Of a stretch of DNA of 64,000 nucleotides, positions 1 to 64,000 are shown in pieces. This DNA is from Hyphomonadaceae bacterium (GTDB taxonomy: Bacteria; Pseudomonadota; Alphaproteobacteria; Caulobacterales; Aquidulcibacteraceae): positions 1 to 64,000 of the forward strand of contig JAIELJ010000005.1 in NCBI GenBank assembly GCA_019753105.1, given 5' to 3'. The translations under genes were made by a program, and so were the position numbers. The notes under the pieces were generated by a model. That model did not search any database. It saw only the letters and a list, made by a program, of their open reading frames with translations, and had not been told where the DNA came from. Numbering within the stretch: the first letter of the stretch is position 1; the number at the start of each line of letters is the position of its first letter.

Positions 1-364
1 TCCGCCGCCGCCGCCTGTGGCGTGCCCGACGTCGGAATTCGTGGTGTATTTCGAGTGGGATCGCTCGAACCTCAACCAAGCCGCGCTCGAAACCATCGAT
101 GCTGCAGTCAACCGCGCACGCCAGTGCAACGTTGGCGGCGTCGTGGTCGTCGGTCACACCGACACCTCGGGCTCGACGGCGTACAACCAAGGTCTGTCGG
201 AGCGTCGCGCTTCGGTGGTCCGCGACGCCCTCGTGGCGCGTGGCATCGCCGCTGGTTCGATCCAGTCGCAAGCGCGCGGCGAAACCGATCTGGCCCGTGC
301 GACGCGCGACGGCGTGCGTGAGCCGCTGAACCGCCGTACGGCTGTAACGATCCGCTTCCGCTGA
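1..364 (+). CDS. OmpA family outer membrane protein, C-terminal part
   Basis: The gene enters from the left edge in the frame of codons beginning at base 2, so the GTG at 17 in the ORF track is not a real start. A proline run precedes an OmpA C-terminal peptidoglycan-binding domain: VVYFEWD opens the first strand, GHTDTSGS followed by NQGLSERRA is the classic OmpA signature, and NRRTAVTIRF closes it. The domain binds the diaminopimelate of peptidoglycan and anchors the outer membrane. The N-terminal barrel or linker is outside the window. A strong terminator follows. Confidence 0.93.
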   Translation, partial: PPPPPVACPTSEFVVYFEWDRSNLNQAALETIDAAVNRARQCNVGGVVVVGHTDTSGSTAYNQGLSERRASVVRDALVARGIAAGSIQSQARGETDLARATRDGVREPLNRRTAVTIRFR

Positions 365-391
365 TCGCCAGCTTCAAGGCTGACTAAGTTG

Positions 392-423
392 ACGGGCCCG
401 GCCAAAAGCCGGGCCCGTTTTCT
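392..423 (+). terminator. Rho-independent terminator after the OmpA gene
   Basis: A perfect inverted repeat (CGGGCCCGGC, loop CAAAA, GCCGGGCCCG) is followed directly by TTTTCT. It lies 28 bases past the OmpA stop codon and separates it from the AST operon. Confidence 0.93.
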
Positions 424-486
424 ATTTCAGCGCGGCGCTGAAGCACCGGCCGCCCCGTTAGCCCTATGGGTGGACTTAGAGATGCC

Positions 487-506
487 GTGGCGGCATTTTC
501 CGCCAC
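487..506 (+). promoter_or_regulatory. Perfect hairpin touching the M20 hydrolase start codon
   Basis: GTGGCGG and CCGCCAC form a perfect 7-bp inverted repeat around a CATTTT loop, and the right arm ends exactly where the ATG at 507 begins. No Shine-Dalgarno sequence is visible in this interval. The element could be an operator or an RNA hairpin that controls entry into the AST operon. Its role is inference; the symmetry is directly visible. Confidence 0.5.
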
Positions 507-1772
507 ATGTCAGCTGCTGAACACGTGACGTCGGCGCGCGCCTCATGGGGTGCCGATATAGATCCTTTGCTTGAAGCGCTCGATCACGCCGGTGAGGCGA
601 TGGTGGCGCGCGCGGAGGCGTGGTCGGTCATTAATTCTGGTTCGCTCGAATTGGCGGGCTTGGCGCGGATGCGCGCGCCACTTGCGGAGGCGCTTGCTGA
701 TCTGCCTGGGGCGGTTGAGGAAGCGGCGCTTGCGCCGTCGCAGCGCGTGCGTCCCGACGGCGAAGTCATCGACATCGAACACGGCGCTTCATTGCGTCTC
801 AAGGTGCGGCCCGATGCGCCGATTCAAATCGCCATGACCGGCCATTACGACACCGTGTTTCCCGCAGCGCACCCGTTCCAAACGCCCTGGCGCGAGGGCG
901 AGGTGCTGCGCGGGCCTGGCGTCGCCGACATGAAGGGCGGCATCGCTGTCATGCTCGCGGCGCTCGCCGCGTTCGAACGTTTGCCTGGCGCAAAACGCGT
1001 TGGCTACGAAGTGCTCTTGAGTCCGGATGAGGAGATCGGTTCTCCATCCAGCGCGGTGTTGCTCGCCGAACTCGGCAAACGCGCGCACCTCGGCCTGACA
1101 TACGAACCGGCGCTCGCTGACGGCGCGCTCGTCGACGCGCGCAAAGGCTCAGCCAATTACAGCTTGGCGCTGCGTGGACGCGCCGCGCATGCAGGGCGTG
1201 CGTTTCACGATGGCCGCAGCGCAGTGCTTGCAGCGTCCGCGGCCGCACTTGCGCTCGACGCCTTGAACGGCAAGCGCGATGGCGTGACCTTCAATATCGG
1301 CTCGATCGATGGCGGCAGCGCCGTCAATGTCGTGCCTGAGCGTGCGGTGCTGCGCTTCAATGTCCGCGTTCCGGATGTCGAAAGCGCTGCATGGGCGGAA
1401 GCCGAGGTTCACGCCGTCGTAGCCGCCGCAAGCGCGCGCGATGGCATCAGCGCTCATCTTCACGGCGGCTTCACGCGCCCGCCCAAGCCGCTCAACGATC
1501 AGCAGCGCACGATGGCGTCTTGGACGCACCGCGCCGGCCAGGCGCTGGGCCTAGACTTGAAGTTCCAACCCTCAGGCGGCGTCTGCGAAGGCAACAACCT
1601 CGCCGCCGCCGGTTGTCCGAACATCGACACGCTCGGCCCATGCGGCGGCGGCCTGCATAGCGATCAGGAGTTCGCACTGATCCCGAGCTTTGCCGAACGC
1701 GCAAAGCTCTCGTTCCTCATGTTGGCCGGCGTCGAACGCGGCTTGTTCGACGTAAAGAGCCTAAAGTCGTGA
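507..1772 (+). CDS. M20 family metallohydrolase, first gene of the AST operon
   Basis: A 421-residue zinc hydrolase of the M20 (ArgE/DapE/CPG2) family. The metal site is intact: H113 and D115 in GHYDTVF, bridging D141 in GVADMKGG, catalytic pair E175/E176 in SPDEEIG, E199 in TYEPA and H384 in GLHSDQE. A dimerisation domain occupies roughly residues 205-320. Its stop overlaps the astA start (GTGA), so it is translationally coupled to arginine catabolism. The usual AST desuccinylase AstE is not in this window, and M20 relatives such as DapE cleave N-succinyl amides, so a role as succinylglutamate desuccinylase is a reasonable but unproven inference. A carboxypeptidase G2-like or dipeptidase role is the alternative. 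Confidence 0.85.
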   Translation: MSAAEHVTSARASWGADIDPLLEALDHAGEAMVARAEAWSVINSGSLELAGLARMRAPLAEALADLPGAVEEAALAPSQRVRPDGEVIDIEHGASLRLKVRPDAPIQIAMTGHYDTVFPAAHPFQTPWREGEVLRGPGVADMKGGIAVMLAALAAFERLPGAKRVGYEVLLSPDEEIGSPSSAVLLAELGKRAHLGLTYEPALADGALVDARKGSANYSLALRGRAAHAGRAFHDGRSAVLAASAAALALDALNGKRDGVTFNIGSIDGGSAVNVVPERAVLRFNVRVPDVESAAWAEAEVHAVVAAASARDGISAHLHGGFTRPPKPLNDQQRTMASWTHRAGQALGLDLKFQPSGGVCEGNNLAAAGCPNIDTLGPCGGGLHSDQEFALIPSFAERAKLSFLMLAGVERGLFDVKSLKS

Positions 1773-2803
1773 CATCGCCCCTCTACGTCGTACGCGCCGC
1801 GGGACCACAGGACCTCGAAGGCTTCAAACAACTCCGCGCCATAGCGGGCGCTGGCTTTACGAGCCTGATGCTCGATGACGCGGCGATGCTGAAAAAGCTC
1901 GAACTCTCCGCGTCTAGCTTTGCATCGCAAGCGCAGGAGCCCGGCGCCGAGCGCTACCTGCTCGCGCTTGAGCATATCGAAACCGGCGCGCTCGCTGGGT
2001 GCTGCGGCGTCAAGTCGACGATCGGCGAGACGCCGCCCTTCTTCAACTTCCGCATCATTCGCGAAGCGCAGTCATCGGCCGTTGTCGGCCGCCGCTTCGA
2101 TCTCGACGTGCTGATCGGCGTCAATGACTTCACCGGCTGCAGCGAAGTGGGCTCGCTCTTCGTGCGCCCGGAGCATCGCGTGCCTGGGCTCGGGCGTGCT
2201 TTGGCGCAGTCGCGCTATATGCTGATGGCCGCTGCGCCGCTGCGCTTCCGCGAGCAAGTGGTGTCCGAACTGCGCGGTGTCGTATCACCCGAAGGCGTAT
2301 CGCCATTCTGGGAGGCGATCGGCCGGCACTTCTTCCGTATGGATTTCGCCGAAGCGGACAAACTCAGCGCCACGACTGACAATCAGTTCATCCTCGATCT
2401 CATGCCGCAGCACCCGATCTATATTGATCTGCTCCCGGAAGCCGCGCGCGCCGTCATCGGCAAGTGCCACAAAGACGGCGAGGGCGCGCGCAGTTTGTTG
2501 GCGTGGGAAGGTTTCACGTTCTCGAACGTCGTGGACATCTTCGACGGCGGGCCGTTGGTCAGCGCGCCGCGTGATCACATCCGGACGAAACGAGAATCGC
2601 GGCGCGTTCGCGTGACCGCCGATGATGCGCTCAACGGCGGCAAGCGCGCGCTATTGGCTGCGCCAAACCTCGCCGAATATCGCTGCGTTCAAGCGCGTGT
2701 CGCATCCAGCGCCGACGGCGTGCGTACGAGCGCTGCGACGCTGCGCGCCTTGGGGCTCGCTTCCGGTGACGAAGCTCTTGTCTGGATAGATGATGCACAC
2801 TGA
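1769..2803 (+). CDS. astA: Arginine N-succinyltransferase
   Basis: 344 residues, the same length as enterobacterial AstA. It transfers succinyl from succinyl-CoA to the alpha-amino group of arginine, the first step of the AST arginine-degradation pathway. Family hallmarks include an N-terminal GNAT-like half with VRAAGPQDL, a central EVGSLFVRPEHR with GLGRAL acetyl-CoA-type binding loop, and the FPEGVSPFWE-like segment seen here as VSPEGVSPFWEAIGRHFF. The start is a GTG overlapping the hydrolase stop by four bases. It overlaps astD by 14 bases at the other end. The subunit is cytoplasmic. Confidence 0.95.
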   Translation: MTSPLYVVRAAGPQDLEGFKQLRAIAGAGFTSLMLDDAAMLKKLELSASSFASQAQEPGAERYLLALEHIETGALAGCCGVKSTIGETPPFFNFRIIREAQSSAVVGRRFDLDVLIGVNDFTGCSEVGSLFVRPEHRVPGLGRALAQSRYMLMAAAPLRFREQVVSELRGVVSPEGVSPFWEAIGRHFFRMDFAEADKLSATTDNQFILDLMPQHPIYIDLLPEAARAVIGKCHKDGEGARSLLAWEGFTFSNVVDIFDGGPLVSAPRDHIRTKRESRRVRVTADDALNGGKRALLAAPNLAEYRCVQARVASSADGVRTSAATLRALGLASGDEALVWIDDAH

Positions 2804-4241
2804 GCTCTATATTGGCGGCGCTTGGCGACAAGGCGCGGGTGAGCGCTTCTCATCCCACAATCCCGTCAATGGCGACAAAGTCTGGGAAGGGCGGGCCGCG
2901 AGCGCTGACGATGTCGCCGAAGCGATGGCGGCTGCTCGGCTCGCGTTTCCATCGTGGTCGCGCCGTCCGGTGGAAGAGCGCGTCGCGATCGTTCGCGCAT
3001 TCGCCAAGGCGATCGAGAAACGCGGCGATGATCTCGCGCGCACGATCAGCGCCGAAATGGGCAAGGTCGCGTGGGACGCGAAAGGCGAAGTCGGTACGAT
3101 CATCGGCAAGGTCGAACTCGCCATCCGCGCGCAAGCTGAGCGGGCGGGCTTCAAGGAAGAGAAGGCGGCGTTCGGCGCGATGACGCTCTCGCACCATCCG
3201 CATGGCGTGCTCGCCGTGTTCGGTCCGTTCAACTTCCCAGGCCACTTGCCCAACGGGCACATCGTGCCCGCGCTCATCGCAGGCAATTGCGTGTTGTTCA
3301 AACCGAGCGAATTCACGCCGGGCGTCGGCGCGATCATGGCGGAGGCGTGGGAGGAAGCGGGGCTTCCGGCCGGCGTGTTCAACCTTCTGCAAGGCGCGCG
3401 CGAAACCGGCGCTGCATTGCTCGATGCGCCCAGTCTGAACGGCGTCCTGTTCACCGGCTCCGCGCACACCGGCGCGCTGATCCATCGCAAGTTCGCGGGC
3501 CGGCCCGACGTCATGCTGGCGCTCGAACTCGGCGGCAACAATCCGCTGATCGTTTGGCCGCCGACATATATGAGCGCGGCCGCCAACCTCATCGCGCACT
3601 CTTCATTCGCAACGAGCGGCCAGCGCTGCTCGTGCGCGCGCCGCTTAATCGTGCCGGACAATGTCGAGGGCGCGGCGATCGTCAAAGCGCTTGCCGATCT
3701 CGCGGTGCAAATCACTGTCGGGGCGGCGGACGCTCAGCCGGAACCTTTCATGGGCCCGTTGCTCAACGCGCAAGCCGCCGATCGTGCGGTAAAGCTGCAG
3801 GAAGGCTTGCTCGCAATGGGCGCTACAGCCGTGCTGCCGCTAAAGCGCGACGGCGCGTTTGTGACGCCAGGCATCATCGATGTGACAGGCCTTGCCGTGC
3901 CCGATGAGGAATTGTTCGGGCCGCTGCTTCAAGTTTATCGCGTGAAGGATTTCGACCACGCTCTCGATGTCGCCAACGCCACGCGCTTCGGCTTGTCCGG
4001 TGGTCTTATCAGCGATGACCCCGCTCTGTGGGCGCGCGTAAAGAACGAAATGCGCGCCGGCATTCTGAACTGGAATAGGCCCACCACTGGCGCATCTGGC
4101 GCGATGCCGTTCGGCGGGCCGGGGCTCAGCGGCTCGCTTCGACCGAGCGCATATTATGCGGCGGACTACGTCGCGTATCCTGTCGCAGCGCAATTGGCGG
4201 AGAAGGCGGCGGCGATCCCGGCGCCCGGCCTGCCGTCGTGA
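2790..4241 (+). CDS. astD: N-succinylglutamate 5-semialdehyde dehydrogenase
   Basis: A 483-residue aldehyde dehydrogenase, close to the usual AstD length of about 490. It oxidises succinylglutamate semialdehyde to succinylglutamate with NAD. Visible family motifs are GPFNFPGHLPNGH (cofactor cleft), the catalytic Glu in LELGGNNP near residue 250 and the catalytic Cys in SGQRCSCARR near residue 284. Context between astA and astB supports AstD over other ALDH subtypes. Two in-frame ATGs (2790 and 2793) both lie inside the end of astA. The 3' end overlaps astB by GTGA. Confidence 0.94.
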   Translation: MMHTELYIGGAWRQGAGERFSSHNPVNGDKVWEGRAASADDVAEAMAAARLAFPSWSRRPVEERVAIVRAFAKAIEKRGDDLARTISAEMGKVAWDAKGEVGTIIGKVELAIRAQAERAGFKEEKAAFGAMTLSHHPHGVLAVFGPFNFPGHLPNGHIVPALIAGNCVLFKPSEFTPGVGAIMAEAWEEAGLPAGVFNLLQGARETGAALLDAPSLNGVLFTGSAHTGALIHRKFAGRPDVMLALELGGNNPLIVWPPTYMSAAANLIAHSSFATSGQRCSCARRLIVPDNVEGAAIVKALADLAVQITVGAADAQPEPFMGPLLNAQAADRAVKLQEGLLAMGATAVLPLKRDGAFVTPGIIDVTGLAVPDEELFGPLLQVYRVKDFDHALDVANATRFGLSGGLISDDPALWARVKNEMRAGILNWNRPTTGASGAMPFGGPGLSGSLRPSAYYAADYVAYPVAAQLAEKAAAIPAPGLPS

Positions 4242-5575
4242 GCGCCGAAGAAATCAATTTCGACGGCCTCGTCGGTCAGACGCACAATTATTCCGGCTTA
4301 TCGGAAGGCAATTTAGCGTCCGCGCGTAACGCCAACATGATCGCGCGCCCGCGCGAGGCGGCGTTGCAAGGCATCGCCAAGATGCGGCGCTTGCGCGCGC
4401 TGGGCTTAAGCCAAGGCGTGCTGCCGCCGCATGAGCGCCCGAACATCAAATGGCTCCGCGCGCTCGGCTTTAGCGGCAGCGATGGCGCGGTTTGGGAAGC
4501 AGCATGGCGCACGCAGCCAACCATTGCGCGGGCTGCTTTGGCGTCATCGGCCATGTGGGCGGCGAACGCGGCCACGATCTCACCGAGCGCCGATTGCGCA
4601 GACGGTAAGCTCCACGCCACCGTCGCCAATCTGCAAACCATGCTTCACCGCATTCTGGAAGCCGAGCAAACCGAGCGGACATTGCGCCGGTTGATGCCGG
4701 ATGAAACACGCTTTGCCGTCCATTCGGCGCTGCTGGCGCATGACGCGCTTTCGGACGAGGGCGCCGCCAATCACATGCGCATGTGCGCAGCACCTGGCAG
4801 CGCCGGCGTCGAGATTTTCGTCTATGGCCGTAAAGCGAGCGAGACAAAGCAAGGCTTTCCTGCGCGGCAAACGCTTGAGGCGTCGCAGGCCATCGCGCGC
4901 GCGCACGGGCTCGGCGATGCTAACGCCGTCTTTGCCCGTCAGGCGTCAGCGGCCATCGATGCGGGCGCGTTTCACAATGACGTCGTCGCAGTCGCTCATG
5001 AGCAAGTGCTTTTCCATCACGAAGATGCGTTCGCAGATAAGGACGCGCTCTATGCCGAGGTGCGCGCCAAGGCGTCCGGCTTTGAGCCGATCTTCGTCGA
5101 GGTTCCGAGCGCTCGGGTAGGTTTGGAGGATGCGGTAACGTCGTATCTGTTCAACTCGCAGCTCGTACGTTTGCCAGGCGCAGAAACGCTTACGCTCATC
5201 CCGCCAACCGAAGTGCGCGAGAATAACAAGACCGCCGCTTACGTCGCCGAGATGATCGCGCAGCCGAACGCGCCGATTGGGCAGGTGGAGTATGTTGAAG
5301 TGCGCGAAAGCATGCGCAATGGCGGCGGGCCGGCGTGCTTGCGTTTACGCATCGTGATGACGCCCCAAGAGCGCGCCGCCGCGGCGCAGGGCTTTTTCCT
5401 AACGGACGCTCTCGCTGACCAACTCGAAGCTTGGGTACGCAAGCACTACCGTGAAGAGCTGGCGCCTGCCGATCTCGGCGCTCCAGCACTCGTCAGCGAA
5501 GTGCAAACAGCGCTCGACGAACTCACGCGTATCCTGCCGCTCGGCTCGGACTTCTATCCTTTTCAACGCGTCTAA
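4238..5575 (+). CDS. astB: N-succinylarginine dihydrolase
   Basis: 445 residues, matching AstB length (about 447). It removes two ammonia and CO2 from succinylarginine to give succinylornithine. The N-terminus reads NFDGLVGQTHNYSGLS, a strong AstB signature. Catalytic residues of the amidinotransferase-like propeller are visible: His in FHNDVVAVAHEQVLFHHE and the nucleophile Cys in NGGGPACLRLR. The GTG start overlaps astD. The succinylornithine transaminase (AstC) needed next is not in the window; a general acetylornithine aminotransferase encoded elsewhere could serve. Confidence 0.95.
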   Translation: MSAEEINFDGLVGQTHNYSGLSEGNLASARNANMIARPREAALQGIAKMRRLRALGLSQGVLPPHERPNIKWLRALGFSGSDGAVWEAAWRTQPTIARAALASSAMWAANAATISPSADCADGKLHATVANLQTMLHRILEAEQTERTLRRLMPDETRFAVHSALLAHDALSDEGAANHMRMCAAPGSAGVEIFVYGRKASETKQGFPARQTLEASQAIARAHGLGDANAVFARQASAAIDAGAFHNDVVAVAHEQVLFHHEDAFADKDALYAEVRAKASGFEPIFVEVPSARVGLEDAVTSYLFNSQLVRLPGAETLTLIPPTEVRENNKTAAYVAEMIAQPNAPIGQVEYVEVRESMRNGGGPACLRLRIVMTPQERAAAAQGFFLTDALADQLEAWVRKHYREELAPADLGAPALVSEVQTALDELTRILPLGSDFYPFQRV

Positions 5576-5580
5576 ACGAA

Positions 5581-5608
5581 ATCGGCGGCCGCCGTAGCGA
5601 CCGCCGAT
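5581..5608. terminator. Inverted repeat between convergent astB and hspQ
   Basis: ATCGGCGG and CCGCCGAT form an 8-bp stem between two converging genes. Neither side has a good T tract, so this is only a weak bidirectional terminator candidate. Confidence 0.4.
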
Positions 5609-5629
5609 CGTTAGCACTAGCGCCCGCGC

Positions 5630-5953
5630 TTAGTTCAACGCTTCTGGACGCAGCTTGTATTCACCGTCGTCCGTCTCATCGAACAGCAGTTCGATTTGCG
5701 GGTGATCCACGGGCTCGCCGCTCTCATCCACCATCAAATTCTGCTCGGAAACGTAAGCGACGTAATGGCTGTCCGAATTCTCTGCGAAGAGATGGTAGAA
5801 GGGCTGGTTGGGGTTAGGCCGCACAGGCTCTGGGATCGCCTCGAGCCATTCCTCCGTATTGGAGAATTCTGGATCGACATCGAACACCACGCCCCGAAAC
5901 GGGAAGAGCTTGTGTTTGACCACCTGACCGATGGAGAATTTCGCTTCGCGCAT
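5630..5953 (-). CDS. hspQ: Heat shock protein HspQ (hemimethylated-DNA-binding YccV fold)
   Basis: A 107-residue single-domain protein. The N-terminus (KFSIGQVVKHKLFPFRGVV) and the internal NQPFYHLFAE with YVAYVSEQNL are characteristic of HspQ/YccV. Known roles in enterobacteria are binding hemimethylated oriC DNA and stimulating or being degraded by the Lon protease; which applies here is unknown. A strong AAGGAGG ribosome binding site precedes the ATG. The gene is transcribed alone, converging on astB and diverging from ppx. Confidence 0.93.
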   Translation of the reverse strand: MREAKFSIGQVVKHKLFPFRGVVFDVDPEFSNTEEWLEAIPEPVRPNPNQPFYHLFAENSDSHYVAYVSEQNLMVDESGEPVDHPQIELLFDETDDGEYKLRPEALN

Positions 5954-5997
5954 GTTCTCCTCCTTCTTACCTCCTGTCGCCCTCGACAGTGACTAAC

Positions 5998-6024
5998 GTA
6001 TGGAGTGTCAACGCGGCTCACAAG
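5998..6024 (-). promoter_or_regulatory. Possible sigma-32-like promoter of hspQ
   Basis: On the minus strand CTTGTGA is followed after 12 bases by CTCCATAC, resembling the heat-shock pattern CTTGAAA and CCCCATNT. The -10 part lies 45 bases upstream of the hspQ ATG. The match is imperfect, so this is tentative. Confidence 0.3.
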
Positions 6025-6209
6025 CATTGGAGCCATAGGCGGGCGCCGGTACACGAAGATGTGTGTCCTCGGGGGCGCAACGGCGCAAATCACGGCGAAA
6101 TCCGGGCTGAACCCCAGCTGAATATGCCAAAAACACTGCTGTCTCAGGCGATCGAATTGGCTACCATTGGGGCAACTCAGGATAGTGCGGGCGTGACCCG
6201 CTAGGTAGT

Positions 6210-7253
6210 TTGACGATGGATGGCGATGGGCCCCAGGCCCCGTCGCGCGGCGGTGGACGGCAAGGTGCGCGAGGGCGCGCGCCGCTGTTCGCAGCGCTCG
6301 ATTTGGGCACCAACAATTGCCGCATGCTGATTGCGGCGCCGGATCGCGAGCAGGGATTGCGCGTGGTCGATGGTTATTCGCGCATCGTGCGCCTTGGCGA
6401 AGGCCTCACCCACACTGGGCGCTTGAGCGACGAAGCCATGGCGCGTGCGTATCAAGCGCTCGCCGCATGCGCACAGCGTATCGAAGCACGCAGCCCCGTC
6501 GCGATCGGCTGCGTTGCGACACAAGCTTGCCGGTCAGCGTCGAATGGTCAGGTCTTCCTCAATCGCATCAAGACCGATCTCGGCCTCGACTTCCAGATCA
6601 TCTCCTCCGAGGAGGAAGCGCAACTGGCGGCCCTCGGCTGCGCGAGTTTGATCGAGCCCGAACCGGACGTGACGCTGATCGTCGACATTGGCGGCGGCTC
6701 TACCGAGCTTTCCTGGGTCCGCCCCAAGGACGTGCTGGCCAATCCGCTTTCGGCGCCGATCCTCGCGTGGGGGACAGCGCCGCTGGGCGTCGTGACCTTG
6801 GCGGAAGAAGAGGAAGAACCGGCGAGCGGCAAAGAGGCTTGGTACGAAGCGCTCGTTGAGCGGCTCGCCGCGCAGTTGCAATCAGTGGGCGACGCTGGCC
6901 ATCTGCGCGCCGCGTTTGACGAGGGTCGCGCGCACGTCATCGGCACTTCGGGCACCGTGACGAGCCTTGCCGGCGTGCATCTTGGTCTGACGCGCTACCA
7001 GCGCGCGCGCGTGGATGGCTATTGGTTTGACGTTGCAGCGTGCCGCGAGACGATCGCGCAAATGCTCGCGAAGACGTTGGAGCAGCGCGCCGCCAATCCG
7101 TGCGTTGGCAATGACCGGGCTGATCTTGTTGTCCTTGGCGGCGCAATTCTCGATGCCGTCTTGCGTGTTTGGCCAACACAGCGCATCCGTGTTGCTGATC
7201 GCGGATTGCGCGAGGGCGTGTTGATGCGTCTGATGGCAAAGCACGGCACATGA
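6210..7253 (+). CDS. Ppx/GppA family exopolyphosphatase
   Basis: A 347-residue member of the ASKHA phosphatase family that hydrolyses polyphosphate and/or pppGpp. Phosphate-binding loops are clear: ALDLGTNNCRML near residue 30 and VDIGGGSTELSW near residue 157, with GTSGTVTSLAG near residue 248. At this length it lacks the C-terminal HD-like domain of the 500-residue E. coli enzymes and is the short form common in alphaproteobacteria. The first 25 residues are Gly/Arg rich. It overlaps rlmE by four bases, so the two are probably co-translated. Confidence 0.9.
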   Translation: MTMDGDGPQAPSRGGGRQGARGRAPLFAALDLGTNNCRMLIAAPDREQGLRVVDGYSRIVRLGEGLTHTGRLSDEAMARAYQALAACAQRIEARSPVAIGCVATQACRSASNGQVFLNRIKTDLGLDFQIISSEEEAQLAALGCASLIEPEPDVTLIVDIGGGSTELSWVRPKDVLANPLSAPILAWGTAPLGVVTLAEEEEEPASGKEAWYEALVERLAAQLQSVGDAGHLRAAFDEGRAHVIGTSGTVTSLAGVHLGLTRYQRARVDGYWFDVAACRETIAQMLAKTLEQRAANPCVGNDRADLVVLGGAILDAVLRVWPTQRIRVADRGLREGVLMRLMAKHGT

Positions 7254-7957
7254 GTGGCGAAGAGCCCCCGAAACGCCGCTGGACCGGCAAGCCGACAAGC
7301 GCCAGCGGCGGCGAGCGCCAGATGGCGCAGCGCGTCAAGAATAAGAAGCTCGACGAAAGCTCCCGAAATTGGGTCAAGCGTCAGCTCAACGATCCCTATG
7401 TCGCGCGCGCCCGCGCCGAGGGTTACCGCGCGCGGGCCGCGTACAAGCTCATCGAACTCGACGAAGAGTTCGGCATTTTGAAGCGCGGTGCGCGCGTGAT
7501 CGATCTGGGCGCGGCCCCCGGGGGCTGGGCGCAAGTCGCCGATAAGCGCGGCTGCAAAGTCGTCGGCATCGACCTGTTGGACATTGACCCGCTTCCGGGC
7601 GTCACTTTTCTAAAAATGGACTTCCTTGCCCCCGAGGCGCCGGACGCTCTCATCGCGGCGCTCGGCGGCGCGCCCGATGTCGTTCTTTCCGACATGGCCG
7701 CCAACACCACCGGCCATCACAAGACCGACCAAATCCGCACCGGCGCCCTCGCCGAAGCGGCGGCGGAGTTTGCGCTGGAGCATCTGGTCGAAGGCGGAAC
7801 GTTCGTCACAAAAGCGTTTCAGGGCGGTCTCGATGCCACGCTGCTGACGCGGCTGAAGCAAAGCTTTGCTACGGTGAAACACGCTAAGCCCAAGGCCAGC
7901 CGGGCGGAAAGCCCGGAGGTCTATGTCGTAGCGCAAGGCCGCAAACCGCTGGCGTGA
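7250..7957 (+). CDS. rlmE: 23S rRNA (uridine2552-2'-O)-methyltransferase
   Basis: A 235-residue FtsJ/RrmJ-type SAM methyltransferase that modifies U2552 in the A loop of 23S rRNA. The SAM-binding motif VIDLGAAPGGWAQVA and the catalytic Asp in LSDMAANTTGHH are present, as is the K in FVTKAFQGG; with the upstream Lys these complete the K-D-K-E tetrad. The first 45 residues form a basic extension (KRRWTGKP...QRVKNKK) absent from the 209-residue E. coli protein. Coupled to the upstream ppx gene, as often seen in alphaproteobacteria. Confidence 0.95.
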   Translation: MSGEEPPKRRWTGKPTSASGGERQMAQRVKNKKLDESSRNWVKRQLNDPYVARARAEGYRARAAYKLIELDEEFGILKRGARVIDLGAAPGGWAQVADKRGCKVVGIDLLDIDPLPGVTFLKMDFLAPEAPDALIAALGGAPDVVLSDMAANTTGHHKTDQIRTGALAEAAAEFALEHLVEGGTFVTKAFQGGLDATLLTRLKQSFATVKHAKPKASRAESPEVYVVAQGRKPLA

Positions 7958-9454
<1,497 letters not shown>

Positions 9455-9459
9455 GCGCG

Positions 9460-9840
9460 ATGGAGAAGGGCAATTTCATCCGCATCACGCCCTTCATTCA
9501 TGTGCCTGATATCGAAGCAGCCGTGGCGTTTTTTGAGAGTCTCGGCTTCACCACGTACTTTCGGATGGGGGATTACGCCTACGTTCAGCGCGAGTGCGCT
9601 GGCGTTCGCCTGATGCAAAACCAGGGCGATAACGGTGCGCCGCAAGGCAATCGGCGCTTCAGCTATTACATCGATGTCGAAGACATCGAAGCGCTGTTTC
9701 GGGAGTTAAGACCCGTCCTCGACGCGATGCCTCTTGGCCACGTGCATGGCCCGGCGGACAAGCCGTATGGCCAGCGTGAGGTGTGCGTGCTTGCGCCCGA
9801 CGGCAATCTGCTCGTATTCGGTCAATCCATCACGCGCTGA
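9460..9840 (+). CDS. VOC superfamily (bleomycin-resistance/glyoxalase-like) protein
   Basis: A 126-residue single VOC module. The paired beta-alpha-beta pattern is visible: FIHVPDIEAAVAFFESLGF at the N-terminus and YYIDVEDIEALFRELR in the middle, ending VCVLAPDGNLLVFGQ. The metal-ligand pattern (His near the start, Glu in QREVCVLAPDG) is partly kept. It starts five bases after guaB. The substrate is unknown; such proteins are often annotated as glyoxalase or bleomycin binding without evidence. A terminator overlaps its stop codon. Confidence 0.82.
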   Translation: MEKGNFIRITPFIHVPDIEAAVAFFESLGFTTYFRMGDYAYVQRECAGVRLMQNQGDNGAPQGNRRFSYYIDVEDIEALFRELRPVLDAMPLGHVHGPADKPYGQREVCVLAPDGNLLVFGQSITR

Positions 9841-9855
9841 AGCGCGCTTTTTCTT
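9833..9855 (+). terminator. Rho-independent terminator overlapping the VOC stop codon
   Basis: CGCGC, loop TGAA, GCGCG and then CTTTTTCTT. The stop codon TGA forms the loop, so the hairpin is partly coding. It would end the guaB-VOC transcript before the methyltransferase gene. Confidence 0.6.
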
Positions 9856-9870
9856 GTAGGGGTTCCTCCC

Positions 9871-11142
9871 ATGCGCCCAGGCGCGCGGCAGCAAGCTGCC
9901 ATTGAAATTCTCACATCGCTCTCAAACCAGCGCCAACCCGCTGCGGATGCGGTGAAGGCTTGGATGCTTTCGCATCGCTTCGCTGGTTCGAAAGACCGCG
10001 CTGAGATCGGCGATCTGGTCTTCGGCGCCCTACGCTGGAAGCAATCGAGCGCTTGGCGCATGGGTTATGACGAACCACGCGCCTGGGTCTGGGGTGCATT
10101 GCGCTGGGGTTTCGGCTGGACCGCCGAACAGATCGAGCAAAGCGTCTACGAAGATCCGCACGCACCGTCGCCGCCAACCGAAGCCGAACGCGCAGCGCTT
10201 GCAGGCGACAACATTACTGACGCGCCGCCGCATGTGCGCGGCGATTATCCCGAATGGCTCGACGCTAGCTTCACGCGCGCCTTCGGAGATGAGCGCGCGG
10301 AAGAGGGCGCAGCACTCGCTGTGCCCGCATCGCTCGATCTGCGCTGCAACACGCTTAAAGCCACAAGTGACAAAGTCATCACCGCACTTGCGGAAAGCCC
10401 CAAGCTCACCGAGCCGCCGCTGCCCACGCCACACGCGCCGGATGGTGTGCGCATCCCGTGGAAACAGGGACGCACCTTCCCGTGGGCGACTGAGCAAGCC
10501 TTCGTCAAAGGCTGGTTCGAAGTGCAAGACGAGGGCAGCCAGCTCGCAGCTTTGCTCTCCGGCGCCGAACCCGGCATGCAAGTCGCTGACGTTTGCGCCG
10601 GTGGCGGCGGCAAAACGCTCGCGCTTGCGGCCTTGATGCAAAACAAAGGTCAGATCTTCGCTTACGACGTCGATGGCCGCCGCGTCGCGCCGATCAAGGA
10701 GCGCGCTGATCGCGCTGGTGTTCGCAATCTGCAAATCCGCACACCGATGCGCACCAAGGATGCGCTCGAAGATTTGCGCGACCGCATGGACATCGTCTTC
10801 GTTGATGCCCCGTGCAGCGGTTCCGGCACATGGCGTCGCAATCCGGATTCTAAGTGGCGCCTACGCCCGAACGCGCTCGCCAAGCGCCTTGAAGAACAAC
10901 GCCAAGCGCTCGCCATGGCCGCACCCTTGGTGAAGCCGGGCGGCAAGCTGATTTATGTGACGTGCTCGGTTTTGCCCGAAGAGAACGAGGATCAGGTCTC
11001 CGCGTTCATCGCCGAAAGCGGATTCACACCTGTGGATGTGCAATCGCCCGCGCTCGCGTATGCGCGCGCTGTCGGCCTGCAAATGACGCCAAAGCTCACT
11101 GGATGCGACGGTTTCTACGTCGCGGTTCTAAGGCGCGCTTAG
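9871..11142 (+). CDS. RsmB/NOP2 family RNA (cytosine-5) methyltransferase
   Basis: 423 residues with an N-terminal NusB-like helical region (ILTSLSNQR... through about residue 140) and a C-terminal Rossmann methyltransferase. The SAM loop is VCAGGGGKTLALA near residue 242, motif IV is DAPCSGSGTWRRNPD near residue 312, and the catalytic second Cys is in YVTCSVLPEEN near residue 370. This architecture is that of RsmB (m5C967 of 16S rRNA), but paralogues with other RNA targets exist, so I leave the symbol empty. It converges with a small ORF, overlapping it by four bases. Confidence 0.9.
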   Translation: MRPGARQQAAIEILTSLSNQRQPAADAVKAWMLSHRFAGSKDRAEIGDLVFGALRWKQSSAWRMGYDEPRAWVWGALRWGFGWTAEQIEQSVYEDPHAPSPPTEAERAALAGDNITDAPPHVRGDYPEWLDASFTRAFGDERAEEGAALAVPASLDLRCNTLKATSDKVITALAESPKLTEPPLPTPHAPDGVRIPWKQGRTFPWATEQAFVKGWFEVQDEGSQLAALLSGAEPGMQVADVCAGGGGKTLALAALMQNKGQIFAYDVDGRRVAPIKERADRAGVRNLQIRTPMRTKDALEDLRDRMDIVFVDAPCSGSGTWRRNPDSKWRLRPNALAKRLEEQRQALAMAAPLVKPGGKLIYVTCSVLPEENEDQVSAFIAESGFTPVDVQSPALAYARAVGLQMTPKLTGCDGFYVAVLRRA

Positions 11143-11450
11143 ACTTTGATATCGAGCAATCTGCCTTTCGCCGCTCGCCTGCGTTCAAACTCCGCTTCCT
11201 GATTGGCGAGCCGCTCATCGCGCAGCTTTTGACGTCGCGGCTCATCGTCACCGCGCAACGCCCGCGCCGCACGCTGCTTGTCGACCAGCGCGGCGGGATC
11301 GACGCGCAGCCGCTCTTGCACAACATCGCGATGCGTCACCGCCGCGCCGAAATCGGCGGCCGCGCGGCCTCCTTTCTCTTCGCGGGGCGGGGTGTGGTGC
11401 ATGCCCACCGCCGGTTCGATGCCTGAAATCGCGGCCATGACGGGCATCAT
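11139..11450 (-). CDS. Small hypothetical protein, charged C-terminal helix
   Basis: A 103-residue ORF convergent with the RsmB-type gene. It opens with a Met/Ala/Gly-rich piece and continues into a highly charged, probably helical tail with repeated Arg/Glu heptad-like spacing (QEAEFERRRAAKGR). The minus-strand frame fills an otherwise empty interval, which argues that it is real. I do not recognise a domain, and no function can be given. A later in-frame ATG near residue 5 is also possible. Confidence 0.55.
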   Translation of the reverse strand: MMPVMAAISGIEPAVGMHHTPPREEKGGRAAADFGAAVTHRDVVQERLRVDPAALVDKQRAARALRGDDEPRRQKLRDERLANQEAEFERRRAAKGRLLDIKV

Positions 11451-11502
11451 GCCGCATCGTCATTAGCGCGCCGTTCATGAGTGTTACTAATCTTTGCTAA
11501 GC

Positions 11503-12684
11503 ATGATGAAGCCGCTCGACATCGCCATTGCCGGCTGCGGCGTCGCCGGCCTCAGCGCCGCCGTGTTGCTGCGCGCGCAAGGCGCGCGCGTCGTGATCTT
11601 CGATCAGTTCGAAAGTCCGCGCCCGCTCGGCTCCGGCATTATCATGCAACCCGTCGGCATGGCCGTGCTCGACGAGATCGGCTGCGGCGATGCGTTGCGC
11701 GGACTGGGAGCGCCAATCACGCGTCTGCATGGCCGCAACACGCCCGGGCAAAATGTCGTGCTCGATGTCCGCTACGATGCGCGTGGCGCTAACGCGGAGA
11801 GTGGTCTGGGCGTCCATCGCGGCGCACTTTTCCAAGTGCTCTATGATGCAGCGCGCGCTGCCGGCGCGGAGATAGAGAGCGGGCGCAGTGTCGCCTCCGC
11901 CAACGATGGCCGTTTGCACTTCACTGGCGGCACGCAAAGCGCACGCTTCGATCTCGTGATCGACGCCCTTGGCGCACGCTCATCGCTATCGACGCCGGCC
12001 GAGCGCCCGCTGCCGTTCGGCGCACTTTGGGCAAGTCTCGATTGGCACGAGAGCTTCGCGCCCGACGCGCTCGAACAACGCTATCTCGACGCGCGCAAAA
12101 TGGCGGGCGTCATGCCGATTGGGCGGCTGCAAGGACGGGCGCGCAACCAAGCGGCGTTCTTCTGGAGCTTGAAGCACGAAGCTCGCGACGCCTGGGCAGC
12201 GGCTGATCTCGACGCATGGAAAGCAGAAGTCCGCGCCCTCTGGCCCGCGACCGAACCGCTACTCGCGCAGATCAACAGCCACGACGATCTCGTCTTCGCA
12301 GTTTACTCTCATCGCACGCTAAGCTCGCCGCTCTCCCGCGACGTCGTCCACGTTGGCGATTCCTGGCACACCACCAGCCCGCAGCTCGGGCAGGGCGCCA
12401 ACATGGCGCTGCTCGATGCGCTGGCACTCGCCCGCGCGCTAACTTGGCAAAGCGATCTCAGCGCCGCCCTCGACGAATACGCGCGCCTGCGCCTCTGGCA
12501 CATCCGCCTTTATCAAGCCGCGTCCTGGATGTTCACGCCAGCCTATCAGTCCGACAGCAAAGCCTTCGCGCTGCTCCGCGATTGGATCATGGCGCCCGTC
12601 TCGCGAATTCCACCCGCGCCGCAAATTCTTGCAGGGCTTGTTGCCGGCCAAATCGGGGCGCCGCTCAGCGCGATGCGCGATTAG
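11503..12684 (+). CDS. FAD-dependent monooxygenase (PHBH-type fold)
   Basis: About 393 residues. The dinucleotide fold IAGCGVAGLSAAVLL at residue 7 onward binds FAD, and GDSWHTTSPQLGQGANMAL near residue 285 is the second FAD motif of the p-hydroxybenzoate hydroxylase group. The DG-type middle motif is present in weaker form (LVIDALGARSS). The ORF track starts at a TTG at 11494; the tandem ATGs at 11503/11506 fit the fold better. The substrate cannot be told from sequence; ubiquinone-ring or aromatic hydroxylation are options. It faces guaA with a three-base gap. Confidence 0.85.
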   Translation: MMKPLDIAIAGCGVAGLSAAVLLRAQGARVVIFDQFESPRPLGSGIIMQPVGMAVLDEIGCGDALRGLGAPITRLHGRNTPGQNVVLDVRYDARGANAESGLGVHRGALFQVLYDAARAAGAEIESGRSVASANDGRLHFTGGTQSARFDLVIDALGARSSLSTPAERPLPFGALWASLDWHESFAPDALEQRYLDARKMAGVMPIGRLQGRARNQAAFFWSLKHEARDAWAAADLDAWKAEVRALWPATEPLLAQINSHDDLVFAVYSHRTLSSPLSRDVVHVGDSWHTTSPQLGQGANMALLDALALARALTWQSDLSAALDEYARLRLWHIRLYQAASWMFTPAYQSDSKAFALLRDWIMAPVSRIPPAPQILAGLVAGQIGAPLSAMRD

Positions 12685-12687
12685 CTT

Positions 12688-14277
12688 TCACTCCCACTCA
12701 ATCGTGCCCGGCGGTTTCGATGTGACGTCGTAGACGACCCGATTCACGCCGCGCACTTCGTTGATGATGCGCGTGGCGGCGCGGCCGAGGAAATCCATGG
12801 AGTAGGGGAAGAAGTCCGCCGTCATGCCGTCCGTGCTCGTCACGGCGCGCAGGGCGCAGACATATTCGTACGTCCGCCCATCGCCCATGACGCCAACCGT
12901 CTTCACCGGCAGCAACACCGCGAACGCTTGCCAGATCTTATCGTAGAGACCGGCTTTCCTGATCTCATCGAGATAAACCGCATCGGCCTCGCGCAAGATA
13001 TCGAGCTTCTCGCGCGTGATCTCGCCGGGAACGCGGATGGCAAGACCCGGCCCCGGGAAGGGATGGCGCCCAACGAACGTCTCCGGCAATCCAAGCTCAC
13101 GCCCCAGCGCGCGCACTTCATCCTTGAAGAGTTCGCGCAGCGGCTCGACCAGCTTCATGTTCATGCGTTCCGGCAAGCCGCCAACATTGTGGTGCGACTT
13201 GATCGTCACCGAGGGCCCGCCGATCGCGCTGACGCTCTCGATCACGTCCGGATAGAGCGTGCCCTGCGCCAGGAATTGCGCGCCGCCGATTCCCTTTGCC
13301 TTTTCCTCGAACACATCGATGAAAAGCTTGCCGATGGTTTTGCGCTTCACTTCCGGATCGCTGACGCCCTCAAGCGCGCCAAGGAAGCGCTCGCTCTCGT
13401 CGGCGTGGATCAGCGGAATGTTGTAGTGATCGCGGAAGAGCGTGACGACCTGTTCGGACTCACCCTTCCGCATCAAGCCGTGATCGACGTAAACGCACGT
13501 CAGCCGGTCGCCGATCGCTTCATGGATCAGCACAGCCGCGACGCTTGAATCAACGCCGCCCGACAACCCGCAAATCACTTTGCCGTCGCCGACTTGCGCA
13601 CGAATGCGCGCGATCGCTTCATCCTTGAACGCCGCCATCGTCCAATCGCCTTTGAAGCCGGCGATGCGATGGGTGAAGTTGCGCAAGAGCTTGCCGCCGT
13701 CGGGCGTGTGCACGACTTCCGGGTGGAACATCGTCGTATAGAAGCGGCGCTTCTCATCGACAGCGATCGCGAACGGCGCGTTCTCGCTGGTGGCGATGAC
13801 TTCAAAGCCATCCGCCAGTTTCGTCACGCGATCGCCGTGGCTCATCCACACCGGATATTTGCCGCCGACATCCCACACGCCTTCAAACAGTGGCGATGCT
13901 TTTTTGATCTCGACATCCGCGCGCCCGAACTCGCGCGCGTGACCGCCTTCGACCACGCCGCCGAGCTGCACTTGCATCGTCTGCTGGCCGTAGCAGATCG
14001 CCAACACAGGCAAGCCAAGCGTGAACACGTCGTCAGTCGCGCGCGGGCTTTCGCCTTCGAGCACGCTCGACGGTCCGCCCGAGAGGATGATCGCCTTCGG
14101 CCCGTAGGCTTTGAGGAAGGCGCCGTCGACTTTGTTGTACGGATGGATCTCGCAATAGACGCCGTTCTCGCGCACACGCCGCGCGATCAGCTGCGTCACC
14201 TGTGATCCGAAATCGATGATGAGAACGCGCTCGTGGACCGCATTGGAAGCGGGAGCGGAGGATGCTGGATGAGCCAT
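12688..14277 (-). CDS. guaA: GMP synthase (glutamine-hydrolysing)
   Basis: 529 residues. It aminates XMP to GMP, completing the pathway begun by guaB. An N-terminal class I glutamine amidotransferase has nucleophile C95 in LAICYGQQT and the His/Glu pair in MFHPEVVHT. The ATP pyrophosphatase domain has the P-loop [11 protein letters not shown] near residue 237. The C-terminal dimerisation domain ends KPPGTIEWE, the family's conserved terminus. It is transcribed alone on the minus strand. Confidence 0.97.
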
Positions 14278-14445
14278 GGCCTGAAATGGAGCGCGTCGCC
14301 GGAAGCGTCAATTGCGCGGCGCGCAGCGCAGGGGTGCGGGAGCGCTGGCCAAGGCGCGTAAGCGGCTGCCTCTATGCTCAGCATCGAAAACGCCAATGCA
14401 TTGACTTGCCAGACCTAAGCGCCATCTATTGCGAACGGTTCGCAA

Positions 14446-14658
14446 ATGGAAATAACGATGCGCTTGGTTCTGAAAACTGGCTCCTACTCGATCATGCACC
14501 TCGTGGTCGCGATCGCGGTCACCTACGCCATCACCCAAGACTGGCGCGCCGCCCTGGCTGTCGGCCTGATCGAGCCGGCCGTACAGACGGTTGCTTACGT
14601 CCTGCACGATCGCTTCTGGGCAAGGTTGGAGCGGAGGAAGGAAGCTTCGGCGACCTAA
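14446..14658 (+). CDS. DUF2061 small membrane protein
   Basis: 70 residues with two hydrophobic stretches (about 15-28 and 36-52). The segments LKTGSYSIMHLVVAIAVTYAITQDW and ALAVGLIEPAVQTVAYVLHDRFW match the DUF2061 pattern, a family of unknown role in the inner membrane. The ATG at 14446 is used; an in-frame ATG four codons later is equally possible. It is divergent from guaA. Confidence 0.8.
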   Translation: MEITMRLVLKTGSYSIMHLVVAIAVTYAITQDWRAALAVGLIEPAVQTVAYVLHDRFWARLERRKEASAT

Positions 14659-14724
14659 CGCCTACCCGCCCTGGTTGCGGACTTATCCACATAGGTTAAG
14701 GTTCGTTAACTTGCGAGGGTGGGG

Positions 14725-15573
14725 ATGGTCGAGTTTTGGGGCAGCAGCCAAGAACTGGTTCGGGACTACGCTTGGATCGCACGCATCGTCGCGCTAGCCG
14801 CATTTATTCTCTTGATGGTGATGGTGGTCGCGCTGCTTTACAGTGGCGAGGTTCAAAATAGCGAGAAGGGGCCAATCTCTTTGGTCGCCAAATCCACGCT
14901 CAATGACCAAGCTTTCCAAGCTATAGACCCGATCATCACGAACAATCTCGATGGCAAGAAGGCTTATTGCACCTTCTACCTATCTTATCTCGATCGAAAT
15001 CAACGTCCGAGGAAAAAGCGTCTCCATCGCGCGCGGTTCGAGTTCAAAAAGCTCAATCGAAGCCCGAGCCGAGAGGAGGCTTCGACACTGGTGGGTTACT
15101 GGAATCCTCCCCGCCATGAGGAATTGCAGAATGTCCTCGAGCGCGTTGGCATAGTCCCGGACGCGCCGAATCTGTTTGCCGAGCAAGGCGAATTACAGCC
15201 GGGCACGCGCTCGCATATTGACCAGTACTTCTCACGAGAAATCGCTGAGACTCGGACCGTTGCAGTGTCCAACTCCACGCTCGCCGCGATAGGCGCGGCT
15301 CAAGCAAAGTTCCTCAGGGAGGAGTTCGCCAAAATCGAACGCATCCCTCGCGATAAGAATGGTGTTCGCCGGCTTGAGGGCAAAGCCGTCTATAACAGCC
15401 TTCCGAACCTGAGTGAGGATGGGCACTATTTTGTCGAGATGAAGTTCGACATCAATCCTGTCTTTGTGCTCACAGACCATCCAGACGGGCAAGTGAAGAC
15501 GACGGCATGGTTGACCGTGCTAACTAGTCTTTTCGCGATGTTCATGCAGGTGATCTACAACGGCTTCGGGTAG
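14725..15573 (+). CDS. Hypothetical membrane-anchored protein, low GC
   Basis: About 282 residues, unrecognised. A transmembrane helix lies near residues 17-40, a long polar region follows (rich in Lys/Arg/Asn, with REEFAKIERIPRDK), and a second hydrophobic segment closes the protein (TAWLTVLTSLFAMFMQVIYNG). The soluble middle may sit in the periplasm. Base composition is clearly more AT-rich than both neighbours and codon choice is less biased, consistent with recent acquisition. The GTG at 14719 is an alternative start; the ATG at 14725 has a purine-rich GAGGGTGGGG before it. Confidence 0.7.
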   Translation: MVEFWGSSQELVRDYAWIARIVALAAFILLMVMVVALLYSGEVQNSEKGPISLVAKSTLNDQAFQAIDPIITNNLDGKKAYCTFYLSYLDRNQRPRKKRLHRARFEFKKLNRSPSREEASTLVGYWNPPRHEELQNVLERVGIVPDAPNLFAEQGELQPGTRSHIDQYFSREIAETRTVAVSNSTLAAIGAAQAKFLREEFAKIERIPRDKNGVRRLEGKAVYNSLPNLSEDGHYFVEMKFDINPVFVLTDHPDGQVKTTAWLTVLTSLFAMFMQVIYNGFG

Positions 15574-15574
15574 C

Positions 15575-16207
15575 TCAGCTCTTTTGCGCCGCCGCGACCA
15601 GCGCGTCATCGATCTCGCGCGCACGCACAGCAGCAGGGCGCGCAGAAATCCGCGCCACATAAGCTTCAAACGCCGGCCGCTTATCGAGCGTGCCGAACTG
15701 CAAGCCCCAGCCGATTTGCGCGCCAAGATACACATCAGCCGCGCTAAAGCGATCGCCGAGCAAATAGTCGCGGCCCGCCAGCGCTTTCTCGAGCGTCTCG
15801 ATCACTTGCTCGCGCGAGCCATAGCCGACCATGCCGCGCTTTTCGTCCGGAACGTTGACGCCAAGCGCCGTGTTCGACGCCATCGCTTCAACCGGGCCCG
15901 CGCCATAAAACATCCAGCGATAATAGGCGCCGCGCTCCTTCGATCCGATCGCCGGCGCAAGGCCCGCTTGCGGAAACGCGTCTGCCAGATAAGCGCAAAC
16001 GGCAGCGCACTCGGTGATCACCGTGTCCCCATGTTTGATCGCAGGCACTTTGCCCATCGGATTGATCGCGAGATATTCCGGCGCCTTCATCGTCGTGCCG
16101 TAGTCGAGCACGACGGTTTCGTACGGCTGGCCGATCTCTTCCAGCATCCAGCGCGCGATGCGTCCGCGCGACATCGGATTGGTGTAGAATGTGAGCGTAT
16201 CGGCCAT
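15575..16207 (-). CDS. Glutathione S-transferase family protein
   Basis: 210 residues. A thioredoxin-like N-terminal domain carries TFYTNPMSRGRIARWMLEE and the cis-Pro in MGKVPAIKHGDTVITECAAV, which binds the glutathione gamma-glutamyl group. An all-helical C-terminal domain includes the conserved N-capping FSAADVYLG. The ORF track extends 137 codons too far upstream; the ATG at 16207 begins the fold. It diverges from the ArsC-like gene 33 bases away. Confidence 0.9.
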   Translation of the reverse strand: MADTLTFYTNPMSRGRIARWMLEEIGQPYETVVLDYGTTMKAPEYLAINPMGKVPAIKHGDTVITECAAVCAYLADAFPQAGLAPAIGSKERGAYYRWMFYGAGPVEAMASNTALGVNVPDEKRGMVGYGSREQVIETLEKALAGRDYLLGDRFSAADVYLGAQIGWGLQFGTLDKRPAFEAYVARISARPAAVRAREIDDALVAAAQKS

Positions 16208-16240
16208 GGCGTTTTCTCCGCCGGTTTGCATAATACGCGC

Positions 16241-16600
16241 ATGGCCAAGAGCAAGCAGATTACGATCTACGGCATCAAGAACTGCGACACGATGAAGAAG
16301 GCGCGCGTTTGGCTCGATGAGCACGGCGTCGACTATGTGTTCCACGATTACAAAGCCGAAGGCATCGACAAAGCGTCGCTGGAGCGCTGGGCGAAAGAGG
16401 TGGGCTGGGAAGTCTTGCTCAACCGCGCCGGCACGACGTTCCGCAAACTGCCGGACGCGCAACGCGAGAACGTGACGGAGAAGAAGGCGATCGCGCTGAT
16501 GCAAGAGCAACCCAGCATGATTAAACGCCCGGTGCTCGATGTCGGCGGCAAGCTGATCGTTGGGTTTAAGCCGGAGGTGTATGCAAAACAGTTTGGCTAG
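16241..16600 (+). CDS. ArsC/Spx-family protein (YffB type)
   Basis: 119 residues inside a longer shadow frame. The thioredoxin-like motif GIKNCDTMKKARVWLDEHG near residue 12 has a single active-site Cys, and TTFRKLPD plus MIKRPVLDVGGKLIVGF match the ArsC/Spx superfamily. The YffB-like subgroup is glutathione linked, and true arsenate reductase activity is not implied because no ars genes are nearby. The real start is the ATG at 16241, not the ORF-track start at 15584. Confidence 0.87.
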   Translation: MAKSKQITIYGIKNCDTMKKARVWLDEHGVDYVFHDYKAEGIDKASLERWAKEVGWEVLLNRAGTTFRKLPDAQRENVTEKKAIALMQEQPSMIKRPVLDVGGKLIVGFKPEVYAKQFG

Positions 16601-17268
16601 GCGTTGGAGATCATCCACGCAGCAGCAGTGTCCAGAATTCCAGCGAGTACCTGCGGATCTCTGCGGCCTGATTTTGCAGGCACATGGAAGCTGTGATCCG
16701 CATGCTCAGCGAGTGAAAGCGTCGCCCGCCTGCCGAGGCGCTGCACAATCGGCTGCAACAAATCGAGCTCCGCCAACGCATCGTTCGTCCCTTGCAGAAA
16801 CAGCATTGGTATTGCGACATCATCCAAGTGCTTCGCCCGCTCATCGCCCGGCTTGCCAGCCGGATGAAGCGGGAAGGCGAAGAAGACGAGCCCGCGCACA
16901 TTCGGCAATGGCGCCAACGCTTGCGCCTGCGACGTCATCCGCCCGCCAAAAGATTTGCCGCCAGCAAAGAGCGGCAGCTCGGGCGTAAGCTCTATCGTGT
17001 GCGCCACCGCTGCGCGGACAACGCTATGCGCAAGGGCAGGCGCATCAGGCCGTTTCGAGCCGCGCTCCATATAAAGAAAGTTGTATCGCAGCGTCGCAAT
17101 GCCACGCTCCGCCAAACCCTCCGCGATCGCCGCCATCGACTTATGCGCCATGCCAGCACCGGCGCCATGCGCGAAAACATACGCAGCCTTCGCATCTCTC
17201 GGCGCGAGCCAAAGCCCGGAGACGGAGGCGCCGCCGTCCAGTGAAAGGGTGCTCTCTTTTGCCGTCAC
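16597..17268 (-). CDS. Alpha/beta hydrolase (KANL3/Tex30-like)
   Basis: 223 residues. The oxyanion region VFAHGAGAGM, nucleophile elbow GGKSFGGRM with Ser near residue 105, the Asp region LFLQGTNDALAEL and the catalytic His in EHADHSFHVP are all present, so it should be active. This is the dienelactone hydrolase-like branch of unknown substrate. It is the last gene of the ArsR-led operon and overlaps the RibD-type gene by four bases. Confidence 0.85.
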   Translation of the reverse strand: MTAKESTLSLDGGASVSGLWLAPRDAKAAYVFAHGAGAGMAHKSMAAIAEGLAERGIATLRYNFLYMERGSKRPDAPALAHSVVRAAVAHTIELTPELPLFAGGKSFGGRMTSQAQALAPLPNVRGLVFFAFPLHPAGKPGDERAKHLDDVAIPMLFLQGTNDALAELDLLQPIVQRLGRRATLSLAEHADHSFHVPAKSGRRDPQVLAGILDTAAAWMISNA

Positions 17269-17825
17269 GCCGGCCGATAGAACAGCAGAACGCCACCGCC
17301 AGCAATCGCGCGCGTCTCGATCAGCTCAAGCTTTTCCCGCGCATTCTCCGGCTTGAACATCGGCGCGCCGCCTGTTTTACCGAGAAGGATGGGCGCGATG
17401 CAGACGCGATATTCGTCGATCAATCCCGCTTCGCGCAACGCGGCCGTGAGTTTCGCGCTGCCGAAAACATAGATGCTCCTCTCAGAGTCACGCTTCAGCG
17501 CAGCGACCTCATCAATGCTGCGCAGCAGACGCGTGTTGTTCCAGGCCGCAGATTTGAGCGTCGTGGAGACAACAGCTTTCGCCGCATTATTCATTCCGCC
17601 CGCGATCTCGCCTTCATTCGCCGCTTCCGCGCTCGTCCAATATTGCGCCATGCCTTCGTAGGTCGCGCGGCCGAAGAGGAGTAGGCTCGCATCCGCAAGC
17701 TGCTGTTTCGAGAGCTTCTCCAACTCCGGTCCCCAGACCGTTTCATGCATGGAGAGATCCCAAGGTGCGGCACCTTCAAACGCGCCGTCGAGCGACATGA
17801 CGTTCCAAATGATCAGCTTGCCCAT
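17265..17825 (-). CDS. Dihydrofolate reductase-like (RibD C-terminal) protein
   Basis: 186 residues. LIIWNVMSLDGAFEG and LLFGRATYEGMAQYW are typical of the RibD-C/DHFR superfamily (YwjB/YyaP-like), as is the SIYVFGSAKLTAALREAGLIDEYRV segment that holds the NADPH site. It is unlikely to be the folate enzyme, and the substrate is unknown. These proteins often occur with ArsR and SRPBCC partners, as they do here. Confidence 0.88.
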   Translation of the reverse strand: MGKLIIWNVMSLDGAFEGAAPWDLSMHETVWGPELEKLSKQQLADASLLLFGRATYEGMAQYWTSAEAANEGEIAGGMNNAAKAVVSTTLKSAAWNNTRLLRSIDEVAALKRDSERSIYVFGSAKLTAALREAGLIDEYRVCIAPILLGKTGGAPMFKPENAREKLELIETRAIAGGGVLLFYRPA

Positions 17826-17872
17826 TTCTCAAGCCCCATCGCCATTGAGGAAGCGCCGCAACCGATGTTTCG

Positions 17873-18322
17873 TCATGCGAATTCCTTGGCGAGATTGTCG
17901 AGCGCCGCCGACCAGCCGAACTGGTAACCTTGCTCCATGTTCGAGCCATCGAACGATGCAATCTGCATGGTGAGGTGGAGATGCGTTCTCTCGCCGCGCG
18001 AAGAAAGCACCACGCTGATCAGCGCAGCCGAGACGCGTTTAGCGCCATGCTTCACGTCTTCCGCGAACACGATGCGCTCATCGTTTCGGATATCGAGGTA
18101 ATGAACCGTCGCGATGAAATCTTCATTGCCTGGCTCGATGCAACGAGAGACATCGCGGCCGCCTTCGCTGAAGTTCGCTTCTTCGTATTCGATGCGAATG
18201 TCATCAGCCGGCGCTGACCAGCGCTTACGGGCGTCGACGTCGGCCCAAGCGGCGAAGACGCGCGAGGGCGCAGCATCATAGTTTCGCTCCATCACGATGG
18301 TAGCGTGCGCAATGTCGGGCAT
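17873..18322 (-). CDS. SRPBCC (AHSA1-type START-like) domain protein
   Basis: 149 residues. The pattern ERNYDAAPSRVFAAWADVDARKRWSAP is the opening of AHSA1/SRPBCC proteins, and the C-terminus (GSNMEQGYQFGWSAALDNLAKEF) is the usual closing helix over the hydrophobic ligand cavity. The ligand is unknown. ArsR-SRPBCC pairs are frequent in bacteria. It lies three bases after the GST gene on the minus strand. Confidence 0.87.
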   Translation of the reverse strand: MPDIAHATIVMERNYDAAPSRVFAAWADVDARKRWSAPADDIRIEYEEANFSEGGRDVSRCIEPGNEDFIATVHYLDIRNDERIVFAEDVKHGAKRVSAALISVVLSSRGERTHLHLTMQIASFDGSNMEQGYQFGWSAALDNLAKEFA

Positions 18323-18325
18323 GGC

Positions 18326-18961
18326 TTAAGCTCCGGGATACATGTGAAAGAGCGGCTCGGATTCTTTCACAGCGCGTTGGAAGGAGGGGCGGGCATTCAG
18401 GCGTTGAAGATAAGCGGCAATCCGCGGGAAGGCGCCATCGAGCGGCGCGTTACGCGTCGCGTACCAAAGCGCCGGCGCAGCCGAGCAGTCTGCGAGCGTG
18501 AAGCTGTCGCCAGCGATAAAACCGTCATCCCGCAACTGCGCTTCGATCACGCTATAGATGCCGCGCACGATGCGCTTGGCCTCTTCGACGCCATACGAAT
18601 CGCGCTGATCAGCCGGGCGGATGTTGTCGACGACGATCTTGGACATCGTCACATTCAGATGATCGAACACCCGGTCCCAGCGCCGAACCTCAAGCGCTGT
18701 ATCGAAGTCCTTCGGCACAAAGCGCGTGGGGCCCGGATAGTATGCGTCGAGATATTCGATGATCACCGAAGTCTCAGTGATCATCGCATCGCGATCGCTA
18801 TCGAGCAGGATCGGAAACTTGCCCATCGGCCACTTGGCGATGAAGTCGGCATAGGTGTTTTGATCCACCGTGATCAAATCGAACGGCGTGGCGTTTTCGT
18901 AGAGCGCGATCAGCACCTTCCAAGTGAAGGAAGAAATCGGGTGTCCGTAGAGCGTGAGCAT
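18326..18961 (-). CDS. Glutathione S-transferase family protein
   Basis: 211 residues. The N-terminal thioredoxin fold (TLYGHPISSFTWKVLIALYE) and WPMGKFPILLDSDRDAMITETSVIIEYLD carry the glutathione site; the C-terminal helical domain contains FTLADCSAAPALWYA. It starts one base inside the ArsR stop codon (TAATG), so it is coupled to the regulator. The substrate is unknown; detoxification of an electrophile would fit the operon. Confidence 0.9.
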   Translation of the reverse strand: MLTLYGHPISSFTWKVLIALYENATPFDLITVDQNTYADFIAKWPMGKFPILLDSDRDAMITETSVIIEYLDAYYPGPTRFVPKDFDTALEVRRWDRVFDHLNVTMSKIVVDNIRPADQRDSYGVEEAKRIVRGIYSVIEAQLRDDGFIAGDSFTLADCSAAPALWYATRNAPLDGAFPRIAAYLQRLNARPSFQRAVKESEPLFHMYPGA

Positions 18962-19293
18962 TAATCGTCTTTCGTTTCATCGAGAAATTGGCCGAGGCGA
19001 TCGAGGCGGCGTTCCCAAAGCGCGCGTCGTTCGGCGATCCAGTGTTCGGCTTGGGAGAGAACCTTCGGATCAATCTTGCAGGTGCGCGTGCGGCCGACCT
19101 TTTCTGAGATCACCAGCCCGGACGCTTCCAGCACAGCCAGGTGCTGCATCACCCCCGGTAAGCTCATCGCCAGCGGCTTGGCCAGTTCGCTGACCGTCGC
19201 CGGGCCTTGAACCAGCCGGTCCACCATGGCGCGGCGGCTAGGGTCGGCGAGGGCCTGGAAGGCCAGATCGAGGATCGCGTCCTGTCTGAACAT
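18961..19293 (-). CDS. ArsR-type winged-helix repressor
   Basis: 110 residues with a winged helix-turn-helix: ALADPSRRAMVDRLVQGPATVSELAKPL, recognition helix SLPGVMQHLAVLEASGLV, wing EKVGRTRTCKID. It lacks the ELCVCDL metal site, so it is not a classical metal sensor; it resembles the group paired with SRPBCC proteins. The start is set at the ATG at 19293, not the longer 133-residue ORF, because the fold begins there and the palindrome abuts it. It is the first gene of a five-gene minus-strand operon. Confidence 0.9.
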   Translation of the reverse strand: MFRQDAILDLAFQALADPSRRAMVDRLVQGPATVSELAKPLAMSLPGVMQHLAVLEASGLVISEKVGRTRTCKIDPKVLSQAEHWIAERRALWERRLDRLGQFLDETKDD

Positions 19294-19319
19294 AACACTT
19301 AAGTAGATGCTTAAGTGTT
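19294..19319 (-). promoter_or_regulatory. Palindromic operator at the ArsR gene start
   Basis: AACACTTAAG, spacer TAGATG, CTTAAGTGTT: a perfect 10-bp inverted repeat ending on the base next to the ArsR start codon. AT-rich palindromes of this spacing suit dimeric ArsR proteins, so autoregulation is likely. There is no room for a leader RNA with a ribosome binding site outside the palindrome. Confidence 0.75.
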
Positions 19320-19388
19320 CATTGGCAAGTCGCGCATCCAAAACGCCTCGCGGCGGCTGCATACTTCCCGAAACTGGAGGCGAGTCTG

Positions 19389-19790
19389 ATGATTTCGGGC
19401 GGTATGGAACGCTGGATGGTGGCGTTGTTCATCTTTGGCGCGGTTGCGGTGTCGATGCTCGCTGCCGGGTGGGCGCAGTATCTTGAGCACCAGCGCCGCA
19501 AGCAGGCGATGGATGTCATCAAGGCCGCCATAGAGGCGGGCAGAGAAGCGCCGCCGATCGTTTACGAGCAGCTCGCCAAGGCAGGACAATCGAAGCCGCC
19601 CTGGGGCGAAGTCGTCGTGTTCACCGCGCTTAGCTTTGGCTTCTGGATCGGGTTCGCGAATGCCGAGGGCGAGCAGCGCACGGGCTTCATGGTGGTGGCC
19701 GCGACTATGACGTTGACTGCGATTGGTTGCCTGGCGCTCGCGATCATGCGTCCCGATCGCGGCGGCGGCAAAGACGATGAGTCCGCATGA
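19389..19790 (+). CDS. Two-/three-helix membrane protein, module A (DUF6249-like)
   Basis: 133 residues with a hydrophobic N-terminal helix (about 8-27), a charged cytoplasmic stretch (HQRRKQAMDVIKAAIEAGREAPP), and two more helices. The charged stretch resembles the DUF6249-type membrane proteins, and the same layout recurs in the gene at 20692. GGAGG precedes the ATG. Its last 14 bases overlap the sigma factor gene. A role in sensing or in control of the sigma factor is inference from position only. Confidence 0.72.
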   Translation: MISGGMERWMVALFIFGAVAVSMLAAGWAQYLEHQRRKQAMDVIKAAIEAGREAPPIVYEQLAKAGQSKPPWGEVVVFTALSFGFWIGFANAEGEQRTGFMVVAATMTLTAIGCLALAIMRPDRGGGKDDESA

Positions 19791-20307
19791 AGAAGCGCGT
19801 CTCATCGCCGCCGCGCGCCGGGGAGACAGCCGGGCGTTCGCAGCGTTGGTGGACGCGCACCAGCAGGCCGTGCGCGGCTTTTTTCGACGTTTTGCCGGGC
19901 ATTGGGCTGAAGCGGACGATATCGCGCAGGAAGCGTTCGTGACCGCGTGGAGCAAGCTTTCGCGCTTTGAGGGGCGATCGAGTTTTCGCTCTTGGGTGTG
20001 CGGCATCGGCTATCGCATCGCGCGTGACGCGCGGCGCGCACACGGACGCGGCGCCGTGCGCGACAATGACTGGGCGAGCGTGCACGACGATCGCGACGCC
20101 GCCGCGCCGCTCGAAGATCGCATCGCGCTCGCCAAGGCGATGGCAGAATTACCTGACGATCAGCGGGCCGCGGTGGCGCTCTGTTTGGGTGAGGGCTTTT
20201 CGCACACCGAAGCAGCTGCAATCCTGGCGCTGCCGCTTGGCACGGTTAAATCTCATGTGACCCGTGGCCGTGAGCGATTACTCTCGCGCCTTCGTGGAGA
20301 CGATTAA
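19777..20307 (+). CDS. ECF-type RNA polymerase sigma factor, module A
   Basis: 176 residues. Region 2 is AADDIAQEAFVTAWSKL-like (EADDIAQEAFVTAW near residue 45), which contacts core polymerase and the -10 element; region 4 has LPDDQRAAVALCLGEGFSHTEAAAIL and LPLGTVKSHVTRGRERL, the -35-binding helix-turn-helix. The start chosen is the ATG at 19777, which lies inside the preceding gene; the ORF track begins 18 codons upstream in unrelated sequence. The stop overlaps the next gene as TAATG. Confidence 0.92.
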   Translation: MSPHEEARLIAAARRGDSRAFAALVDAHQQAVRGFFRRFAGHWAEADDIAQEAFVTAWSKLSRFEGRSSFRSWVCGIGYRIARDARRAHGRGAVRDNDWASVHDDRDAAAPLEDRIALAKAMAELPDDQRAAVALCLGEGFSHTEAAAILALPLGTVKSHVTRGRERLLSRLRGDD

Positions 20308-20612
20308 TGGACGATGAAGCCCGTCTCGCGCGCGCCTTGGGCGCGCCGGCAGCGCCGAAGCGCGACGCCGCCTTCACGCTCGGGGTCATGCGCGAGGCCG
20401 AGCGCCAACGCTTCCGGCGCGCCTGGCTGCTCAGCCTGTTGCGGACCGCTGGCGTGGCCGCCGCGGGGGCGGCGCTCGCTGTTCCGCTTATGGGCTGGGC
20501 GCCCGGGAACCTGGCCGCCCTCCAGAATGGCCTGCTGACCGCCGGTTCCTTACTGGCGCTGGTGTCGTTTGCCCGGATCATGTCACAACGGCTTTCGATA
20601 GCCGCCCGCTGA
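20307..20612 (+). CDS. Small membrane protein, possible anti-sigma, module A
   Basis: 101 residues. A short N-terminal polar region (EARLARALGAPAAPKRDAAFTLGVMREAER) precedes two hydrophobic helices at about 44-63 and 68-88. The layout D..L...L..P..D..F...V is shared with the protein at 21643 that follows the second sigma factor, so both probably hold the sigma factor at the membrane. There is no zinc (HxxxCxxC) anti-sigma motif. The start overlaps the sigma factor stop codon. Confidence 0.65.
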   Translation: MDDEARLARALGAPAAPKRDAAFTLGVMREAERQRFRRAWLLSLLRTAGVAAAGAALAVPLMGWAPGNLAALQNGLLTAGSLLALVSFARIMSQRLSIAAR

Positions 20613-20691
20613 GCACGTGCATCCAAAGCCTCCGGCCCGGGCATCTATGACGTAAATGGGGCATGAGACCCCGGGCTATGGAGAGCAAATT

Positions 20692-21078
20692 ATGGGTGCC
20701 GATGTCTTTGTGCCCTTTGTGTTTTTTGGGTTTTTGGCGGCCGTTATTCTGGTCCCGATCTGGCTGAAGGAACGGACCAAACAGTCTGCTCACCAGCTTT
20801 TGTCGCAGGCTCTGGAGAAGGGCCAACAGCTCGATCCGGCGCTGATGCGCCAGCTGACCGAGGGTCAAAAGCAGCAGCAGGACCGGCCACGCCGCACCTT
20901 GGGCAGTGGCGTCGTGCTCCTGGCGCTGGCGATCGGTTTCGTCGCCGCGAACTTCCTGGATGGCGGTGACTTCACCGGCGGCGCTCTGCTCACGGCGGCG
21001 GTGATCCTGGGGTCTTTGGGGGCGGCTTTCATCCTGCTCGCAATCGTGGATTATGCGTCCAAGAAGAAGGACCAGTGA
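20692..21078 (+). CDS. Two-/three-helix membrane protein, module B (DUF6249-like)
   Basis: 128 residues from the ATG at 20692, which has GGAGAG six bases upstream; the ORF track extends 12 codons further. An N-terminal helix (VFVPFVFFGFLAAVILVPIWL) is followed by KERTKQSAHQLLSQALEKGQQLDPALMRQL, which parallels the charged stretch of the module A protein, then two more helices and a Lys-rich end. It stands immediately before a second ECF sigma gene. Confidence 0.72.
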   Translation: MGADVFVPFVFFGFLAAVILVPIWLKERTKQSAHQLLSQALEKGQQLDPALMRQLTEGQKQQQDRPRRTLGSGVVLLALAIGFVAANFLDGGDFTGGALLTAAVILGSLGAAFILLAIVDYASKKKDQ

Positions 21079-21088
21079 GTGGTAATCG

Positions 21089-21646
21089 GTGGCCGCGCGG
21101 GGGTTCCTCAATCTGGCTCAGGCCACAGAAGCCGCGCTGATTATCGCGGCCCAGGCCAGGGATCAGGCGGCTTTCGGGGAACTCGTAAAGCGCCGGCAAG
21201 GTTGGGCGCGTGCGCTGCTCAGGCGAATGTGTTCGAGCCACGCCGAAGCTGATGATCTCGCTCAAGACGCGTTCATCAAGGCGTGGGAAAGATTGACGGA
21301 CCTGGAAACACCGGCAGCGTTCCCGGGTTGGTTTAGGAGAATTGCAGTAACGACTTTTCTGATGGCCAAACGGAAGCAGAAGGCGATCTTCGAGGAGATC
21401 GACGATGCTTCCCCGATCGCAGCCGAGGGGAGCACCCCGGAAGCCGCGGCCGGCGCCAAGATTGACCTGGAAAAGGCTCTTGCGATGCTTTCAGATGCTG
21501 AGAGACTGTGTGTGACGTTGAACCACGGAGAAGGGCTCAGTCACTCTGAAATTGTAGAAATCACGGGTCTTCCCCTCGGCACCGTGAAATCACACGTACT
21601 AAGGGGGACCGAGAAACTGAAACGGCTATTGGAACCGGCGACATGA
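21089..21646 (+). CDS. ECF-type RNA polymerase sigma factor, module B
   Basis: 185 residues with a GTG start 10 bases after the membrane protein gene. Region 2 is HAEADDLAQDAFIKAWERL near residue 51; region 4 is LSDAERLCVTLNHGEGLSHSEIVEITGLPLGTVKSHVLRGTEKL. It is a paralogue of the module A factor, with the HTH segment LPLGTVKSHV conserved in both. It overlaps the next gene by four bases (ATGA). Confidence 0.92.
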   Translation: MAARGFLNLAQATEAALIIAAQARDQAAFGELVKRRQGWARALLRRMCSSHAEADDLAQDAFIKAWERLTDLETPAAFPGWFRRIAVTTFLMAKRKQKAIFEEIDDASPIAAEGSTPEAAAGAKIDLEKALAMLSDAERLCVTLNHGEGLSHSEIVEITGLPLGTVKSHVLRGTEKLKRLLEPAT

Positions 21647-22032
21647 ACGACTTTGACGCTCTTCTGAAGCGCTCCTTCGCGGAGGCCCCCGAACCAGCCG
21701 ATGACGGCTTTTCGGTGCAGATTAGTCGCGCCGTCGCTCATCGCGAGAAAACGGCGAAGGTCCGCAATGCCGCCTACACAGTTGGCATGGCCGCCGCGGC
21801 CGCAGCGGTTTGCTACGGCGCCTACGGTTTGATGGGCTTGTACGGCCAGGAAGTTCTGGCCACGGCCGGCTTGGAAGTGGCGCGCGTCCATGGTGCGCTG
21901 AGCGGCGCCCCGTCCGTGGGCGGCGCAGCCCAAGGCATGCTTCAGTCATTCGGCGCAGGCCTGACCCAGATGCTGCTTGTGTTCGGCGCGCTGGCTGGCG
22001 GCGCTGTGGCGTATCGCGCCGCTCAGGACTAA
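21643..22032 (+). CDS. Small membrane protein, possible anti-sigma, module B
   Basis: 129 residues. The N-terminus (FDALLKRSFAEAPEPADDGFSVQISRAV) matches the position and spacing of the module A partner; two hydrophobic stretches follow at about 45-66 and 100-124. The coupled start and the repeated gene order argue for an anti-sigma role, but no known anti-sigma domain is recognisable and this is inference. Confidence 0.65.
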   Translation: MNDFDALLKRSFAEAPEPADDGFSVQISRAVAHREKTAKVRNAAYTVGMAAAAAAVCYGAYGLMGLYGQEVLATAGLEVARVHGALSGAPSVGGAAQGMLQSFGAGLTQMLLVFGALAGGAVAYRAAQD

Positions 22033-22109
22033 GGCTCACCCCACTGGGGTCGCGGCTGGCGCTGCATTGCAGCAAGGGCTAATTCTGCGGCCTTAGTCAG
22101 CGAGGGCCA

Positions 22110-22976
22110 ATGTCGCGCCATTCCGAAACTGTCCGCCGCCTTACTGCGCCCGATATTCGCGCGCGCAAAGGCGGGGAGCCGATCGTGTGCCTGACGGCCT
22201 ACACAGCGCCGATGGCGGAGCTTCTGGATCCGCACTGCGACTTGCTTCTGGTCGGCGATAGCGTCGGCATGGTGGTGCATGGCCTGCCCAACACTGTGGG
22301 TGTTTCGCTGGAAATGATGATCATGCACGGCCAGGCCGTTATGCGCGGCGCGCAGAAGGCGATGGTCGTCGTCGACATGCCGTTTGGCACGTATGAGTCG
22401 AGCCCTGAGCTTGCCTTTGCCAACGCCACACGCGTGCTGAAGGAGACGGGCGCTGCGGCCGTGAAGGTCGAGGCCGGGGCCTATGTCGGCGACACGATCG
22501 CTTATCTTGTCCAGCGCGGCATTCCGGTGATGGGCCACGTGGGCCTGCGCCCACAGGCGGTCAACGTAGACGGGAAATTTCGCGCCAAGGGGCGAACGGA
22601 GGAGGAGCGCGCGATCGTGCTCGCGGAAGCCAAGGCCGCCGACGACGCCGGTGCCTTTGCGATCGTCATCGAGGGCGTCGACGAAGCACTCGCTCCCGAA
22701 ATAACCGCGGCCGTTTCAGCGCCGACAATCGGCATTGGCGCCTCGGCCCAATGCGACGGCCAAATCCTCGTCACCGACGACATGCTGGGTCTTTTCGACT
22801 GGACCCCCAAGTTCGTCCGCCGTTACGGGGACCTGAAGGGGGTTATCGACAAGGCCGTGGGCGAATATGCAGCCGATGTCCGGAACCGCCGTTTTCCTGC
22901 CGCAGCCGAAACCTATGCCCTCAGGGGCAATGCGGCGCGGCAGCCGCGCGTTGCCCGGGGCGACAAGCGCGGCTAG
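22110..22976 (+). CDS. panB: 3-methyl-2-oxobutanoate hydroxymethyltransferase
   Basis: 288 residues. It adds a hydroxymethyl group from methylenetetrahydrofolate to ketoisovalerate, the first committed step of pantothenate and coenzyme A synthesis. Signature stretches are [30 protein letters not shown] (metal site), [11 protein letters not shown] and the catalytic Glu in [15 protein letters not shown], followed by [13 protein letters not shown]. It is 20 residues longer than the E. coli enzyme because of a C-terminal Arg-rich tail. It appears to be a single gene; panC is not adjacent. Confidence 0.96.
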
Positions 22977-23042
22977 CTTGCGCGCAATTTTCAGGGGGGA
23001 CTGGGTCGCCACTCCAGGGCGGGCCCAGGTCAGGATTGATTT

Positions 23043-23756
23043 GTGACCAACGATACCGACAGCTTTGTCCACGAAGTCGATGAGAGCCTGCGTCAGGATC
23101 GCATCACGACATTCTTGCGCCAGTGGGGGGTCTTCATCCTCGCCGGCTTTGTCGCGATCATCCTCGCGGTGGTCGCCTGGCAAGTGTGGCGCGCCTATAG
23201 CGTCGACCAAGCGCGCAACGCGGCGGAGGCCTACGCCGCCGCGCAAACATTAGCGCGCGATGGCGATCTCGACGGCGCCAAGACGGCGTTTGAAGGTCTA
23301 CGCGAAACCGGACCGCGCGTTTATCGCGTCATGGCGCACATGGAATTGGCCGCAGTGCTGCAGGCGCAAGGCGACCTTGAAGCGGCGCTCGCAGAATTCG
23401 ACGCCGCTGCCGAAAAAGCCAACGATCCGATCATGCGCGTGAGCGCACAAATGCGCGCCGCCTACATCGCCGCCGACACCGCCGACTTCGACACGCTGCA
23501 AACGCGTCTGACGCCGATCATCGAGTCCGAGTCGCGCTTCTCATATCTCGCGCGCGAGCTGCTCGCGATGGAAGCGTGGGAAGCCGGCCAAAACGATCTC
23601 GCACGCGATACGCTTGAAGCGCTGACACTCGCATTCGACGCGCCGGAAGCCGTCCGTCAACGCGCGCAAATCGCGCTCTCAGTCATCGGCCCAGCGCCGC
23701 AAACCTCAGCGGACGGCGCAGCTGCACCCGCGCCCTCCGAAGGAGACAATCAATGA
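23043..23756 (+). CDS. YfgM-like TPR-related inner membrane protein
   Basis: 237 residues with a GTG start. A cytoplasmic N-terminus of about 25 residues precedes a transmembrane helix (VFILAGFVAIILAVVAW) and a periplasmic helical repeat region (DUF2133/YfgM-like) rich in Ala/Glu. Proteins of this class associate with the Sec translocon and periplasmic chaperones. It precedes bamB and der exactly as yfgM-bamB-der are arranged in enterobacteria, which supports the call. It overlaps bamB by four bases. Confidence 0.87.
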   Translation: MTNDTDSFVHEVDESLRQDRITTFLRQWGVFILAGFVAIILAVVAWQVWRAYSVDQARNAAEAYAAAQTLARDGDLDGAKTAFEGLRETGPRVYRVMAHMELAAVLQAQGDLEAALAEFDAAAEKANDPIMRVSAQMRAAYIAADTADFDTLQTRLTPIIESESRFSYLARELLAMEAWEAGQNDLARDTLEALTLAFDAPEAVRQRAQIALSVIGPAPQTSADGAAAPAPSEGDNQ

Positions 23757-25126
23757 CCCGTTTGGCAAAGAGCCGTTTGGGACCGATCGCCGTACTCGCT
23801 GCGGCCGCTGCTTTGTCGGCATGCTCGACTGTTGAGCGCGTCGGCAGTGCGCTGAACCCGTTCGATGGCGGCGGCGAAGCAGCACCCACAGCGCGTCCGG
23901 ATGACGGACGCGTGTCGGTGCTCGCGTTCGAACAAGAGCTGACACCCGATCCGGCGCTTGCAGCCACCCGCATCTCGGTGCCGGCTGCTGTAGATTTGGT
24001 CGAGTGGAGCCAACCCGGCGGTGTCGCAGACAACTCGCCGCCCAACTCGCGCGGCGCGGCCGTGCTTGAGCGCGCCTGGCGCGCTGATCTTGGCTCTGGC
24101 TCGACCAATCGCGTGCAAGTGGCGTCGCCGCCGGTGATCGCATCAGGCCGGCTCTACTTCCTCGACTCGGATCATCGTGTGATCGCGGTCGATGCAAGCA
24201 ACGGCCGCCGCTTGTGGAGCCAGCAGATCCGCTCCGAGGCGCGTGACCGCCACGCGCGCGGCGGCGGCGTCGCCGTCTCCGGCGGACGCGTGTTCGTGAC
24301 GACCGGTTATGGCTTCATGGTCGCGCTCGATGCGGCATCAGGCGAAGAAGTGTGGCGCACGGAAGCAAGCGCGCCGTTCCACTCGGCGCCGACAGTGGCC
24401 GGAGGCCGCGTCTACGCGATCACCAATGATAGCGAGTTGATCGCGTTCGACACGTCAGACGGCTCGGTGCAATGGAACCACCAGGCTATCGCCGAACCGG
24501 CACGCATCCTCTCTGCGCCGAGCGTTGCGGTCGCGAACGATTCAGTGATTGCGCCGTTCGCGTCAGGCGAACTCGTCGCTTTGCTCGCCGCCAATGGCCG
24601 GCGCTTGTGGAGCGACTCGGTCGCGCGTTCATCGAGCCTCACCTCGCTGTCGGCCATCAATGATATTGCCGGCCGTCCGGTCGTGCAGAATGGCGTCGTC
24701 TACGCCGCCAGCCATTCCGGCTTGATCGCCGCCATCGATCTGCGCAGCGGCAACCGCATCTGGGCGCGCAACTTCGCATCGACGCAAACGCCATGGATCG
24801 CTGGCGACGTGGTGTATGCCGTGAGCACGGATGGCGTGCTCGTCGCGCTCAATCGTGAAAGCGGCAACGCCTATTGGGTCCGCCAGCTGCGCCGCTTCGA
24901 GAACGAAGAGAATCGGAGCGGCCGCGTCGCTTGGCAGGGCCCGATCATGGTTGGCGGACGTCTGATCCTGGCCAACTCTGTCGGCGATGTGATCGCGGTG
25001 ACGCCTGAGAACGGCCAGACCGTCGCTGAAGCCGATGCCGGTGGTGCGGTGTTCATTCCGCCGGTCGTGGCGGGTGGCAACATCTATGTCGTGACCGACG
25101 AAGCTCGCCTCGTCGTGTTCAACTGA
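23753..25126 (+). CDS. bamB: Outer membrane assembly lipoprotein BamB-like (PQQ repeats)
   Basis: 457 residues. The lipobox LSAC places the lipidated Cys near residue 24. The rest is an eight-bladed beta-propeller of PQQ-like repeats, seen as recurring VIAVDASNGRRLWSQQ, FMVALDAASGEEVWRTEA and IAAIDLRSGNRIWARNF. BamB is the beta-propeller subunit of the BAM complex that inserts outer membrane proteins. The N-terminal linker (30-100) is longer than in enterobacteria. It sits in a coupled cluster between the YfgM-like gene and der. Confidence 0.9.
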   Translation: MTRLAKSRLGPIAVLAAAAALSACSTVERVGSALNPFDGGGEAAPTARPDDGRVSVLAFEQELTPDPALAATRISVPAAVDLVEWSQPGGVADNSPPNSRGAAVLERAWRADLGSGSTNRVQVASPPVIASGRLYFLDSDHRVIAVDASNGRRLWSQQIRSEARDRHARGGGVAVSGGRVFVTTGYGFMVALDAASGEEVWRTEASAPFHSAPTVAGGRVYAITNDSELIAFDTSDGSVQWNHQAIAEPARILSAPSVAVANDSVIAPFASGELVALLAANGRRLWSDSVARSSSLTSLSAINDIAGRPVVQNGVVYAASHSGLIAAIDLRSGNRIWARNFASTQTPWIAGDVVYAVSTDGVLVALNRESGNAYWVRQLRRFENEENRSGRVAWQGPIMVGGRLILANSVGDVIAVTPENGQTVAEADAGGAVFIPPVVAGGNIYVVTDEARLVVFN

Positions 25127-25137
25127 TTGATGGCGCC

Positions 25138-26478
25138 ATGACGATCAAGCTCGCGATTGTCGGGCGCCCAAATGTCGGCAAGTCCACTTTGTTCAACCGC
25201 TTGCACGGCAAGAAGGTTGCGATCGTGGATGATACGCCCGGCGTCACGCGTGATCGACGCCAGGGCGCAGGGCGTCTTGGCGATCTCGACTTTACGCTGA
25301 TCGATACAGCAGGCTTCGAGGATGTGACGGACTCGTCGCTCGAGTCGCGCATGCGCGAGCAGACGGAAGTCGCGATCAATGAAGCGGACGTCATTCTCTT
25401 TCTGATTGACGCCCGCGTCGGCGTGACGCCGCTCGATGAAGCGTTCGCCGCTTTGCTGCGCCGTGCGGACAAACCCGTCGTGCTCGCAGCCAACAAGGCC
25501 GAGGGCCGGGCTGGCGATATCGGCATCAGCGAGGCGTACGCGCTGGGCCTCGGCGAGCCCATCGCGCTCTCGGCTGAGCATGGCGAGGGCATGAGCGAAC
25601 TCTACGCAGCGATCGCACCACACGCGCCCGTGCCCGGCGAAGCCAGCGCCGAGGCGCTGGATCGGCCGATCCAACTTGCGATCGTCGGCCGGCCAAACGC
25701 CGGCAAGTCCACCCTGATCAACGCGATGATCGGTGAGGATCGTCTGCTCGTCGGCCCTGAAGCCGGCATCACGCGCGACTCCATCGCCATCGATTGGAAC
25801 TGGAACGGCAAGCCCTACAAACTCGTCGACACAGCCGGCATGCGAAAGAAGGCGAAGGTCCAAGAGAAGCTCGAGCGTATGTCGGTGGGCGATAGCCTCC
25901 ATGCCATTCGCTTCGCCGACGTCTGCGTGTTGGTGATGGATTCTGAAGAAGCGTTCGAGAAGCAGGACATCGTCATCGCCGATCTGGTCGAGCGCGAAGG
26001 CCGTGCACTCGTCTTCGCGCTGGCCAAGTGGGACAAGATTGCGGACGCGCGTGCACATTTCGAAGAGATGACGCTGGTCGCGCGTGAGCGCGTTCCGCAG
26101 GCGCGCGGCGCGCCCATCGTAACGCTCGCAGCGCAGGCAGGCGTTGGACTTGATCGGCTGATGAAGGCTGTCGATCAGGCGCACACGGATTGGACCGCGC
26201 GTGTCAAAACCAAAGACCTGAACGAATGGCTCTACGAGACCATTCAGCGGCATCCTCCGCCGGCCGTCCGCGGTAAACGCATCAAGCCACGCTACCTCAC
26301 TCAGATCAAATCGCGCCCGCCAACCTTCGTGCTCATCTGCTCGCGGGCGGAAGACATGCCGGAGAGCTACAAACGCTATCTGGTGAACGGCTTGCGTGAC
26401 GCGTTCAATCTGCACGCCACGCCGATCCGGCTGGTAGTGAAGGCCGGCAAGAATCCCTACGCCGAAGGCGAAGGCTAG
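25138..26478 (+). CDS. der: Ribosome-associated double GTPase Der (EngA)
   Basis: 446 residues with two GTPase domains and a C-terminal KH-like domain. G1 motifs are GRPNVGKSTLFNRL (residue 8) and GRPNAGKSTLINAM (residue 184); G3 motifs are DTAGFED and DTAGMRK. Der is required for 50S subunit maturation. Its end touches the end of the convergent DUF2059 gene. Confidence 0.96.
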   Translation: MTIKLAIVGRPNVGKSTLFNRLHGKKVAIVDDTPGVTRDRRQGAGRLGDLDFTLIDTAGFEDVTDSSLESRMREQTEVAINEADVILFLIDARVGVTPLDEAFAALLRRADKPVVLAANKAEGRAGDIGISEAYALGLGEPIALSAEHGEGMSELYAAIAPHAPVPGEASAEALDRPIQLAIVGRPNAGKSTLINAMIGEDRLLVGPEAGITRDSIAIDWNWNGKPYKLVDTAGMRKKAKVQEKLERMSVGDSLHAIRFADVCVLVMDSEEAFEKQDIVIADLVEREGRALVFALAKWDKIADARAHFEEMTLVARERVPQARGAPIVTLAAQAGVGLDRLMKAVDQAHTDWTARVKTKDLNEWLYETIQRHPPPAVRGKRIKPRYLTQIKSRPPTFVLICSRAEDMPESYKRYLVNGLRDAFNLHATPIRLVVKAGKNPYAEGEG

Positions 26479-27183
26479 CTATTGGCGCCAGCCTGGCGGG
26501 CATTGTTCGCCGATGATTGCGCACATGTCGCGCCGCAGCCGAGCAGCAATGTGCGGTGCGCCCGTCGCTGCTTGCCCGACTTCCGACATCAGCACGCCGA
26601 GTTCGGCCGTGCGAGCTTGAAATGCGGCGCCGCCAGCTGTCTGTGAGAAACGCTCCAATGCTTCGGTCTCGGCGGGCGAGGGCGCAGTGGTCGGTGCCGT
26701 GCGGTTTGCTTCTGCGTTGACGCCATCGATGACGCTGCGGCGGAAGAGGGCCGAACCCTCTGGCGAACGCATGTAAGCGCTGATGTCGCTAAGCTCCGCT
26801 TCGCTGAACAGCAGCGCCATGCGCGGCGCAAAGCGCGTGATCAAGTCAGGGGCACCGCGAACCGCCTCTTCCTGGCCAATCGGACCGATGCCATCGATGT
26901 AGGTCGTGATTGCTTGCTGACGCTGCGGCGTAAGCGTCGCGTAGAGCGGGGAACTGGTGATCTGCGCGCGAAATTGCGGCGCAAGCACTGAGTAAGCCTG
27001 GTAGGAGCCGGCGGAGATGGCGCCGCTCTCGATCAACATTGCGCTAAGCGTATCTTGCGCTGCCGCAATATGGCTGGCGCTGAAATTCATTTCTTGCGTG
27101 TTGTCGGACGAGGTTTGGCTCCATGCCGGTTGCGTCACAAAAGCGAGGCAAAGCCCCATGATCGCCGCAGCAAACAAGCGCAT
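26479..27183 (-). CDS. DUF2059 secreted/periplasmic protein
   Basis: 234 residues from the ATG at 27183, which begins a clear signal peptide (MRLFAAAIMGLCLAFVTQPAWSQ); the longer ORF adds 12 unlikely codons. The helical body with LTRFAPRMALLFSEAELSDISAYMRSPEGSALFRR is the DUF2059 pattern. Function of this family is unknown. It is convergent with der, so it is transcribed separately. Confidence 0.8.
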   Translation of the reverse strand: MRLFAAAIMGLCLAFVTQPAWSQTSSDNTQEMNFSASHIAAAQDTLSAMLIESGAISAGSYQAYSVLAPQFRAQITSSPLYATLTPQRQQAITTYIDGIGPIGQEEAVRGAPDLITRFAPRMALLFSEAELSDISAYMRSPEGSALFRRSVIDGVNAEANRTAPTTAPSPAETEALERFSQTAGGAAFQARTAELGVLMSEVGQAATGAPHIAARLRRDMCAIIGEQCPPGWRQ

Positions 27184-27296
27184 CGCACTATCCCCAAATC
27201 TTTCCCTCGCGCACGACATTAGAGAGCGGCTGGCAACCGCGCCAGTGCGTCAATGCAACGTGTGGTCCGTCGCATCACACCCGTCGGCAAGCGCGA

Positions 27297-28475
27297 TCAA
27301 AGCGCTTGCGCCGCCGCCCAGCCGCTCGACCAGGCCCACTGGAAATTATAGCCGCCGAGCCAGCCAGTGACGTCAACGGCTTCGCCGATAAAGAAGAGGC
27401 CGGGCACGGTGCGCGTTTCCATCGTCTTCTGTGAGAGCGCATCGGTGCTGATGCCGCCGACGGTGACTTCGGCTTTAGCGTAGCCTTCGTCGCCCGCTGG
27501 CGTGAGGCGCCAGGTTTTCAAACGCTGCATCGCCTCCACGAGTGCGGCATCCTTCAGATCGCCCAGGGGAGGCGCCGGCAACGTTTCGGCGAGCGCGCCA
27601 GCGAGGCGTTCCGATAACGCTTCACTCAGCGCGCTTTTGATATGCGCTTTAGGCCGTGCGCGTTTGCGTTGCGCCAGCCAATCATCGTTAGCGTCCGGCA
27701 TCCAGTCGACGCAGACGCTCTCGCCAGGCGCAAGGTAGGACGAGGCTTGCAGCACCGATGGGCCTGATAGTCCGCGATGCGTAAAGAGCGCCGCTTCGCG
27801 GAACGCGGCTTTGCCGGCGCTCACGACAACATCGGCAGACACGCCGCGCAGCGGGCTCATCCAAGCGAGATCGCGCTCGGCGAACGTCAGCGGCACGAGA
27901 CCTGGGCGCGTTGGTTCGATCGCGATGTCGAACTGGCGCGCAAGATCGTACGCGATGCCCGTCGCGCCGAGTTTTGGAATTGAGAGCCCGCCGGTCGCGA
28001 CCACCAAGGCAGTGCTCTCGAACGCGCCTTGGCTGGTCTCGATCACGAAGCAGTCTGCCTTGCGGACGCTGGTGATCTTGCAATGCGTGCTAATCGCGGC
28101 GTGCGCGGCGGCGCATTCGTCCAGAAGCATGCCAACGATGCGCGCCGAAGAGCGCGCGCCATCGCAGAAGAGTTGGCCCAGTGTTTTTTCGTAGTGATCG
28201 ATCCTGTGCTTGCGGATGAGAGCGATGAAGTCGTGCTGGGCGTGCCGCGTCAGCGCCGAGCGGGCGAAGTGTGGGTTGGCGCTGACGAAGCGCGACGGGT
28301 CGTTGGCGTTCAGATTGGTGAAGTTGCAGCGGCCGCCGCCGGAGATGAGAATCTTCGCGCCCGGATCGGCATTGTGCTCGAGCACGCGGACGCGTCGGCC
28401 GCGCTTGGCCGCGTGCATGGCGCAATAGAGACCAGCCGCACCTGCGCCGATGATGATGGCGTCATAGTGCGCCAT
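27297..28475 (-). CDS. BaiN/HI0933-type NAD(P)/FAD-dependent flavoprotein
   Basis: 392 residues. The FAD dinucleotide motif IIIGAGAAGLYCAMHAAKRG is at the N-terminus and the signature ILISGGGRCNFTN follows near residue 44; the C-terminus LFFIGEAVDVTGWLGGYNFQWAWSSGWAAA is typical of the group (TIGR03862-like subtype). Biochemical role is poorly defined. It is followed on the minus strand by no further gene; the SDR gene lies eight bases upstream. Confidence 0.9.
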   Translation of the reverse strand: MAHYDAIIIGAGAAGLYCAMHAAKRGRRVRVLEHNADPGAKILISGGGRCNFTNLNANDPSRFVSANPHFARSALTRHAQHDFIALIRKHRIDHYEKTLGQLFCDGARSSARIVGMLLDECAAAHAAISTHCKITSVRKADCFVIETSQGAFESTALVVATGGLSIPKLGATGIAYDLARQFDIAIEPTRPGLVPLTFAERDLAWMSPLRGVSADVVVSAGKAAFREAALFTHRGLSGPSVLQASSYLAPGESVCVDWMPDANDDWLAQRKRARPKAHIKSALSEALSERLAGALAETLPAPPLGDLKDAALVEAMQRLKTWRLTPAGDEGYAKAEVTVGGISTDALSQKTMETRTVPGLFFIGEAVDVTGWLGGYNFQWAWSSGWAAAQAL

Positions 28476-28483
28476 TGCGTGCC

Positions 28484-29194
28484 TCAGGCGCGCTGAAAAC
28501 GGATGGTGGCGCCGTTGGCGTCGTAAGTTGGCTCGAGCATGTCAACAATCGAGGGCGCGACTTCGGCCGGTGTCGGTAGCGTCATCGGATCTTCGCCGGG
28601 GAACGCCTTGGCGCGCATCGCGGTGCGAACCGGGCCGGGGCTGAACAGATTGGCCTTGATCGGCGTCACGTTTAGTTCAGCAGCGTAGCACTGCACGAGC
28701 ACTTCGAGTGCGGCCTTGCTCGCGGCGTACGGCGCCCAATAAGCGCGCGGATCGCGCACGACGCCGGTGGTCAGAAAGACAGCGCGTCCCGCATCGGACC
28801 CGCGGAGCAATGGATGGAACGAGCGGATCAGGCGCTGATTGGCCATGAAGTTCACGCCGATCGTGTCTTCCATGATCGACGGCGTCGCTTGGTGAGCAGG
28901 CGTGAGCGATCCGAGCACGCCGGCGCATGCGGCCAAGCCATCAAGCCTGCCGAAGCGTTCGAACAAAGCTGCGCCCAGCTGATCGATGCCCGCGTAGTCC
29001 TTCAGATCCATCGGTACGAGCGTTGCTTCGCCGCCCAGCGCACGAATGTCGTCGTCGAGTTTCTCTAGCGCTTTCTGGGCGCGTGCGACGGCGACCACCC
29101 GCCAGCCGCGTTGTGCCAGTTCAAGTGCTACAGCGCGGCCAATGCCGCGCGACGCGCCGGTGACCAGCGCAACTCGCTTCTGTTCGCTGCTCAT
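28484..29194 (-). CDS. Short-chain dehydrogenase/reductase
   Basis: 236 residues. Classical SDR with TGASRGIGRAVALELAQRG at the cofactor site, and the active-site YAASKAALE (Tyr/Lys) near residue 160. The NNAG-like motif appears as ACAGVLG. The substrate is unknown. The start overlaps the purF stop by four bases, so it is translated from the purF message. Confidence 0.9.
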   Translation of the reverse strand: MSSEQKRVALVTGASRGIGRAVALELAQRGWRVVAVARAQKALEKLDDDIRALGGEATLVPMDLKDYAGIDQLGAALFERFGRLDGLAACAGVLGSLTPAHQATPSIMEDTIGVNFMANQRLIRSFHPLLRGSDAGRAVFLTTGVVRDPRAYWAPYAASKAALEVLVQCYAAELNVTPIKANLFSPGPVRTAMRAKAFPGEDPMTLPTPAEVAPSIVDMLEPTYDANGATIRFQRA

Positions 29195-30717
29195 TCCGCG
29201 GCGCGTTCAGCCAGAAGCGGCAGTTGAACACCTTTGCCCGAACGCATCGCTTCTTGATCTGCGAGCGGTGTCGGGTAATCGCCGGTGAAGGCGTTATCGG
29301 TGAATTGTGGATTTGCAGGATCGCGCTTGGCGACCCCCATCGCGTCGTAGAGGCCATCAACCGAGAGGAAGCCGAGCGAGTCGACGCCCAGGCTCTTGCG
29401 CATTTCTTCGAGCGTCATTTGTGCGGCCATCAGATCGGCTACCGCCGGCATATCGATGCCGTAGAAATCCGGATGCTTGATCGGCGGCGACGCGCTGCGG
29501 AAGTGGACTTCACGCGCGCCGGCTTCGCGCACCATCTGCACGATCTTGCGCGAAGTGGTGCCGCGTACGATCGAGTCGTCGACGAGCACAACGCGCTTGC
29601 CCTTGAGCACTTCACGATTGGCCGAGTGCTTCAGCCGCACGCCGAGCGCGCGGATTTCTTGCTTCGGCTGGATGAAGGTGCGGCCGATATAGTGGTTGCG
29701 GATGATGCCGAGTTCGTACGGGATGCCGCTTTCCGCCGCGAAGCCCATCGCCGCCGGCACGCCCGAATCCGGCACCGGCACGATGACGTCGGCTTCGACG
29801 CCCGTTTCTCGCGCCAGCCTGCGGCCCATGCGTTTGCGGAGGTCGTAAACAGAACGCCCGTCCACGATGGAATCGGGGCGGGCGAAATAGACGAACTCGA
29901 AGAGGCACGGGCGCGCTTGGCGTTTGCCGAACGGGAAGTGGCTGGTGATCTCCACTTTGCCAGATGTGCCGTGCTGAATGACGACCACTTCGCCTGGCTC
30001 GATCGTGCGCACGAACGTCGCGCCAATCATGTCGAGGGCGCAGGTTTCGGATGCAAGGATCGCAGCGCCTTCGCGGTCGCCCAGTACGAGCGGGCGAATG
30101 CCGATCGGATCGCGTGCGCCGATCATCATGTCGCTGGTCAGGCCGACAAGCGCATAGGCGCCTTCGATGTCGTGCAGCGCATCGACGAAGCGATCGACGA
30201 TCGTCCGGCGCTCGGAGCGCGCGATGAGTTGAAGGATACACTCGGTATCGGAGGTCGACTGGAAGATCGAGCCGTTCTGCACGAGATGATCGCGCAGATA
30301 GACGGCGTTCGTCAGGTTGCCATTGTGCGCGATGGCAAAGCCGCCGAAGGCGAGTTCAGCGAACAGCGGTTGCACGTTGCGCAGAATGGTGCCGCCGTGC
30401 GTGGCGTAGCGTGTGTGACCAATGGCGGATGGCCCGGGCAGGCGCTCGGGCATGTTCGAGCCGGCAAAGTGCTCGCCGACCAAACCGAGATAGCGCTCGT
30501 GATAGAAGCGTCCGCTCTCGTGGCTGACGATGCCGCAGCCTTCCTGGCCGCGATGCTGAAGGCCGTGCAGGCCCAGCGCTGTCAGAACCGAGGCGTCCTC
30601 GCTGCCGAACACGCCGAACACGCCGCACTCTTCGCGCGGCTTGTCATCGTGTTCCCATCGATCAGCCGGGTCTGCCGGCGCCTGGAGAAACTGGAGTGAG
30701 GGGCGCTCGGCGGTCAT
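29191..30717 (-). CDS. purF: Amidophosphoribosyltransferase
   Basis: 508 residues. First step of purine synthesis: PRPP plus glutamine to phosphoribosylamine. The catalytic Cys is C31 in EECGVFGVFG, preceded by a 30-residue propeptide that must be removed to expose it as the N-terminus, so this is the B. subtilis-like processed type and not the E. coli form. The PRPP site VLVDDSIVRGTTSRKIV lies near residue 367. Directly downstream of cvpA, an order (cvpA-purF) widely conserved. Confidence 0.96.
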   Translation of the reverse strand: MTAERPSLQFLQAPADPADRWEHDDKPREECGVFGVFGSEDASVLTALGLHGLQHRGQEGCGIVSHESGRFYHERYLGLVGEHFAGSNMPERLPGPSAIGHTRYATHGGTILRNVQPLFAELAFGGFAIAHNGNLTNAVYLRDHLVQNGSIFQSTSDTECILQLIARSERRTIVDRFVDALHDIEGAYALVGLTSDMMIGARDPIGIRPLVLGDREGAAILASETCALDMIGATFVRTIEPGEVVVIQHGTSGKVEITSHFPFGKRQARPCLFEFVYFARPDSIVDGRSVYDLRKRMGRRLARETGVEADVIVPVPDSGVPAAMGFAAESGIPYELGIIRNHYIGRTFIQPKQEIRALGVRLKHSANREVLKGKRVVLVDDSIVRGTTSRKIVQMVREAGAREVHFRSASPPIKHPDFYGIDMPAVADLMAAQMTLEEMRKSLGVDSLGFLSVDGLYDAMGVAKRDPANPQFTDNAFTGDYPTPLADQEAMRSGKGVQLPLLAERAAE

Positions 30718-30742
30718 TGGTCCTCAGGGTGCCCCCCTCAAA

Positions 30743-31372
30743 TTAAGGCTGGGCCTGGGTTTCAGCGGGCTCTGCCGGCGGGATTGGCGCCGACTCGCCC
30801 TGACGACGTTCAATTATATCACGAGCCCGGTCTTGGGCCCGCGGGGTCAATGCAAGGATGGCAGAGGCCACGCTGGAATAGATAGGATAAGTGCGCGCAG
30901 CTACCACCCCATCTCGGTAGACGCTAGGTTCATTCTGCGCTTCCTCCGGCATCATCACGCGAATGGGAAGCACGAAGAACACAGCCACAAAAAGGATACC
31001 GCGCAGGATGCCGAAGGCGAGGCCGGCGGCGCGGTCGAAGCTGCCGATTTCGGTCGACTGGTGAAACGTTTTGGCGACCGAGGAGGTCACCACGGTGATC
31101 ACCACGAAAATCACCAGAAAGATAAAAAGACCGCCGGCCAGATCAGCCATCAGGCCTTCCAGCGGCGTGATGCTCTCCACGAATGGCCGCGTCCAGCCCA
31201 TGAAGAAGAGGAAGAGGGCGCCGAACACGCCCGCGCCGAACGCCACGATCGAGAACACTTCCCGGATCAAGCCGCGTGCAAACGCCATTACGCCCGAGAG
31301 ACCCACAACCACCAGGGCCGCGAAGTCAAACCAAGTAAGGCCGAGATCCATTCCGTCCGCTCCCCACCCCAT
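30743..31372 (-). CDS. cvpA: CvpA family membrane protein
   Basis: 209 residues with four predicted membrane helices (about 10-28, 33-58, 70-97, 110-135) and a Pro/Ala-rich C-terminus. The N-terminal FDFAALVVVGLSGVMAFARGLIREVF-like segment is the CvpA core. The family is linked to colicin V production and membrane integrity, though its mechanism is unknown. It lies 25 bases upstream of purF in the same transcription unit. Confidence 0.9.
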   Translation of the reverse strand: MGWGADGMDLGLTWFDFAALVVVGLSGVMAFARGLIREVFSIVAFGAGVFGALFLFFMGWTRPFVESITPLEGLMADLAGGLFIFLVIFVVITVVTSSVAKTFHQSTEIGSFDRAAGLAFGILRGILFVAVFFVLPIRVMMPEEAQNEPSVYRDGVVAARTYPIYSSVASAILALTPRAQDRARDIIERRQGESAPIPPAEPAETQAQP

Positions 31373-31462
31373 GCGCCGCTCATCCTAAGCGGCTAGCCAG
31401 CGATCCTGGGATAGCCGTACCCGCGCGGCCTGGAAAGTCCGCTCAACCATACATGCCGCACC

Positions 31463-32839
31463 TCAATCGGTCGTTTCGACCCCGATCGCGGCGGCGAGGT
31501 CCGCGATGTGGCTGATGTTGCGCATTTTGACGGCTTCGCTGCCGCCATTGCGCTTCTGCGGCGGCGCGAACGCGCTTGAGAAGCCGAGCTTGGCGGCCTC
31601 TTTCAACCTGAGATCGGCACGCCCGGCCGGCCGCACCTCGCCCGAGAGGGCGACCTCACCGAAGATCACGCAATCCTTCGGCAGCGGCCGATCCGCGAGC
31701 GCAGAGATGAGCGCCGCCGCGACAGCGAGGTCGGCGGCAGGCTCAGTGATCCGCAGGCCGCCAGCCACCGAGAGATAGACGTCGCGTCCGGAGAATGAGA
31801 GCCCGCAACGCGTCTCAAGCACCGCGAGGATCATCGCCAGTCGCGATGAATCCCAGCCGACCACGGCGCGTCGCGGCGTGCCGTAAGCCGTCGGCGCCGC
31901 GAGCGCTTGAATCTCAACCAGCACGGGCCGCGAGCCTTCGACGCCTGCGAATACGGCCGCGCCCGATGGCCGCTCACCCGCGCCGCCGAGAAAGAGCGCG
32001 GACGGGTTGGGCGTTTCGACCAAGCCTTGTTCGAGCATCTCGAACACACCGATCTCATCAGTCGGTCCGAAGCGATTTTTCACGGCGCGCAGGATGCGGA
32101 ACGGCATGCCGCGCTCGCCCTCGAAATAGATCACAGCGTCGACCAAGTGCTCAACGACGCGCGGTCCGGCGATCTGCCCGTCCTTGGTGACGTGGCCGAC
32201 CAGGATCAGAACGCAGCCACTTTTCTTGGCGAAGCGCACCAATTCATGCGCGCATGCGCGCACCTGCGCGACGGTCCCGGGCGCTGCTTCAACGCCATCC
32301 GCCCATACCGTTTGGATCGAATCCACGATTGCGACGTCGGGTTTGAGCTGCTTTAGGCCCTCGAGAATCTTGCGGAGATCGGTCTCGGCCGCGAGTTGCA
32401 CGGGCGACTGTTCCGCCTTCAACCGCCGCGCGCGATCTTGCACCTGTGCTTCGGCTTCTTCGCCGGTGATGTACGCCACGCTTTGACCGTTTCGCGCGAG
32501 TGCGGCAGCGGCTTGCAGCAGCAATGTCGACTTGCCGACGCCCGGATCGCCGCCGACCAGAATGGCAGAGGCGGGCACCAACCCGCCGCCGCACACGCGG
32601 TCGAACTCGGAAATGCCAGAGGCGAGGCGAGAGGGCGGCTCTGCGTCGCCGGCGAGTTCGACAAAGGCGAGCGCCTTGCCTTTCTTTCCCATCGGCGCTG
32701 CGAGCGCGCCGGGCACGGCGGTGCGCGCGGCTTCTTCCACGAGCGTATTCCACTCGCCGCAGGCCTCGCATTTGCCGGCCCATTTCGGCCAGATCGCGCC
32801 GCAGGCCTGGCAGGTGAAAACGTGGTCTGACTTCGCCAT
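31463..32839 (-). CDS. radA: DNA repair protein RadA
   Basis: 458 residues. An N-terminal C4 zinc finger (CQACGAIWPKWAGKCEAC) is followed by a RecA-like ATPase with P-loop GDPGVGKSTLLLQ near residue 96, the RadA-specific KNRFGPTDEIGVF near residue 256, and a Lon-protease-like C-terminal domain. RadA acts as a branch-migration helicase in recombination. It is upstream of cvpA and transcribed in the same direction. Confidence 0.95.
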   Translation of the reverse strand: MAKSDHVFTCQACGAIWPKWAGKCEACGEWNTLVEEAARTAVPGALAAPMGKKGKALAFVELAGDAEPPSRLASGISEFDRVCGGGLVPASAILVGGDPGVGKSTLLLQAAAALARNGQSVAYITGEEAEAQVQDRARRLKAEQSPVQLAAETDLRKILEGLKQLKPDVAIVDSIQTVWADGVEAAPGTVAQVRACAHELVRFAKKSGCVLILVGHVTKDGQIAGPRVVEHLVDAVIYFEGERGMPFRILRAVKNRFGPTDEIGVFEMLEQGLVETPNPSALFLGGAGERPSGAAVFAGVEGSRPVLVEIQALAAPTAYGTPRRAVVGWDSSRLAMILAVLETRCGLSFSGRDVYLSVAGGLRITEPAADLAVAAALISALADRPLPKDCVIFGEVALSGEVRPAGRADLRLKEAAKLGFSSAFAPPQKRNGGSEAVKMRNISHIADLAAAIGVETTD

Positions 32840-32930
32840 GCGCGCCCCGAATCTCCAGCCTCAGCCTAGCCTGTCCGCGCCCTGAGGTTCCGTATTGCCC
32901 CGAGTCAGGAGGAGAACATATATAGAACAA

Positions 32931-34142
32931 ATGCAGCTGCGCGAAAAGCTCCGAATTCTGGCCGATGCCGCCAAGTACGATGCATCCTGCTCGTCTAGCG
33001 GTGGGCGCAAGCGCGACAGTCTCAAGAGCGGCGGCATCGGCTCGAACGAGGGAAGCGGCATCTGCCACTCCTACACGCCCGACGGCCGCTGCGTGTCGCT
33101 GCTCAAAATCCTGCTGACCAATCAGTGCCTCTACGATTGCGCCTATTGCATCAATCGCCGCTCCTCGAATGTGCCGCGCGCGAAGTTCACGGTGGACGAG
33201 GTCGTCAAGCTCACGCTCGATTTCTACAAGCGCAATTACATCGAGGGGCTTTTCCTATCGTCCGGCATCATCAAATCGCACGACGAGACGATGGAAGAGA
33301 TGGTGCGCGTCGCGCGCAGCCTGCGCGAGGAGCACAAGTTCGGCGGCTACATCCATCTGAAGCTGATCGCCGGCGCCTCGCCCGAACTGATTGCGCAAGC
33401 AGGCGCTTACGCCGACCGCGTCTCCGTGAATGTCGAGCTGCCGAAAGCGGACAGCCTGCAAGTGCTGGCGCCAGAAAAGCGCGGCGACATTATTCGCAAG
33501 TCCATGGCCGAGGTACGGCTCGGCATCGATGCAGGCAGCGAGAAAAACGCGCCCGCGTTTGCGCCGGCCGGGCAGAGCACGCAGATGATCGTCGGCGCTG
33601 ACGGCGCGAATGATCGCGATATTCTGGCGTCGAGCCGCCAGCTCTATTCCTCGTATCGCTTGAAGCGCGTGTTCTATTCCGCCTTTAGCCCGATCCCGGA
33701 TTCGAGCGCGCGTCTGCCGCTGCAAGCCGCGCCCTTGATGCGCGAGCACCGGCTTTACCAAGCCGATTGGATGATGCGCTTCTATGGCTTTACCTCCGAC
33801 GAGATCGTCACCGGCGACGATGGTTTGCTCGATCTTGCCATTGATCCGAAGCTTGCCTGGGCGCTCGCCCATCGCGAAGCGTTTCCGGTCGACATAAACC
33901 GCGCCGATCGCGAGCTTCTGCTGCGCGTGCCGGGATTGGGCGTCAAATCCATCGACAAGATCATTGCCGCGCGCCGCCAGCGTACGCTCGGCCTGGAGGA
34001 CATTGCGCGCCTCACGCGCTCGCTGGAGAAGTGCCGGCCATTCATTGTCGCACGCGACTGGCGGCCTGTGGCGCTCTCCGATGATGGTAGCTTGCGCGCT
34101 AAACTCGCGCCGCCGCCCGAGCAGATGGATCTCTTCCGGTGA
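32931..34142 (+). CDS. Radical SAM protein of the UDG-linked (TIGR03916-like) family
   Basis: 403 residues from the ATG at 32931; the ORF-track start at 32895 is a TTG with no fold before residue 13. The 4Fe-4S site is CLYDCAYC with C66, C70 and C73, in a TIM-barrel radical SAM core. The C-terminal tail has a helix-hairpin-helix motif (DINRADRELLLRVPGLGVKSIDKII near residue 325), which implies DNA binding. Families of this type (putative DNA modification/repair radical SAM) sit next to uracil-DNA glycosylase-like genes, as here with a four-base overlap. The reaction is unknown. Confidence 0.9.
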   Translation: MQLREKLRILADAAKYDASCSSSGGRKRDSLKSGGIGSNEGSGICHSYTPDGRCVSLLKILLTNQCLYDCAYCINRRSSNVPRAKFTVDEVVKLTLDFYKRNYIEGLFLSSGIIKSHDETMEEMVRVARSLREEHKFGGYIHLKLIAGASPELIAQAGAYADRVSVNVELPKADSLQVLAPEKRGDIIRKSMAEVRLGIDAGSEKNAPAFAPAGQSTQMIVGADGANDRDILASSRQLYSSYRLKRVFYSAFSPIPDSSARLPLQAAPLMREHRLYQADWMMRFYGFTSDEIVTGDDGLLDLAIDPKLAWALAHREAFPVDINRADRELLLRVPGLGVKSIDKIIAARRQRTLGLEDIARLTRSLEKCRPFIVARDWRPVALSDDGSLRAKLAPPPEQMDLFR

Positions 34143-35602
34143 TCGCGGCCAATCTGTCGGCGATCCCTGCGTACGAGGAATGGCGTGAAGCTGCGCGCAA
34201 CATGCTGTCGATTGCCGCCGCACCTGAAGACGTGGTGTGGCGTACGCAGGGCGCTAGCGATCTCTTTGCCTGTGCGCCGACACCCAATCTTCAGCCCACG
34301 AAGCCGCTCTTCGTCTCGCGCGCGTTCATTGATCTTGCGCGCAAAGCGGTGTTGCACACCGATCCCGAACGCTTCGCGCTTCTCTATCGCGCGCTCTGGC
34401 GTCTGCAGCGCAACCGTGAACTCTGCCAAGACGCGGCGGACGCGGATATTGCGAGGCTCAATGCGATGGCCAAGGCTGTGCGCCGCGATGAGCACAAGAT
34501 GCACGCTTTCGTGCGCTTCAAGGAAATCGAGACACCCGACGGCCCGCGCTTCATCGCTTGGTTCGAGCCGCAATTTCACATCGTCGACGAGACAGCCGAT
34601 TTCTTCGTGCGCCGCTTCGCTGGCATGCGCTGGTCGATCATCACGCCTGAAGCGAGCTTGCATTGGGACGGCGAGCGATTGAGCCGCGGCCCACGCGGCG
34701 TGCGCAGCGACGTGCCGCCCGATGATGCGCGCGATGCCGATTGGCGCGCTTACTATGAGAGCATGTTCAATCCGGCGCGGCTCAAGGTCGCCGCTATGAC
34801 GCGCGAAATGCCGAAGCATTACTGGAAAAATCTTCCCGAGGCGCAGGACATCAGCGCGCTCATCCGCGCCGCCTCGTCGCGCGCAGACGACATGGTGGCC
34901 GCCGAACCAACTGCGCCGCGGAAACGCGCGGGCGCCGCGCATGCGAAGATCGCGCCTGAAGATTTGCCTGAACGCCTGACGCCTGTGGCAGAGCATGCGA
35001 ACGCGCCGCACTCGATTGAGGATCTGACGCGCGCGCTGAAGGCGTGTCGCGCATGTCCGCTTTGGAAGGACGCGACGCAAGCCGTGCCCGGTGAGGGCGC
35101 GAGCGATCACCCTTTGCTTGCGCTCGTCGGCGAACAGCCGGGGGACCAAGAGGATCTCGCTGGTCATCCGTTCATTGGCCCAGCCGGACTGGTGCTTGAT
35201 CGCACGCTGGAAGCGGCGGGCATCGCGCGGCGCGAAGTGTTCATCACCAACGCGGTGAAGCATTTCAAGCATGAGCCGCGCGGCAAGCGCCGTTTGCATA
35301 AGCGACCGGATCGCAGTGAGGTCGAGATGTGCCGATGGTGGGTCAAGCACGAGCTTGATCTGGTGCAGCCGAGGCTCGTTGTGGCGTTGGGTGTCACGGC
35401 GCTGCATTCGCTCTCCGCGCACAAGGGATCGCTGAGCGCCATCCGTGGTGAAGCGTTGGAGACGCGCGAGGGCTTAGCCATGCGCGCCACGATTCACCCC
35501 TCGGCGTTGCTGCGTTTGCCGGACGAAGCCGATAAGGAGGCGGAGTTCGCCCGCTTCGTCCAGGATTTGAAGGACGCCCGCGCCGCGGCCCTGGCGGGGT
35601 GA
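34139..35602 (+). CDS. DUF4130 - UdgX-type uracil-DNA binding fusion
   Basis: 487 residues with a GTG start. Residues 1-280 match the DUF4130/TIGR03915-type domain linked to radical SAM proteins. Residues 295-487 are a uracil-DNA glycosylase domain with GEQPGDQED (331-339) and GPAG, and an iron-sulphur-type Cys pair in ACRACPLW. The R-loop KRRLH has His387 at the position where the UdgX His attacks and covalently holds uracil DNA. That predicts irreversible uracil-DNA capture, not plain base excision. Coupled to the radical SAM gene. Confidence 0.9.
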   Translation: MIAANLSAIPAYEEWREAARNMLSIAAAPEDVVWRTQGASDLFACAPTPNLQPTKPLFVSRAFIDLARKAVLHTDPERFALLYRALWRLQRNRELCQDAADADIARLNAMAKAVRRDEHKMHAFVRFKEIETPDGPRFIAWFEPQFHIVDETADFFVRRFAGMRWSIITPEASLHWDGERLSRGPRGVRSDVPPDDARDADWRAYYESMFNPARLKVAAMTREMPKHYWKNLPEAQDISALIRAASSRADDMVAAEPTAPRKRAGAAHAKIAPEDLPERLTPVAEHANAPHSIEDLTRALKACRACPLWKDATQAVPGEGASDHPLLALVGEQPGDQEDLAGHPFIGPAGLVLDRTLEAAGIARREVFITNAVKHFKHEPRGKRRLHKRPDRSEVEMCRWWVKHELDLVQPRLVVALGVTALHSLSAHKGSLSAIRGEALETREGLAMRATIHPSALLRLPDEADKEAEFARFVQDLKDARAAALAG

Positions 35603-35626
35603 AACCGGCTTTGCTAGCGTCGCCCC

Positions 35627-36367
35627 ATGACGGGACTGCGCGCGCTTCATCCGCTCAAGGGCGAACGGGATTTCGAGTGGCGCGGCGGAAATCCGACCCG
35701 CGTCGAAGCACTCACCGACATGGTGTTCGCGTTCGCGCTGACATTGCTCGTGGTCTCGAACTCGCCGCCGAGTTCGTTTGCGGAACTGACTGATCTGTTG
35801 TGGGGCTTTCCGGGTTTCGCGGCAGCGTTCGCAATCCTGCTTTTGATCTGGCATTCGCATTACATTCTCTTCCGGCGATACGCGCTCGAGGATGGTTGGA
35901 TGACAGCGCTCAATGCGGGCTTGCTCTTCCTCATCCTATTCTTTGTGTATCCGCTGAAATATCTGGCGACGATGCTGTCGGAATTCGTGCGCTCGCTTGC
36001 CGAAGGCGCGCCGCGGCCTCCGCTGAGCCTTGGAGAAGCGGAAGTTGCGTTGATCATCCTGTCGATCGGCTACAGCGCAGTCTTCCTGATGTTCTTTCTG
36101 CTGTACACGCACGCACTCAGCCGCGCGGATGCGCTGGAGCTGAACCCTCGCGAGCGTCAGCTGACGCGGTTTGCCGTTTACCAGCAATGCGTGCATGTGG
36201 CGGTGGGTTTGCTCGTTGTGTTGGGCGTGCTGGTTATTCCGCGGCCTTGGGCCACGTTCTCGGGCTTTCTTTATTGTTTGATTGGTCCATTGATTTTCTT
36301 CGGCGGCGCGGTCCTCGTGCCGGAGCCGAAGAAGAGCCCGAAGCCGGGCATCGTGACGGAGGCGTGA
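35627..36367 (+). CDS. TMEM175/DUF1211-like membrane protein (candidate K+ channel)
   Basis: 246 residues with six hydrophobic segments. The first reads DMVFAFALTLLVVS, equivalent to the FSDxxxA/ITLLV selectivity-filter helix of bacterial TMEM175 channels, with charged VEALTD ahead. Bacterial members form tetrameric potassium channels. Conductance is not shown here and one filter position differs (FAFALT), so the call is by family resemblance. The 24-base gap after the UdgX fusion suggests readthrough. Confidence 0.78.
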   Translation: MTGLRALHPLKGERDFEWRGGNPTRVEALTDMVFAFALTLLVVSNSPPSSFAELTDLLWGFPGFAAAFAILLLIWHSHYILFRRYALEDGWMTALNAGLLFLILFFVYPLKYLATMLSEFVRSLAEGAPRPPLSLGEAEVALIILSIGYSAVFLMFFLLYTHALSRADALELNPRERQLTRFAVYQQCVHVAVGLLVVLGVLVIPRPWATFSGFLYCLIGPLIFFGGAVLVPEPKKSPKPGIVTEA

Positions 36368-36369
36368 TC

Positions 36370-36840
36370 ATGCGCATTGCTGCAATCGTTCTTGCCCTAA
36401 CGCTGGCCGCGTGTGGCGCGCCGCCTGCGGCCGAGGCGCCGCAAGACGCGAGCGCAGGCTCAACGGGTGTTGGCAATGTGCCCGAGCAAGTGTTCGCGCT
36501 GGAATCGGAAGCGCTTGTCGGGCTGTGGTCGTTCGAGCGCGATTGCGGGCTCTATGACCTCGTGTTCGACGCGGACGATCTGGTGCAATATTACGACTAC
36601 ACCACCACGCCGGGGAATGTGATCTCGTATCGCGGCTCTTGGTCGATCGCCGACAACAACCGCGTTGTGCTGAATGTCAGCCTCATCGACATGGAGAACG
36701 AACCGACGGACGAAGCGCGTACGTTTCATTTGGACGTCAGCGCCCCGGTCACGGACGATCTTGTTGGCGCGTTCGGGCCCGCGGGCGGGCCGGCGCGCGA
36801 CGTGACCGCGCGGCGTTGCGAAGACGAGGATCGCGAATAA
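36370..36840 (+). CDS. Small lipoprotein of unknown function
   Basis: 156 residues. The lipobox LAAC fits a lipid-modified Cys near residue 15 (MRIAAIVLALTLAACGAPP). The Pro/Ala linker leads into a compact, probably beta-rich domain (LVGLWSFERDCGLYDLVFDADD), with a C-terminal ARRCEDED. The start used is the ATG at 36370; the track start at 35800 is out of context. The gene end overlaps the glutathione peroxidase start as TAATG. Confidence 0.78.
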   Translation: MRIAAIVLALTLAACGAPPAAEAPQDASAGSTGVGNVPEQVFALESEALVGLWSFERDCGLYDLVFDADDLVQYYDYTTTPGNVISYRGSWSIADNNRVVLNVSLIDMENEPTDEARTFHLDVSAPVTDDLVGAFGPAGGPARDVTARRCEDEDRE

Positions 36841-37319
36841 TGACGAGCATCTACGATCTCTCCGCGCGCACCATTGACGGCGCCGAGCGGCCGCTTGGAG
36901 AGTATCGCGGCAAGGTGCTGTTGGTCGTGAACACGGCGAGCCAATGCGGCTTCACGTATCAGTATAAGGGGCTCGAGGCGCTGCATCGCAAGTACGCGGA
37001 TCGCGGCTTCGAGGTGCTCGGGTTTCCGTGCAATCAGTTCGGCGCGCAGGAGCCTGGCGATGCGGATGAGATCAAGAATTTCTGCTCGCTGAATTACGAC
37101 GTGACCTTTCCGATGTTTGCCAAGATTGATGTGAAGGGCCCGCAAGCGCATCCGATCTACGAGCATCTGACGCGCGCCAAAGGCGGCGGTTTGCTTGGGC
37201 GCGACATCAAGTGGAACTTCACCAAATTCCTGATCGGCCGCGATGGCAAGGTGATCGCGCGCTTTCCACCAACGGCGAAGCCGGAAACGCTTGAGGGCGC
37301 GATCGAAAGGTCGCTCTGA
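36840..37319 (+). CDS. Glutathione peroxidase family protein
   Basis: 159 residues. The thioredoxin-fold active site ASQCGFT places a Cys (not selenocysteine) near residue 36, followed by the family's FPCNQFGAQEPG and WNFTKFLIGRDG. The Gln and Trp of the catalytic tetrad are in these motifs. It reduces peroxides, probably using thioredoxin in bacteria. The start codon shares bases with the preceding stop. Confidence 0.93.
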   Translation: MTSIYDLSARTIDGAERPLGEYRGKVLLVVNTASQCGFTYQYKGLEALHRKYADRGFEVLGFPCNQFGAQEPGDADEIKNFCSLNYDVTFPMFAKIDVKGPQAHPIYEHLTRAKGGGLLGRDIKWNFTKFLIGRDGKVIARFPPTAKPETLEGAIERSL

Positions 37320-37733
37320 TGGGTTCAGCGCGCACGCATAGGGGCGCGTGCATGCATCATCGCGCTCCATGAGAGCCGAAGAGCGGGACGCTGAGCTGAC
37401 GCGCTAAGGCGCCGAATGACTAAGACGAGAGACTGCGCGTTTCGCTCAGCGTCCCTGTGATGCTGACGCTCGCGCAAGAGATGAGGAGCTATTCACTCCG
37501 GGCCCTGTGCGCCAACGGCGAGTGGGTCAGTCCAACACCGATCCCCAGACCGCGACGGTTTCAATCCCCGCCGCCTAACCTCGCTCACCACAGTCCGCTT
37601 CACGCTGGGTTGGACCAATGCCCCTTCGATGATGCGGACGTGTGAAGGATATGGCCGCGCGCTAGGTGTGGGATAGATTTTTTGCGAAGTGTTGAAACGT
37701 AAGGGCGAGAGCGCCGCCGCGTGTTGGATAGAT
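37320..37733. other. Gene-free stretch
   Basis: About 410 bases without a credible gene. Possible frames (37457-37645 plus, 37493-37733 minus) have unbiased codons and no fold. It holds a 12-bp inverted repeat and, near 37330, a GCACGC/GCGTGC hairpin without a T tract. Confidence 0.6.
37385..37455. repeat. 12-bp inverted repeat pair
   Basis: GGGACGCTGAGC at 37385-37396 and GCTCAGCGTCCC at 37444-37455 are perfect inverted copies 47 bases apart. No direct target duplication is visible, so a mobile-element remnant is not proven; a long hairpin is possible. Confidence 0.6.
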
Positions 37734-38167
37734 TCACCAGAGCGTATCGCTGACGCTCCAATAGGGATCGCCTGACACGCCGGGGAAGCGCCGTGCATCG
37801 ACTTGTAACCACGCGCCGCGTTTGGAAATGCGGCCAGGGCCTCCTTTTCTTCGTATGGGTCTTCTAGCCAAGCGCGAAGCTTGAGGTCGCCGGCGATGCG
37901 CAGCTCTGCGCGCACCCAGTTGCTTTCATGGCGCGTGAGCTCGATCACGCCATCGCCGCGCTCGGACTTGAAGAACAGCGTAGCGTGGTCGCCGTCAGCG
38001 CGCGTCGTGCTCCAGATGCGCCCGCGCGCGTCGCCACGAAATTCGACTGGGTCCCGTACCCAACTCGCGAGTTGGCCGATCAAGCCGCGCGCGCAATCGG
38101 CGAGCGGCCAGCCATAGCTTTCGTTATCGCAGTAGTGCGGCGGACGTTTGGGTGGTTCTTCGACCAT
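37734..38167 (-). pseudogene. Frameshifted small gene, last in the dnaB-alr-mlaEF run
   Basis: The first frame reads well from MVEEPPKRPPHYC to a charged EDPYEEK near residue 111 and then degrades. Adding one A to the AAAA tract (TTTT at 37845-37848 on the plus strand) moves it into a frame continuing ISKRGAWLQVDARRFPG and ending in SVSDTLW before TGA. The restored product would be about 144 residues. Sequencing error in the homopolymer is as likely as a real mutation. No domain is recognised. The gap to mlaF is 27 bases. Confidence 0.75.
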
Positions 38168-38194
38168 AAACTCAGGCTAGCGCCCCGGCGCGGC

Positions 38195-38956
38195 TCAGAC
38201 CACTGCCTGGATCGGCCCGTCAGCACGTCCAGCTACGAACTGCTCGACCATCGCGTTGCCGCTTGAGTCCAGCGACGCGGTCGGGCCGCGCCAGACGATC
38301 TTGCCGCCGTGGAGCATGGCGATCTCGTCTGCGATTTTGCGCGCGCTGGCCATGTCGTGGGTGATCGAGACGGCGGCGCAGCCGAGTTCTTTGGTCATCT
38401 CGACGATGAGATCGTTGATTGCGTCGGCGGTGATTGGATCAAGCCCGGTGGTTGGCTCGTCGAAGAAGAGGATGTCGGGCTTGGCGATAATGGCGCGCGC
38501 GAGGCCGGCGCGCTTTTGCATGCCGCCGGAAAGCTCGATGGGGCGCACGTCGGCGAAGTCCGGAGAGAGCCGTACTTTGCGCATCGTCTCGATGGCGCGT
38601 TCGCGCGCTTCAGGGCGCGCGACATTGTCGGCGTAGATCAGGCGGAAGGCGATGTTTTCCCAGACGGTGAGCGAGTCGAACAGCGCCGCACCTTGAAACA
38701 GCATGCCGAACTTGCGCATCACGCGGGCGCGGATTTCTTCCGGCATGCGGGTCACGTCGGCGCCGTCGACCAAAACTTGACCGGCGTTCGGCTTCATCAG
38801 GCCGAGCGCGCATTTCAGCGTCACCGACTTGCCTTGCCCCGAGCCGCCGATGATCACCAGCGAGCGCCGTTCGCGCACGTCGATGTCGACGCCATCGAGC
38901 ACCTGGCGGCCGCGAAGCATCTTCTTGATGCCGACGAGTTGGAGTTTTTCGGCCAT
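38195..38956 (-). CDS. mlaF: ABC transporter ATPase, MlaF-like
   Basis: 253 residues. Walker A GGSGQGKSV, signature LSGGMQKRAGLARA and Walker B ILFFDEPTTGLDP are intact. The GMQKR form of the signature and the immediate MlaE-type partner mark it as the ATPase of the phospholipid (Mla) transporter, which moves lipids between the two membranes to keep outer membrane asymmetry. No mlaD/MCE gene is adjacent on either side. Confidence 0.9.
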   Translation of the reverse strand: MAEKLQLVGIKKMLRGRQVLDGVDIDVRERRSLVIIGGSGQGKSVTLKCALGLMKPNAGQVLVDGADVTRMPEEIRARVMRKFGMLFQGAALFDSLTVWENIAFRLIYADNVARPEARERAIETMRKVRLSPDFADVRPIELSGGMQKRAGLARAIIAKPDILFFDEPTTGLDPITADAINDLIVEMTKELGCAAVSITHDMASARKIADEIAMLHGGKIVWRGPTASLDSSGNAMVEQFVAGRADGPIQAVV

Positions 38957-38960
38957 GGCG

Positions 38961-39734
38961 TCAGTTCACGAAAAACGCGGTGATGAGGTAGTTGACGGCG
39001 AGGATCAGCACGATCGAGCCGACGACCGCGTTGGTGGTCGCGCGGCCGACGCCGAGCGCGCCGCCGGAAGAATGATAGCCTTGATAGGCACCCATCGACG
39101 CGATGATGAATCCGAACACGCCAGCTTTGACGAGGCCAAGGATAACGTCCTGCGCTTCGACAAACTCGAACGTGTTGCGCAAGTATGTGGCGCCGTTGAA
39201 GCCGAGACTGTTCACGGCAACGAGATAACCGCCCATAACGCCGATAACGTCGGCGGCGAGGACGAGGATCGGCAGCGTCAGCGTCGCTGCCAGAACGCGC
39301 GGTGCGATCAGGAAGCGGAACGGATCGGTGGAGAGCGTCGTCATCGCGTCGATCTGTTCGGTCACGCGCATGGTGCCGATTTCGGCCGCGATCCCCGCGC
39401 TGACGCGGCCGGCTAGCATGAGGCCCGCGAGCACCGGCCCAAGCTCGCGCGTGATGCCGAGCACGACGATGTTCGGCACGAATTGTTCAGCGTTGAAACG
39501 CGCGCCGCCGACATAGATGTTGAGCGCGAGCGCGGCGCCGATGAACACGGCCGTGATGCCGATCACGGGCAGTGAAAAATAGCCGATCGCTAAACACTGG
39601 CGCAGAAACTGGCCGATGAAGATGGGCGGCGAGACGATCGCCGCGGCGGCGCGTCCCGTGAACGCGGAGAAGCGGCCGATCTCGGCGCAAAAGCCGATTG
39701 TCGCGCGGCCGATGGGAGCGAACGGATTGATCAT
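38961..39734 (-). CDS. mlaE: MlaE family ABC permease
   Basis: 257 residues with about five membrane helices. VLGITRELGPVLAGLMLAGRVSAGIAAEIGTM and the downstream EQIDAM are the MlaE signature. It pairs with the ATPase four bases downstream. It overlaps alr by four bases, so the lipid transporter is translated from the dnaB-alr transcript. Confidence 0.93.
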   Translation of the reverse strand: MINPFAPIGRATIGFCAEIGRFSAFTGRAAAAIVSPPIFIGQFLRQCLAIGYFSLPVIGITAVFIGAALALNIYVGGARFNAEQFVPNIVVLGITRELGPVLAGLMLAGRVSAGIAAEIGTMRVTEQIDAMTTLSTDPFRFLIAPRVLAATLTLPILVLAADVIGVMGGYLVAVNSLGFNGATYLRNTFEFVEAQDVILGLVKAGVFGFIIASMGAYQGYHSSGGALGVGRATTNAVVGSIVLILAVNYLITAFFVN

Positions 39735-40834
39735 CCGTGCACGCCCGTCTTGCGCACCGTGCCGGCGAAGGTGGTGAGGAGTTCGTAGGGCGCGGTGCCA
39801 GCCAGCGCCGCGATCTCGTCGATCGGTGCGTTGGGGCCCAGGAATTCGACCATCGCGCCAGGCTGTGCTTCGGCGCAGCCCGTCACATCGATAATGATGA
39901 GGTCCATGGAAACGCGCCCCAGAATGGGGCGTTTGGCCCCCGCGAGGAACCCATAGCCGCGCGTACTCAGTGACCGCAAGTAGCCGTCCGCGTAGCCGAG
40001 CGCGACGGTGGCGGTGCGCATCTTTTGTGCAGCAGTGAAGGCGCCGCCATAGCCGAACGTTTCGCCTGGTTCGACATCGCGCACCTGCAGGATGGGCGCG
40101 TCGATCGTGGCGGCGACGTTGAGTTTCGGATTGTCGGCATCGAGACCGCCCGAGCCGTAAAGGCCGATGCCGGGGCGGATGAGATCGAAATGATAGTCCG
40201 GGCCGATCAGCACGCCGCCTGTCGAGGCGAGGCTGCGCGACGCTTTCGGGAAGAGCGTCGCTGCGTCGACAAAGCGGCGCAGCTGGATAGCGTTGAACGC
40301 GTGCTTGATGTCTGAGGCGCAGGCGAGATGGCTCATGACCAGCGCCATGCTGACATCTTTCAACGCGCTTGCGGCGGCGGTGAGTTCTTCTGGGCCGATG
40401 CCGAGGCGGTTCATGCCGGTGTCGATGTGCAAGCCTGCCGGGCCGCGCTTATCCCAGAGCTGGATTTGCGCCATCGAGTTCAGGATCGGCGTGAGCTTCG
40501 CTGCCGCATAGACGCCGAGATCATCTCTCGTCGGCCCGTTGAGCACGAAGATTTGCGGGCCTTCGCCGAGCGCGCGGCGCACGAGCGCTGCTTCTGCCGA
40601 TGTCGCGGTGAAGAAGATGCGCGCGCCTGCTTGCGCCAAAGCGCGCGATGCGCTGACAGAGCCAAGGCCGTAGGCGTCGGCTTTCACAACGGCAGACACA
40701 GCAGCGCCCGGCGCTTGCTTCTTGAAGAAGCGCCAATTCTCGACAATCGCGGCGTGATCGACCTTTAAGCGCGCAAGCCGCCTGGGCTCACGAGCGATTG
40801 GAGAGGTTGCCGAATCTTGTGTAGCGGCTGTCAA
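39731..40834 (-). CDS. alr: Alanine racemase
   Basis: 367 residues. The PLP-binding Lys is in VVKADAYGLG near residue 48, and the catalytic Tyr lies in GYGFLAG near residue 286, followed by GRVSMDLIIIDVT. It makes D-alanine for peptidoglycan. The ATG at 40834 lies inside dnaB, so the genes overlap by 47 bases; no later in-frame ATG precedes the fold, which begins RLKVDHAAI. Confidence 0.94.
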   Translation of the reverse strand: MTAATQDSATSPIAREPRRLARLKVDHAAIVENWRFFKKQAPGAAVSAVVKADAYGLGSVSASRALAQAGARIFFTATSAEAALVRRALGEGPQIFVLNGPTRDDLGVYAAAKLTPILNSMAQIQLWDKRGPAGLHIDTGMNRLGIGPEELTAAASALKDVSMALVMSHLACASDIKHAFNAIQLRRFVDAATLFPKASRSLASTGGVLIGPDYHFDLIRPGIGLYGSGGLDADNPKLNVAATIDAPILQVRDVEPGETFGYGGAFTAAQKMRTATVALGYADGYLRSLSTRGYGFLAGAKRPILGRVSMDLIIIDVTGCAEAQPGAMVEFLGPNAPIDEIAALAGTAPYELLTTFAGTVRKTGVHG

Positions 40835-42272
40835 AGAAGAGCTTCACTTTCCCAATCGGACCGTGACGCTGCTTGCCGATAATGACCTCGGCTTGGTTGC
40901 GCACTTCGTCCACCTGCCGCATCCACGCAATATGCTCGTCGGTGCCTTCGCGCGGTTCGGCGCGCTCTAGATAATAGCTTTCGCGATAAACGAACAGGAC
41001 CGAGTCCGCGTCTTGTTCGATCGAGCCGGATTCGCGCAGATCCGAGAGCTGCGGGCGCTTATCGTCGCGGGTTTCGACCTGACGCGAGAGCTGCGAGAGC
41101 GCAATGACCGGGACGTGCAGGTCTTTGGCCAGTGCTTTCAGGCCCTGTGTAATCTCCGACACTTCCTGCACGCGGCCTTCGCCGCCTTTCTTCGAGCCGG
41201 TCACCAGCTGAAGGTAGTCCACGACGATGCAATCGAGGCCGACGGTGCGCTGCAGGCGGCGCGCGCGGGCTTGTAACGGTGCGATGCCGATGGCGCCGGT
41301 TTCGTCGATATGGAGCGGCAGCTTTTGTAGGTTGGTCGCTTCTTCGCGTAGCTTTTCGTATTCGCGCGCGCTGATCTTGCCGCGGCGGATGCGATCACTT
41401 TCGATCTCGGCGGCGTCGGAGAGGAGACGCGTTGCGAGCTGCTCGGCCGACATTTCGAGCGAGAAGAAGGCGACGATGCCGCCCTTGGTCGCGGGCTTTT
41501 CGTGCTCCGGCGCCTGATCGTGGTGAAGTTTGTTCTTGGCGATGTTGAACGCGATATTGAGCGCGAGCGCCGTTTTGCCCATCGACGGGCGGCCGGCGAG
41601 GATGATCAAGTCCGAGCCGTGCAAGCCGCCGAGCATGCGGTCCAGATCTTCGAAGTTCGTGGCCAGACCGGAGACTTCCGTGTCGCTTTCATAAGCAGCG
41701 GCTGCGCTTTCGATCGATGCAGTCAGCGCCTGCGAGAACGGTGAGAAACCCTTGTTCGCCGCGCCGCTTTCGGCGAGCGAGAAGAGGGAGCGCTCGGCTT
41801 CCTCAATGATGTCTTCAGCATCGTGATCTTCGGGCGGGTTTTCCGCGAGATCGGCGATGACGTTGCCAACGCGGATGAGTTCGCGGCGGAGCGCCAGGTC
41901 ATAAATGATGTTGGCGTAGGATTGCGCCTGTGCGGAGAGCGGCGCTGCCGCCTCCATCAGCTTCATCAGATAAACCGCGCCGCCGATTTCCTTGATGCCG
42001 CCATCGCGCGCGAAGCGCTCGCGCAGCGTCACGCCATCGGCGAGATCGCCCGCGGCGATGAGTTCGACGCACGCCTGGAAAATGCGGCCATGCACCGGAT
42101 CGTAGAAATGATGCGGCCGGAGGTTTCCGTTGATGCGATTGTAGGTCTCGTTGTCGAACAGGATCGCGCCCAAGAGCGCTTGCTCTGCCTCAAGATTGTG
42201 CGGCGCGACGCGTGGCGTTGCGGGCTGCGGCGCGGGCGGGACCGCTAAGGGGAGCGAGGGCTGGTTCGACAT
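40788..42272 (-). CDS. dnaB: Replicative DNA helicase DnaB
   Basis: 494 residues. The N-terminal primase-interacting domain (PHNLEAEQALLGAILFDNETY) leads to a RecA-like ATPase with P-loop AGRPSMGKTALALN near residue 213 and FSLEMSAEQL. It unwinds DNA at the replication fork as a hexamer. The long linker region (residues 160-195) is Glu-rich. It heads the minus-strand run dnaB-alr-mlaE-mlaF. Confidence 0.96.
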   Translation of the reverse strand: MSNQPSLPLAVPPAPQPATPRVAPHNLEAEQALLGAILFDNETYNRINGNLRPHHFYDPVHGRIFQACVELIAAGDLADGVTLRERFARDGGIKEIGGAVYLMKLMEAAAPLSAQAQSYANIIYDLALRRELIRVGNVIADLAENPPEDHDAEDIIEEAERSLFSLAESGAANKGFSPFSQALTASIESAAAAYESDTEVSGLATNFEDLDRMLGGLHGSDLIILAGRPSMGKTALALNIAFNIAKNKLHHDQAPEHEKPATKGGIVAFFSLEMSAEQLATRLLSDAAEIESDRIRRGKISAREYEKLREEATNLQKLPLHIDETGAIGIAPLQARARRLQRTVGLDCIVVDYLQLVTGSKKGGEGRVQEVSEITQGLKALAKDLHVPVIALSQLSRQVETRDDKRPQLSDLRESGSIEQDADSVLFVYRESYYLERAEPREGTDEHIAWMRQVDEVRNQAEVIIGKQRHGPIGKVKLFFDSRYTRFGNLSNRS

Positions 42273-42446
42273 GGGGGATGTACCATGCCGCGATTCGGCA
42301 CGGCATTCGTTTACAGGCCGAAACCTAAATGCTGCTTTTCCCGAGTCGTGAGGGCGAGTTCGTTGTTGACGGTAAACGACGAGTCAGGCGCTGCGCCGCT
42401 CAAAAAATTTCTGACCCGAAAATCCGGCGAAGCGCGCTTTCTCGTC

Positions 42447-42743
42447 ATGCCCAGAACGCGCCCGCTCAAGGTTTACGTCACCCAGATCGGCTTCCACGAA
42501 GCGATCGTCGCCGCGCATAGTCAGCGCGCGGCGCTCGAAGCTTGGGGGATAAGCCGCAACCTCTTTGCCGTTGGCCGCGCGCACGACACGCGCGATCCGG
42601 CAGTCTGCGCGATGGCTATGGCTGAGCCTGGACGCGTGTTCGCACGGCCGATGAACAGCGCCAAACCGTTCCGCGCCGTGCGCGACATAAAAGAAGGGGC
42701 CGTCACCCTTGCGGATGACGGCCCCTCTGGTCAGTCGAAATGA
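42447..42743 (+). CDS. Small hypothetical protein, convergent with rplI
   Basis: 98 residues starting at the ATG at 42447; the 152-residue ORF-track start is not supported. The body (KVYVTQIGFHEAIVAAHSQRAALEAWGISRNLFAVG) looks like a small, basic family seen in alphaproteobacteria whose function is unknown. Its final codons coincide with the terminator hairpin of the ribosomal operon on the other strand, so the C-terminal dozen residues may be a by-product of that element. Confidence 0.6.
   Translation: MPRTRPLKVYVTQIGFHEAIVAAHSQRAALEAWGISRNLFAVGRAHDTRDPAVCAMAMAEPGRVFARPMNSAKPFRAVRDIKEGAVTLADDGPSGQSK
42692..42726 (-). terminator. Terminator of the rpsF-rpsR-rplI operon
   Basis: On the minus strand AGGGGCCGTCA, loop, TGACGGCCCCT form an 11-bp stem followed by TCTTTTATG. 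It lies 27 bases past the rplI stop. The hairpin reaches into the end of the convergent small ORF and could act for both. Confidence 0.85.
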
Positions 42744-42752
42744 ACGGCGCGC

Positions 42753-43334
42753 TTATTCGGCGCGCGCGCTCGGATCGTTGGTGATCGAATTGGCGGCCAA
42801 TTCCTTGGCTGCCGCTTCTGAATCGGCGCGGTCGGCTTCGAGCGCCGATGCGATGACGTTTTCGCCTTTCGCTTGGCGCTCGGCTTCGTCATTCGAACGC
42901 GCGACATTGACCTTCACATTGGCGTAGACTTCCGCGTGCAGGCGCACGCGCACGTCGTAGACGCCAATGGACTTGATCGGCTTGTCGAGAACGACCGCGT
43001 TGCGATCGATCTTGGCGCCGCCCTTGACGATTTCGTCAGCGACGTCGCGCGAGGACACCGAACCGTAGAGCTGGCCAGCTTCACCCGCTTGGCGGATGAG
43101 CACGTAGCTCTTGCCGTCGATCGAGCCGGACGCCTTTTCAGCGGCGGCTTTTTGTTCGGCGTTGCGCGCTTCGAGCTCAGCGCGGCGCGCTTCGAACGAT
43201 TTGCGGTTGGCGTCGGTGGCGCGGAGCGCCTTCTTTTGTGGCAGCAGGAAGTTGCGCGCGTAACCGTCACGCACCTTCACTTCGTCGCCGATGACGCCGA
43301 GATTTTCGACGCGTTCGAGCAGGATGACATGCAT
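42753..43334 (-). CDS. rplI: 50S ribosomal protein L9
   Basis: 193 residues. The N-terminal domain [32 protein letters not shown] is diagnostic. The usual L9 length is about 150; this one has an Ala/Glu-rich extension of about 45 residues at the C-terminus, a feature of many alphaproteobacteria. It binds 23S rRNA near the L1 stalk and is the last gene of the rpsF-rpsR-rplI operon. Confidence 0.96.
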
Positions 43335-43346
43335 GTGCGGTCCTCC

Positions 43347-43625
43347 TTACTGAACAGCGAACGGCAGCAGCGCGAGTTCACGGGCCAACTTGATGGCCTT
43401 GGCGAGTTCGCGTTGCTTCTTGGCGGAAACGGCGGTGATGCGCGCCGGGACGATCTTGCCCTTTTCGCTGATGTAGCGTTGGAGCAGCTTTACGTCCTTG
43501 TAGTCGATCTTCGGCGAGGCATTGCCCGAGAACGGGCAGACCTTGCGCCGGCGACCGAATGGGCGACGAGCCGGAATGTTCGAGATATTGAACTTCGGGG
43601 CGCCCTTCTGAATTTTCTGGGCCAT
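43347..43625 (-). CDS. rpsR: 30S ribosomal protein S18
   Basis: 92 residues. [45 protein letters not shown] is the S18 core. The N-terminus is basic. It forms a dimer with S6 on the 30S platform, and the two genes lie two bases apart. Confidence 0.97.
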
Positions 43626-43627
43626 GA

Positions 43628-44032
43628 TTATTCCTCCCCGCCTTCAAACTCACCGCCACCTTCGTCACCGTCGCGGCCGTCACGGCGCGCACGGCGGCGC
43701 TCGTCGCGGTCGCGACGGGCCAGGATCGGCGAGGGCTCTTCATCGAGTTGCTCAACGCGGATCGTCTTGAAGCGCATGATGTCTTCGTTGATGCGAAGAC
43801 GGCGCTCGAGTTCGGCGATTGCGCTGGTCGGTGCGTCGATGTTGATGAGGGCGTAGTGACCCTTGCGGTTCTTGCGAATGCGGTAGGTCAGGTTGCGCAG
43901 GCCCCAGTATTCGGTCCTGCTGGTCGCGCCACCGAGTTCTTTCACCGTGTTGGTAACTTCCTCGACGAGCGCGTCCACTTGCTGCGGCGAGATTTCCGGC
44001 CGCGCAATAAACACGTGTTCGTAATAAGCCAT
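43628..44032 (-). CDS. rpsF: 30S ribosomal protein S6
   Basis: 134 residues from the ATG at 44032, which begins the conserved [18 protein letters not shown]; the ORF-track start adds 51 upstream codons that are leader sequence. The ferredoxin-like fold is followed by an Arg/Asp/Glu/Gly tail ([21 protein letters not shown]) of about 35 residues, probably disordered. It is the first gene of the operon. Confidence 0.96.
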
Positions 44033-44076
44033 TGATTCCTCTTCCAAAAATCTGCGGCGCTCGAGCCCCTGGAAGG

Positions 44077-44136
44077 GCCTCCCGAAGGAGGCGCAAGGCC
44101 AAAACGATGGACCCCGGGCGGCGGATGCCCCCGGGG
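44077..44136 (-). promoter_or_regulatory. rpsF leader with two hairpins
   Basis: Upstream of rpsF on the minus strand, GCCTCC-TTCG-GGAGGC is a 6-bp stem with the stable UUCG loop, and CCCCGGG/CCCGGGG forms a larger stem 20 bases further. S6-S18 autoregulation acts on rpsF leaders in other bacteria, so these could be its target, but I cannot match the known motif exactly. Confidence 0.4.
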
Positions 44137-44256
44137 CCGCAGATCGCGAAGGCGCGGAGGTATGCGAAACGAGCCCGGAAAGCAAGGGCTTGCCCGGTCT
44201 GGCGCGGGATTGGGGCCGCGCTTAGGGTGCGACTGGAGATCGTAAGGGATGCCTCG

Positions 44257-44772
44257 ATGCGGCCGCTGACCTGGGCTCAACTCACGGCCACGGTACTTGT
44301 CTCGGCGGTACTGGCCTGCGCAGCTTCGGCGCAGGTTGCTAGCGATCCGCCGGCGGAGGTCGAAGCGCCGACACTGAGGGGTGATCAAGTTGTCATCAAC
44401 CCTCAGGCGCTGCCGCCTTTGCTTCCGGCCGTTGTCGTGCCGCAAGACTCGCCGCCTCCAGCGCCACCGCCGCCCGCAGGTTATGTCTGGAATGTGATCT
44501 GGACGGATGAGACCGATCCGCAAGCTGTGCGCCGGCTTTATCCGGCGCACGCCTATCGCGAGAATGTCAGCGGCGAAGCGCTCATCGAGTGTTTGATCGC
44601 GAGCGATGGCGCTTTGACGGGGTGCCGTGTCGTGCGCGAGACGCCGATGGGGTACGGCTTTGGCGAAGCCAGTATAGCGGTCGCGCGCAACTTCACTGTC
44701 GCGCCGCTCACGCGTGATGGCCGGCCCACAGATGGCATGCGCGTTCGGCGCAACATTCGGTGGGCGCGTTAG
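44257..44772 (+). CDS. TonB C-terminal-domain periplasmic protein
   Basis: 171 residues. A signal peptide (about 1-26, ending CAASAQ) precedes a Pro-rich linker (PPPAPPPP) and a TonB-C type domain: YRENVSGEALIECLIASDGALTGCRVVRETPMGYGFGEASIAVARNF. The predicted product is soluble in the periplasm, with no N-terminal transmembrane anchor of the classical TonB form. The ORF track begins 75 codons early; the ATG at 44257 starts the signal peptide. Confidence 0.82.
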   Translation: MRPLTWAQLTATVLVSAVLACAASAQVASDPPAEVEAPTLRGDQVVINPQALPPLLPAVVVPQDSPPPAPPPPAGYVWNVIWTDETDPQAVRRLYPAHAYRENVSGEALIECLIASDGALTGCRVVRETPMGYGFGEASIAVARNFTVAPLTRDGRPTDGMRVRRNIRWAR

Positions 44773-44784
44773 CCGCGTGTTTCA

Positions 44785-45876
44785 GTGAGCGATCGTCCAC
44801 TCCGGATCCTAACCCTAGTCCATTGGCTGATCGGCTATGGCGGGCTGCATGAGAACGTGCTCGACGTATCCGCAGCATTCGCCAAGCGCGGCCATCGCGT
44901 CACCGTCATGCATCCGCCCAGTCCGATCGATGCGCGTCTGCGCGCCGTAGGCTGCGCCTCGATCACGGATGATCTGAACAACGCCGCGCACGTCCTGGAG
45001 ATCGCGGCCCGCGAAGGGCCGTTTGATCTGATCTACGCGCATCCAGGCCTCGCGCGCGTCGCGGCCCGCGAGATCGCGCGGGGCATCGGCGCGCCGCTTT
45101 TTCTCACCATCCACGGCCAATATCCCGACAAGCTCCCGGAATACTGGCAAGAGGTCGTGCGCGTCGTCGCTGTTTCCGATGCGATACGGGCCTACCTCGC
45201 AAGCCTTGGCGTACCCGACGAGCGCATCATCGTTTGCCCGAATTGCGTCGACTTTGATCAGTTCGCGCCGTCGCCATACGCAGCGCCCGACGCCGCCACC
45301 GTGCTGGTCGCGAGCCGCATCGATCCTGACAAGCACGTGTTGCTGGAGGCGCTACGCGACTGCGTCGATGAAATCGCGCGCCGCGGCTCACCATTAGGCG
45401 CGCCGGTGCGCTGGCGTTTCGCGGGCGAAGGCTTTTACGGCGACGCTGCTGCGCTTCTGTTCGCCGAGATGAAGCAAAAGCTGCACGCCGATCAGCAGAC
45501 TTTTGAAGCCGCTGGATGGATCGAGGATCGCGCCGCGCTCAACGGCGCATTCCAAGCAGCCAGCGTCGTCATCGCCTCGGGCCGTGCAGCGGCCGAGTCG
45601 ATTGCGGCTGGACGGCCAACCATTGCTGTCGCCTCGCGCGGTTATGAAGGCCTCATCGGGGCAGCCAATTTCGACGCCGCGCTCAGCCGTAATCTTGGCG
45701 GCGTCGCGACGCCGGAGAGCAGCTACAGCCCAGGCCGGCTCTACGCCGACATCGCCGCAGCGCGCACCGGCAATGATCCTGCGCCGCTCATCACCAAGCT
45801 CCGCGCCGAACGCAGTTTAGCGCAGGTCGACGCGCATGTGCGCGACATCGAAGCGATACTGGCGCGAGGTGCGTGA
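44785..45876 (+). CDS. Glycosyltransferase (GT4-like)
   Basis: 363 residues with a GTG start. The N-terminal domain begins LRILTLVHWLIGYGGLHENVLDVSAAFAKRGHRVTVMHPP and the C-terminal Rossmann half has ATVLVASRIDPDKHVLLEAL with a nucleotide-sugar site near VVIASGRAAAESIAAGRP, where a family Glu appears to be replaced by the AESIAAG arrangement. Sugar donor and acceptor are unknown. It is 12 bases downstream of the TonB-C gene. Confidence 0.87.
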   Translation: MSDRPLRILTLVHWLIGYGGLHENVLDVSAAFAKRGHRVTVMHPPSPIDARLRAVGCASITDDLNNAAHVLEIAAREGPFDLIYAHPGLARVAAREIARGIGAPLFLTIHGQYPDKLPEYWQEVVRVVAVSDAIRAYLASLGVPDERIIVCPNCVDFDQFAPSPYAAPDAATVLVASRIDPDKHVLLEALRDCVDEIARRGSPLGAPVRWRFAGEGFYGDAAALLFAEMKQKLHADQQTFEAAGWIEDRAALNGAFQAASVVIASGRAAAESIAAGRPTIAVASRGYEGLIGAANFDAALSRNLGGVATPESSYSPGRLYADIAAARTGNDPAPLITKLRAERSLAQVDAHVRDIEAILARGA

Positions 45877-45915
45877 GCGCTTGTCCGGGCTTTCGCCTTG
45901 GCCTAAGCCGCGCCC

Positions 45916-46857
45916 ATGACATTCGCCTTCATTTTTCCCGGCCAGGGAAGCCAAGCGCCCGGCATGGGCAAGAGCCTCTACGACGCCTTCGGCGCGAGCC
46001 GCGAGGTGTTCCAGGAGATCGACGATGCGCTGGGCGAAAAGCTCTCGCGCCTGATCTTCGAAGGTCCCGCCGATGAGCTGACGCTGACCGCTAATGCGCA
46101 ACCGGCCTTGATGGCTGTGAGCATGGCGGCGATGCGCGCTCTCGACCGTGAATTCGGTGTCTCTACGTCGAAAGCGGGATTCGTCGCCGGTCACTCGCTC
46201 GGTGAGTATTCCGCGCTCGCTGCCGCTGGCGCGCTCTCGGTTTCGGACGCCGCGCGGCTGCTGCGTACACGTGGCAATGCGATGCAGGCAGCGGTGCCAG
46301 TCGGCGAAGGCGCGATGGCGGCGCTGATCGGCAAGGTCGATGTCGCGCTGGCTGAAGAGATCGCTGCGAAGGGCGCTGAGGCTGGGCCCTGTGTGGTCGC
46401 GAATGACAACAATATCGGCAATGTCGTCATTTCGGGCTCGAAGGCTGGCATCGATGCGGCGCTCGCCTACGCCAAAGAGAAGGGCGCGCGCGCTATAGCG
46501 CTCAACGTATCAGCGCCGTTTCACTCGCCGCTGATGCAGCCTGCCGCTGACGCGATGGCGGAAGCGCTGGCCGGTGCGAGCATCGCGCCACTGGTTGCGC
46601 CGCTTGTCGCCAACGTTACTGCGCGTCCGGTGCAGGAACCGGCGACGATCCGCAAGCTTCTGGTGGAGCAAGTCACCGGCCGCGTGCGCTGGCGCGAGAG
46701 CATCGAGTGGATGGCGACTGAGGGCGGCGTTGCTCGCTTCGTCGAAGTCGGCGCCGGCAAGCAGCTCTCCGGCATGGTCAAGCGCAACGCGCCTGATGCG
46801 GAGACTGTGGCGTTGAACGAGCCGGCCGATCTCGAAGCGTTCGCGAAAACGGTTTGA
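45916..46857 (+). CDS. fabD: Malonyl-CoA:ACP transacylase
   Basis: 313 residues. FPGQGSQAPGMGKSLYDAFG, the catalytic GHSLGEYSALAAAG (Ser near residue 94) and VNVSAPFHSPLM-like segment (NVSAPFHSPLMQPA, His) are intact. It loads malonyl groups onto ACP for fatty acid synthesis. It is followed, after one coupled gene, by fabG, acpP and fabF. Confidence 0.96.
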   Translation: MTFAFIFPGQGSQAPGMGKSLYDAFGASREVFQEIDDALGEKLSRLIFEGPADELTLTANAQPALMAVSMAAMRALDREFGVSTSKAGFVAGHSLGEYSALAAAGALSVSDAARLLRTRGNAMQAAVPVGEGAMAALIGKVDVALAEEIAAKGAEAGPCVVANDNNIGNVVISGSKAGIDAALAYAKEKGARAIALNVSAPFHSPLMQPAADAMAEALAGASIAPLVAPLVANVTARPVQEPATIRKLLVEQVTGRVRWRESIEWMATEGGVARFVEVGAGKQLSGMVKRNAPDAETVALNEPADLEAFAKTV

Positions 46858-47372
46858 CGCGCCAAGTCGCACTTCTGCGCGGCGTCAATCTCGGCAAGCG
46901 CCAAGTTGTGATGGCGGAGCTGCGGGCTGTGCTTGAAGCGGCGGGCTTTGAAGGCGTGCGCACGTTGATCGCGAGCGGCAATGTTGTGCTTACGTCGAAG
47001 CTCAAGGGCGCAAAGCTTGAGGCGAAGCTCGAAGAAGTGATCCTAGCTGGCCTCGGCCTGAAGACGGACGTCTTCGTCCGCACTGGCGACGAACTTGACG
47101 CCATCATGGCTGCCAACCCGTTCAAGACGTTCACGAAGACGACGCCGACTTTCATGGTCGTAAACTTCATGCGCGGAGCTGCGACGAAGGCCGAAATGGA
47201 GGCGATGGAGAAGTCGTCGCTCACTGGCGAAGAGGTCGCCCAGGGAGAGCGCTGCCTCTACATCAAGTTTCCCAACGGCCAGGGACCGTCGAAGCTGAAG
47301 CTGCCGAAGCTGGGCTCGGCGCGGAACTGGAATACGGTGACAAAACTTGCCGCCGCCGTGCGCGCGGAATAG
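46854..47372 (+). CDS. DUF1697 protein
   Basis: 172 residues with a TTG start overlapping fabD by four bases. TRQVALLRGVNLGKRQVVMAELRAVLEAAGFEGVRTLIASGNVVL is the DUF1697 signature; the C-terminus TARNWNTVTKL-like SARNWNTVTKLAAAV is also diagnostic. The family has no known function. Its placement between fabD and fabG is unusual. Confidence 0.9.
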   Translation: MTRQVALLRGVNLGKRQVVMAELRAVLEAAGFEGVRTLIASGNVVLTSKLKGAKLEAKLEEVILAGLGLKTDVFVRTGDELDAIMAANPFKTFTKTTPTFMVVNFMRGAATKAEMEAMEKSSLTGEEVAQGERCLYIKFPNGQGPSKLKLPKLGSARNWNTVTKLAAAVRAE

Positions 47373-47396
47373 CAAGCACCAAAGAAGAGGGTCCTC

Positions 47397-48137
47397 ATGT
47401 TCAATCTCAGCGGAAAAACCGCGCTTGTAACAGGCGCTTCGGGTGGCATTGGCGGCGCGATTGCCAAGGCGCTGGCGGCGCAGGGCGCGCGCGTGGCGCT
47501 CTCCGGCACGCGGGTTGAGGCGCTGGAGAAGGTCAAAGCTGAACTCGGCGGCGACCATGTGATCACGCCGTGCAATCTCTCAGATCCCGCCGCTGTCGAT
47601 GCACTGGTTGGCCAAGCCGAAGCAGCGCTTGGCGGCAAACTCGATATCCTCGTGGCCAATGCTGGCATCACCAAGGATGGGCTCTTGCTGCGGATGAAGG
47701 ACGAGGATTTTCAGAGGGTCCTCACCATCAATCTCGAGGGCTATTTCCGCCTCTCGCGCGCGGCCTTGAAGACGATGATGAAGAACCGCTGGGGCCGGAT
47801 CATCGGCATCACGTCGGTCGTGGGCGTCACCGGAAACCCCGGACAGGCGAATTATGCGGCGTCAAAAGCCGGCATGATCGGCTTCACCAAGGCGATGGCG
47901 GCGGAAGTCGCCAGCCGCAACGTGACCGCCAATTGTATCGCGCCGGGCTTCATCTCATCGCCGATGACGGACGTGCTGAATGAGGCCCAAAAAAGCGCTT
48001 TGATGGTCAAAATCCCCGCTGGGCGCTTGGGCGAAGGGGCTGATGTCGCAGCTGCGGCTGTCTTCCTGGCCAGCGAAGAGGCGGGCTACATGACCGGTCA
48101 GACATTGCATGTGAACGGCGGCATGGCCATGATCTGA
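47397..48137 (+). CDS. fabG: 3-oxoacyl-ACP reductase
   Basis: 246 residues. The NADPH motif [18 protein letters not shown] in [21 protein letters not shown], and active-site Ser/Tyr/Lys in [20 protein letters not shown] are intact. The [14 protein letters not shown] run is specific to FabG. It reduces 3-ketoacyl-ACP in each elongation cycle. Confidence 0.96.
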
Positions 48138-48259
48138 CCGGCGGGTTTGCAGAACCGGCGGTGAAAAGGGCTTGCGCCCCGGACCGCCTGTGTTCAAAAG
48201 GCCGCTCACAAGCGTCCCTCACGGGCGTGAACAATTATTCAGCACTTGGCGAGGCGTGC

Positions 48260-48496
48260 ATGTCGGAAGTTTTTGAGCGCGTGAAGGCGATCGTGATCAA
48301 GCATCTCGAAGCCGATCCGGCCAAGGTGACGGAGAAGGCCTCCTTCATCGACGATCTGGGCGCAGACAGCCTGGACAATGTCGAGCTGGTCATGGCGTTC
48401 GAAGAAGAGTTCGGCATCGAGATTCCGGACGACGCGGCCGAGCACATTCAAACGGTTGGCGACGCCGTGAAGTTCATCTCGGAGAAGCAGGGCTAA
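48260..48496 (+). CDS. acpP: Acyl carrier protein
   Basis: 78 residues, very acidic. The phosphopantetheine Ser is S37 in [20 protein letters not shown]. The ATG at 48260 is the family start; the ORF track begins 33 codons early. The 122-base gap after fabG is large for this cluster, which suggests its own promoter. Confidence 0.97.
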
Positions 48497-48511
48497 GCCC
48501 TGCCGCTGCCC

Positions 48512-49792
48512 ATGCGGCGCGTTGTCATCACAGGCATAGGGCTCGTTACCCCGCTGGCCGCGAACCGCGAAGCCAGCTGGGAGCGGCTTGTTGCGGGCAA
48601 ATCCGGCGCGAACAGGATTGAACACTTCAAGGTGGACGATCTGCCGTGCCAGATCGCCTGTGTCGTCCCGCGCAGCGATGGCCGCGCTGGCGGCAGCGGC
48701 GATGCGCACGCGTTCAATCCTGACAACGTCATGTCTGCGAAGGAGCAGCGTCGCATCGAGGACTTCATCCTCTACGCAATCGCCGCCGCTGATGAGGCGG
48801 TCGCCGATAGCGCGTGGAAGCCCGAGAGCGACGAAGACAAAAATCGCACCGGCGTTCTGATCGGCTCCGGCATTGGCGGTATCGAAGCGATCGGCGCGAA
48901 CCAAACGATCCTCGATCGCGACGGCCCGCGGAAAATCTCGCCATTCTTCATCCCAAGCGCGCTGATCAATCTGGCCTCGGGCCAAGTTTCGATCCGTCAC
49001 GGCTTCCGCGGCCCTAACCACGCTGTGGTCACCGCGTGCGCGACTGGCGCGCATGCCGTTGGCGATGCGTCGCGGCTGATCATGTACGGCGACGCTGACG
49101 TGATGGTGGCTGGCGGCGCTGAAGCGGCAGTCTGCCGTCTGGCGATGGCAGGCTTCTGCGCGCTGCGGGCGATGTCGACGAATTTCAACGACACGCCGGA
49201 GAAGGGCTCGCGTCCGTACGATAAGGATCGCGATGGCTTCGTCATGGGCGAGGGTGCGGGTTGCTTGGTGCTCGAAGAGTACGAGCACGCCAAAGCACGC
49301 GGCGCGAAGATTTACGCTGAAGTGAAAGGCTACGGCCTCTCCGGCGATGCTTATCACATCACCGCACCGGCCGAGGATGGCGACGGCGGCTATCGCGCCA
49401 TGCAAGCGGCGCTGAAGAACGCCGGCATGAGCCCGGGCGATATCGACTATCTCAACACCCACGGCACTTCGACGCCGCTTGGCGATGAAATCGAGTTGCG
49501 CGCCATCGAGCGCCTGTTCGGCAATGCCGCAGCCAACCTCTCTGTGTCGTCCACGAAATCGGCCATCGGCCATTTGCTCGGCGCGGCGGGTGTGGTGGAG
49601 GCCGTGTTCTGCGCGCTCGCCATCCGTGATGGCGTTATTCCGCCGACACTGAACCTGGACAATCCTTCAGTCGAAAGCGCCATGGATTTGACGCCTCATA
49701 AGGCCAAGAAGCGGCCAGTGAGAGCAGCAATGTCAAATTCCTTCGGGTTCGGCGGCACGAACGCCGCTGTGATCCTGACCGCGGTGGATTAA
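48512..49792 (+). CDS. fabF: 3-oxoacyl-ACP synthase II
   Basis: 426 residues. The catalytic Cys lies in TACATGAHAVG, and the two active-site His are in LNTHGTSTPLGD and SAIGHLLGAAG. The start MRRVVITGIGLVTPLA is standard. It condenses malonyl-ACP with acyl-ACP and tunes unsaturated fatty acid elongation. The stop shares bases with the mltG start. Confidence 0.97.
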   Translation: MRRVVITGIGLVTPLAANREASWERLVAGKSGANRIEHFKVDDLPCQIACVVPRSDGRAGGSGDAHAFNPDNVMSAKEQRRIEDFILYAIAAADEAVADSAWKPESDEDKNRTGVLIGSGIGGIEAIGANQTILDRDGPRKISPFFIPSALINLASGQVSIRHGFRGPNHAVVTACATGAHAVGDASRLIMYGDADVMVAGGAEAAVCRLAMAGFCALRAMSTNFNDTPEKGSRPYDKDRDGFVMGEGAGCLVLEEYEHAKARGAKIYAEVKGYGLSGDAYHITAPAEDGDGGYRAMQAALKNAGMSPGDIDYLNTHGTSTPLGDEIELRAIERLFGNAAANLSVSSTKSAIGHLLGAAGVVEAVFCALAIRDGVIPPTLNLDNPSVESAMDLTPHKAKKRPVRAAMSNSFGFGGTNAAVILTAVD

Positions 49793-50850
49793 TGGCGCGC
49801 GCACCAGCACGCCGCGCTGGCGGCGGCTCCTTCCTGTTCTGGATTCTGGCGCTGGCTGGCGCTGCTGCGATTTTCGTCTTCTTCTTTTTCTCCAGCGCCA
49901 TGAGCCGGCCTGGCCCAAGCGCTGAAGACCGTGCTTTCCTTGTCGAGCGCGGCGATAGCGGCGCGGCGATCGCTTCGAACTTACAAGAACAGGGCTTCAT
50001 CACCGACGATCTGCTCTTCCGCATCGCCAACCGGCTCTATGGTGGCGGCGTTGCGCTGCAAGCGGGTGAATATCAAATCCCGGCGCGCGCTTCGGTGCGC
50101 GAGATCGTCGAGATGATGACGAGTGGCGACGCGCTTCAGCACGCCATCACGTTCCCTGAAGGCATTACCATCGCTGCGGTAATGCGCATCATCGAAGAAA
50201 GTGATGTGCTCACTGGTGATATGCCGGAGGCGCCGCCCGAGGGCTCGATCCTGCCGGATACGTATCACGTTCAGCGCGGTATGACGCGCGCAGCACTCCT
50301 GCAGATCATGCGCGACGCGCACGATGATGCCGTTGCCGAAATCTGGGCCAATCGCGCGCCAAATCTGCCGATCACGACGGTTGAGGATTTCGTGACGTTG
50401 GCTTCGATCGTGGAGCGTGAGACCGGCATCCCGTCGGAGCGTCCAATGGTGGCGGGCGTTTTCGTCAATCGTTTGCGCGTGCCGATGCGCCTCGAAACCG
50501 ATCCGACGATCATTTACGGCGTCTGCTTGCGTTTCCCGAATCGTTGCCGCGATGGGCGCCTGGTCGATGCGCAGGGCAATCGCCGCACCATCCGTCAAAG
50601 CGAGATTGATCTCGACACCGGCTACAACACGTATCGCATCGACGGCCTGCCGCCGACACCGATCGCCAATCCTGGCCGGGCTGCACTGGAAGCGACGGCC
50701 AACCCTGCGACGACCAACGCCATCTTCTTCGTCGCCGATGGCACAGGCGGTCACCTATTTGCGGCGACGCTGGCCGAGCACCAGGCCAATGTCCGCCGAT
50801 GGCGCGAGATTGAAGCCGAGCGTCTAGCGCAACAACGCCAGGGACGCTGA
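49792..50850 (+). CDS. mltG: Endolytic murein transglycosylase MltG
   Basis: 352 residues. A transmembrane helix (about 12-33) places the enzyme in the inner membrane with a periplasmic YceG-like domain. The catalytic Glu sits in LASIVERETGIPSERPMVAGVFVNRL, and the TDPTIIYG segment is conserved. It cleaves nascent glycan strands to end their growth. fabF-mltG-yicC-gmk is a common alphaproteobacterial order. Confidence 0.95.
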   Translation: MARAPARRAGGGSFLFWILALAGAAAIFVFFFFSSAMSRPGPSAEDRAFLVERGDSGAAIASNLQEQGFITDDLLFRIANRLYGGGVALQAGEYQIPARASVREIVEMMTSGDALQHAITFPEGITIAAVMRIIEESDVLTGDMPEAPPEGSILPDTYHVQRGMTRAALLQIMRDAHDDAVAEIWANRAPNLPITTVEDFVTLASIVERETGIPSERPMVAGVFVNRLRVPMRLETDPTIIYGVCLRFPNRCRDGRLVDAQGNRRTIRQSEIDLDTGYNTYRIDGLPPTPIANPGRAALEATANPATTNAIFFVADGTGGHLFAATLAEHQANVRRWREIEAERLAQQRQGR

Positions 50851-50902
50851 CATGCGCGCGGCGGGGATGCGCCGCCGCTGATTCCCCTGTAATCACTCCG
50901 TC

Positions 50903-51793
50903 ATGACCATTTCAGGCATGACCGGCTTTGCCCGCGCCGAAGGCGAACACGCCGGCCAGCGCTGGGTGTGGGAAGTCCGCAGCGTCAACGGCCGCAACCT
51001 CGATCTCAAGCTGCGTCTGCCGCCGGGCTTCGATGCAATCGAACCGCCCGCGCGCGCCGGCGCAAACGCCGCCTTCAAGCGCGGCAGCGTGCAAGCGACG
51101 CTAACGCTGGCGCGCGACGCCGCTGCCGCCGCGCCGCTCAGAATTGATTTCGCACTGGTGGACCGCCTGATCGACGCGGGCGAGCCTTTGGTGCGTGCGA
51201 ACAAGGTCGAGCGCGCGCGTTGGGATGGTCTGCTCAGCGTCCGTGGCGTGTTGCAGAGCGAGGATGCCGCTGAGCTGAGCGACGAGGACCGCGCCGCACT
51301 CGAAGCCGCACTCGTCGCGGGCTTCCATCAGGCCCTCGCCGGACTTGCGCAGGCTCGCCAAGCCGAAGGCCGCTCGCTGGCTGCGATCTTCAGCGATGCC
51401 GCTGACAAGCTCGATGCTTTGATCGCCGCTGCACGCGTTACCGCGGGCGCTGCGCCACAAGCGGCGCTTGATCGGATCAAACAACGCCTTGAGGCGCTGG
51501 CGCCCGACATCAAGCTCGATCCCCAACGCGTCGCACAAGAAGCTGCGATCGCCGCCATGCGCGCAGACGTCGCCGAAGAACTGGAGCGGCTGACGGCGCA
51601 CGCCGCCGAACTGCGCGCACTCATCACCAAGCCAGAGCCCGCTGGCCGCAGGCTGGATTTCCTTAGCCAAGAGCTCTCGCGCGAAGCCAATACGCTTTGT
51701 TCGAAATCAGCCGATCTCGAACTCACACGCATCGGTCTCGATCTCAAAACCGTGGTCGATCAGATCAAGGAGCAAGCCGCCAATGTTGAATGA
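50903..51793 (+). CDS. YicC/YloC family endoribonuclease
   Basis: 296 residues. The N-terminal ISGMTGFARAEGEHAGQRWVWEVRSVNGRNLDLKLRLP and the C-terminal LDFLSQELSREANTLCSKSADLELTRIGLDLK are the family markers. E. coli YicC is an RNase that acts on small RNAs and mRNAs. It overlaps gmk by 11 bases. Confidence 0.95.
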   Translation: MTISGMTGFARAEGEHAGQRWVWEVRSVNGRNLDLKLRLPPGFDAIEPPARAGANAAFKRGSVQATLTLARDAAAAAPLRIDFALVDRLIDAGEPLVRANKVERARWDGLLSVRGVLQSEDAAELSDEDRAALEAALVAGFHQALAGLAQARQAEGRSLAAIFSDAADKLDALIAAARVTAGAAPQAALDRIKQRLEALAPDIKLDPQRVAQEAAIAAMRADVAEELERLTAHAAELRALITKPEPAGRRLDFLSQELSREANTLCSKSADLELTRIGLDLKTVVDQIKEQAANVE

Positions 51794-52421
51794 ACACGTC
51801 GCGCGGCGCGGCCTCATGTTCGTGCTGTCGAGCCCGGCAGGTGCTGGCAAATCAACGCTGGCGCGTAAGCTGATCGAGGAAGACCAGAACACAGCGATGT
51901 CGGTCTCGGCGACGACGCGGGCGCCGCGCGGAAATGAGATCGATGGGCGCGAATACAAGTTCGTCTCGCGCGAAGTGTTCGAGGAAATGGCCGATCGCAA
52001 CGAGTTTCTCGAACATGCGATGGTGTTCGGCAACCATTACGGCACGCCGCGTGCGCCGGTAGAGGCGTTGCTGATTCAAGGGCGCGATGTGCTCTTCGAT
52101 GTCGATTGGCAGGGCGCGCGAGCGCTGCGGGCGGCTGCGCCGGAGGATGTCGTCGGCATCTTCATACTGCCGCCCTCGATGACGGAGCTTGAGCGGCGTC
52201 TGCGCTCGCGCGCGGAGGACAGCGAAGAAACGATCAATCGTCGCATGGCGCGTTCGCTCGATGAGATCGCGCACTGGAGCGAGTATGATTACGTGCTGGT
52301 CAATGCGTTGCTCGAACAGACGCTGACGCAGATCAGGCAGATTCTCGCCGCAGAGCGCTTGAAGCGTCACCGCCAGATGTGGCTGCCGTTGCATGTTGAG
52401 CGGTTGGAGCAGGGGATTTAG
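51783..52421 (+). CDS. gmk: Guanylate kinase
   Basis: 212 residues. P-loop SSPAGAGKSTLARKL near residue 15, and SATTRAPRGNEIDGREYKFVSREVFEEM is the GMP-binding region. It phosphorylates GMP to GDP, feeding from guaA. The yicC-gmk overlap implies coupled translation. Confidence 0.96.
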   Translation: MLNEHVARRGLMFVLSSPAGAGKSTLARKLIEEDQNTAMSVSATTRAPRGNEIDGREYKFVSREVFEEMADRNEFLEHAMVFGNHYGTPRAPVEALLIQGRDVLFDVDWQGARALRAAAPEDVVGIFILPPSMTELERRLRSRAEDSEETINRRMARSLDEIAHWSEYDYVLVNALLEQTLTQIRQILAAERLKRHRQMWLPLHVERLEQGI

Positions 52422-52425
52422 GGCG

Positions 52426-53034
52426 ATGCGGCGCGCGCTCGTTTTGGCGATCGCGCTCATCCTCTCCGCCTGCGGTCAATCGGGGCCCGCTACACCCCGC
52501 GCGTTTGAGCGCTGGATCGCTGCAGAGCCTGCGCGCGCAGAGTCTCTTGCCCGCTTCGAAACACTGCTCGCGCGCGAGGGCGTCTCTAACGTTTTTCCGG
52601 TGCGCGAGCTTTGGTTTGTCGATCGGATTGATCCTGAGTGCGTCGTCGAGCCGTTCGTCATTCCACCAGAAGAGTTGTGGCCGAACATCGTGCCGACGCT
52701 GCGCTACATTCGCGACCATGTCGTGCCTGCGATTGGCCCCGTGACGGTCGCCTCCGGCTATCGCGATCCTGACTTTAACGCCTGCATCGAAGGCGCATCG
52801 CGCAGCGCCCATCGCGGCTTCCATGCGCTCGATCTCTTCCCGCGGGATCCATTAGTGACGCGTGAACGGCTGATCTCAGTCTTATGCCCCATTCACGCTG
52901 CTGAGGGGCGGCGCCTCGATGTCGGCATGGGCATCTACCGTGCCCGGCGTTTCCACATCGACGCGCACGGCTATCGCGGTTGGGGCGAGGATTTTCGCGG
53001 CGCGACATTTCCATGCACGGCAGAGCGCGCATGA
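52426..53034 (+). CDS. M15-type D-Ala-D-Ala carboxypeptidase-like lipoprotein
   Basis: 202 residues. The lipobox LSAC predicts a lipid anchor. The zinc-peptidase M15 pattern SAHRGFHALD (His and Asp ligands near residue 130) and FHIDAHGY (third His) are visible; the Gly normally seen in SxHxxGxAxD is replaced by Phe. It may trim peptidoglycan peptides or act on other D-amino acid substrates. The ATG at 52426 is used because the earlier start adds non-family residues. Confidence 0.82.
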   Translation: MRRALVLAIALILSACGQSGPATPRAFERWIAAEPARAESLARFETLLAREGVSNVFPVRELWFVDRIDPECVVEPFVIPPEELWPNIVPTLRYIRDHVVPAIGPVTVASGYRDPDFNACIEGASRSAHRGFHALDLFPRDPLVTRERLISVLCPIHAAEGRRLDVGMGIYRARRFHIDAHGYRGWGEDFRGATFPCTAERA

Positions 53035-53205
53035 CGACATTGGAATTCGTCTCAGTTCTAATGCGAGCGCGCGCGCCACGCGCCCGATAGGCGCTCAATG
53101 GAACTTCAGCGCCTTTTGTTCGTTCTTCTAGTTACCGCGCCACCAAGTTTGCGATTTGAGAGATACATCATCGCACCCCGCCGCGCGCGGAGGGGAGATT
53201 TTTTC

Positions 53206-53550
53206 ATGCAAGAGACCATCATCAAGAAGCCCGCTCACGAGCGGGCTGGCAAGTACGTGGCCATTACGGTGCTCGCGTTGGGATTAGGCGCGTGTGCTGC
53301 TGGGTCGACGGATGCCGCACAAGCTGCAGACTCTGGTGGAGTGTCGTTGTTCGTGCTGGGCTTCTGGCATGGTCTCATCGCGCCGCTGACGCTGCTCGTG
53401 GAAGCCATCAATGAATTCGCCACTGGCGCGCTGCCCTGGTCGCCGCGCATGTACCAAGAAGGCGGCGGCGTCATTTACGATCTCGGCTTTTTCATCGGCA
53501 TTATCGGAGGCCCCTCGATCCTCTGGTCTGGCTCCCTGCGCCGACGCTAG
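53206..53550 (+). CDS. Small membrane protein with FWHGLIAP motif
   Basis: 114 residues from the ATG at 53206, which follows AGGGGAG; the ORF track starts 36 codons early. A long N-region, helix and LGAC lipobox-like end precede [19 protein letters not shown] and [16 protein letters not shown]. The FWHGxIAP and YDxGFxxG pattern is shared by small membrane proteins of many bacterial phyla, without a known role. It converges with rsmA. Confidence 0.72.
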
Positions 53551-54377
53551 ATCTGGCGCGCGCGCCAGGCGTCAGCGAGTGCGCGAAAGCCCGCTTGATC
53601 GATTTCCTCGGCGCGCGCTGTCGGCTCTAGTCGAGCTTCGTTCAACAACGCCTCCGCGTCAGGGGTAAGCGCGCGCAGAGCAGAACGCAGCATCTTGCGG
53701 CGCTGGCCGAACGCGGCGGCCGTCACGCGCTCCAGCGCATCGAGATGCGGGTACGGATCGGCGCGATCGCGGAGCGTGACGATGGCGGACGCAATCTTCG
53801 GCGGCGGCGTGAACGCGCGCGCCGGGACGGTGAACTCCAGCCTGCATTCGCAACGCGCTTGCGCGAGCACCGCAAGGCGCCCGTAAGCGTCGCTGCCGGG
53901 CTTTGCGACGATGCGCTGTGCGACTTCCTTCTGGAACATGAGCGTCATGTCCCCACGCCACGCACCTGCCTTTAGCCAGTTCACCAAGAGCGGCGTGCCG
54001 ACATTGTAAGGCAGGTTAGAAATGATCGCAGCGCTCGCGCCGCTCACCAGAGCTGCCTGATCCACCTGCAACGCATCGCCCTGCACGATGGTGAGCCGTC
54101 CCTCGCTCCATGCGATCAGCGGTTCGAGCAGTGGCAGGAAGCGTGTGTCTTTTTCGATCGCCGTGACGTGCGCGCCGGATTCGAGCAATGCGCGCGTAAG
54201 GCCCCCAGGCCCCGGGCCGACTTCAATCACTTGCTTGCCGGCTAAATCGCCCGCCGTCTTGGCGATGCGGCGGGTGATGTTGAGATCGAGCAGGAAGTGT
54301 TGGCCGAGGCCTTTATTGGCCCACAGTCCATGCGCTTCCAATTCATCACGCAGCGTCGGCAACTCGTCGGCGTTCAT
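53547..54377 (-). CDS. rsmA: 16S rRNA (adenine1518/1519-N6)-dimethyltransferase
   Basis: 276 residues from the ATG at 54377; the ORF track adds 10 codons upstream. [29 protein letters not shown] (SAM site) and the catalytic [11 protein letters not shown] are the KsgA/RsmA signature. It dimethylates two adenines in helix 45 late in 30S assembly. It overlaps pdxA by four bases, the conserved pdxA-rsmA order. Confidence 0.96.
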
Positions 54378-55384
54378 GCGCGCGCACGGCGTTCGGCCAT
54401 CGCCCATGCCATCGTCATCGCCGCACGAACGCTGTCTGGCCGCGCGACGCCTTTGCCGGCGATATCAAAGCCGGTGCCGTGATCGGGTGAGGTGCGCACG
54501 ATTGGCAGGCCAAGCGTGATGTTTACGCCATCCCAGAAGTGCAGCGTCTTGATCGGGATCAGCCCCTGATCGTGATAGAGCGCGATTGCCGCATCGTAGG
54601 TCTGACGCGCTTCCTCGTGGAAGAGCGCATCGGCCGAGCGAGCATCGCTGACGGCCCAGCCCTCCGCGCGCAGGATCGCGGCTGCCGGATTGATGATCTC
54701 GATCTCTTCGCGGCCTATCGTACCGTTTTCGCCCGCGTGCGGATTGAGGCCGCAAAACACCAAGCGTGGCTCAGCAATACCGAAGTCGCGCCTGAGCGCT
54801 TCGGCGACGACGCGGCCGGTTTGGACGAGCATCAGGCGATCGAGTTGCTTTGGAACGTCAGCAAGCGGCGTATGGATGGTCGCCAGCGCCACGCGCAATG
54901 ACGGGCCGGCGAGCATCATGACGGGGCCGCGCGCCTGTGGCCAAACATCGTCCTTGGTTAGGTGTGCAATGAACTCCGTGTGACCGGGGAAGCCGAAGTC
55001 AGCCGTGTGCAGCACCGACTTTGCGATTGGCAGTGTCACCAGCGCCGAGGCGGCGCCGGTGCGGACGGCGTCTACGCCGCGCGCGATGGCGGCGATGGTG
55101 GTTTCGGCGTTTACGGGATCCGGTTCGCCCGGCGTTTCTTCCATCGCGAGCGGTGTCTCGAGCACAGACAACGCATTGCCGCCCGCGCTGACGGCGCGGG
55201 CGTCCGTGACGACGTTGAGCGTGGGCTTGGTTAGCCCCAGCCGCGCGGACGCGCGCTCAAACGCATCCGCATCGCCGACCAAGAAAAAGGGCGGCGTCGC
55301 GCTATCGCGAGCCGCCCAAATTCGCGCCGCCAGTTCGAGGCCGATCCCTGCGGGATCGCCCATCGAAACGGCAAGCGGCTTCAT
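54374..55384 (-). CDS. pdxA: 4-hydroxythreonine-4-phosphate dehydrogenase
   Basis: 336 residues. [17 protein letters not shown] opens the protein; zinc-ligand His residues lie in [19 protein letters not shown] and [12 protein letters not shown]. It serves pyridoxal phosphate synthesis in the DXP-dependent route. It shares one base with the SurA-like gene stop, so the six genes lptF-lptG-lptD-surA-pdxA-rsmA run almost without gaps. Confidence 0.96.
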
Positions 55385-56622
55385 TAGCGCGTGATGATCG
55401 TGGCTTCGCGGCGCAGGTTACGCAGATAGCGCTCAGCCAGCATGTTCAGCTCTTGCTCGCGCAAGCGCCCTTCGATCTCGCGGCGGTCCGGCACGCCGGC
55501 GCCGCCAGCCGTGCGGGAGCAGACCATGAGCATGTCTACTTGATCGCCGTTGACGCGCACTTCGGAGGCTTGGCGTTCGCCGAGGCCGGCGATGCGCTCA
55601 CGGATCGCCGGCGAAAGATCGGCCTCGGCTGTTTGGCCAAGTTCGACTGCCGACGCTCCTTGGATGTTGGCAAGCTGCCGCTCAAGGTTCGGGCACCCTT
55701 CTTCGCGGCGACGCACGCGTTCCAGATCGGCCTGGCGCGCAGCTGGCGCAGTGATCTGGACGAGGTCAATGATCGACGACGAGCCTGGGGCGCCGCCAGC
55801 GCGACGATCGCGCATGGCAATGATGTATACGCCGCTCGGTGTGCGTACCGGCAATGAGACTTGGCCCTGCTGAAGGCGCTCAGCCACCGGCTGCAGTTCT
55901 GGCGAAAGTTCAGTTGAAGCAATCCAGCCAATGTCGCCGCCCGAAGCGGCTGACGGCGCACCGGAGAACTGACGCGCAACCATCGGGAACGGCGCGCCGC
56001 GCTGCATTTCCTGCAGCAGACGCATCGCGCCTTGCTCCATTTCGTTGAACTCGCGCTCGTTCTCGGCCGGAAGGAAGATTTCCGAGATCAGATATTGTGG
56101 GCGCGTCAGGTTTGCCGCGATGCGGTTTTGCGTGGCCGTGACCTCCGCATCGGAAACGCGCAAACGCGCGCCATAGAGGCCGCTCATCAGCCGCGTCCAG
56201 GCGAGGTCGGAGCGAATCTGTGCGCGCAGTGTCGTGATCGAGACGTTGCGTGAGGCGAGCTGCCTCTGCAGGCCCGGCAGATCGGTTTCGTTCTGGCGCG
56301 CGATATCGGCCAGGCGGCGTTCGATATCGGCATCCGAGACGCCGACTTCGAAGCGCGTGGCTTCCTGAATTTGCAGCGCTTCGTCGATCAGATCGCGCAG
56401 CGCCTGCAAACGCGCGCGTTGCTGCATTTCCTCGTTCGGCGCTTCGATGCCGGCGGACATCAGCAGCAAATTGGCGCGCTGGCGCACGTCGAAGGTGGAG
56501 ATCACGCGGTCATTGACGATCGCGGCGACGCCTTCGGATGTCTGACCGATCGCAGGCGAGGCGGCGCCCGCCAGCGCCGCTGCGACAGCAACCGCTGCAA
56601 AAAACTTCTTCACGTTCATCAT
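55384..56622 (-). CDS. surA: SurA-like periplasmic peptidyl-prolyl isomerase
   Basis: About 412 residues from the tandem ATGs at 56622/56619 that begin the signal peptide; the ORF-track start is 40 codons early inside lptD. The N-terminal SurA_N region (VAAIVNDRVISTFDVRQRANLLLM) is followed by a parvulin-type domain around FPMVARQFSGAPSAASGGDIGWIA. It chaperones outer membrane proteins, and its position between lptD and pdxA matches the enterobacterial imp-surA-pdxA order. Confidence 0.92.
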   Translation of the reverse strand: MMNVKKFFAAVAVAAALAGAASPAIGQTSEGVAAIVNDRVISTFDVRQRANLLLMSAGIEAPNEEMQQRARLQALRDLIDEALQIQEATRFEVGVSDADIERRLADIARQNETDLPGLQRQLASRNVSITTLRAQIRSDLAWTRLMSGLYGARLRVSDAEVTATQNRIAANLTRPQYLISEIFLPAENEREFNEMEQGAMRLLQEMQRGAPFPMVARQFSGAPSAASGGDIGWIASTELSPELQPVAERLQQGQVSLPVRTPSGVYIIAMRDRRAGGAPGSSSIIDLVQITAPAARQADLERVRRREEGCPNLERQLANIQGASAVELGQTAEADLSPAIRERIAGLGERQASEVRVNGDQVDMLMVCSRTAGGAGVPDRREIEGRLREQELNMLAERYLRNLRREATIITR

Positions 56623-56632
56623 TAGCTCCGCC

Positions 56633-58858
56633 TCAGCTCCCGCCGAATACCCCGAGCGAGCGCAGACCAATCCGGATCTGTATCCCCTCGTCAGGGCCGA
56701 TCGTGCCCCGCTGCGTTTCCGTGCGGGTGTAGGCAATCTCAAGGAAGGTGCAATCGTCCTCGTAAATTGCCCGGATTTCCTGACGCAGATTTATGTCTGA
56801 ATCTAGGTCGCGAGTGAGGCCAGCCTGCATTCGCCAGCCACGCGCAAGGTCAATACCGACACGGCCGGTCAGTTGTTCGGTCGGGGCGTCGGGCGGGGCA
56901 ATCGATTCGTCGATATTGAAGTAGCGGCCGGTAACGCTGAAGCGGCCGACGGCAGCACGGACGCCGAGATCGATGCGCTGCATCTCCAACGTGTCGTCCG
57001 CCAGCCGGAACCGGGCCGACGCGCCGAGATTGGAACCCAGGTCCACCTGCGCTGCGCCGACCCAATCAGAGGTCTCGCCGCCGAGATTATTGGTTTCGGT
57101 AAAGCCGTCGGCCTGCTCTTCGCGCCAGCGGCGGCCGAACATGAGCGATGCGCTCTCGCCGCTACGGGCGCGGGCGGTTGCACGCAGGCCCGCACTCACG
57201 CGCGCGCCGGGCTCCCAAATATCGTAGTTGGGCGCAGCGTTGGGCCGGAACAAATTGGAATCGTCGAGCTCAAACGAGAGGCTGTCCTCGTTGCGGATGC
57301 GCGGGTCCTCGGCGTCCTGGCTGGCCCACGCCGCCATAACGACCGGCTCGACCACGAGATCAAAACGCTCACCCGGCCTCATGAAGGGCCAGCTGATTTC
57401 CGTTCCAGCCATGCCGAGGCCGCGGGAGAAGGTCTCGTAGTCTTCGTCGGCCGTCTCGACGTGGAAGACGTCGCCGCGTGCTTGCGCAAACGGGCTAACC
57501 ACCACGCCAGGGCCGAAGATCATGTCGCGGCGCCACGTGGCGCCGAGTGAGAAGCGTGCGTTGCTGCCTTGGAAGTCGGGCAGGTCGAGCGTGTCTTCGT
57601 TCTCGCGCACGAGCGCTACAGTGTTGCTTGCGACGCGCAGCTGCCCGCCAATGCCGGGCACGTGGAAGATGTGGTCCGTTTGCAGATACGGCAGAATAAG
57701 CGGCAGCAGTTCGGAGTTATCGGTTTCACGCAAGCCCTGCACGCTCGCGAACGCGACCGAAGCATATGAGTTTGGCGTTTGGCCGATGCCGAACAATTGA
57801 GAGATCAGCCGCGTGTCCTGGCCGATATAGGGACCACGGCGTTCAGCGGCGCCGTCCAGGTCGTAACGGCGCAAATACTGGTCGTCATAGGCGTTCTCGA
57901 CGCCAAAACCCCAGTTCCAGTCATTGTTGATGCGGAAGAGGCCTTCGGCAAAAACGCTATGGCGAAATTGCTCATCGCCGAGACGGTCGCCGTCGCCGTC
58001 GAACAATTCTTCCTGTGTGAACGTCGTGTCGATCTCGAGCATGCCCGACCAGAAACGGCGGCGATATTCGAGACCAACGAGCGGATTGACGTTGCCATGG
58101 ACGCGCAGTGATGCGGTCAGATCCGAATAGGGCGAGATCGCCCAGAAATAGGGCTGGCCGTAGAATGAACCGAGGCGCCGGTTGCGGCCGATTTCCGGCG
58201 GCAGGAAACCGGAAGCGCGTTCGATCGAAGGATCGGGGTGCGCGATATACGGCAGATAAAGCACCGGCACGCCGGCCACTTCGAGCACGGCGCCCTGATA
58301 CGAGATCGTACGGCTCTCGCGATCCTGAATCGCACGGCGCGCGCGCAAGCTCCATGTCGGCGGGCGATCGCCGGTCGTGCAGATCGGGCAGCTTGTGTAG
58401 ATGACGTTGCGAAGTTCGCTCTCGCCTTCGCCGTGACGAAGTGCTGCGCGCGCTGCGAGCGTTCCGCTTTGGCCAAGACGCGCACGCAACTCGGTCGCGG
58501 CGCCGACATTCATCGCCTCGTCGGCTTCGACTTCGTTGGCGTAGGTGACGGAGCCGTCTTCGAGCGCAATCTCGACATTGCCGATGGCCCGGATCGTGCC
58601 GCTGTTCAGATCGTAGACGAGGCGATCGGCGCGCAGCGTACGGCCCTGATAGCGGACGTTGACGTTGCCTTGCGCGGTGATGGTGCGCGCGTTCTGATCA
58701 TCGATCAGTTCGTCGGCCTCTAGGAGGACGCGATCGGTCTCTTCCTCAGCCGAGGCGGCGACGGGTTGCGTCGTCTGCGCCATCGCGGTCGGACTGACCG
58801 TAACGGCAAGCGCAGCCGCAAGCGCGGCCCACCCTAGCGGCTCCCCCGAACGGCGCAT
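56633..58858 (-). CDS. lptD: LPS-assembly protein LptD
   Basis: 741 residues. A signal peptide is followed by an OstA-type beta-jellyroll (LLEADELIDDQNARTITAQGNVNVRYQGRTLRADR) and a large outer membrane barrel. It inserts LPS into the outer leaflet with LptE. The cysteines of the usual disulphide pairs are hard to place; only CPIC near residue 158 stands out. Confidence 0.95.
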   Translation of the reverse strand: MRRSGEPLGWAALAAALAVTVSPTAMAQTTQPVAASAEEETDRVLLEADELIDDQNARTITAQGNVNVRYQGRTLRADRLVYDLNSGTIRAIGNVEIALEDGSVTYANEVEADEAMNVGAATELRARLGQSGTLAARAALRHGEGESELRNVIYTSCPICTTGDRPPTWSLRARRAIQDRESRTISYQGAVLEVAGVPVLYLPYIAHPDPSIERASGFLPPEIGRNRRLGSFYGQPYFWAISPYSDLTASLRVHGNVNPLVGLEYRRRFWSGMLEIDTTFTQEELFDGDGDRLGDEQFRHSVFAEGLFRINNDWNWGFGVENAYDDQYLRRYDLDGAAERRGPYIGQDTRLISQLFGIGQTPNSYASVAFASVQGLRETDNSELLPLILPYLQTDHIFHVPGIGGQLRVASNTVALVRENEDTLDLPDFQGSNARFSLGATWRRDMIFGPGVVVSPFAQARGDVFHVETADEDYETFSRGLGMAGTEISWPFMRPGERFDLVVEPVVMAAWASQDAEDPRIRNEDSLSFELDDSNLFRPNAAPNYDIWEPGARVSAGLRATARARSGESASLMFGRRWREEQADGFTETNNLGGETSDWVGAAQVDLGSNLGASARFRLADDTLEMQRIDLGVRAAVGRFSVTGRYFNIDESIAPPDAPTEQLTGRVGIDLARGWRMQAGLTRDLDSDINLRQEIRAIYEDDCTFLEIAYTRTETQRGTIGPDEGIQIRIGLRSLGVFGGS

Positions 58859-58962
58859 TCAATCCCTCTGATCGACTCCCCGAAAGCTACCTAACCGCCT
58901 GAAGCGTAAGGCGTCCAGCGCCGGAAACCGTATGGGGCAATCCATTCGTCAGGTGTGTCTCC

Positions 58963-60063
58963 TCAGCCGTCTTCCATGAAGGCGACGATGGCGAGGGCGA
59001 TGAACATCCCGGCAAAGGGCGCGCTCCAGGCCGCGACCGCCGCCGGGACCGATTGGGTCATGGCGAAGGCGCCTGCCAGCTGGCCGTAGAAGAAGAGGAA
59101 TAAGCCCACACCCACCCCGGCTGTCCCCCAGCGGGCGAGGTTCCCGAGCCGTTGAAGTTGTAGCGAAAACGCCGCGCCCAGGCCCGCCATAGCGGCCAGC
59201 AGCAATGGGTAGGCCAGGAGAGCCTGCCATTTGAGTTCGTAGCGGGTCGGCGCAAAGCCCGCCTGACGCGCCTCGTGGATAAAGCCCGGGAGTTCCCAGA
59301 ACGAGAGCGACGCCGGCGCCACGAACCGATCGATCATTTCGGTTGCGTCGAGGGTTGTGGGGATAGCGAGGTTGGCGTGGCGTATCGGGCGCCCGCCAGG
59401 CGTCGCCTCGACGAGGTTGGTCAGCTGCCAGAACCCAGGCCGGAGAACTGCCGTCTCGGCAAAGATGCGGCGCGTGAAGCGCAGGGCGTCCTGACGCTCC
59501 TCGAAGAACATGAAGGTCGCGCCCTGGAGCGTGGCGCCGGAGGAATCGACGCCGTTGGCGTGAATGACAACTTGGCCGTCGGGGTCCCCCTGGCGGATCC
59601 AGATGCCAGCGCTGCCAGCACCGGATTGAGCCGTGGAGTATTCCCCGGCGCGCTCGTTCTCGAACGACCGATAGAAGTACGCGCCGACTGGGTTCAGCAC
59701 AGTGATCGTGAATAGGCCAACCAGCACGCCGACTAATGCGGCCGGCGCAAGAAAGCGCCACGCCGAGACGCCCGAGGCGCGCATTGCTACAAGTTCGCTC
59801 GATCGGTTCAGTCCGATGATCGCCATCATCACGCCCGCGAGCACGATGAACGGCAGCGTCTGCTCGACCAGCATCGGTGTTTTGAGCAGCGTGAGCCGGA
59901 GCGCCTCCAAGATCGAAAGCTCGGCGCGTGCGCCTACCGTGCGCATCTGCTCCACAAGATCGATTAGCAGGATTGAACTCAAAACCGCGAGCAATGCGAT
60001 CAGAATGCCGACGACGACGCGCGCGATGACGTAGCGCCCGAGGCGGGAGAACATGAAACCCAT
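58963..60063 (-). CDS. lptG: LPS export permease LptG
   Basis: 366 residues from the ATG at 60063 (the track adds 23 codons). Six membrane helices flank a periplasmic jellyroll: first helix VIARVVVGILIALLAVLSSILL, and the TLPFIVLAGVMMAIIGLNRSSELVAMRASGVSAW coupling helix that meets the ATPase LptB. It extracts LPS with LptF. It lies four bases after lptF. Confidence 0.95.
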   Translation of the reverse strand: MGFMFSRLGRYVIARVVVGILIALLAVLSSILLIDLVEQMRTVGARAELSILEALRLTLLKTPMLVEQTLPFIVLAGVMMAIIGLNRSSELVAMRASGVSAWRFLAPAALVGVLVGLFTITVLNPVGAYFYRSFENERAGEYSTAQSGAGSAGIWIRQGDPDGQVVIHANGVDSSGATLQGATFMFFEERQDALRFTRRIFAETAVLRPGFWQLTNLVEATPGGRPIRHANLAIPTTLDATEMIDRFVAPASLSFWELPGFIHEARQAGFAPTRYELKWQALLAYPLLLAAMAGLGAAFSLQLQRLGNLARWGTAGVGVGLFLFFYGQLAGAFAMTQSVPAAVAAWSAPFAGMFIALAIVAFMEDG

Positions 60064-60067
60064 GATC

Positions 60068-61192
60068 TCAGGCCTCCGCCAACACTGAAGGGCCCATCGA
60101 CACGCGTTTGCGCCGCGACCGCCTGCCGGCAAGCAACACGCTACAGATCAGGATGACGACAAGCGGTAGCGCAATCTGCACCGGATTGAGCGCAGGCTCG
60201 TCCTGCGCCGCAGATTGCAACGCGATCGGCACCACGCGCACCAGCAAAGCGATGCCGCCCGCCACCATGATGCGCCGGCCGTACCCGCGGCGGTTAAAAT
60301 CGCCGCCAAGCACGCCAACAAGTGCGATCATCGCGAGCGCTATGCTGAGCAAAGGCGACGCGATGCGTGACACCGCCTCCGCCTGGAAATCCTGCGAATT
60401 TTGAATGTCGTAGTGGGCTGTCCAATCCGGCAGCAAGAGCTGATGAAGCGTGCGGTCCGATTGCTTCAGGAAGAAATATCCCGACTCTTCAATGTCGCCA
60501 TCGAGCTGCAGAACGTAACGGTCGAAATCGAGCACATCGACGGTGCCGTCTTCGATCTGACGCTGGATCTGGCCGTCACGCATGACGATCGCGGGACGGC
60601 CCTCGATGGTTTGGATGGCGCCGGCGCGGGCTGTGTAGGTGATCGGAAATTGTGGCCGCGCGTCGTTGATCAGGAGATCGCGCAATTCGCCGCCGCCGCC
60701 GCGCTCGCGGGCGTAGAGCGTCAAATCTTCGCTCGGGAATGTAAACGCGCCTTCTTCGATCAAGCTTGAGGCGATGTCGGTACGCAGCGCGAAGAATGTC
60801 TCGCGCCTCTCCTCGAACGCCCAGGGTTGGATGATGACGTTGATTGTCAGGTGCACGAGCGCCGCGAGCGTGGCGAGTTGCACGATCGGGCGCGCGATGT
60901 GCTGGCGCGATACGCCTGAGCCATAGAGAACGGCGATTTCGCTCTCCGACTGCATGCGGTTCAGCGCGTACACGACAGCGACAAACATCGCGATCGGCAG
61001 CACGAGTGAAATCAGCTGCGGCAACGCCAGGATCGTCACCCAGGCAAAGGCGAAGCCGGCGCGGCGATTGGTGATGATGATGTCGAGCTGATTGAGGCCC
61101 TGGGTCAGGATCGCAATGGCTGCGAGCGCCCCCAGGATCGCCAGGAGCGGGCCCAGCACCTGCCGGAACACGTAGGCCGAAATAGTGTTCAT
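60068..61192 (-). CDS. lptF: LPS export permease LptF
   Basis: 374 residues. YVFRQVLGPLLAILGALAAIAILTQGLNQLDIIITNRR starts helix 1, and the coupling motif is NRMQSESEIAVLYGSGVSRQHIARP. The periplasmic domain covers roughly residues 130-270, and three membrane helices end the protein. It diverges from pepA. Confidence 0.95.
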   Translation of the reverse strand: MNTISAYVFRQVLGPLLAILGALAAIAILTQGLNQLDIIITNRRAGFAFAWVTILALPQLISLVLPIAMFVAVVYALNRMQSESEIAVLYGSGVSRQHIARPIVQLATLAALVHLTINVIIQPWAFEERRETFFALRTDIASSLIEEGAFTFPSEDLTLYARERGGGGELRDLLINDARPQFPITYTARAGAIQTIEGRPAIVMRDGQIQRQIEDGTVDVLDFDRYVLQLDGDIEESGYFFLKQSDRTLHQLLLPDWTAHYDIQNSQDFQAEAVSRIASPLLSIALAMIALVGVLGGDFNRRGYGRRIMVAGGIALLVRVVPIALQSAAQDEPALNPVQIALPLVVILICSVLLAGRRSRRKRVSMGPSVLAEA

Positions 61193-61356
61193 CGCGTCCC
61201 TTTGCTGGCGGCGGCTGTCGCGTCCGATGCCCTAACCGCCGCACTCAGCTTTTCAATTCGTTCGGGCATGGCTACCACAGCGCCTGACCAAGGTTGAAGC
61301 GGGCTTTGCCCGTTGGTTCAGCCCATTCTCCCAGAGGGCCAAGCCCAGAGGAATCT

Positions 61357-62850
61357 ATGGACATTCGATTTGTGACCGCCGGCAGCGGCGACGTTGTGGC
61401 GGTTATGGCGACGGAAGGCGGCGAGTTATTGGAGGCCGGCAAGGCGCTGGACGGCGCAGCCGGCGGGCGCATCGCCAAGGCCGTGAAGGCCGCTAATTTC
61501 AAGGGCGGCGCGGGCCAGGTGGTCGATGTGTTGGCGCCGGAAGGTCTGGATTTCGCCCGCGTGCTGGTGATCGGGCTCGGCAAGGCCGAGGCGGCTGACG
61601 GGATGGCAGTCGAGCGCTGGGCCGGCCACGCCGTGAAGCGGGTGCTGACCTCGGGCGCTGAGAAACTCGTTTTGCAACCGGACGCATTGCCGGGGGTCTC
61701 GAAAGCCGAAGCCGGTTCGCACGCCGCCATGGGTGCTCGGCTCTCCTCTTATCGCTTTGACGCCTATCGCACCAAGCTGAAGCCCGAGCAGCAACCGACG
61801 CTGGCCATTGTCGAGATCGCGATGGACGGCACCGCCGCCGCCAAGGCACGCGCGGAAAAGGACTCCGCCATCGTCGAGGGTGTCTTCTTCGCACGCGATC
61901 TCGTCAGCGAGCCGCCGAACGTTCTCTATCCCGAGAGCTTCGCCGAACGCCTGCGCGATCTCGAAACACTCGGCGTGCAAGTCGACGTGCTCGACACCGC
62001 CACAATGGAGCGTCTCGGAATGGGCGCGCTTCTGGGCGTCGCTCAAGGCAGCGCACGCCCGGGCCGTCTCGTCACGATGGTGTGGAACGGCTCAAGCGAC
62101 AAAAAGGGCAAGCCCGTCGCTCTCGTCGGCAAAGGCGTCACGTTCGATACGGGCGGCATTTCGCTGAAGCCGGGCGCAGGCATGGACGAAATGAAGGGCG
62201 ACATGGGCGGCGCCGCCGCTGTCGCTGGCGCGATGAAGGCAATCGCGCTGCGGAAGGCAAAGGCCAATGTCGTCGGCGTTGTGGCGCTGGTGGAGAATAT
62301 GCCGGGCGCCAACGCACAGCGCCCTGGCGATATCGTCACGACGATGTCCGGCCAAACCATCGAAGTGTTGAACACCGACGCTGAAGGCCGTCTCATCCTG
62401 GCCGATGCGGTTTGGTACGCGCAGGATAAGTACGATCCGAGCGCGGTCATCGATCTTGCGACACTTACGGGCGCAGTGATCGTAGCACTCGGCAACGAGC
62501 ACGCTGGCCTCTTCTCCAACGATGAAGATTTGGCGCAGGCGATTACGTCCGCAGCGACCGCCGAAGGCGAGCCCGTTTGGCGCCTGCCGCTCAATGCCGC
62601 CTATGACAAGCTGATCGACACGCCGAACGCCGACATGAAGAACATCGCCGGCAAGCCGGTTGCTGGTTCGATCGTCGGCGCACAGTTCGTGAAGCGTTTT
62701 GTCAAAGACGGCACACCGTGGGCACACCTCGATATCGCCGGCACCGCCTGGAAGTCCGGCCCGTACGAAGATCCGCTCTCGCCTGCTTGGGCGACTGGCT
62801 ATGGCGTGCGCTTGCTCAACAGGCTGATCGCTAATCGCTACGAGGATTGA
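61357..62850 (+). CDS. pepA: Leucyl aminopeptidase
   Basis: 497 residues from the ATG at 61357 (the track starts 21 codons early). The catalytic M17 domain has VGKGVTFDTGGISLKPGAGMDEMKGDMGGAAAV and the signature NTDAEGRLILADA near residue 362. Two manganese or zinc ions are bound in this region. pepA is next to holC in many proteobacteria. Confidence 0.96.
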   Translation: MDIRFVTAGSGDVVAVMATEGGELLEAGKALDGAAGGRIAKAVKAANFKGGAGQVVDVLAPEGLDFARVLVIGLGKAEAADGMAVERWAGHAVKRVLTSGAEKLVLQPDALPGVSKAEAGSHAAMGARLSSYRFDAYRTKLKPEQQPTLAIVEIAMDGTAAAKARAEKDSAIVEGVFFARDLVSEPPNVLYPESFAERLRDLETLGVQVDVLDTATMERLGMGALLGVAQGSARPGRLVTMVWNGSSDKKGKPVALVGKGVTFDTGGISLKPGAGMDEMKGDMGGAAAVAGAMKAIALRKAKANVVGVVALVENMPGANAQRPGDIVTTMSGQTIEVLNTDAEGRLILADAVWYAQDKYDPSAVIDLATLTGAVIVALGNEHAGLFSNDEDLAQAITSAATAEGEPVWRLPLNAAYDKLIDTPNADMKNIAGKPVAGSIVGAQFVKRFVKDGTPWAHLDIAGTAWKSGPYEDPLSPAWATGYGVRLLNRLIANRYED

Positions 62851-63074
62851 TGACAGAACCCGCGCCACCCCAAGACCGTTTCTGGGTCTCACTCGTGAAT
62901 TTGCTTCTGGCGCTCGCGGTGATCTGGGGTGGAGCAGCGTTGATCATGAGCGCGCCGATGGGGGCGAATGACTGGGTCGGCATAGGCCCGCTCTTCATTG
63001 TCCCGGGCGTCTTTCTTCTGTTTATCGGCGTGGTGTTGGTCGTCACTATGCTTAGTCGAAAAAGCCAGGACTAG
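62850..63074 (+). CDS. Small two-helix membrane protein
   Basis: 74 residues with the ATG sharing a base with the pepA stop. Hydrophobic helices lie near residues 12-33 and 44-67, and the C-terminus is basic (SRKSQD). It lies between pepA and holC; no family is recognised. Confidence 0.72.
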   Translation: MTEPAPPQDRFWVSLVNLLLALAVIWGGAALIMSAPMGANDWVGIGPLFIVPGVFLLFIGVVLVVTMLSRKSQD

Positions 63075-63078
63075 GCCG

Positions 63079-63534
63079 ATGGCTGAACTCTGGTTCTACC
63101 ATCTTGAGCGCAGCGACCTTGAACGTGCGCTGCCGCCCTTGTTGGAGAAGTGTCTGCAGCGCGGTTGGCGGGCGCTTGTGCGCGGCGGTTTGTCGGAGCG
63201 GCTGGACTCTCTCGATGCGACGCTGTGGAGCTACAAGGACGAGAGCTTCTTGCCGCACGCTGTCGATGGCGGCGCAGGTGTTGATCCCTCGCGCCAGCCC
63301 ATTTTGCTGACGGGCAAAGGCGGCAACCCAAACGGTGCGCAAGTGCTCTTTCTGATCGATGGCGCCGAACCCGGAGACATTAGCGGCTTTGAGCGCGCTT
63401 GCCTCGTCTTCGACGGGCGCGACGAAGCTGCCTTGGTTTCGGCCCGTTCGCGCTGGAAAGAGGCCAAAGAGAGCGGCATTGTCGCGACTTACTGGTTCGA
63501 AAGCGGAGATGGGAAGTGGGAGAAAAAGGGCTGA
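63079..63534 (+). CDS. holC: DNA polymerase III chi subunit
   Basis: 151 residues. ELWFYHLERSDLERALPPLLEKCLQRGWRALV and the DSLDATLWSYKDESFLPHAV segment are the HolC fold. It links the clamp loader to single-strand binding protein. It sits after pepA, the typical order. Confidence 0.94.
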   Translation: MAELWFYHLERSDLERALPPLLEKCLQRGWRALVRGGLSERLDSLDATLWSYKDESFLPHAVDGGAGVDPSRQPILLTGKGGNPNGAQVLFLIDGAEPGDISGFERACLVFDGRDEAALVSARSRWKEAKESGIVATYWFESGDGKWEKKG

Positions 63535-63845
63535 TCCGGGCGCTCGCGGGCGTTGCGCTTTTAGCGCTGGCCGCGTGCGCGTCACCGGCGCCGACCAATC
63601 GCGATCTTGAGCGTTTGGGCCGCAACTATGAGGATTCCGGCGTCAGCCCGCTCGCCGATCGCGGCGCAAGCTGCGGCGCCAACCAACATACGGCGCGGAT
63701 CGGCACTGCGATCGCCGATTGGACCCCGCCTGCGGGGGCGCGCGTTATCCGCCCAGGAACGCCGGTCACACGCGATTTCCGCCGTGAGCGGTTGAACGTC
63801 ATCGTCGACGCCGAAGGGCGTATTACTTCGTTGGAGTGTTACTAA
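63516..63845 (+). CDS. I78-family peptidase inhibitor lipoprotein, copy 1
   Basis: 109 residues with a GTG start at 63516, inside the end of holC. Lipobox LAAC; the inhibitor domain reads CGANQHTARIG, followed by VIRPGTPVTRDFRRERLNVIVD and a terminal ECY. These are the markers of the I78 inhibitor family, which includes elastase/serine protease inhibitors. It may protect the envelope from proteases. Confidence 0.85.
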   Translation: MGEKGLIRALAGVALLALAACASPAPTNRDLERLGRNYEDSGVSPLADRGASCGANQHTARIGTAIADWTPPAGARVIRPGTPVTRDFRRERLNVIVDAEGRITSLECY

Positions 63846-64000
63846 TGATCCGCGCCTCTTTGTTTGCATTCGCCCTGCTGGCCGCCGCTTGTACGCCGCC
63901 GGCTGAAACGCCGCCGGAGCAACCCGTGGCCGAAGAACCGACCGCGCTGCCGCAAACCGCCGCTGAAGCGACCGCGCAAGATACGTGCGGCGCAGCCCAG
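63845..64000 (+). CDS. I78-family inhibitor lipoprotein, copy 2 (cut by window edge)
   Basis: Not listed in the ORF track. It starts at the ATG that overlaps the previous stop (TAATG) and encodes a lipoprotein signal (FALLAAAC, Cys near residue 16), a Pro/Glu-rich linker and then DTCGAAQ, the opening of another I78 domain. The frame is open to the edge. Confidence 0.75.
   Translation, partial: MIRASLFAFALLAAACTPPAETPPEQPVAEEPTALPQTAAEATAQDTCGAAQ

Follow-up and report, generated by a model that had tools for sequence, protein, structure and literature searches.

Which protein, if any, recognizes the palindrome that lies beside an arsR-type gene in this Hyphomonadaceae genome, and what would its binding control? 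To answer this, we analyzed the window (the whole 64,000-nucleotide stretch), the genome from which it comes and relatives of the regulator. Taken as a whole, the explanation that we regard as very probable is that the ArsR-type repressor encoded alongside uses the palindrome as its operator and would act on its own operon.

The palindrome abuts the arsR start codon and occurs once in the genome

The palindrome (positions 19294–19319, assigned to neither strand) has the sequence AACACTTAAG-TAGATG-CTTAAGTGTT. Its 10-bp arms pair without a mismatch around a 6-base spacer, and the proposed ArsR half-site is ACTTAAG on either side of the 6-base centre. The arsR gene occupies positions 18961–19293 of the minus strand. 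Its ATG is at 19293–19291, and hence the palindrome, whose edge is at 19294, touches the start codon and lies immediately upstream of it. The first-pass annotation had described perfect inverted arms of 10 bp, 6 bases apart, next to the ArsR start; sequence and coordinates proved exact, and the ATG begins at the very next base.

When spacers of up to 10 bases were allowed, perfect 10-bp repeats were found at 6 distinct places in the whole window and at 0–7 places in eight first-order Markov simulations of it. The arm length by itself is within chance expectation, and an argument based on it was dropped. Because such repeats occur at the background rate, the significance of the palindrome must rest on conservation. 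The palindrome has a GC content of 31%, compared with 63% in the window. At up to three mismatches it has one match in the window and none in shuffled sequences. The genome search proposed with the first-pass annotation likewise returned one site only, at arsR: the palindrome core has a single match in the 3.87-Mb genome, the next best match has three mismatches, and at that level a reversed control pattern produced more matches than the real one.

The site accompanies the regulator

A genus sample of 30 genomes contained 19 with a close ArsR orthologue (73%–95% identity to the window's protein; the window's genome included) and 11 without. The pattern ACTTAAG-N6-CTTAAGT, with at most one mismatch, was present at arsR in all 19 genomes with an orthologue and, at the background rate, in 1 of the 11 others (Fisher p = 3.7e-7). 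One of the 19 (G009) contained one extra match, at chance level. Across 20 orthologous regions the sequence of the half-sites was kept, beyond mere pairing of the arms. By site search, the predicted ArsR regulon is a single site. A wider regulon was considered and rejected: there is no second site with fewer than three mismatches in the genome, and only chance matches were found at other genes in the genus.

The same genome encodes four ArsR paralogues (L006–L009). Three of them have clear palindromes that share the geometry but differ in type (TTCAACC, TTTAAC, and GTAACC), while the repeat at L006 is less clear. This pattern suggests that insulated parallel circuits may operate within one genome.

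The regulator is a winged-helix protein without classical metal ligands

ArsR is a 110-residue protein that scored above the curated cut-offs of the winged helix-turn-helix profiles HTH_20 (44.9 bits, cut-off 27) and HTH_5 (36 bits, cut-off 22) and of the ArsR/SmtB subfamily model NF033788 (69.6 bits, cut-off 55). Its domain thus places it in the ArsR/SmtB family, and the putative operator, an inverted repeat over the protein's own predicted promoter, is of the kind expected for that family. The predicted monomer structure (pLDDT 90) has the order H-H-H-H-E-E-H, and the predicted recognition helix comprises residues 45–57, carrying P46, G47, and Q50.

There is one cysteine, C72, and there are two histidines, one (H51) in the recognition helix and the other (H84) in the C-terminal helix. 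Inspection of the sequence revealed neither the α3 cysteine pair nor the α5 Asp/His set, in line with the earlier remark that the regulator lacks metal ligands. Their absence is not a special oddity, since it is common to the collected relatives. C72 (95/117 relatives), W85 (116/117), and W93 (109/117) are conserved, which makes a ligand or thiol signal plausible.

The palindrome overlaps a predicted leaderless promoter

On the minus strand, a −35-like hexamer, TTGCCA (19323–19328), is followed after 17 bases by a −10-like hexamer, TACTTA (19300–19305), located in the start-proximal half-site; the second half-site sits within the −35/−10 spacer. The TTG-type −35 is found at this fixed spacing in 19 of 20 orthologous regions (the exception, L025, has TTCCCA), and TA(C/G)TTA is exactly 17 bases from the −35-like hexamer in all 20. 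Likewise in 20/20, only 6–7 bases separate the −10-like hexamer from the start codon (ATG or GTG), and no Shine-Dalgarno-like motif was seen upstream of it. These features point to a leaderless promoter whose transcript would begin at, or within about one base of, the start codon (predicted start 19293, minus strand). The lack of a ribosome-binding site between palindrome and start codon would be explained by such an mRNA. TACTTA matches TATAAT poorly, and because of this weak match it is the conserved spacing alone that leads us to propose use of sigma-70 and a leaderless start; a generic promoter scan called nothing at the arsR promoter. In the related Caulobacter crescentus, leaderless mRNAs are common (375; PMC4117421).

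The annotated start codon is right, since several orthologues have an in-frame stop upstream of M1 and no other start between (e.g., L011, L012, L018, L019, L021, L022, L028, and L049). A longer N terminus beginning at 19362 was ruled out by the same stops, which lie just upstream of M1. With its −10 predicted to be inside the palindrome, the promoter would not accommodate repressor and RNA polymerase together, and the two would be mutually exclusive. In other genera, L040, L041, L043, L044, and L045 show an apparent second operator-like repeat (e.g., ACTTAAGCCATAAATGAAGT) ahead of the −35.

Further genera, from the same family and from the wider class, also show the TACTTA-ATG arrangement, but with the operator partner on the opposite side. 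The partner half-site is upstream of the −10 in the window's genus and on the start codon in the other genera, where the palindrome is centred near the start codon (GATACTTAAGCAT/ATGCTTAAC in L123; also L122, L126, and L080). CTTAAG is self-complementary, and therefore the half-site at the −10 can form a palindrome in either direction, with its partner upstream or downstream at an unchanged pitch. In evolutionary terms, the operator could have slid along a fixed promoter.

Half-site bases covary with residues of the predicted recognition helix

We gathered about 183 relatives, from genus to phylum level, together with their upstream DNA. For each, the best palindrome was picked on symmetry and AT content alone, blind to the protein, and 129 clear sites resulted. 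A mutual information scan of protein positions 19–36 and 40–56 against half-site positions in these 129 relatives gave its highest values for residue 50 against base −4 (0.76 bit) and residue 47 against base −5 (0.71 bit); for base −7 the peak was at residue 46 (0.45 bit). Counting only sites where both arms agree, residue 50 accorded with base −4 in 107 of 108 cases (Q with G, 50; K/R with C, 57; one exception). The residue 50 rule, formulated from loci at the genus to class levels, was checked on later class- and phylum-level loci and correctly called 29 of 31 (Q with G, 8/8; K/R with C, 21/23), the opposite base never being found. Residue 47 accorded with base −5 in 105/105 cases (A/G with A, 63; S/T with G, 42), a rule derived on all of the pooled data with nothing held out.

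The four combinations of residues 47 and 50 correspond to half-sites ending in AG, AC, GG, and GC. According to the rule, residue 50 fixes base −4 and residue 47 fixes base −5, giving TTAAG, TTAGG, TTAAC, or TTAGC; residue 46, as P or N and more weakly as S/T, has an influence on base −7. In the structure model, residues 46, 47, and 50 fall in the first turns of predicted helix 45–57, and residues 47 and 50 would be about one helix turn apart, matching adjacent bases. Each trait changed only about four to five times on the tree, with one independent pair of changes on a well-supported branch. Replication of the rule across the tree is therefore weak, and with so few independent changes, common descent may still lie behind the agreement. 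We lean towards the joint proposition that AHSA1-linked ArsR proteins follow a modular residue-base rule and that the operator in the window's genus could shift by one half-site while the leaderless promoter stayed in place.

An equivalence of residue 50 with Gln56 of NolR was considered early and abandoned. Brucella ArsR6 was set aside as an independent check; it is metal-responsive, and the available part of its description does not contain the site sequence. Correlation studies of comparable type were found for the MerR, IclR, and GntR families, and none for this ArsR group among the open-licence papers searched. The placement of the palindrome had been read at the outset as suited to autorepression. 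Co-occurrence with the regulator, a single occurrence per genome at its gene, overlap with the predicted promoter, and covariation with the recognition helix together speak strongly for that role.

A five-gene unit would be under control of the site

Downstream of arsR, on the same strand, lie a glutathione S-transferase (GST)-like gene (gene 2, 18326–18961), whose start overlaps the arsR stop (TAATG); a gene for an AHSA1/SRPBCC-fold protein (gene 3, 17873–18322); a gene for a RibD C-terminal/dihydrofolate-reductase-like protein (gene 4, 17265–17825); and, as probable gene 5, an α/β hydrolase gene (Abhydrolase_11, 16597–17268) that overlaps gene 4. This arrangement recurs, with some losses and an additional GST, in 13 named relatives (L047–L059). 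The named records among the relatives are for the most part Hyphomonadaceae/Caulobacterales metagenome-assembled genomes, with one labelled Terricaulis. The GST gene is kept beside arsR in 12 of the 13 (exception L058) and the AHSA1 gene in all 13 (partial in L059, diverged in L055). The AHSA1 gene occurs in one to three tandem copies in relatives: the window has one, and many of L047–L059 have two or three diverged copies (~3970–5350). Downstream of the operon is a second GST-like gene (15575–16180, minus strand), with the same placement in several relatives; an ArsC/Spx-like frame, recognized by eye at 16200–16600 on the plus strand, converges on it.

On the other side of the palindrome, beside panB, are two tandem DUF6249/ECF/anti-sigma-like modules (19389–22032, plus strand), each comprising a small membrane protein, an ECF sigma factor, and a putative anti-sigma factor. 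A pair of similar promoter-like elements (19334–19364 and 20619–20649, plus strand), each with GCATCCAA, about 13 bases, and then GGCTGCATAC or GGCATCTATG, lies upstream of the DUF6249-like genes of these modules and is conserved in relatives. These elements are probably autoregulated ECF promoters. The first module is missing in L052, L055, and L056, and the first element is lost in relatives along with it.

We infer the following mechanism. An ArsR homodimer would place one recognition helix on each ACTTAAG half-site, with the dimer centred between them. As the start-proximal half-site holds the predicted −10 and the other lies in the spacer, the bound dimer would keep RNA polymerase off the promoter. 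The mRNA would be leaderless, with the A of the ATG as its first base, and repression would span arsR, GST, AHSA1, RibD_C, and hydrolase genes, all co-oriented and presumably transcribed together. We presume that a signal from within the cell releases the repressor, and the likeliest candidates are a small non-metal ligand and an electrophile tied to the operon enzymes.

Alternatives differ in the signal and in the protein bound

ArsR might instead lack an inducer and hold the operon at a steady low level. The protein has no known ligand site, and no inducer is named in the available part of the report on its well-studied relative Rv2034; however, C72, W85, and W93 are conserved outside the recognition helix, and the co-oriented enzymes are of ligand-binding and detoxification type, both of which suggest a signal. 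We consider such constitutive autoregulation unlikely. A thiol switch, in which the single conserved Cys72 on the wing senses electrophiles removed by the GST, is in our view distinctly doubtful. The conservation of C72 and the retention in most relatives of a GST gene overlapping the arsR stop are in its favor, but many relatives outside the set whose neighbourhoods were examined also retain C72, and to our knowledge the thiol switches of the ArsR family use two cysteines.

The palindrome might also be the site of another regulator or serve mainly the divergent DUF6249-ECF sigma operon, as it lies between two divergent units and about 15 bp from GCATCCAA, which resembles an ECF promoter −35. 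This is very improbable: within the genus the site accompanies arsR, across relatives its bases track the ArsR recognition helix, and in L052, L055, and L056, where GCATCCAA beside arsR is gone with the first ECF module, the palindrome and the arsR promoter remain, for which reason a role in the ECF promoter was rejected. It is scarcely credible that the repeat functions as RNA, whether as a terminator or as a hairpin in a leader, or that it arose by chance. Simulated sequence does contain perfect repeats as large as this one at about the rate seen in the window, but this one is AT-rich without a T run, is upstream of the predicted transcript start, and keeps its half-site sequence, beyond pairing, in 20 orthologous regions.

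Comparison with known systems

An operator bound by ArsR, the reading that we prefer, would make of an orphan regulator a switch that experiments can probe, with a proposed operator of 26 bp and five genes as its target. Three features merit follow-up: the proposed leaderless promoter merged with the operator, the slid position of that operator, and the rule linking residues to bases. This rule would allow operators to be predicted from protein sequence for the large, poorly characterized class of non-metal ArsR proteins, and would make repressor specificity testable with one or two substitutions. The locus may also illustrate a compact mode of regulation that merges the promoter with the operator and the start codon.

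SmtB, CzrA, and NmtR are metal sensors that bind palindromic operators. They have the winged-helix fold in common with the window's ArsR, and their winged helix-turn-helix part aligns with it; the alignments reach no further than the wing or slightly beyond it (query residues 72–80) and leave out the C-terminal helix. The window's protein differs from them in lacking the metal ligands and in its half-site. The SdpR autorepressor model NF033789 matches residues 11–87 at 52.1 bits, below its cut-off of 100, and membership in that family was rejected. The best sequence match in the PDB is 3f6o, a probable ArsR-family regulator, which aligns over nearly the full length; RTC and the W-containing C-terminal helix both fall within the match. 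Its recognition helix reads MALPSFMKH (S47, K50), for which the rule predicts TTAGC, compared with TTAAG in the window.

The closest functional parallel is Rv2034 of Mycobacterium tuberculosis, an ArsR-family protein whose self-repression was shown by footprinting, EMSA, and a lacZ fusion, and whose operator is CCGTAAGT-CTAA-ACTTACGG, with an N4 spacer (PMC3338718). As described there, Rv2034 is, like the window's ArsR, a small protein whose gene has an inverted repeat close to the start codon, and its operon includes a polyketide_cyc2/SRPBCC-type gene; the window's arsR likewise has an SRPBCC-fold gene, co-oriented and two genes downstream. Comparison of the DNA shows TAAG at half-site positions −7 to −4 in both operators, whereas the half-site as a whole is CCGTAAGT in Rv2034 and ACTTAAG in the window. 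Targets of Rv2034 further include phoP and dosR, while the site in the window is single-copy in its genome. Most likely, then, the window encodes an ArsR autorepressor of a known kind, like Rv2034, with binding predicted from sequence; what is new are the rule matching residues to bases and the slid operator.
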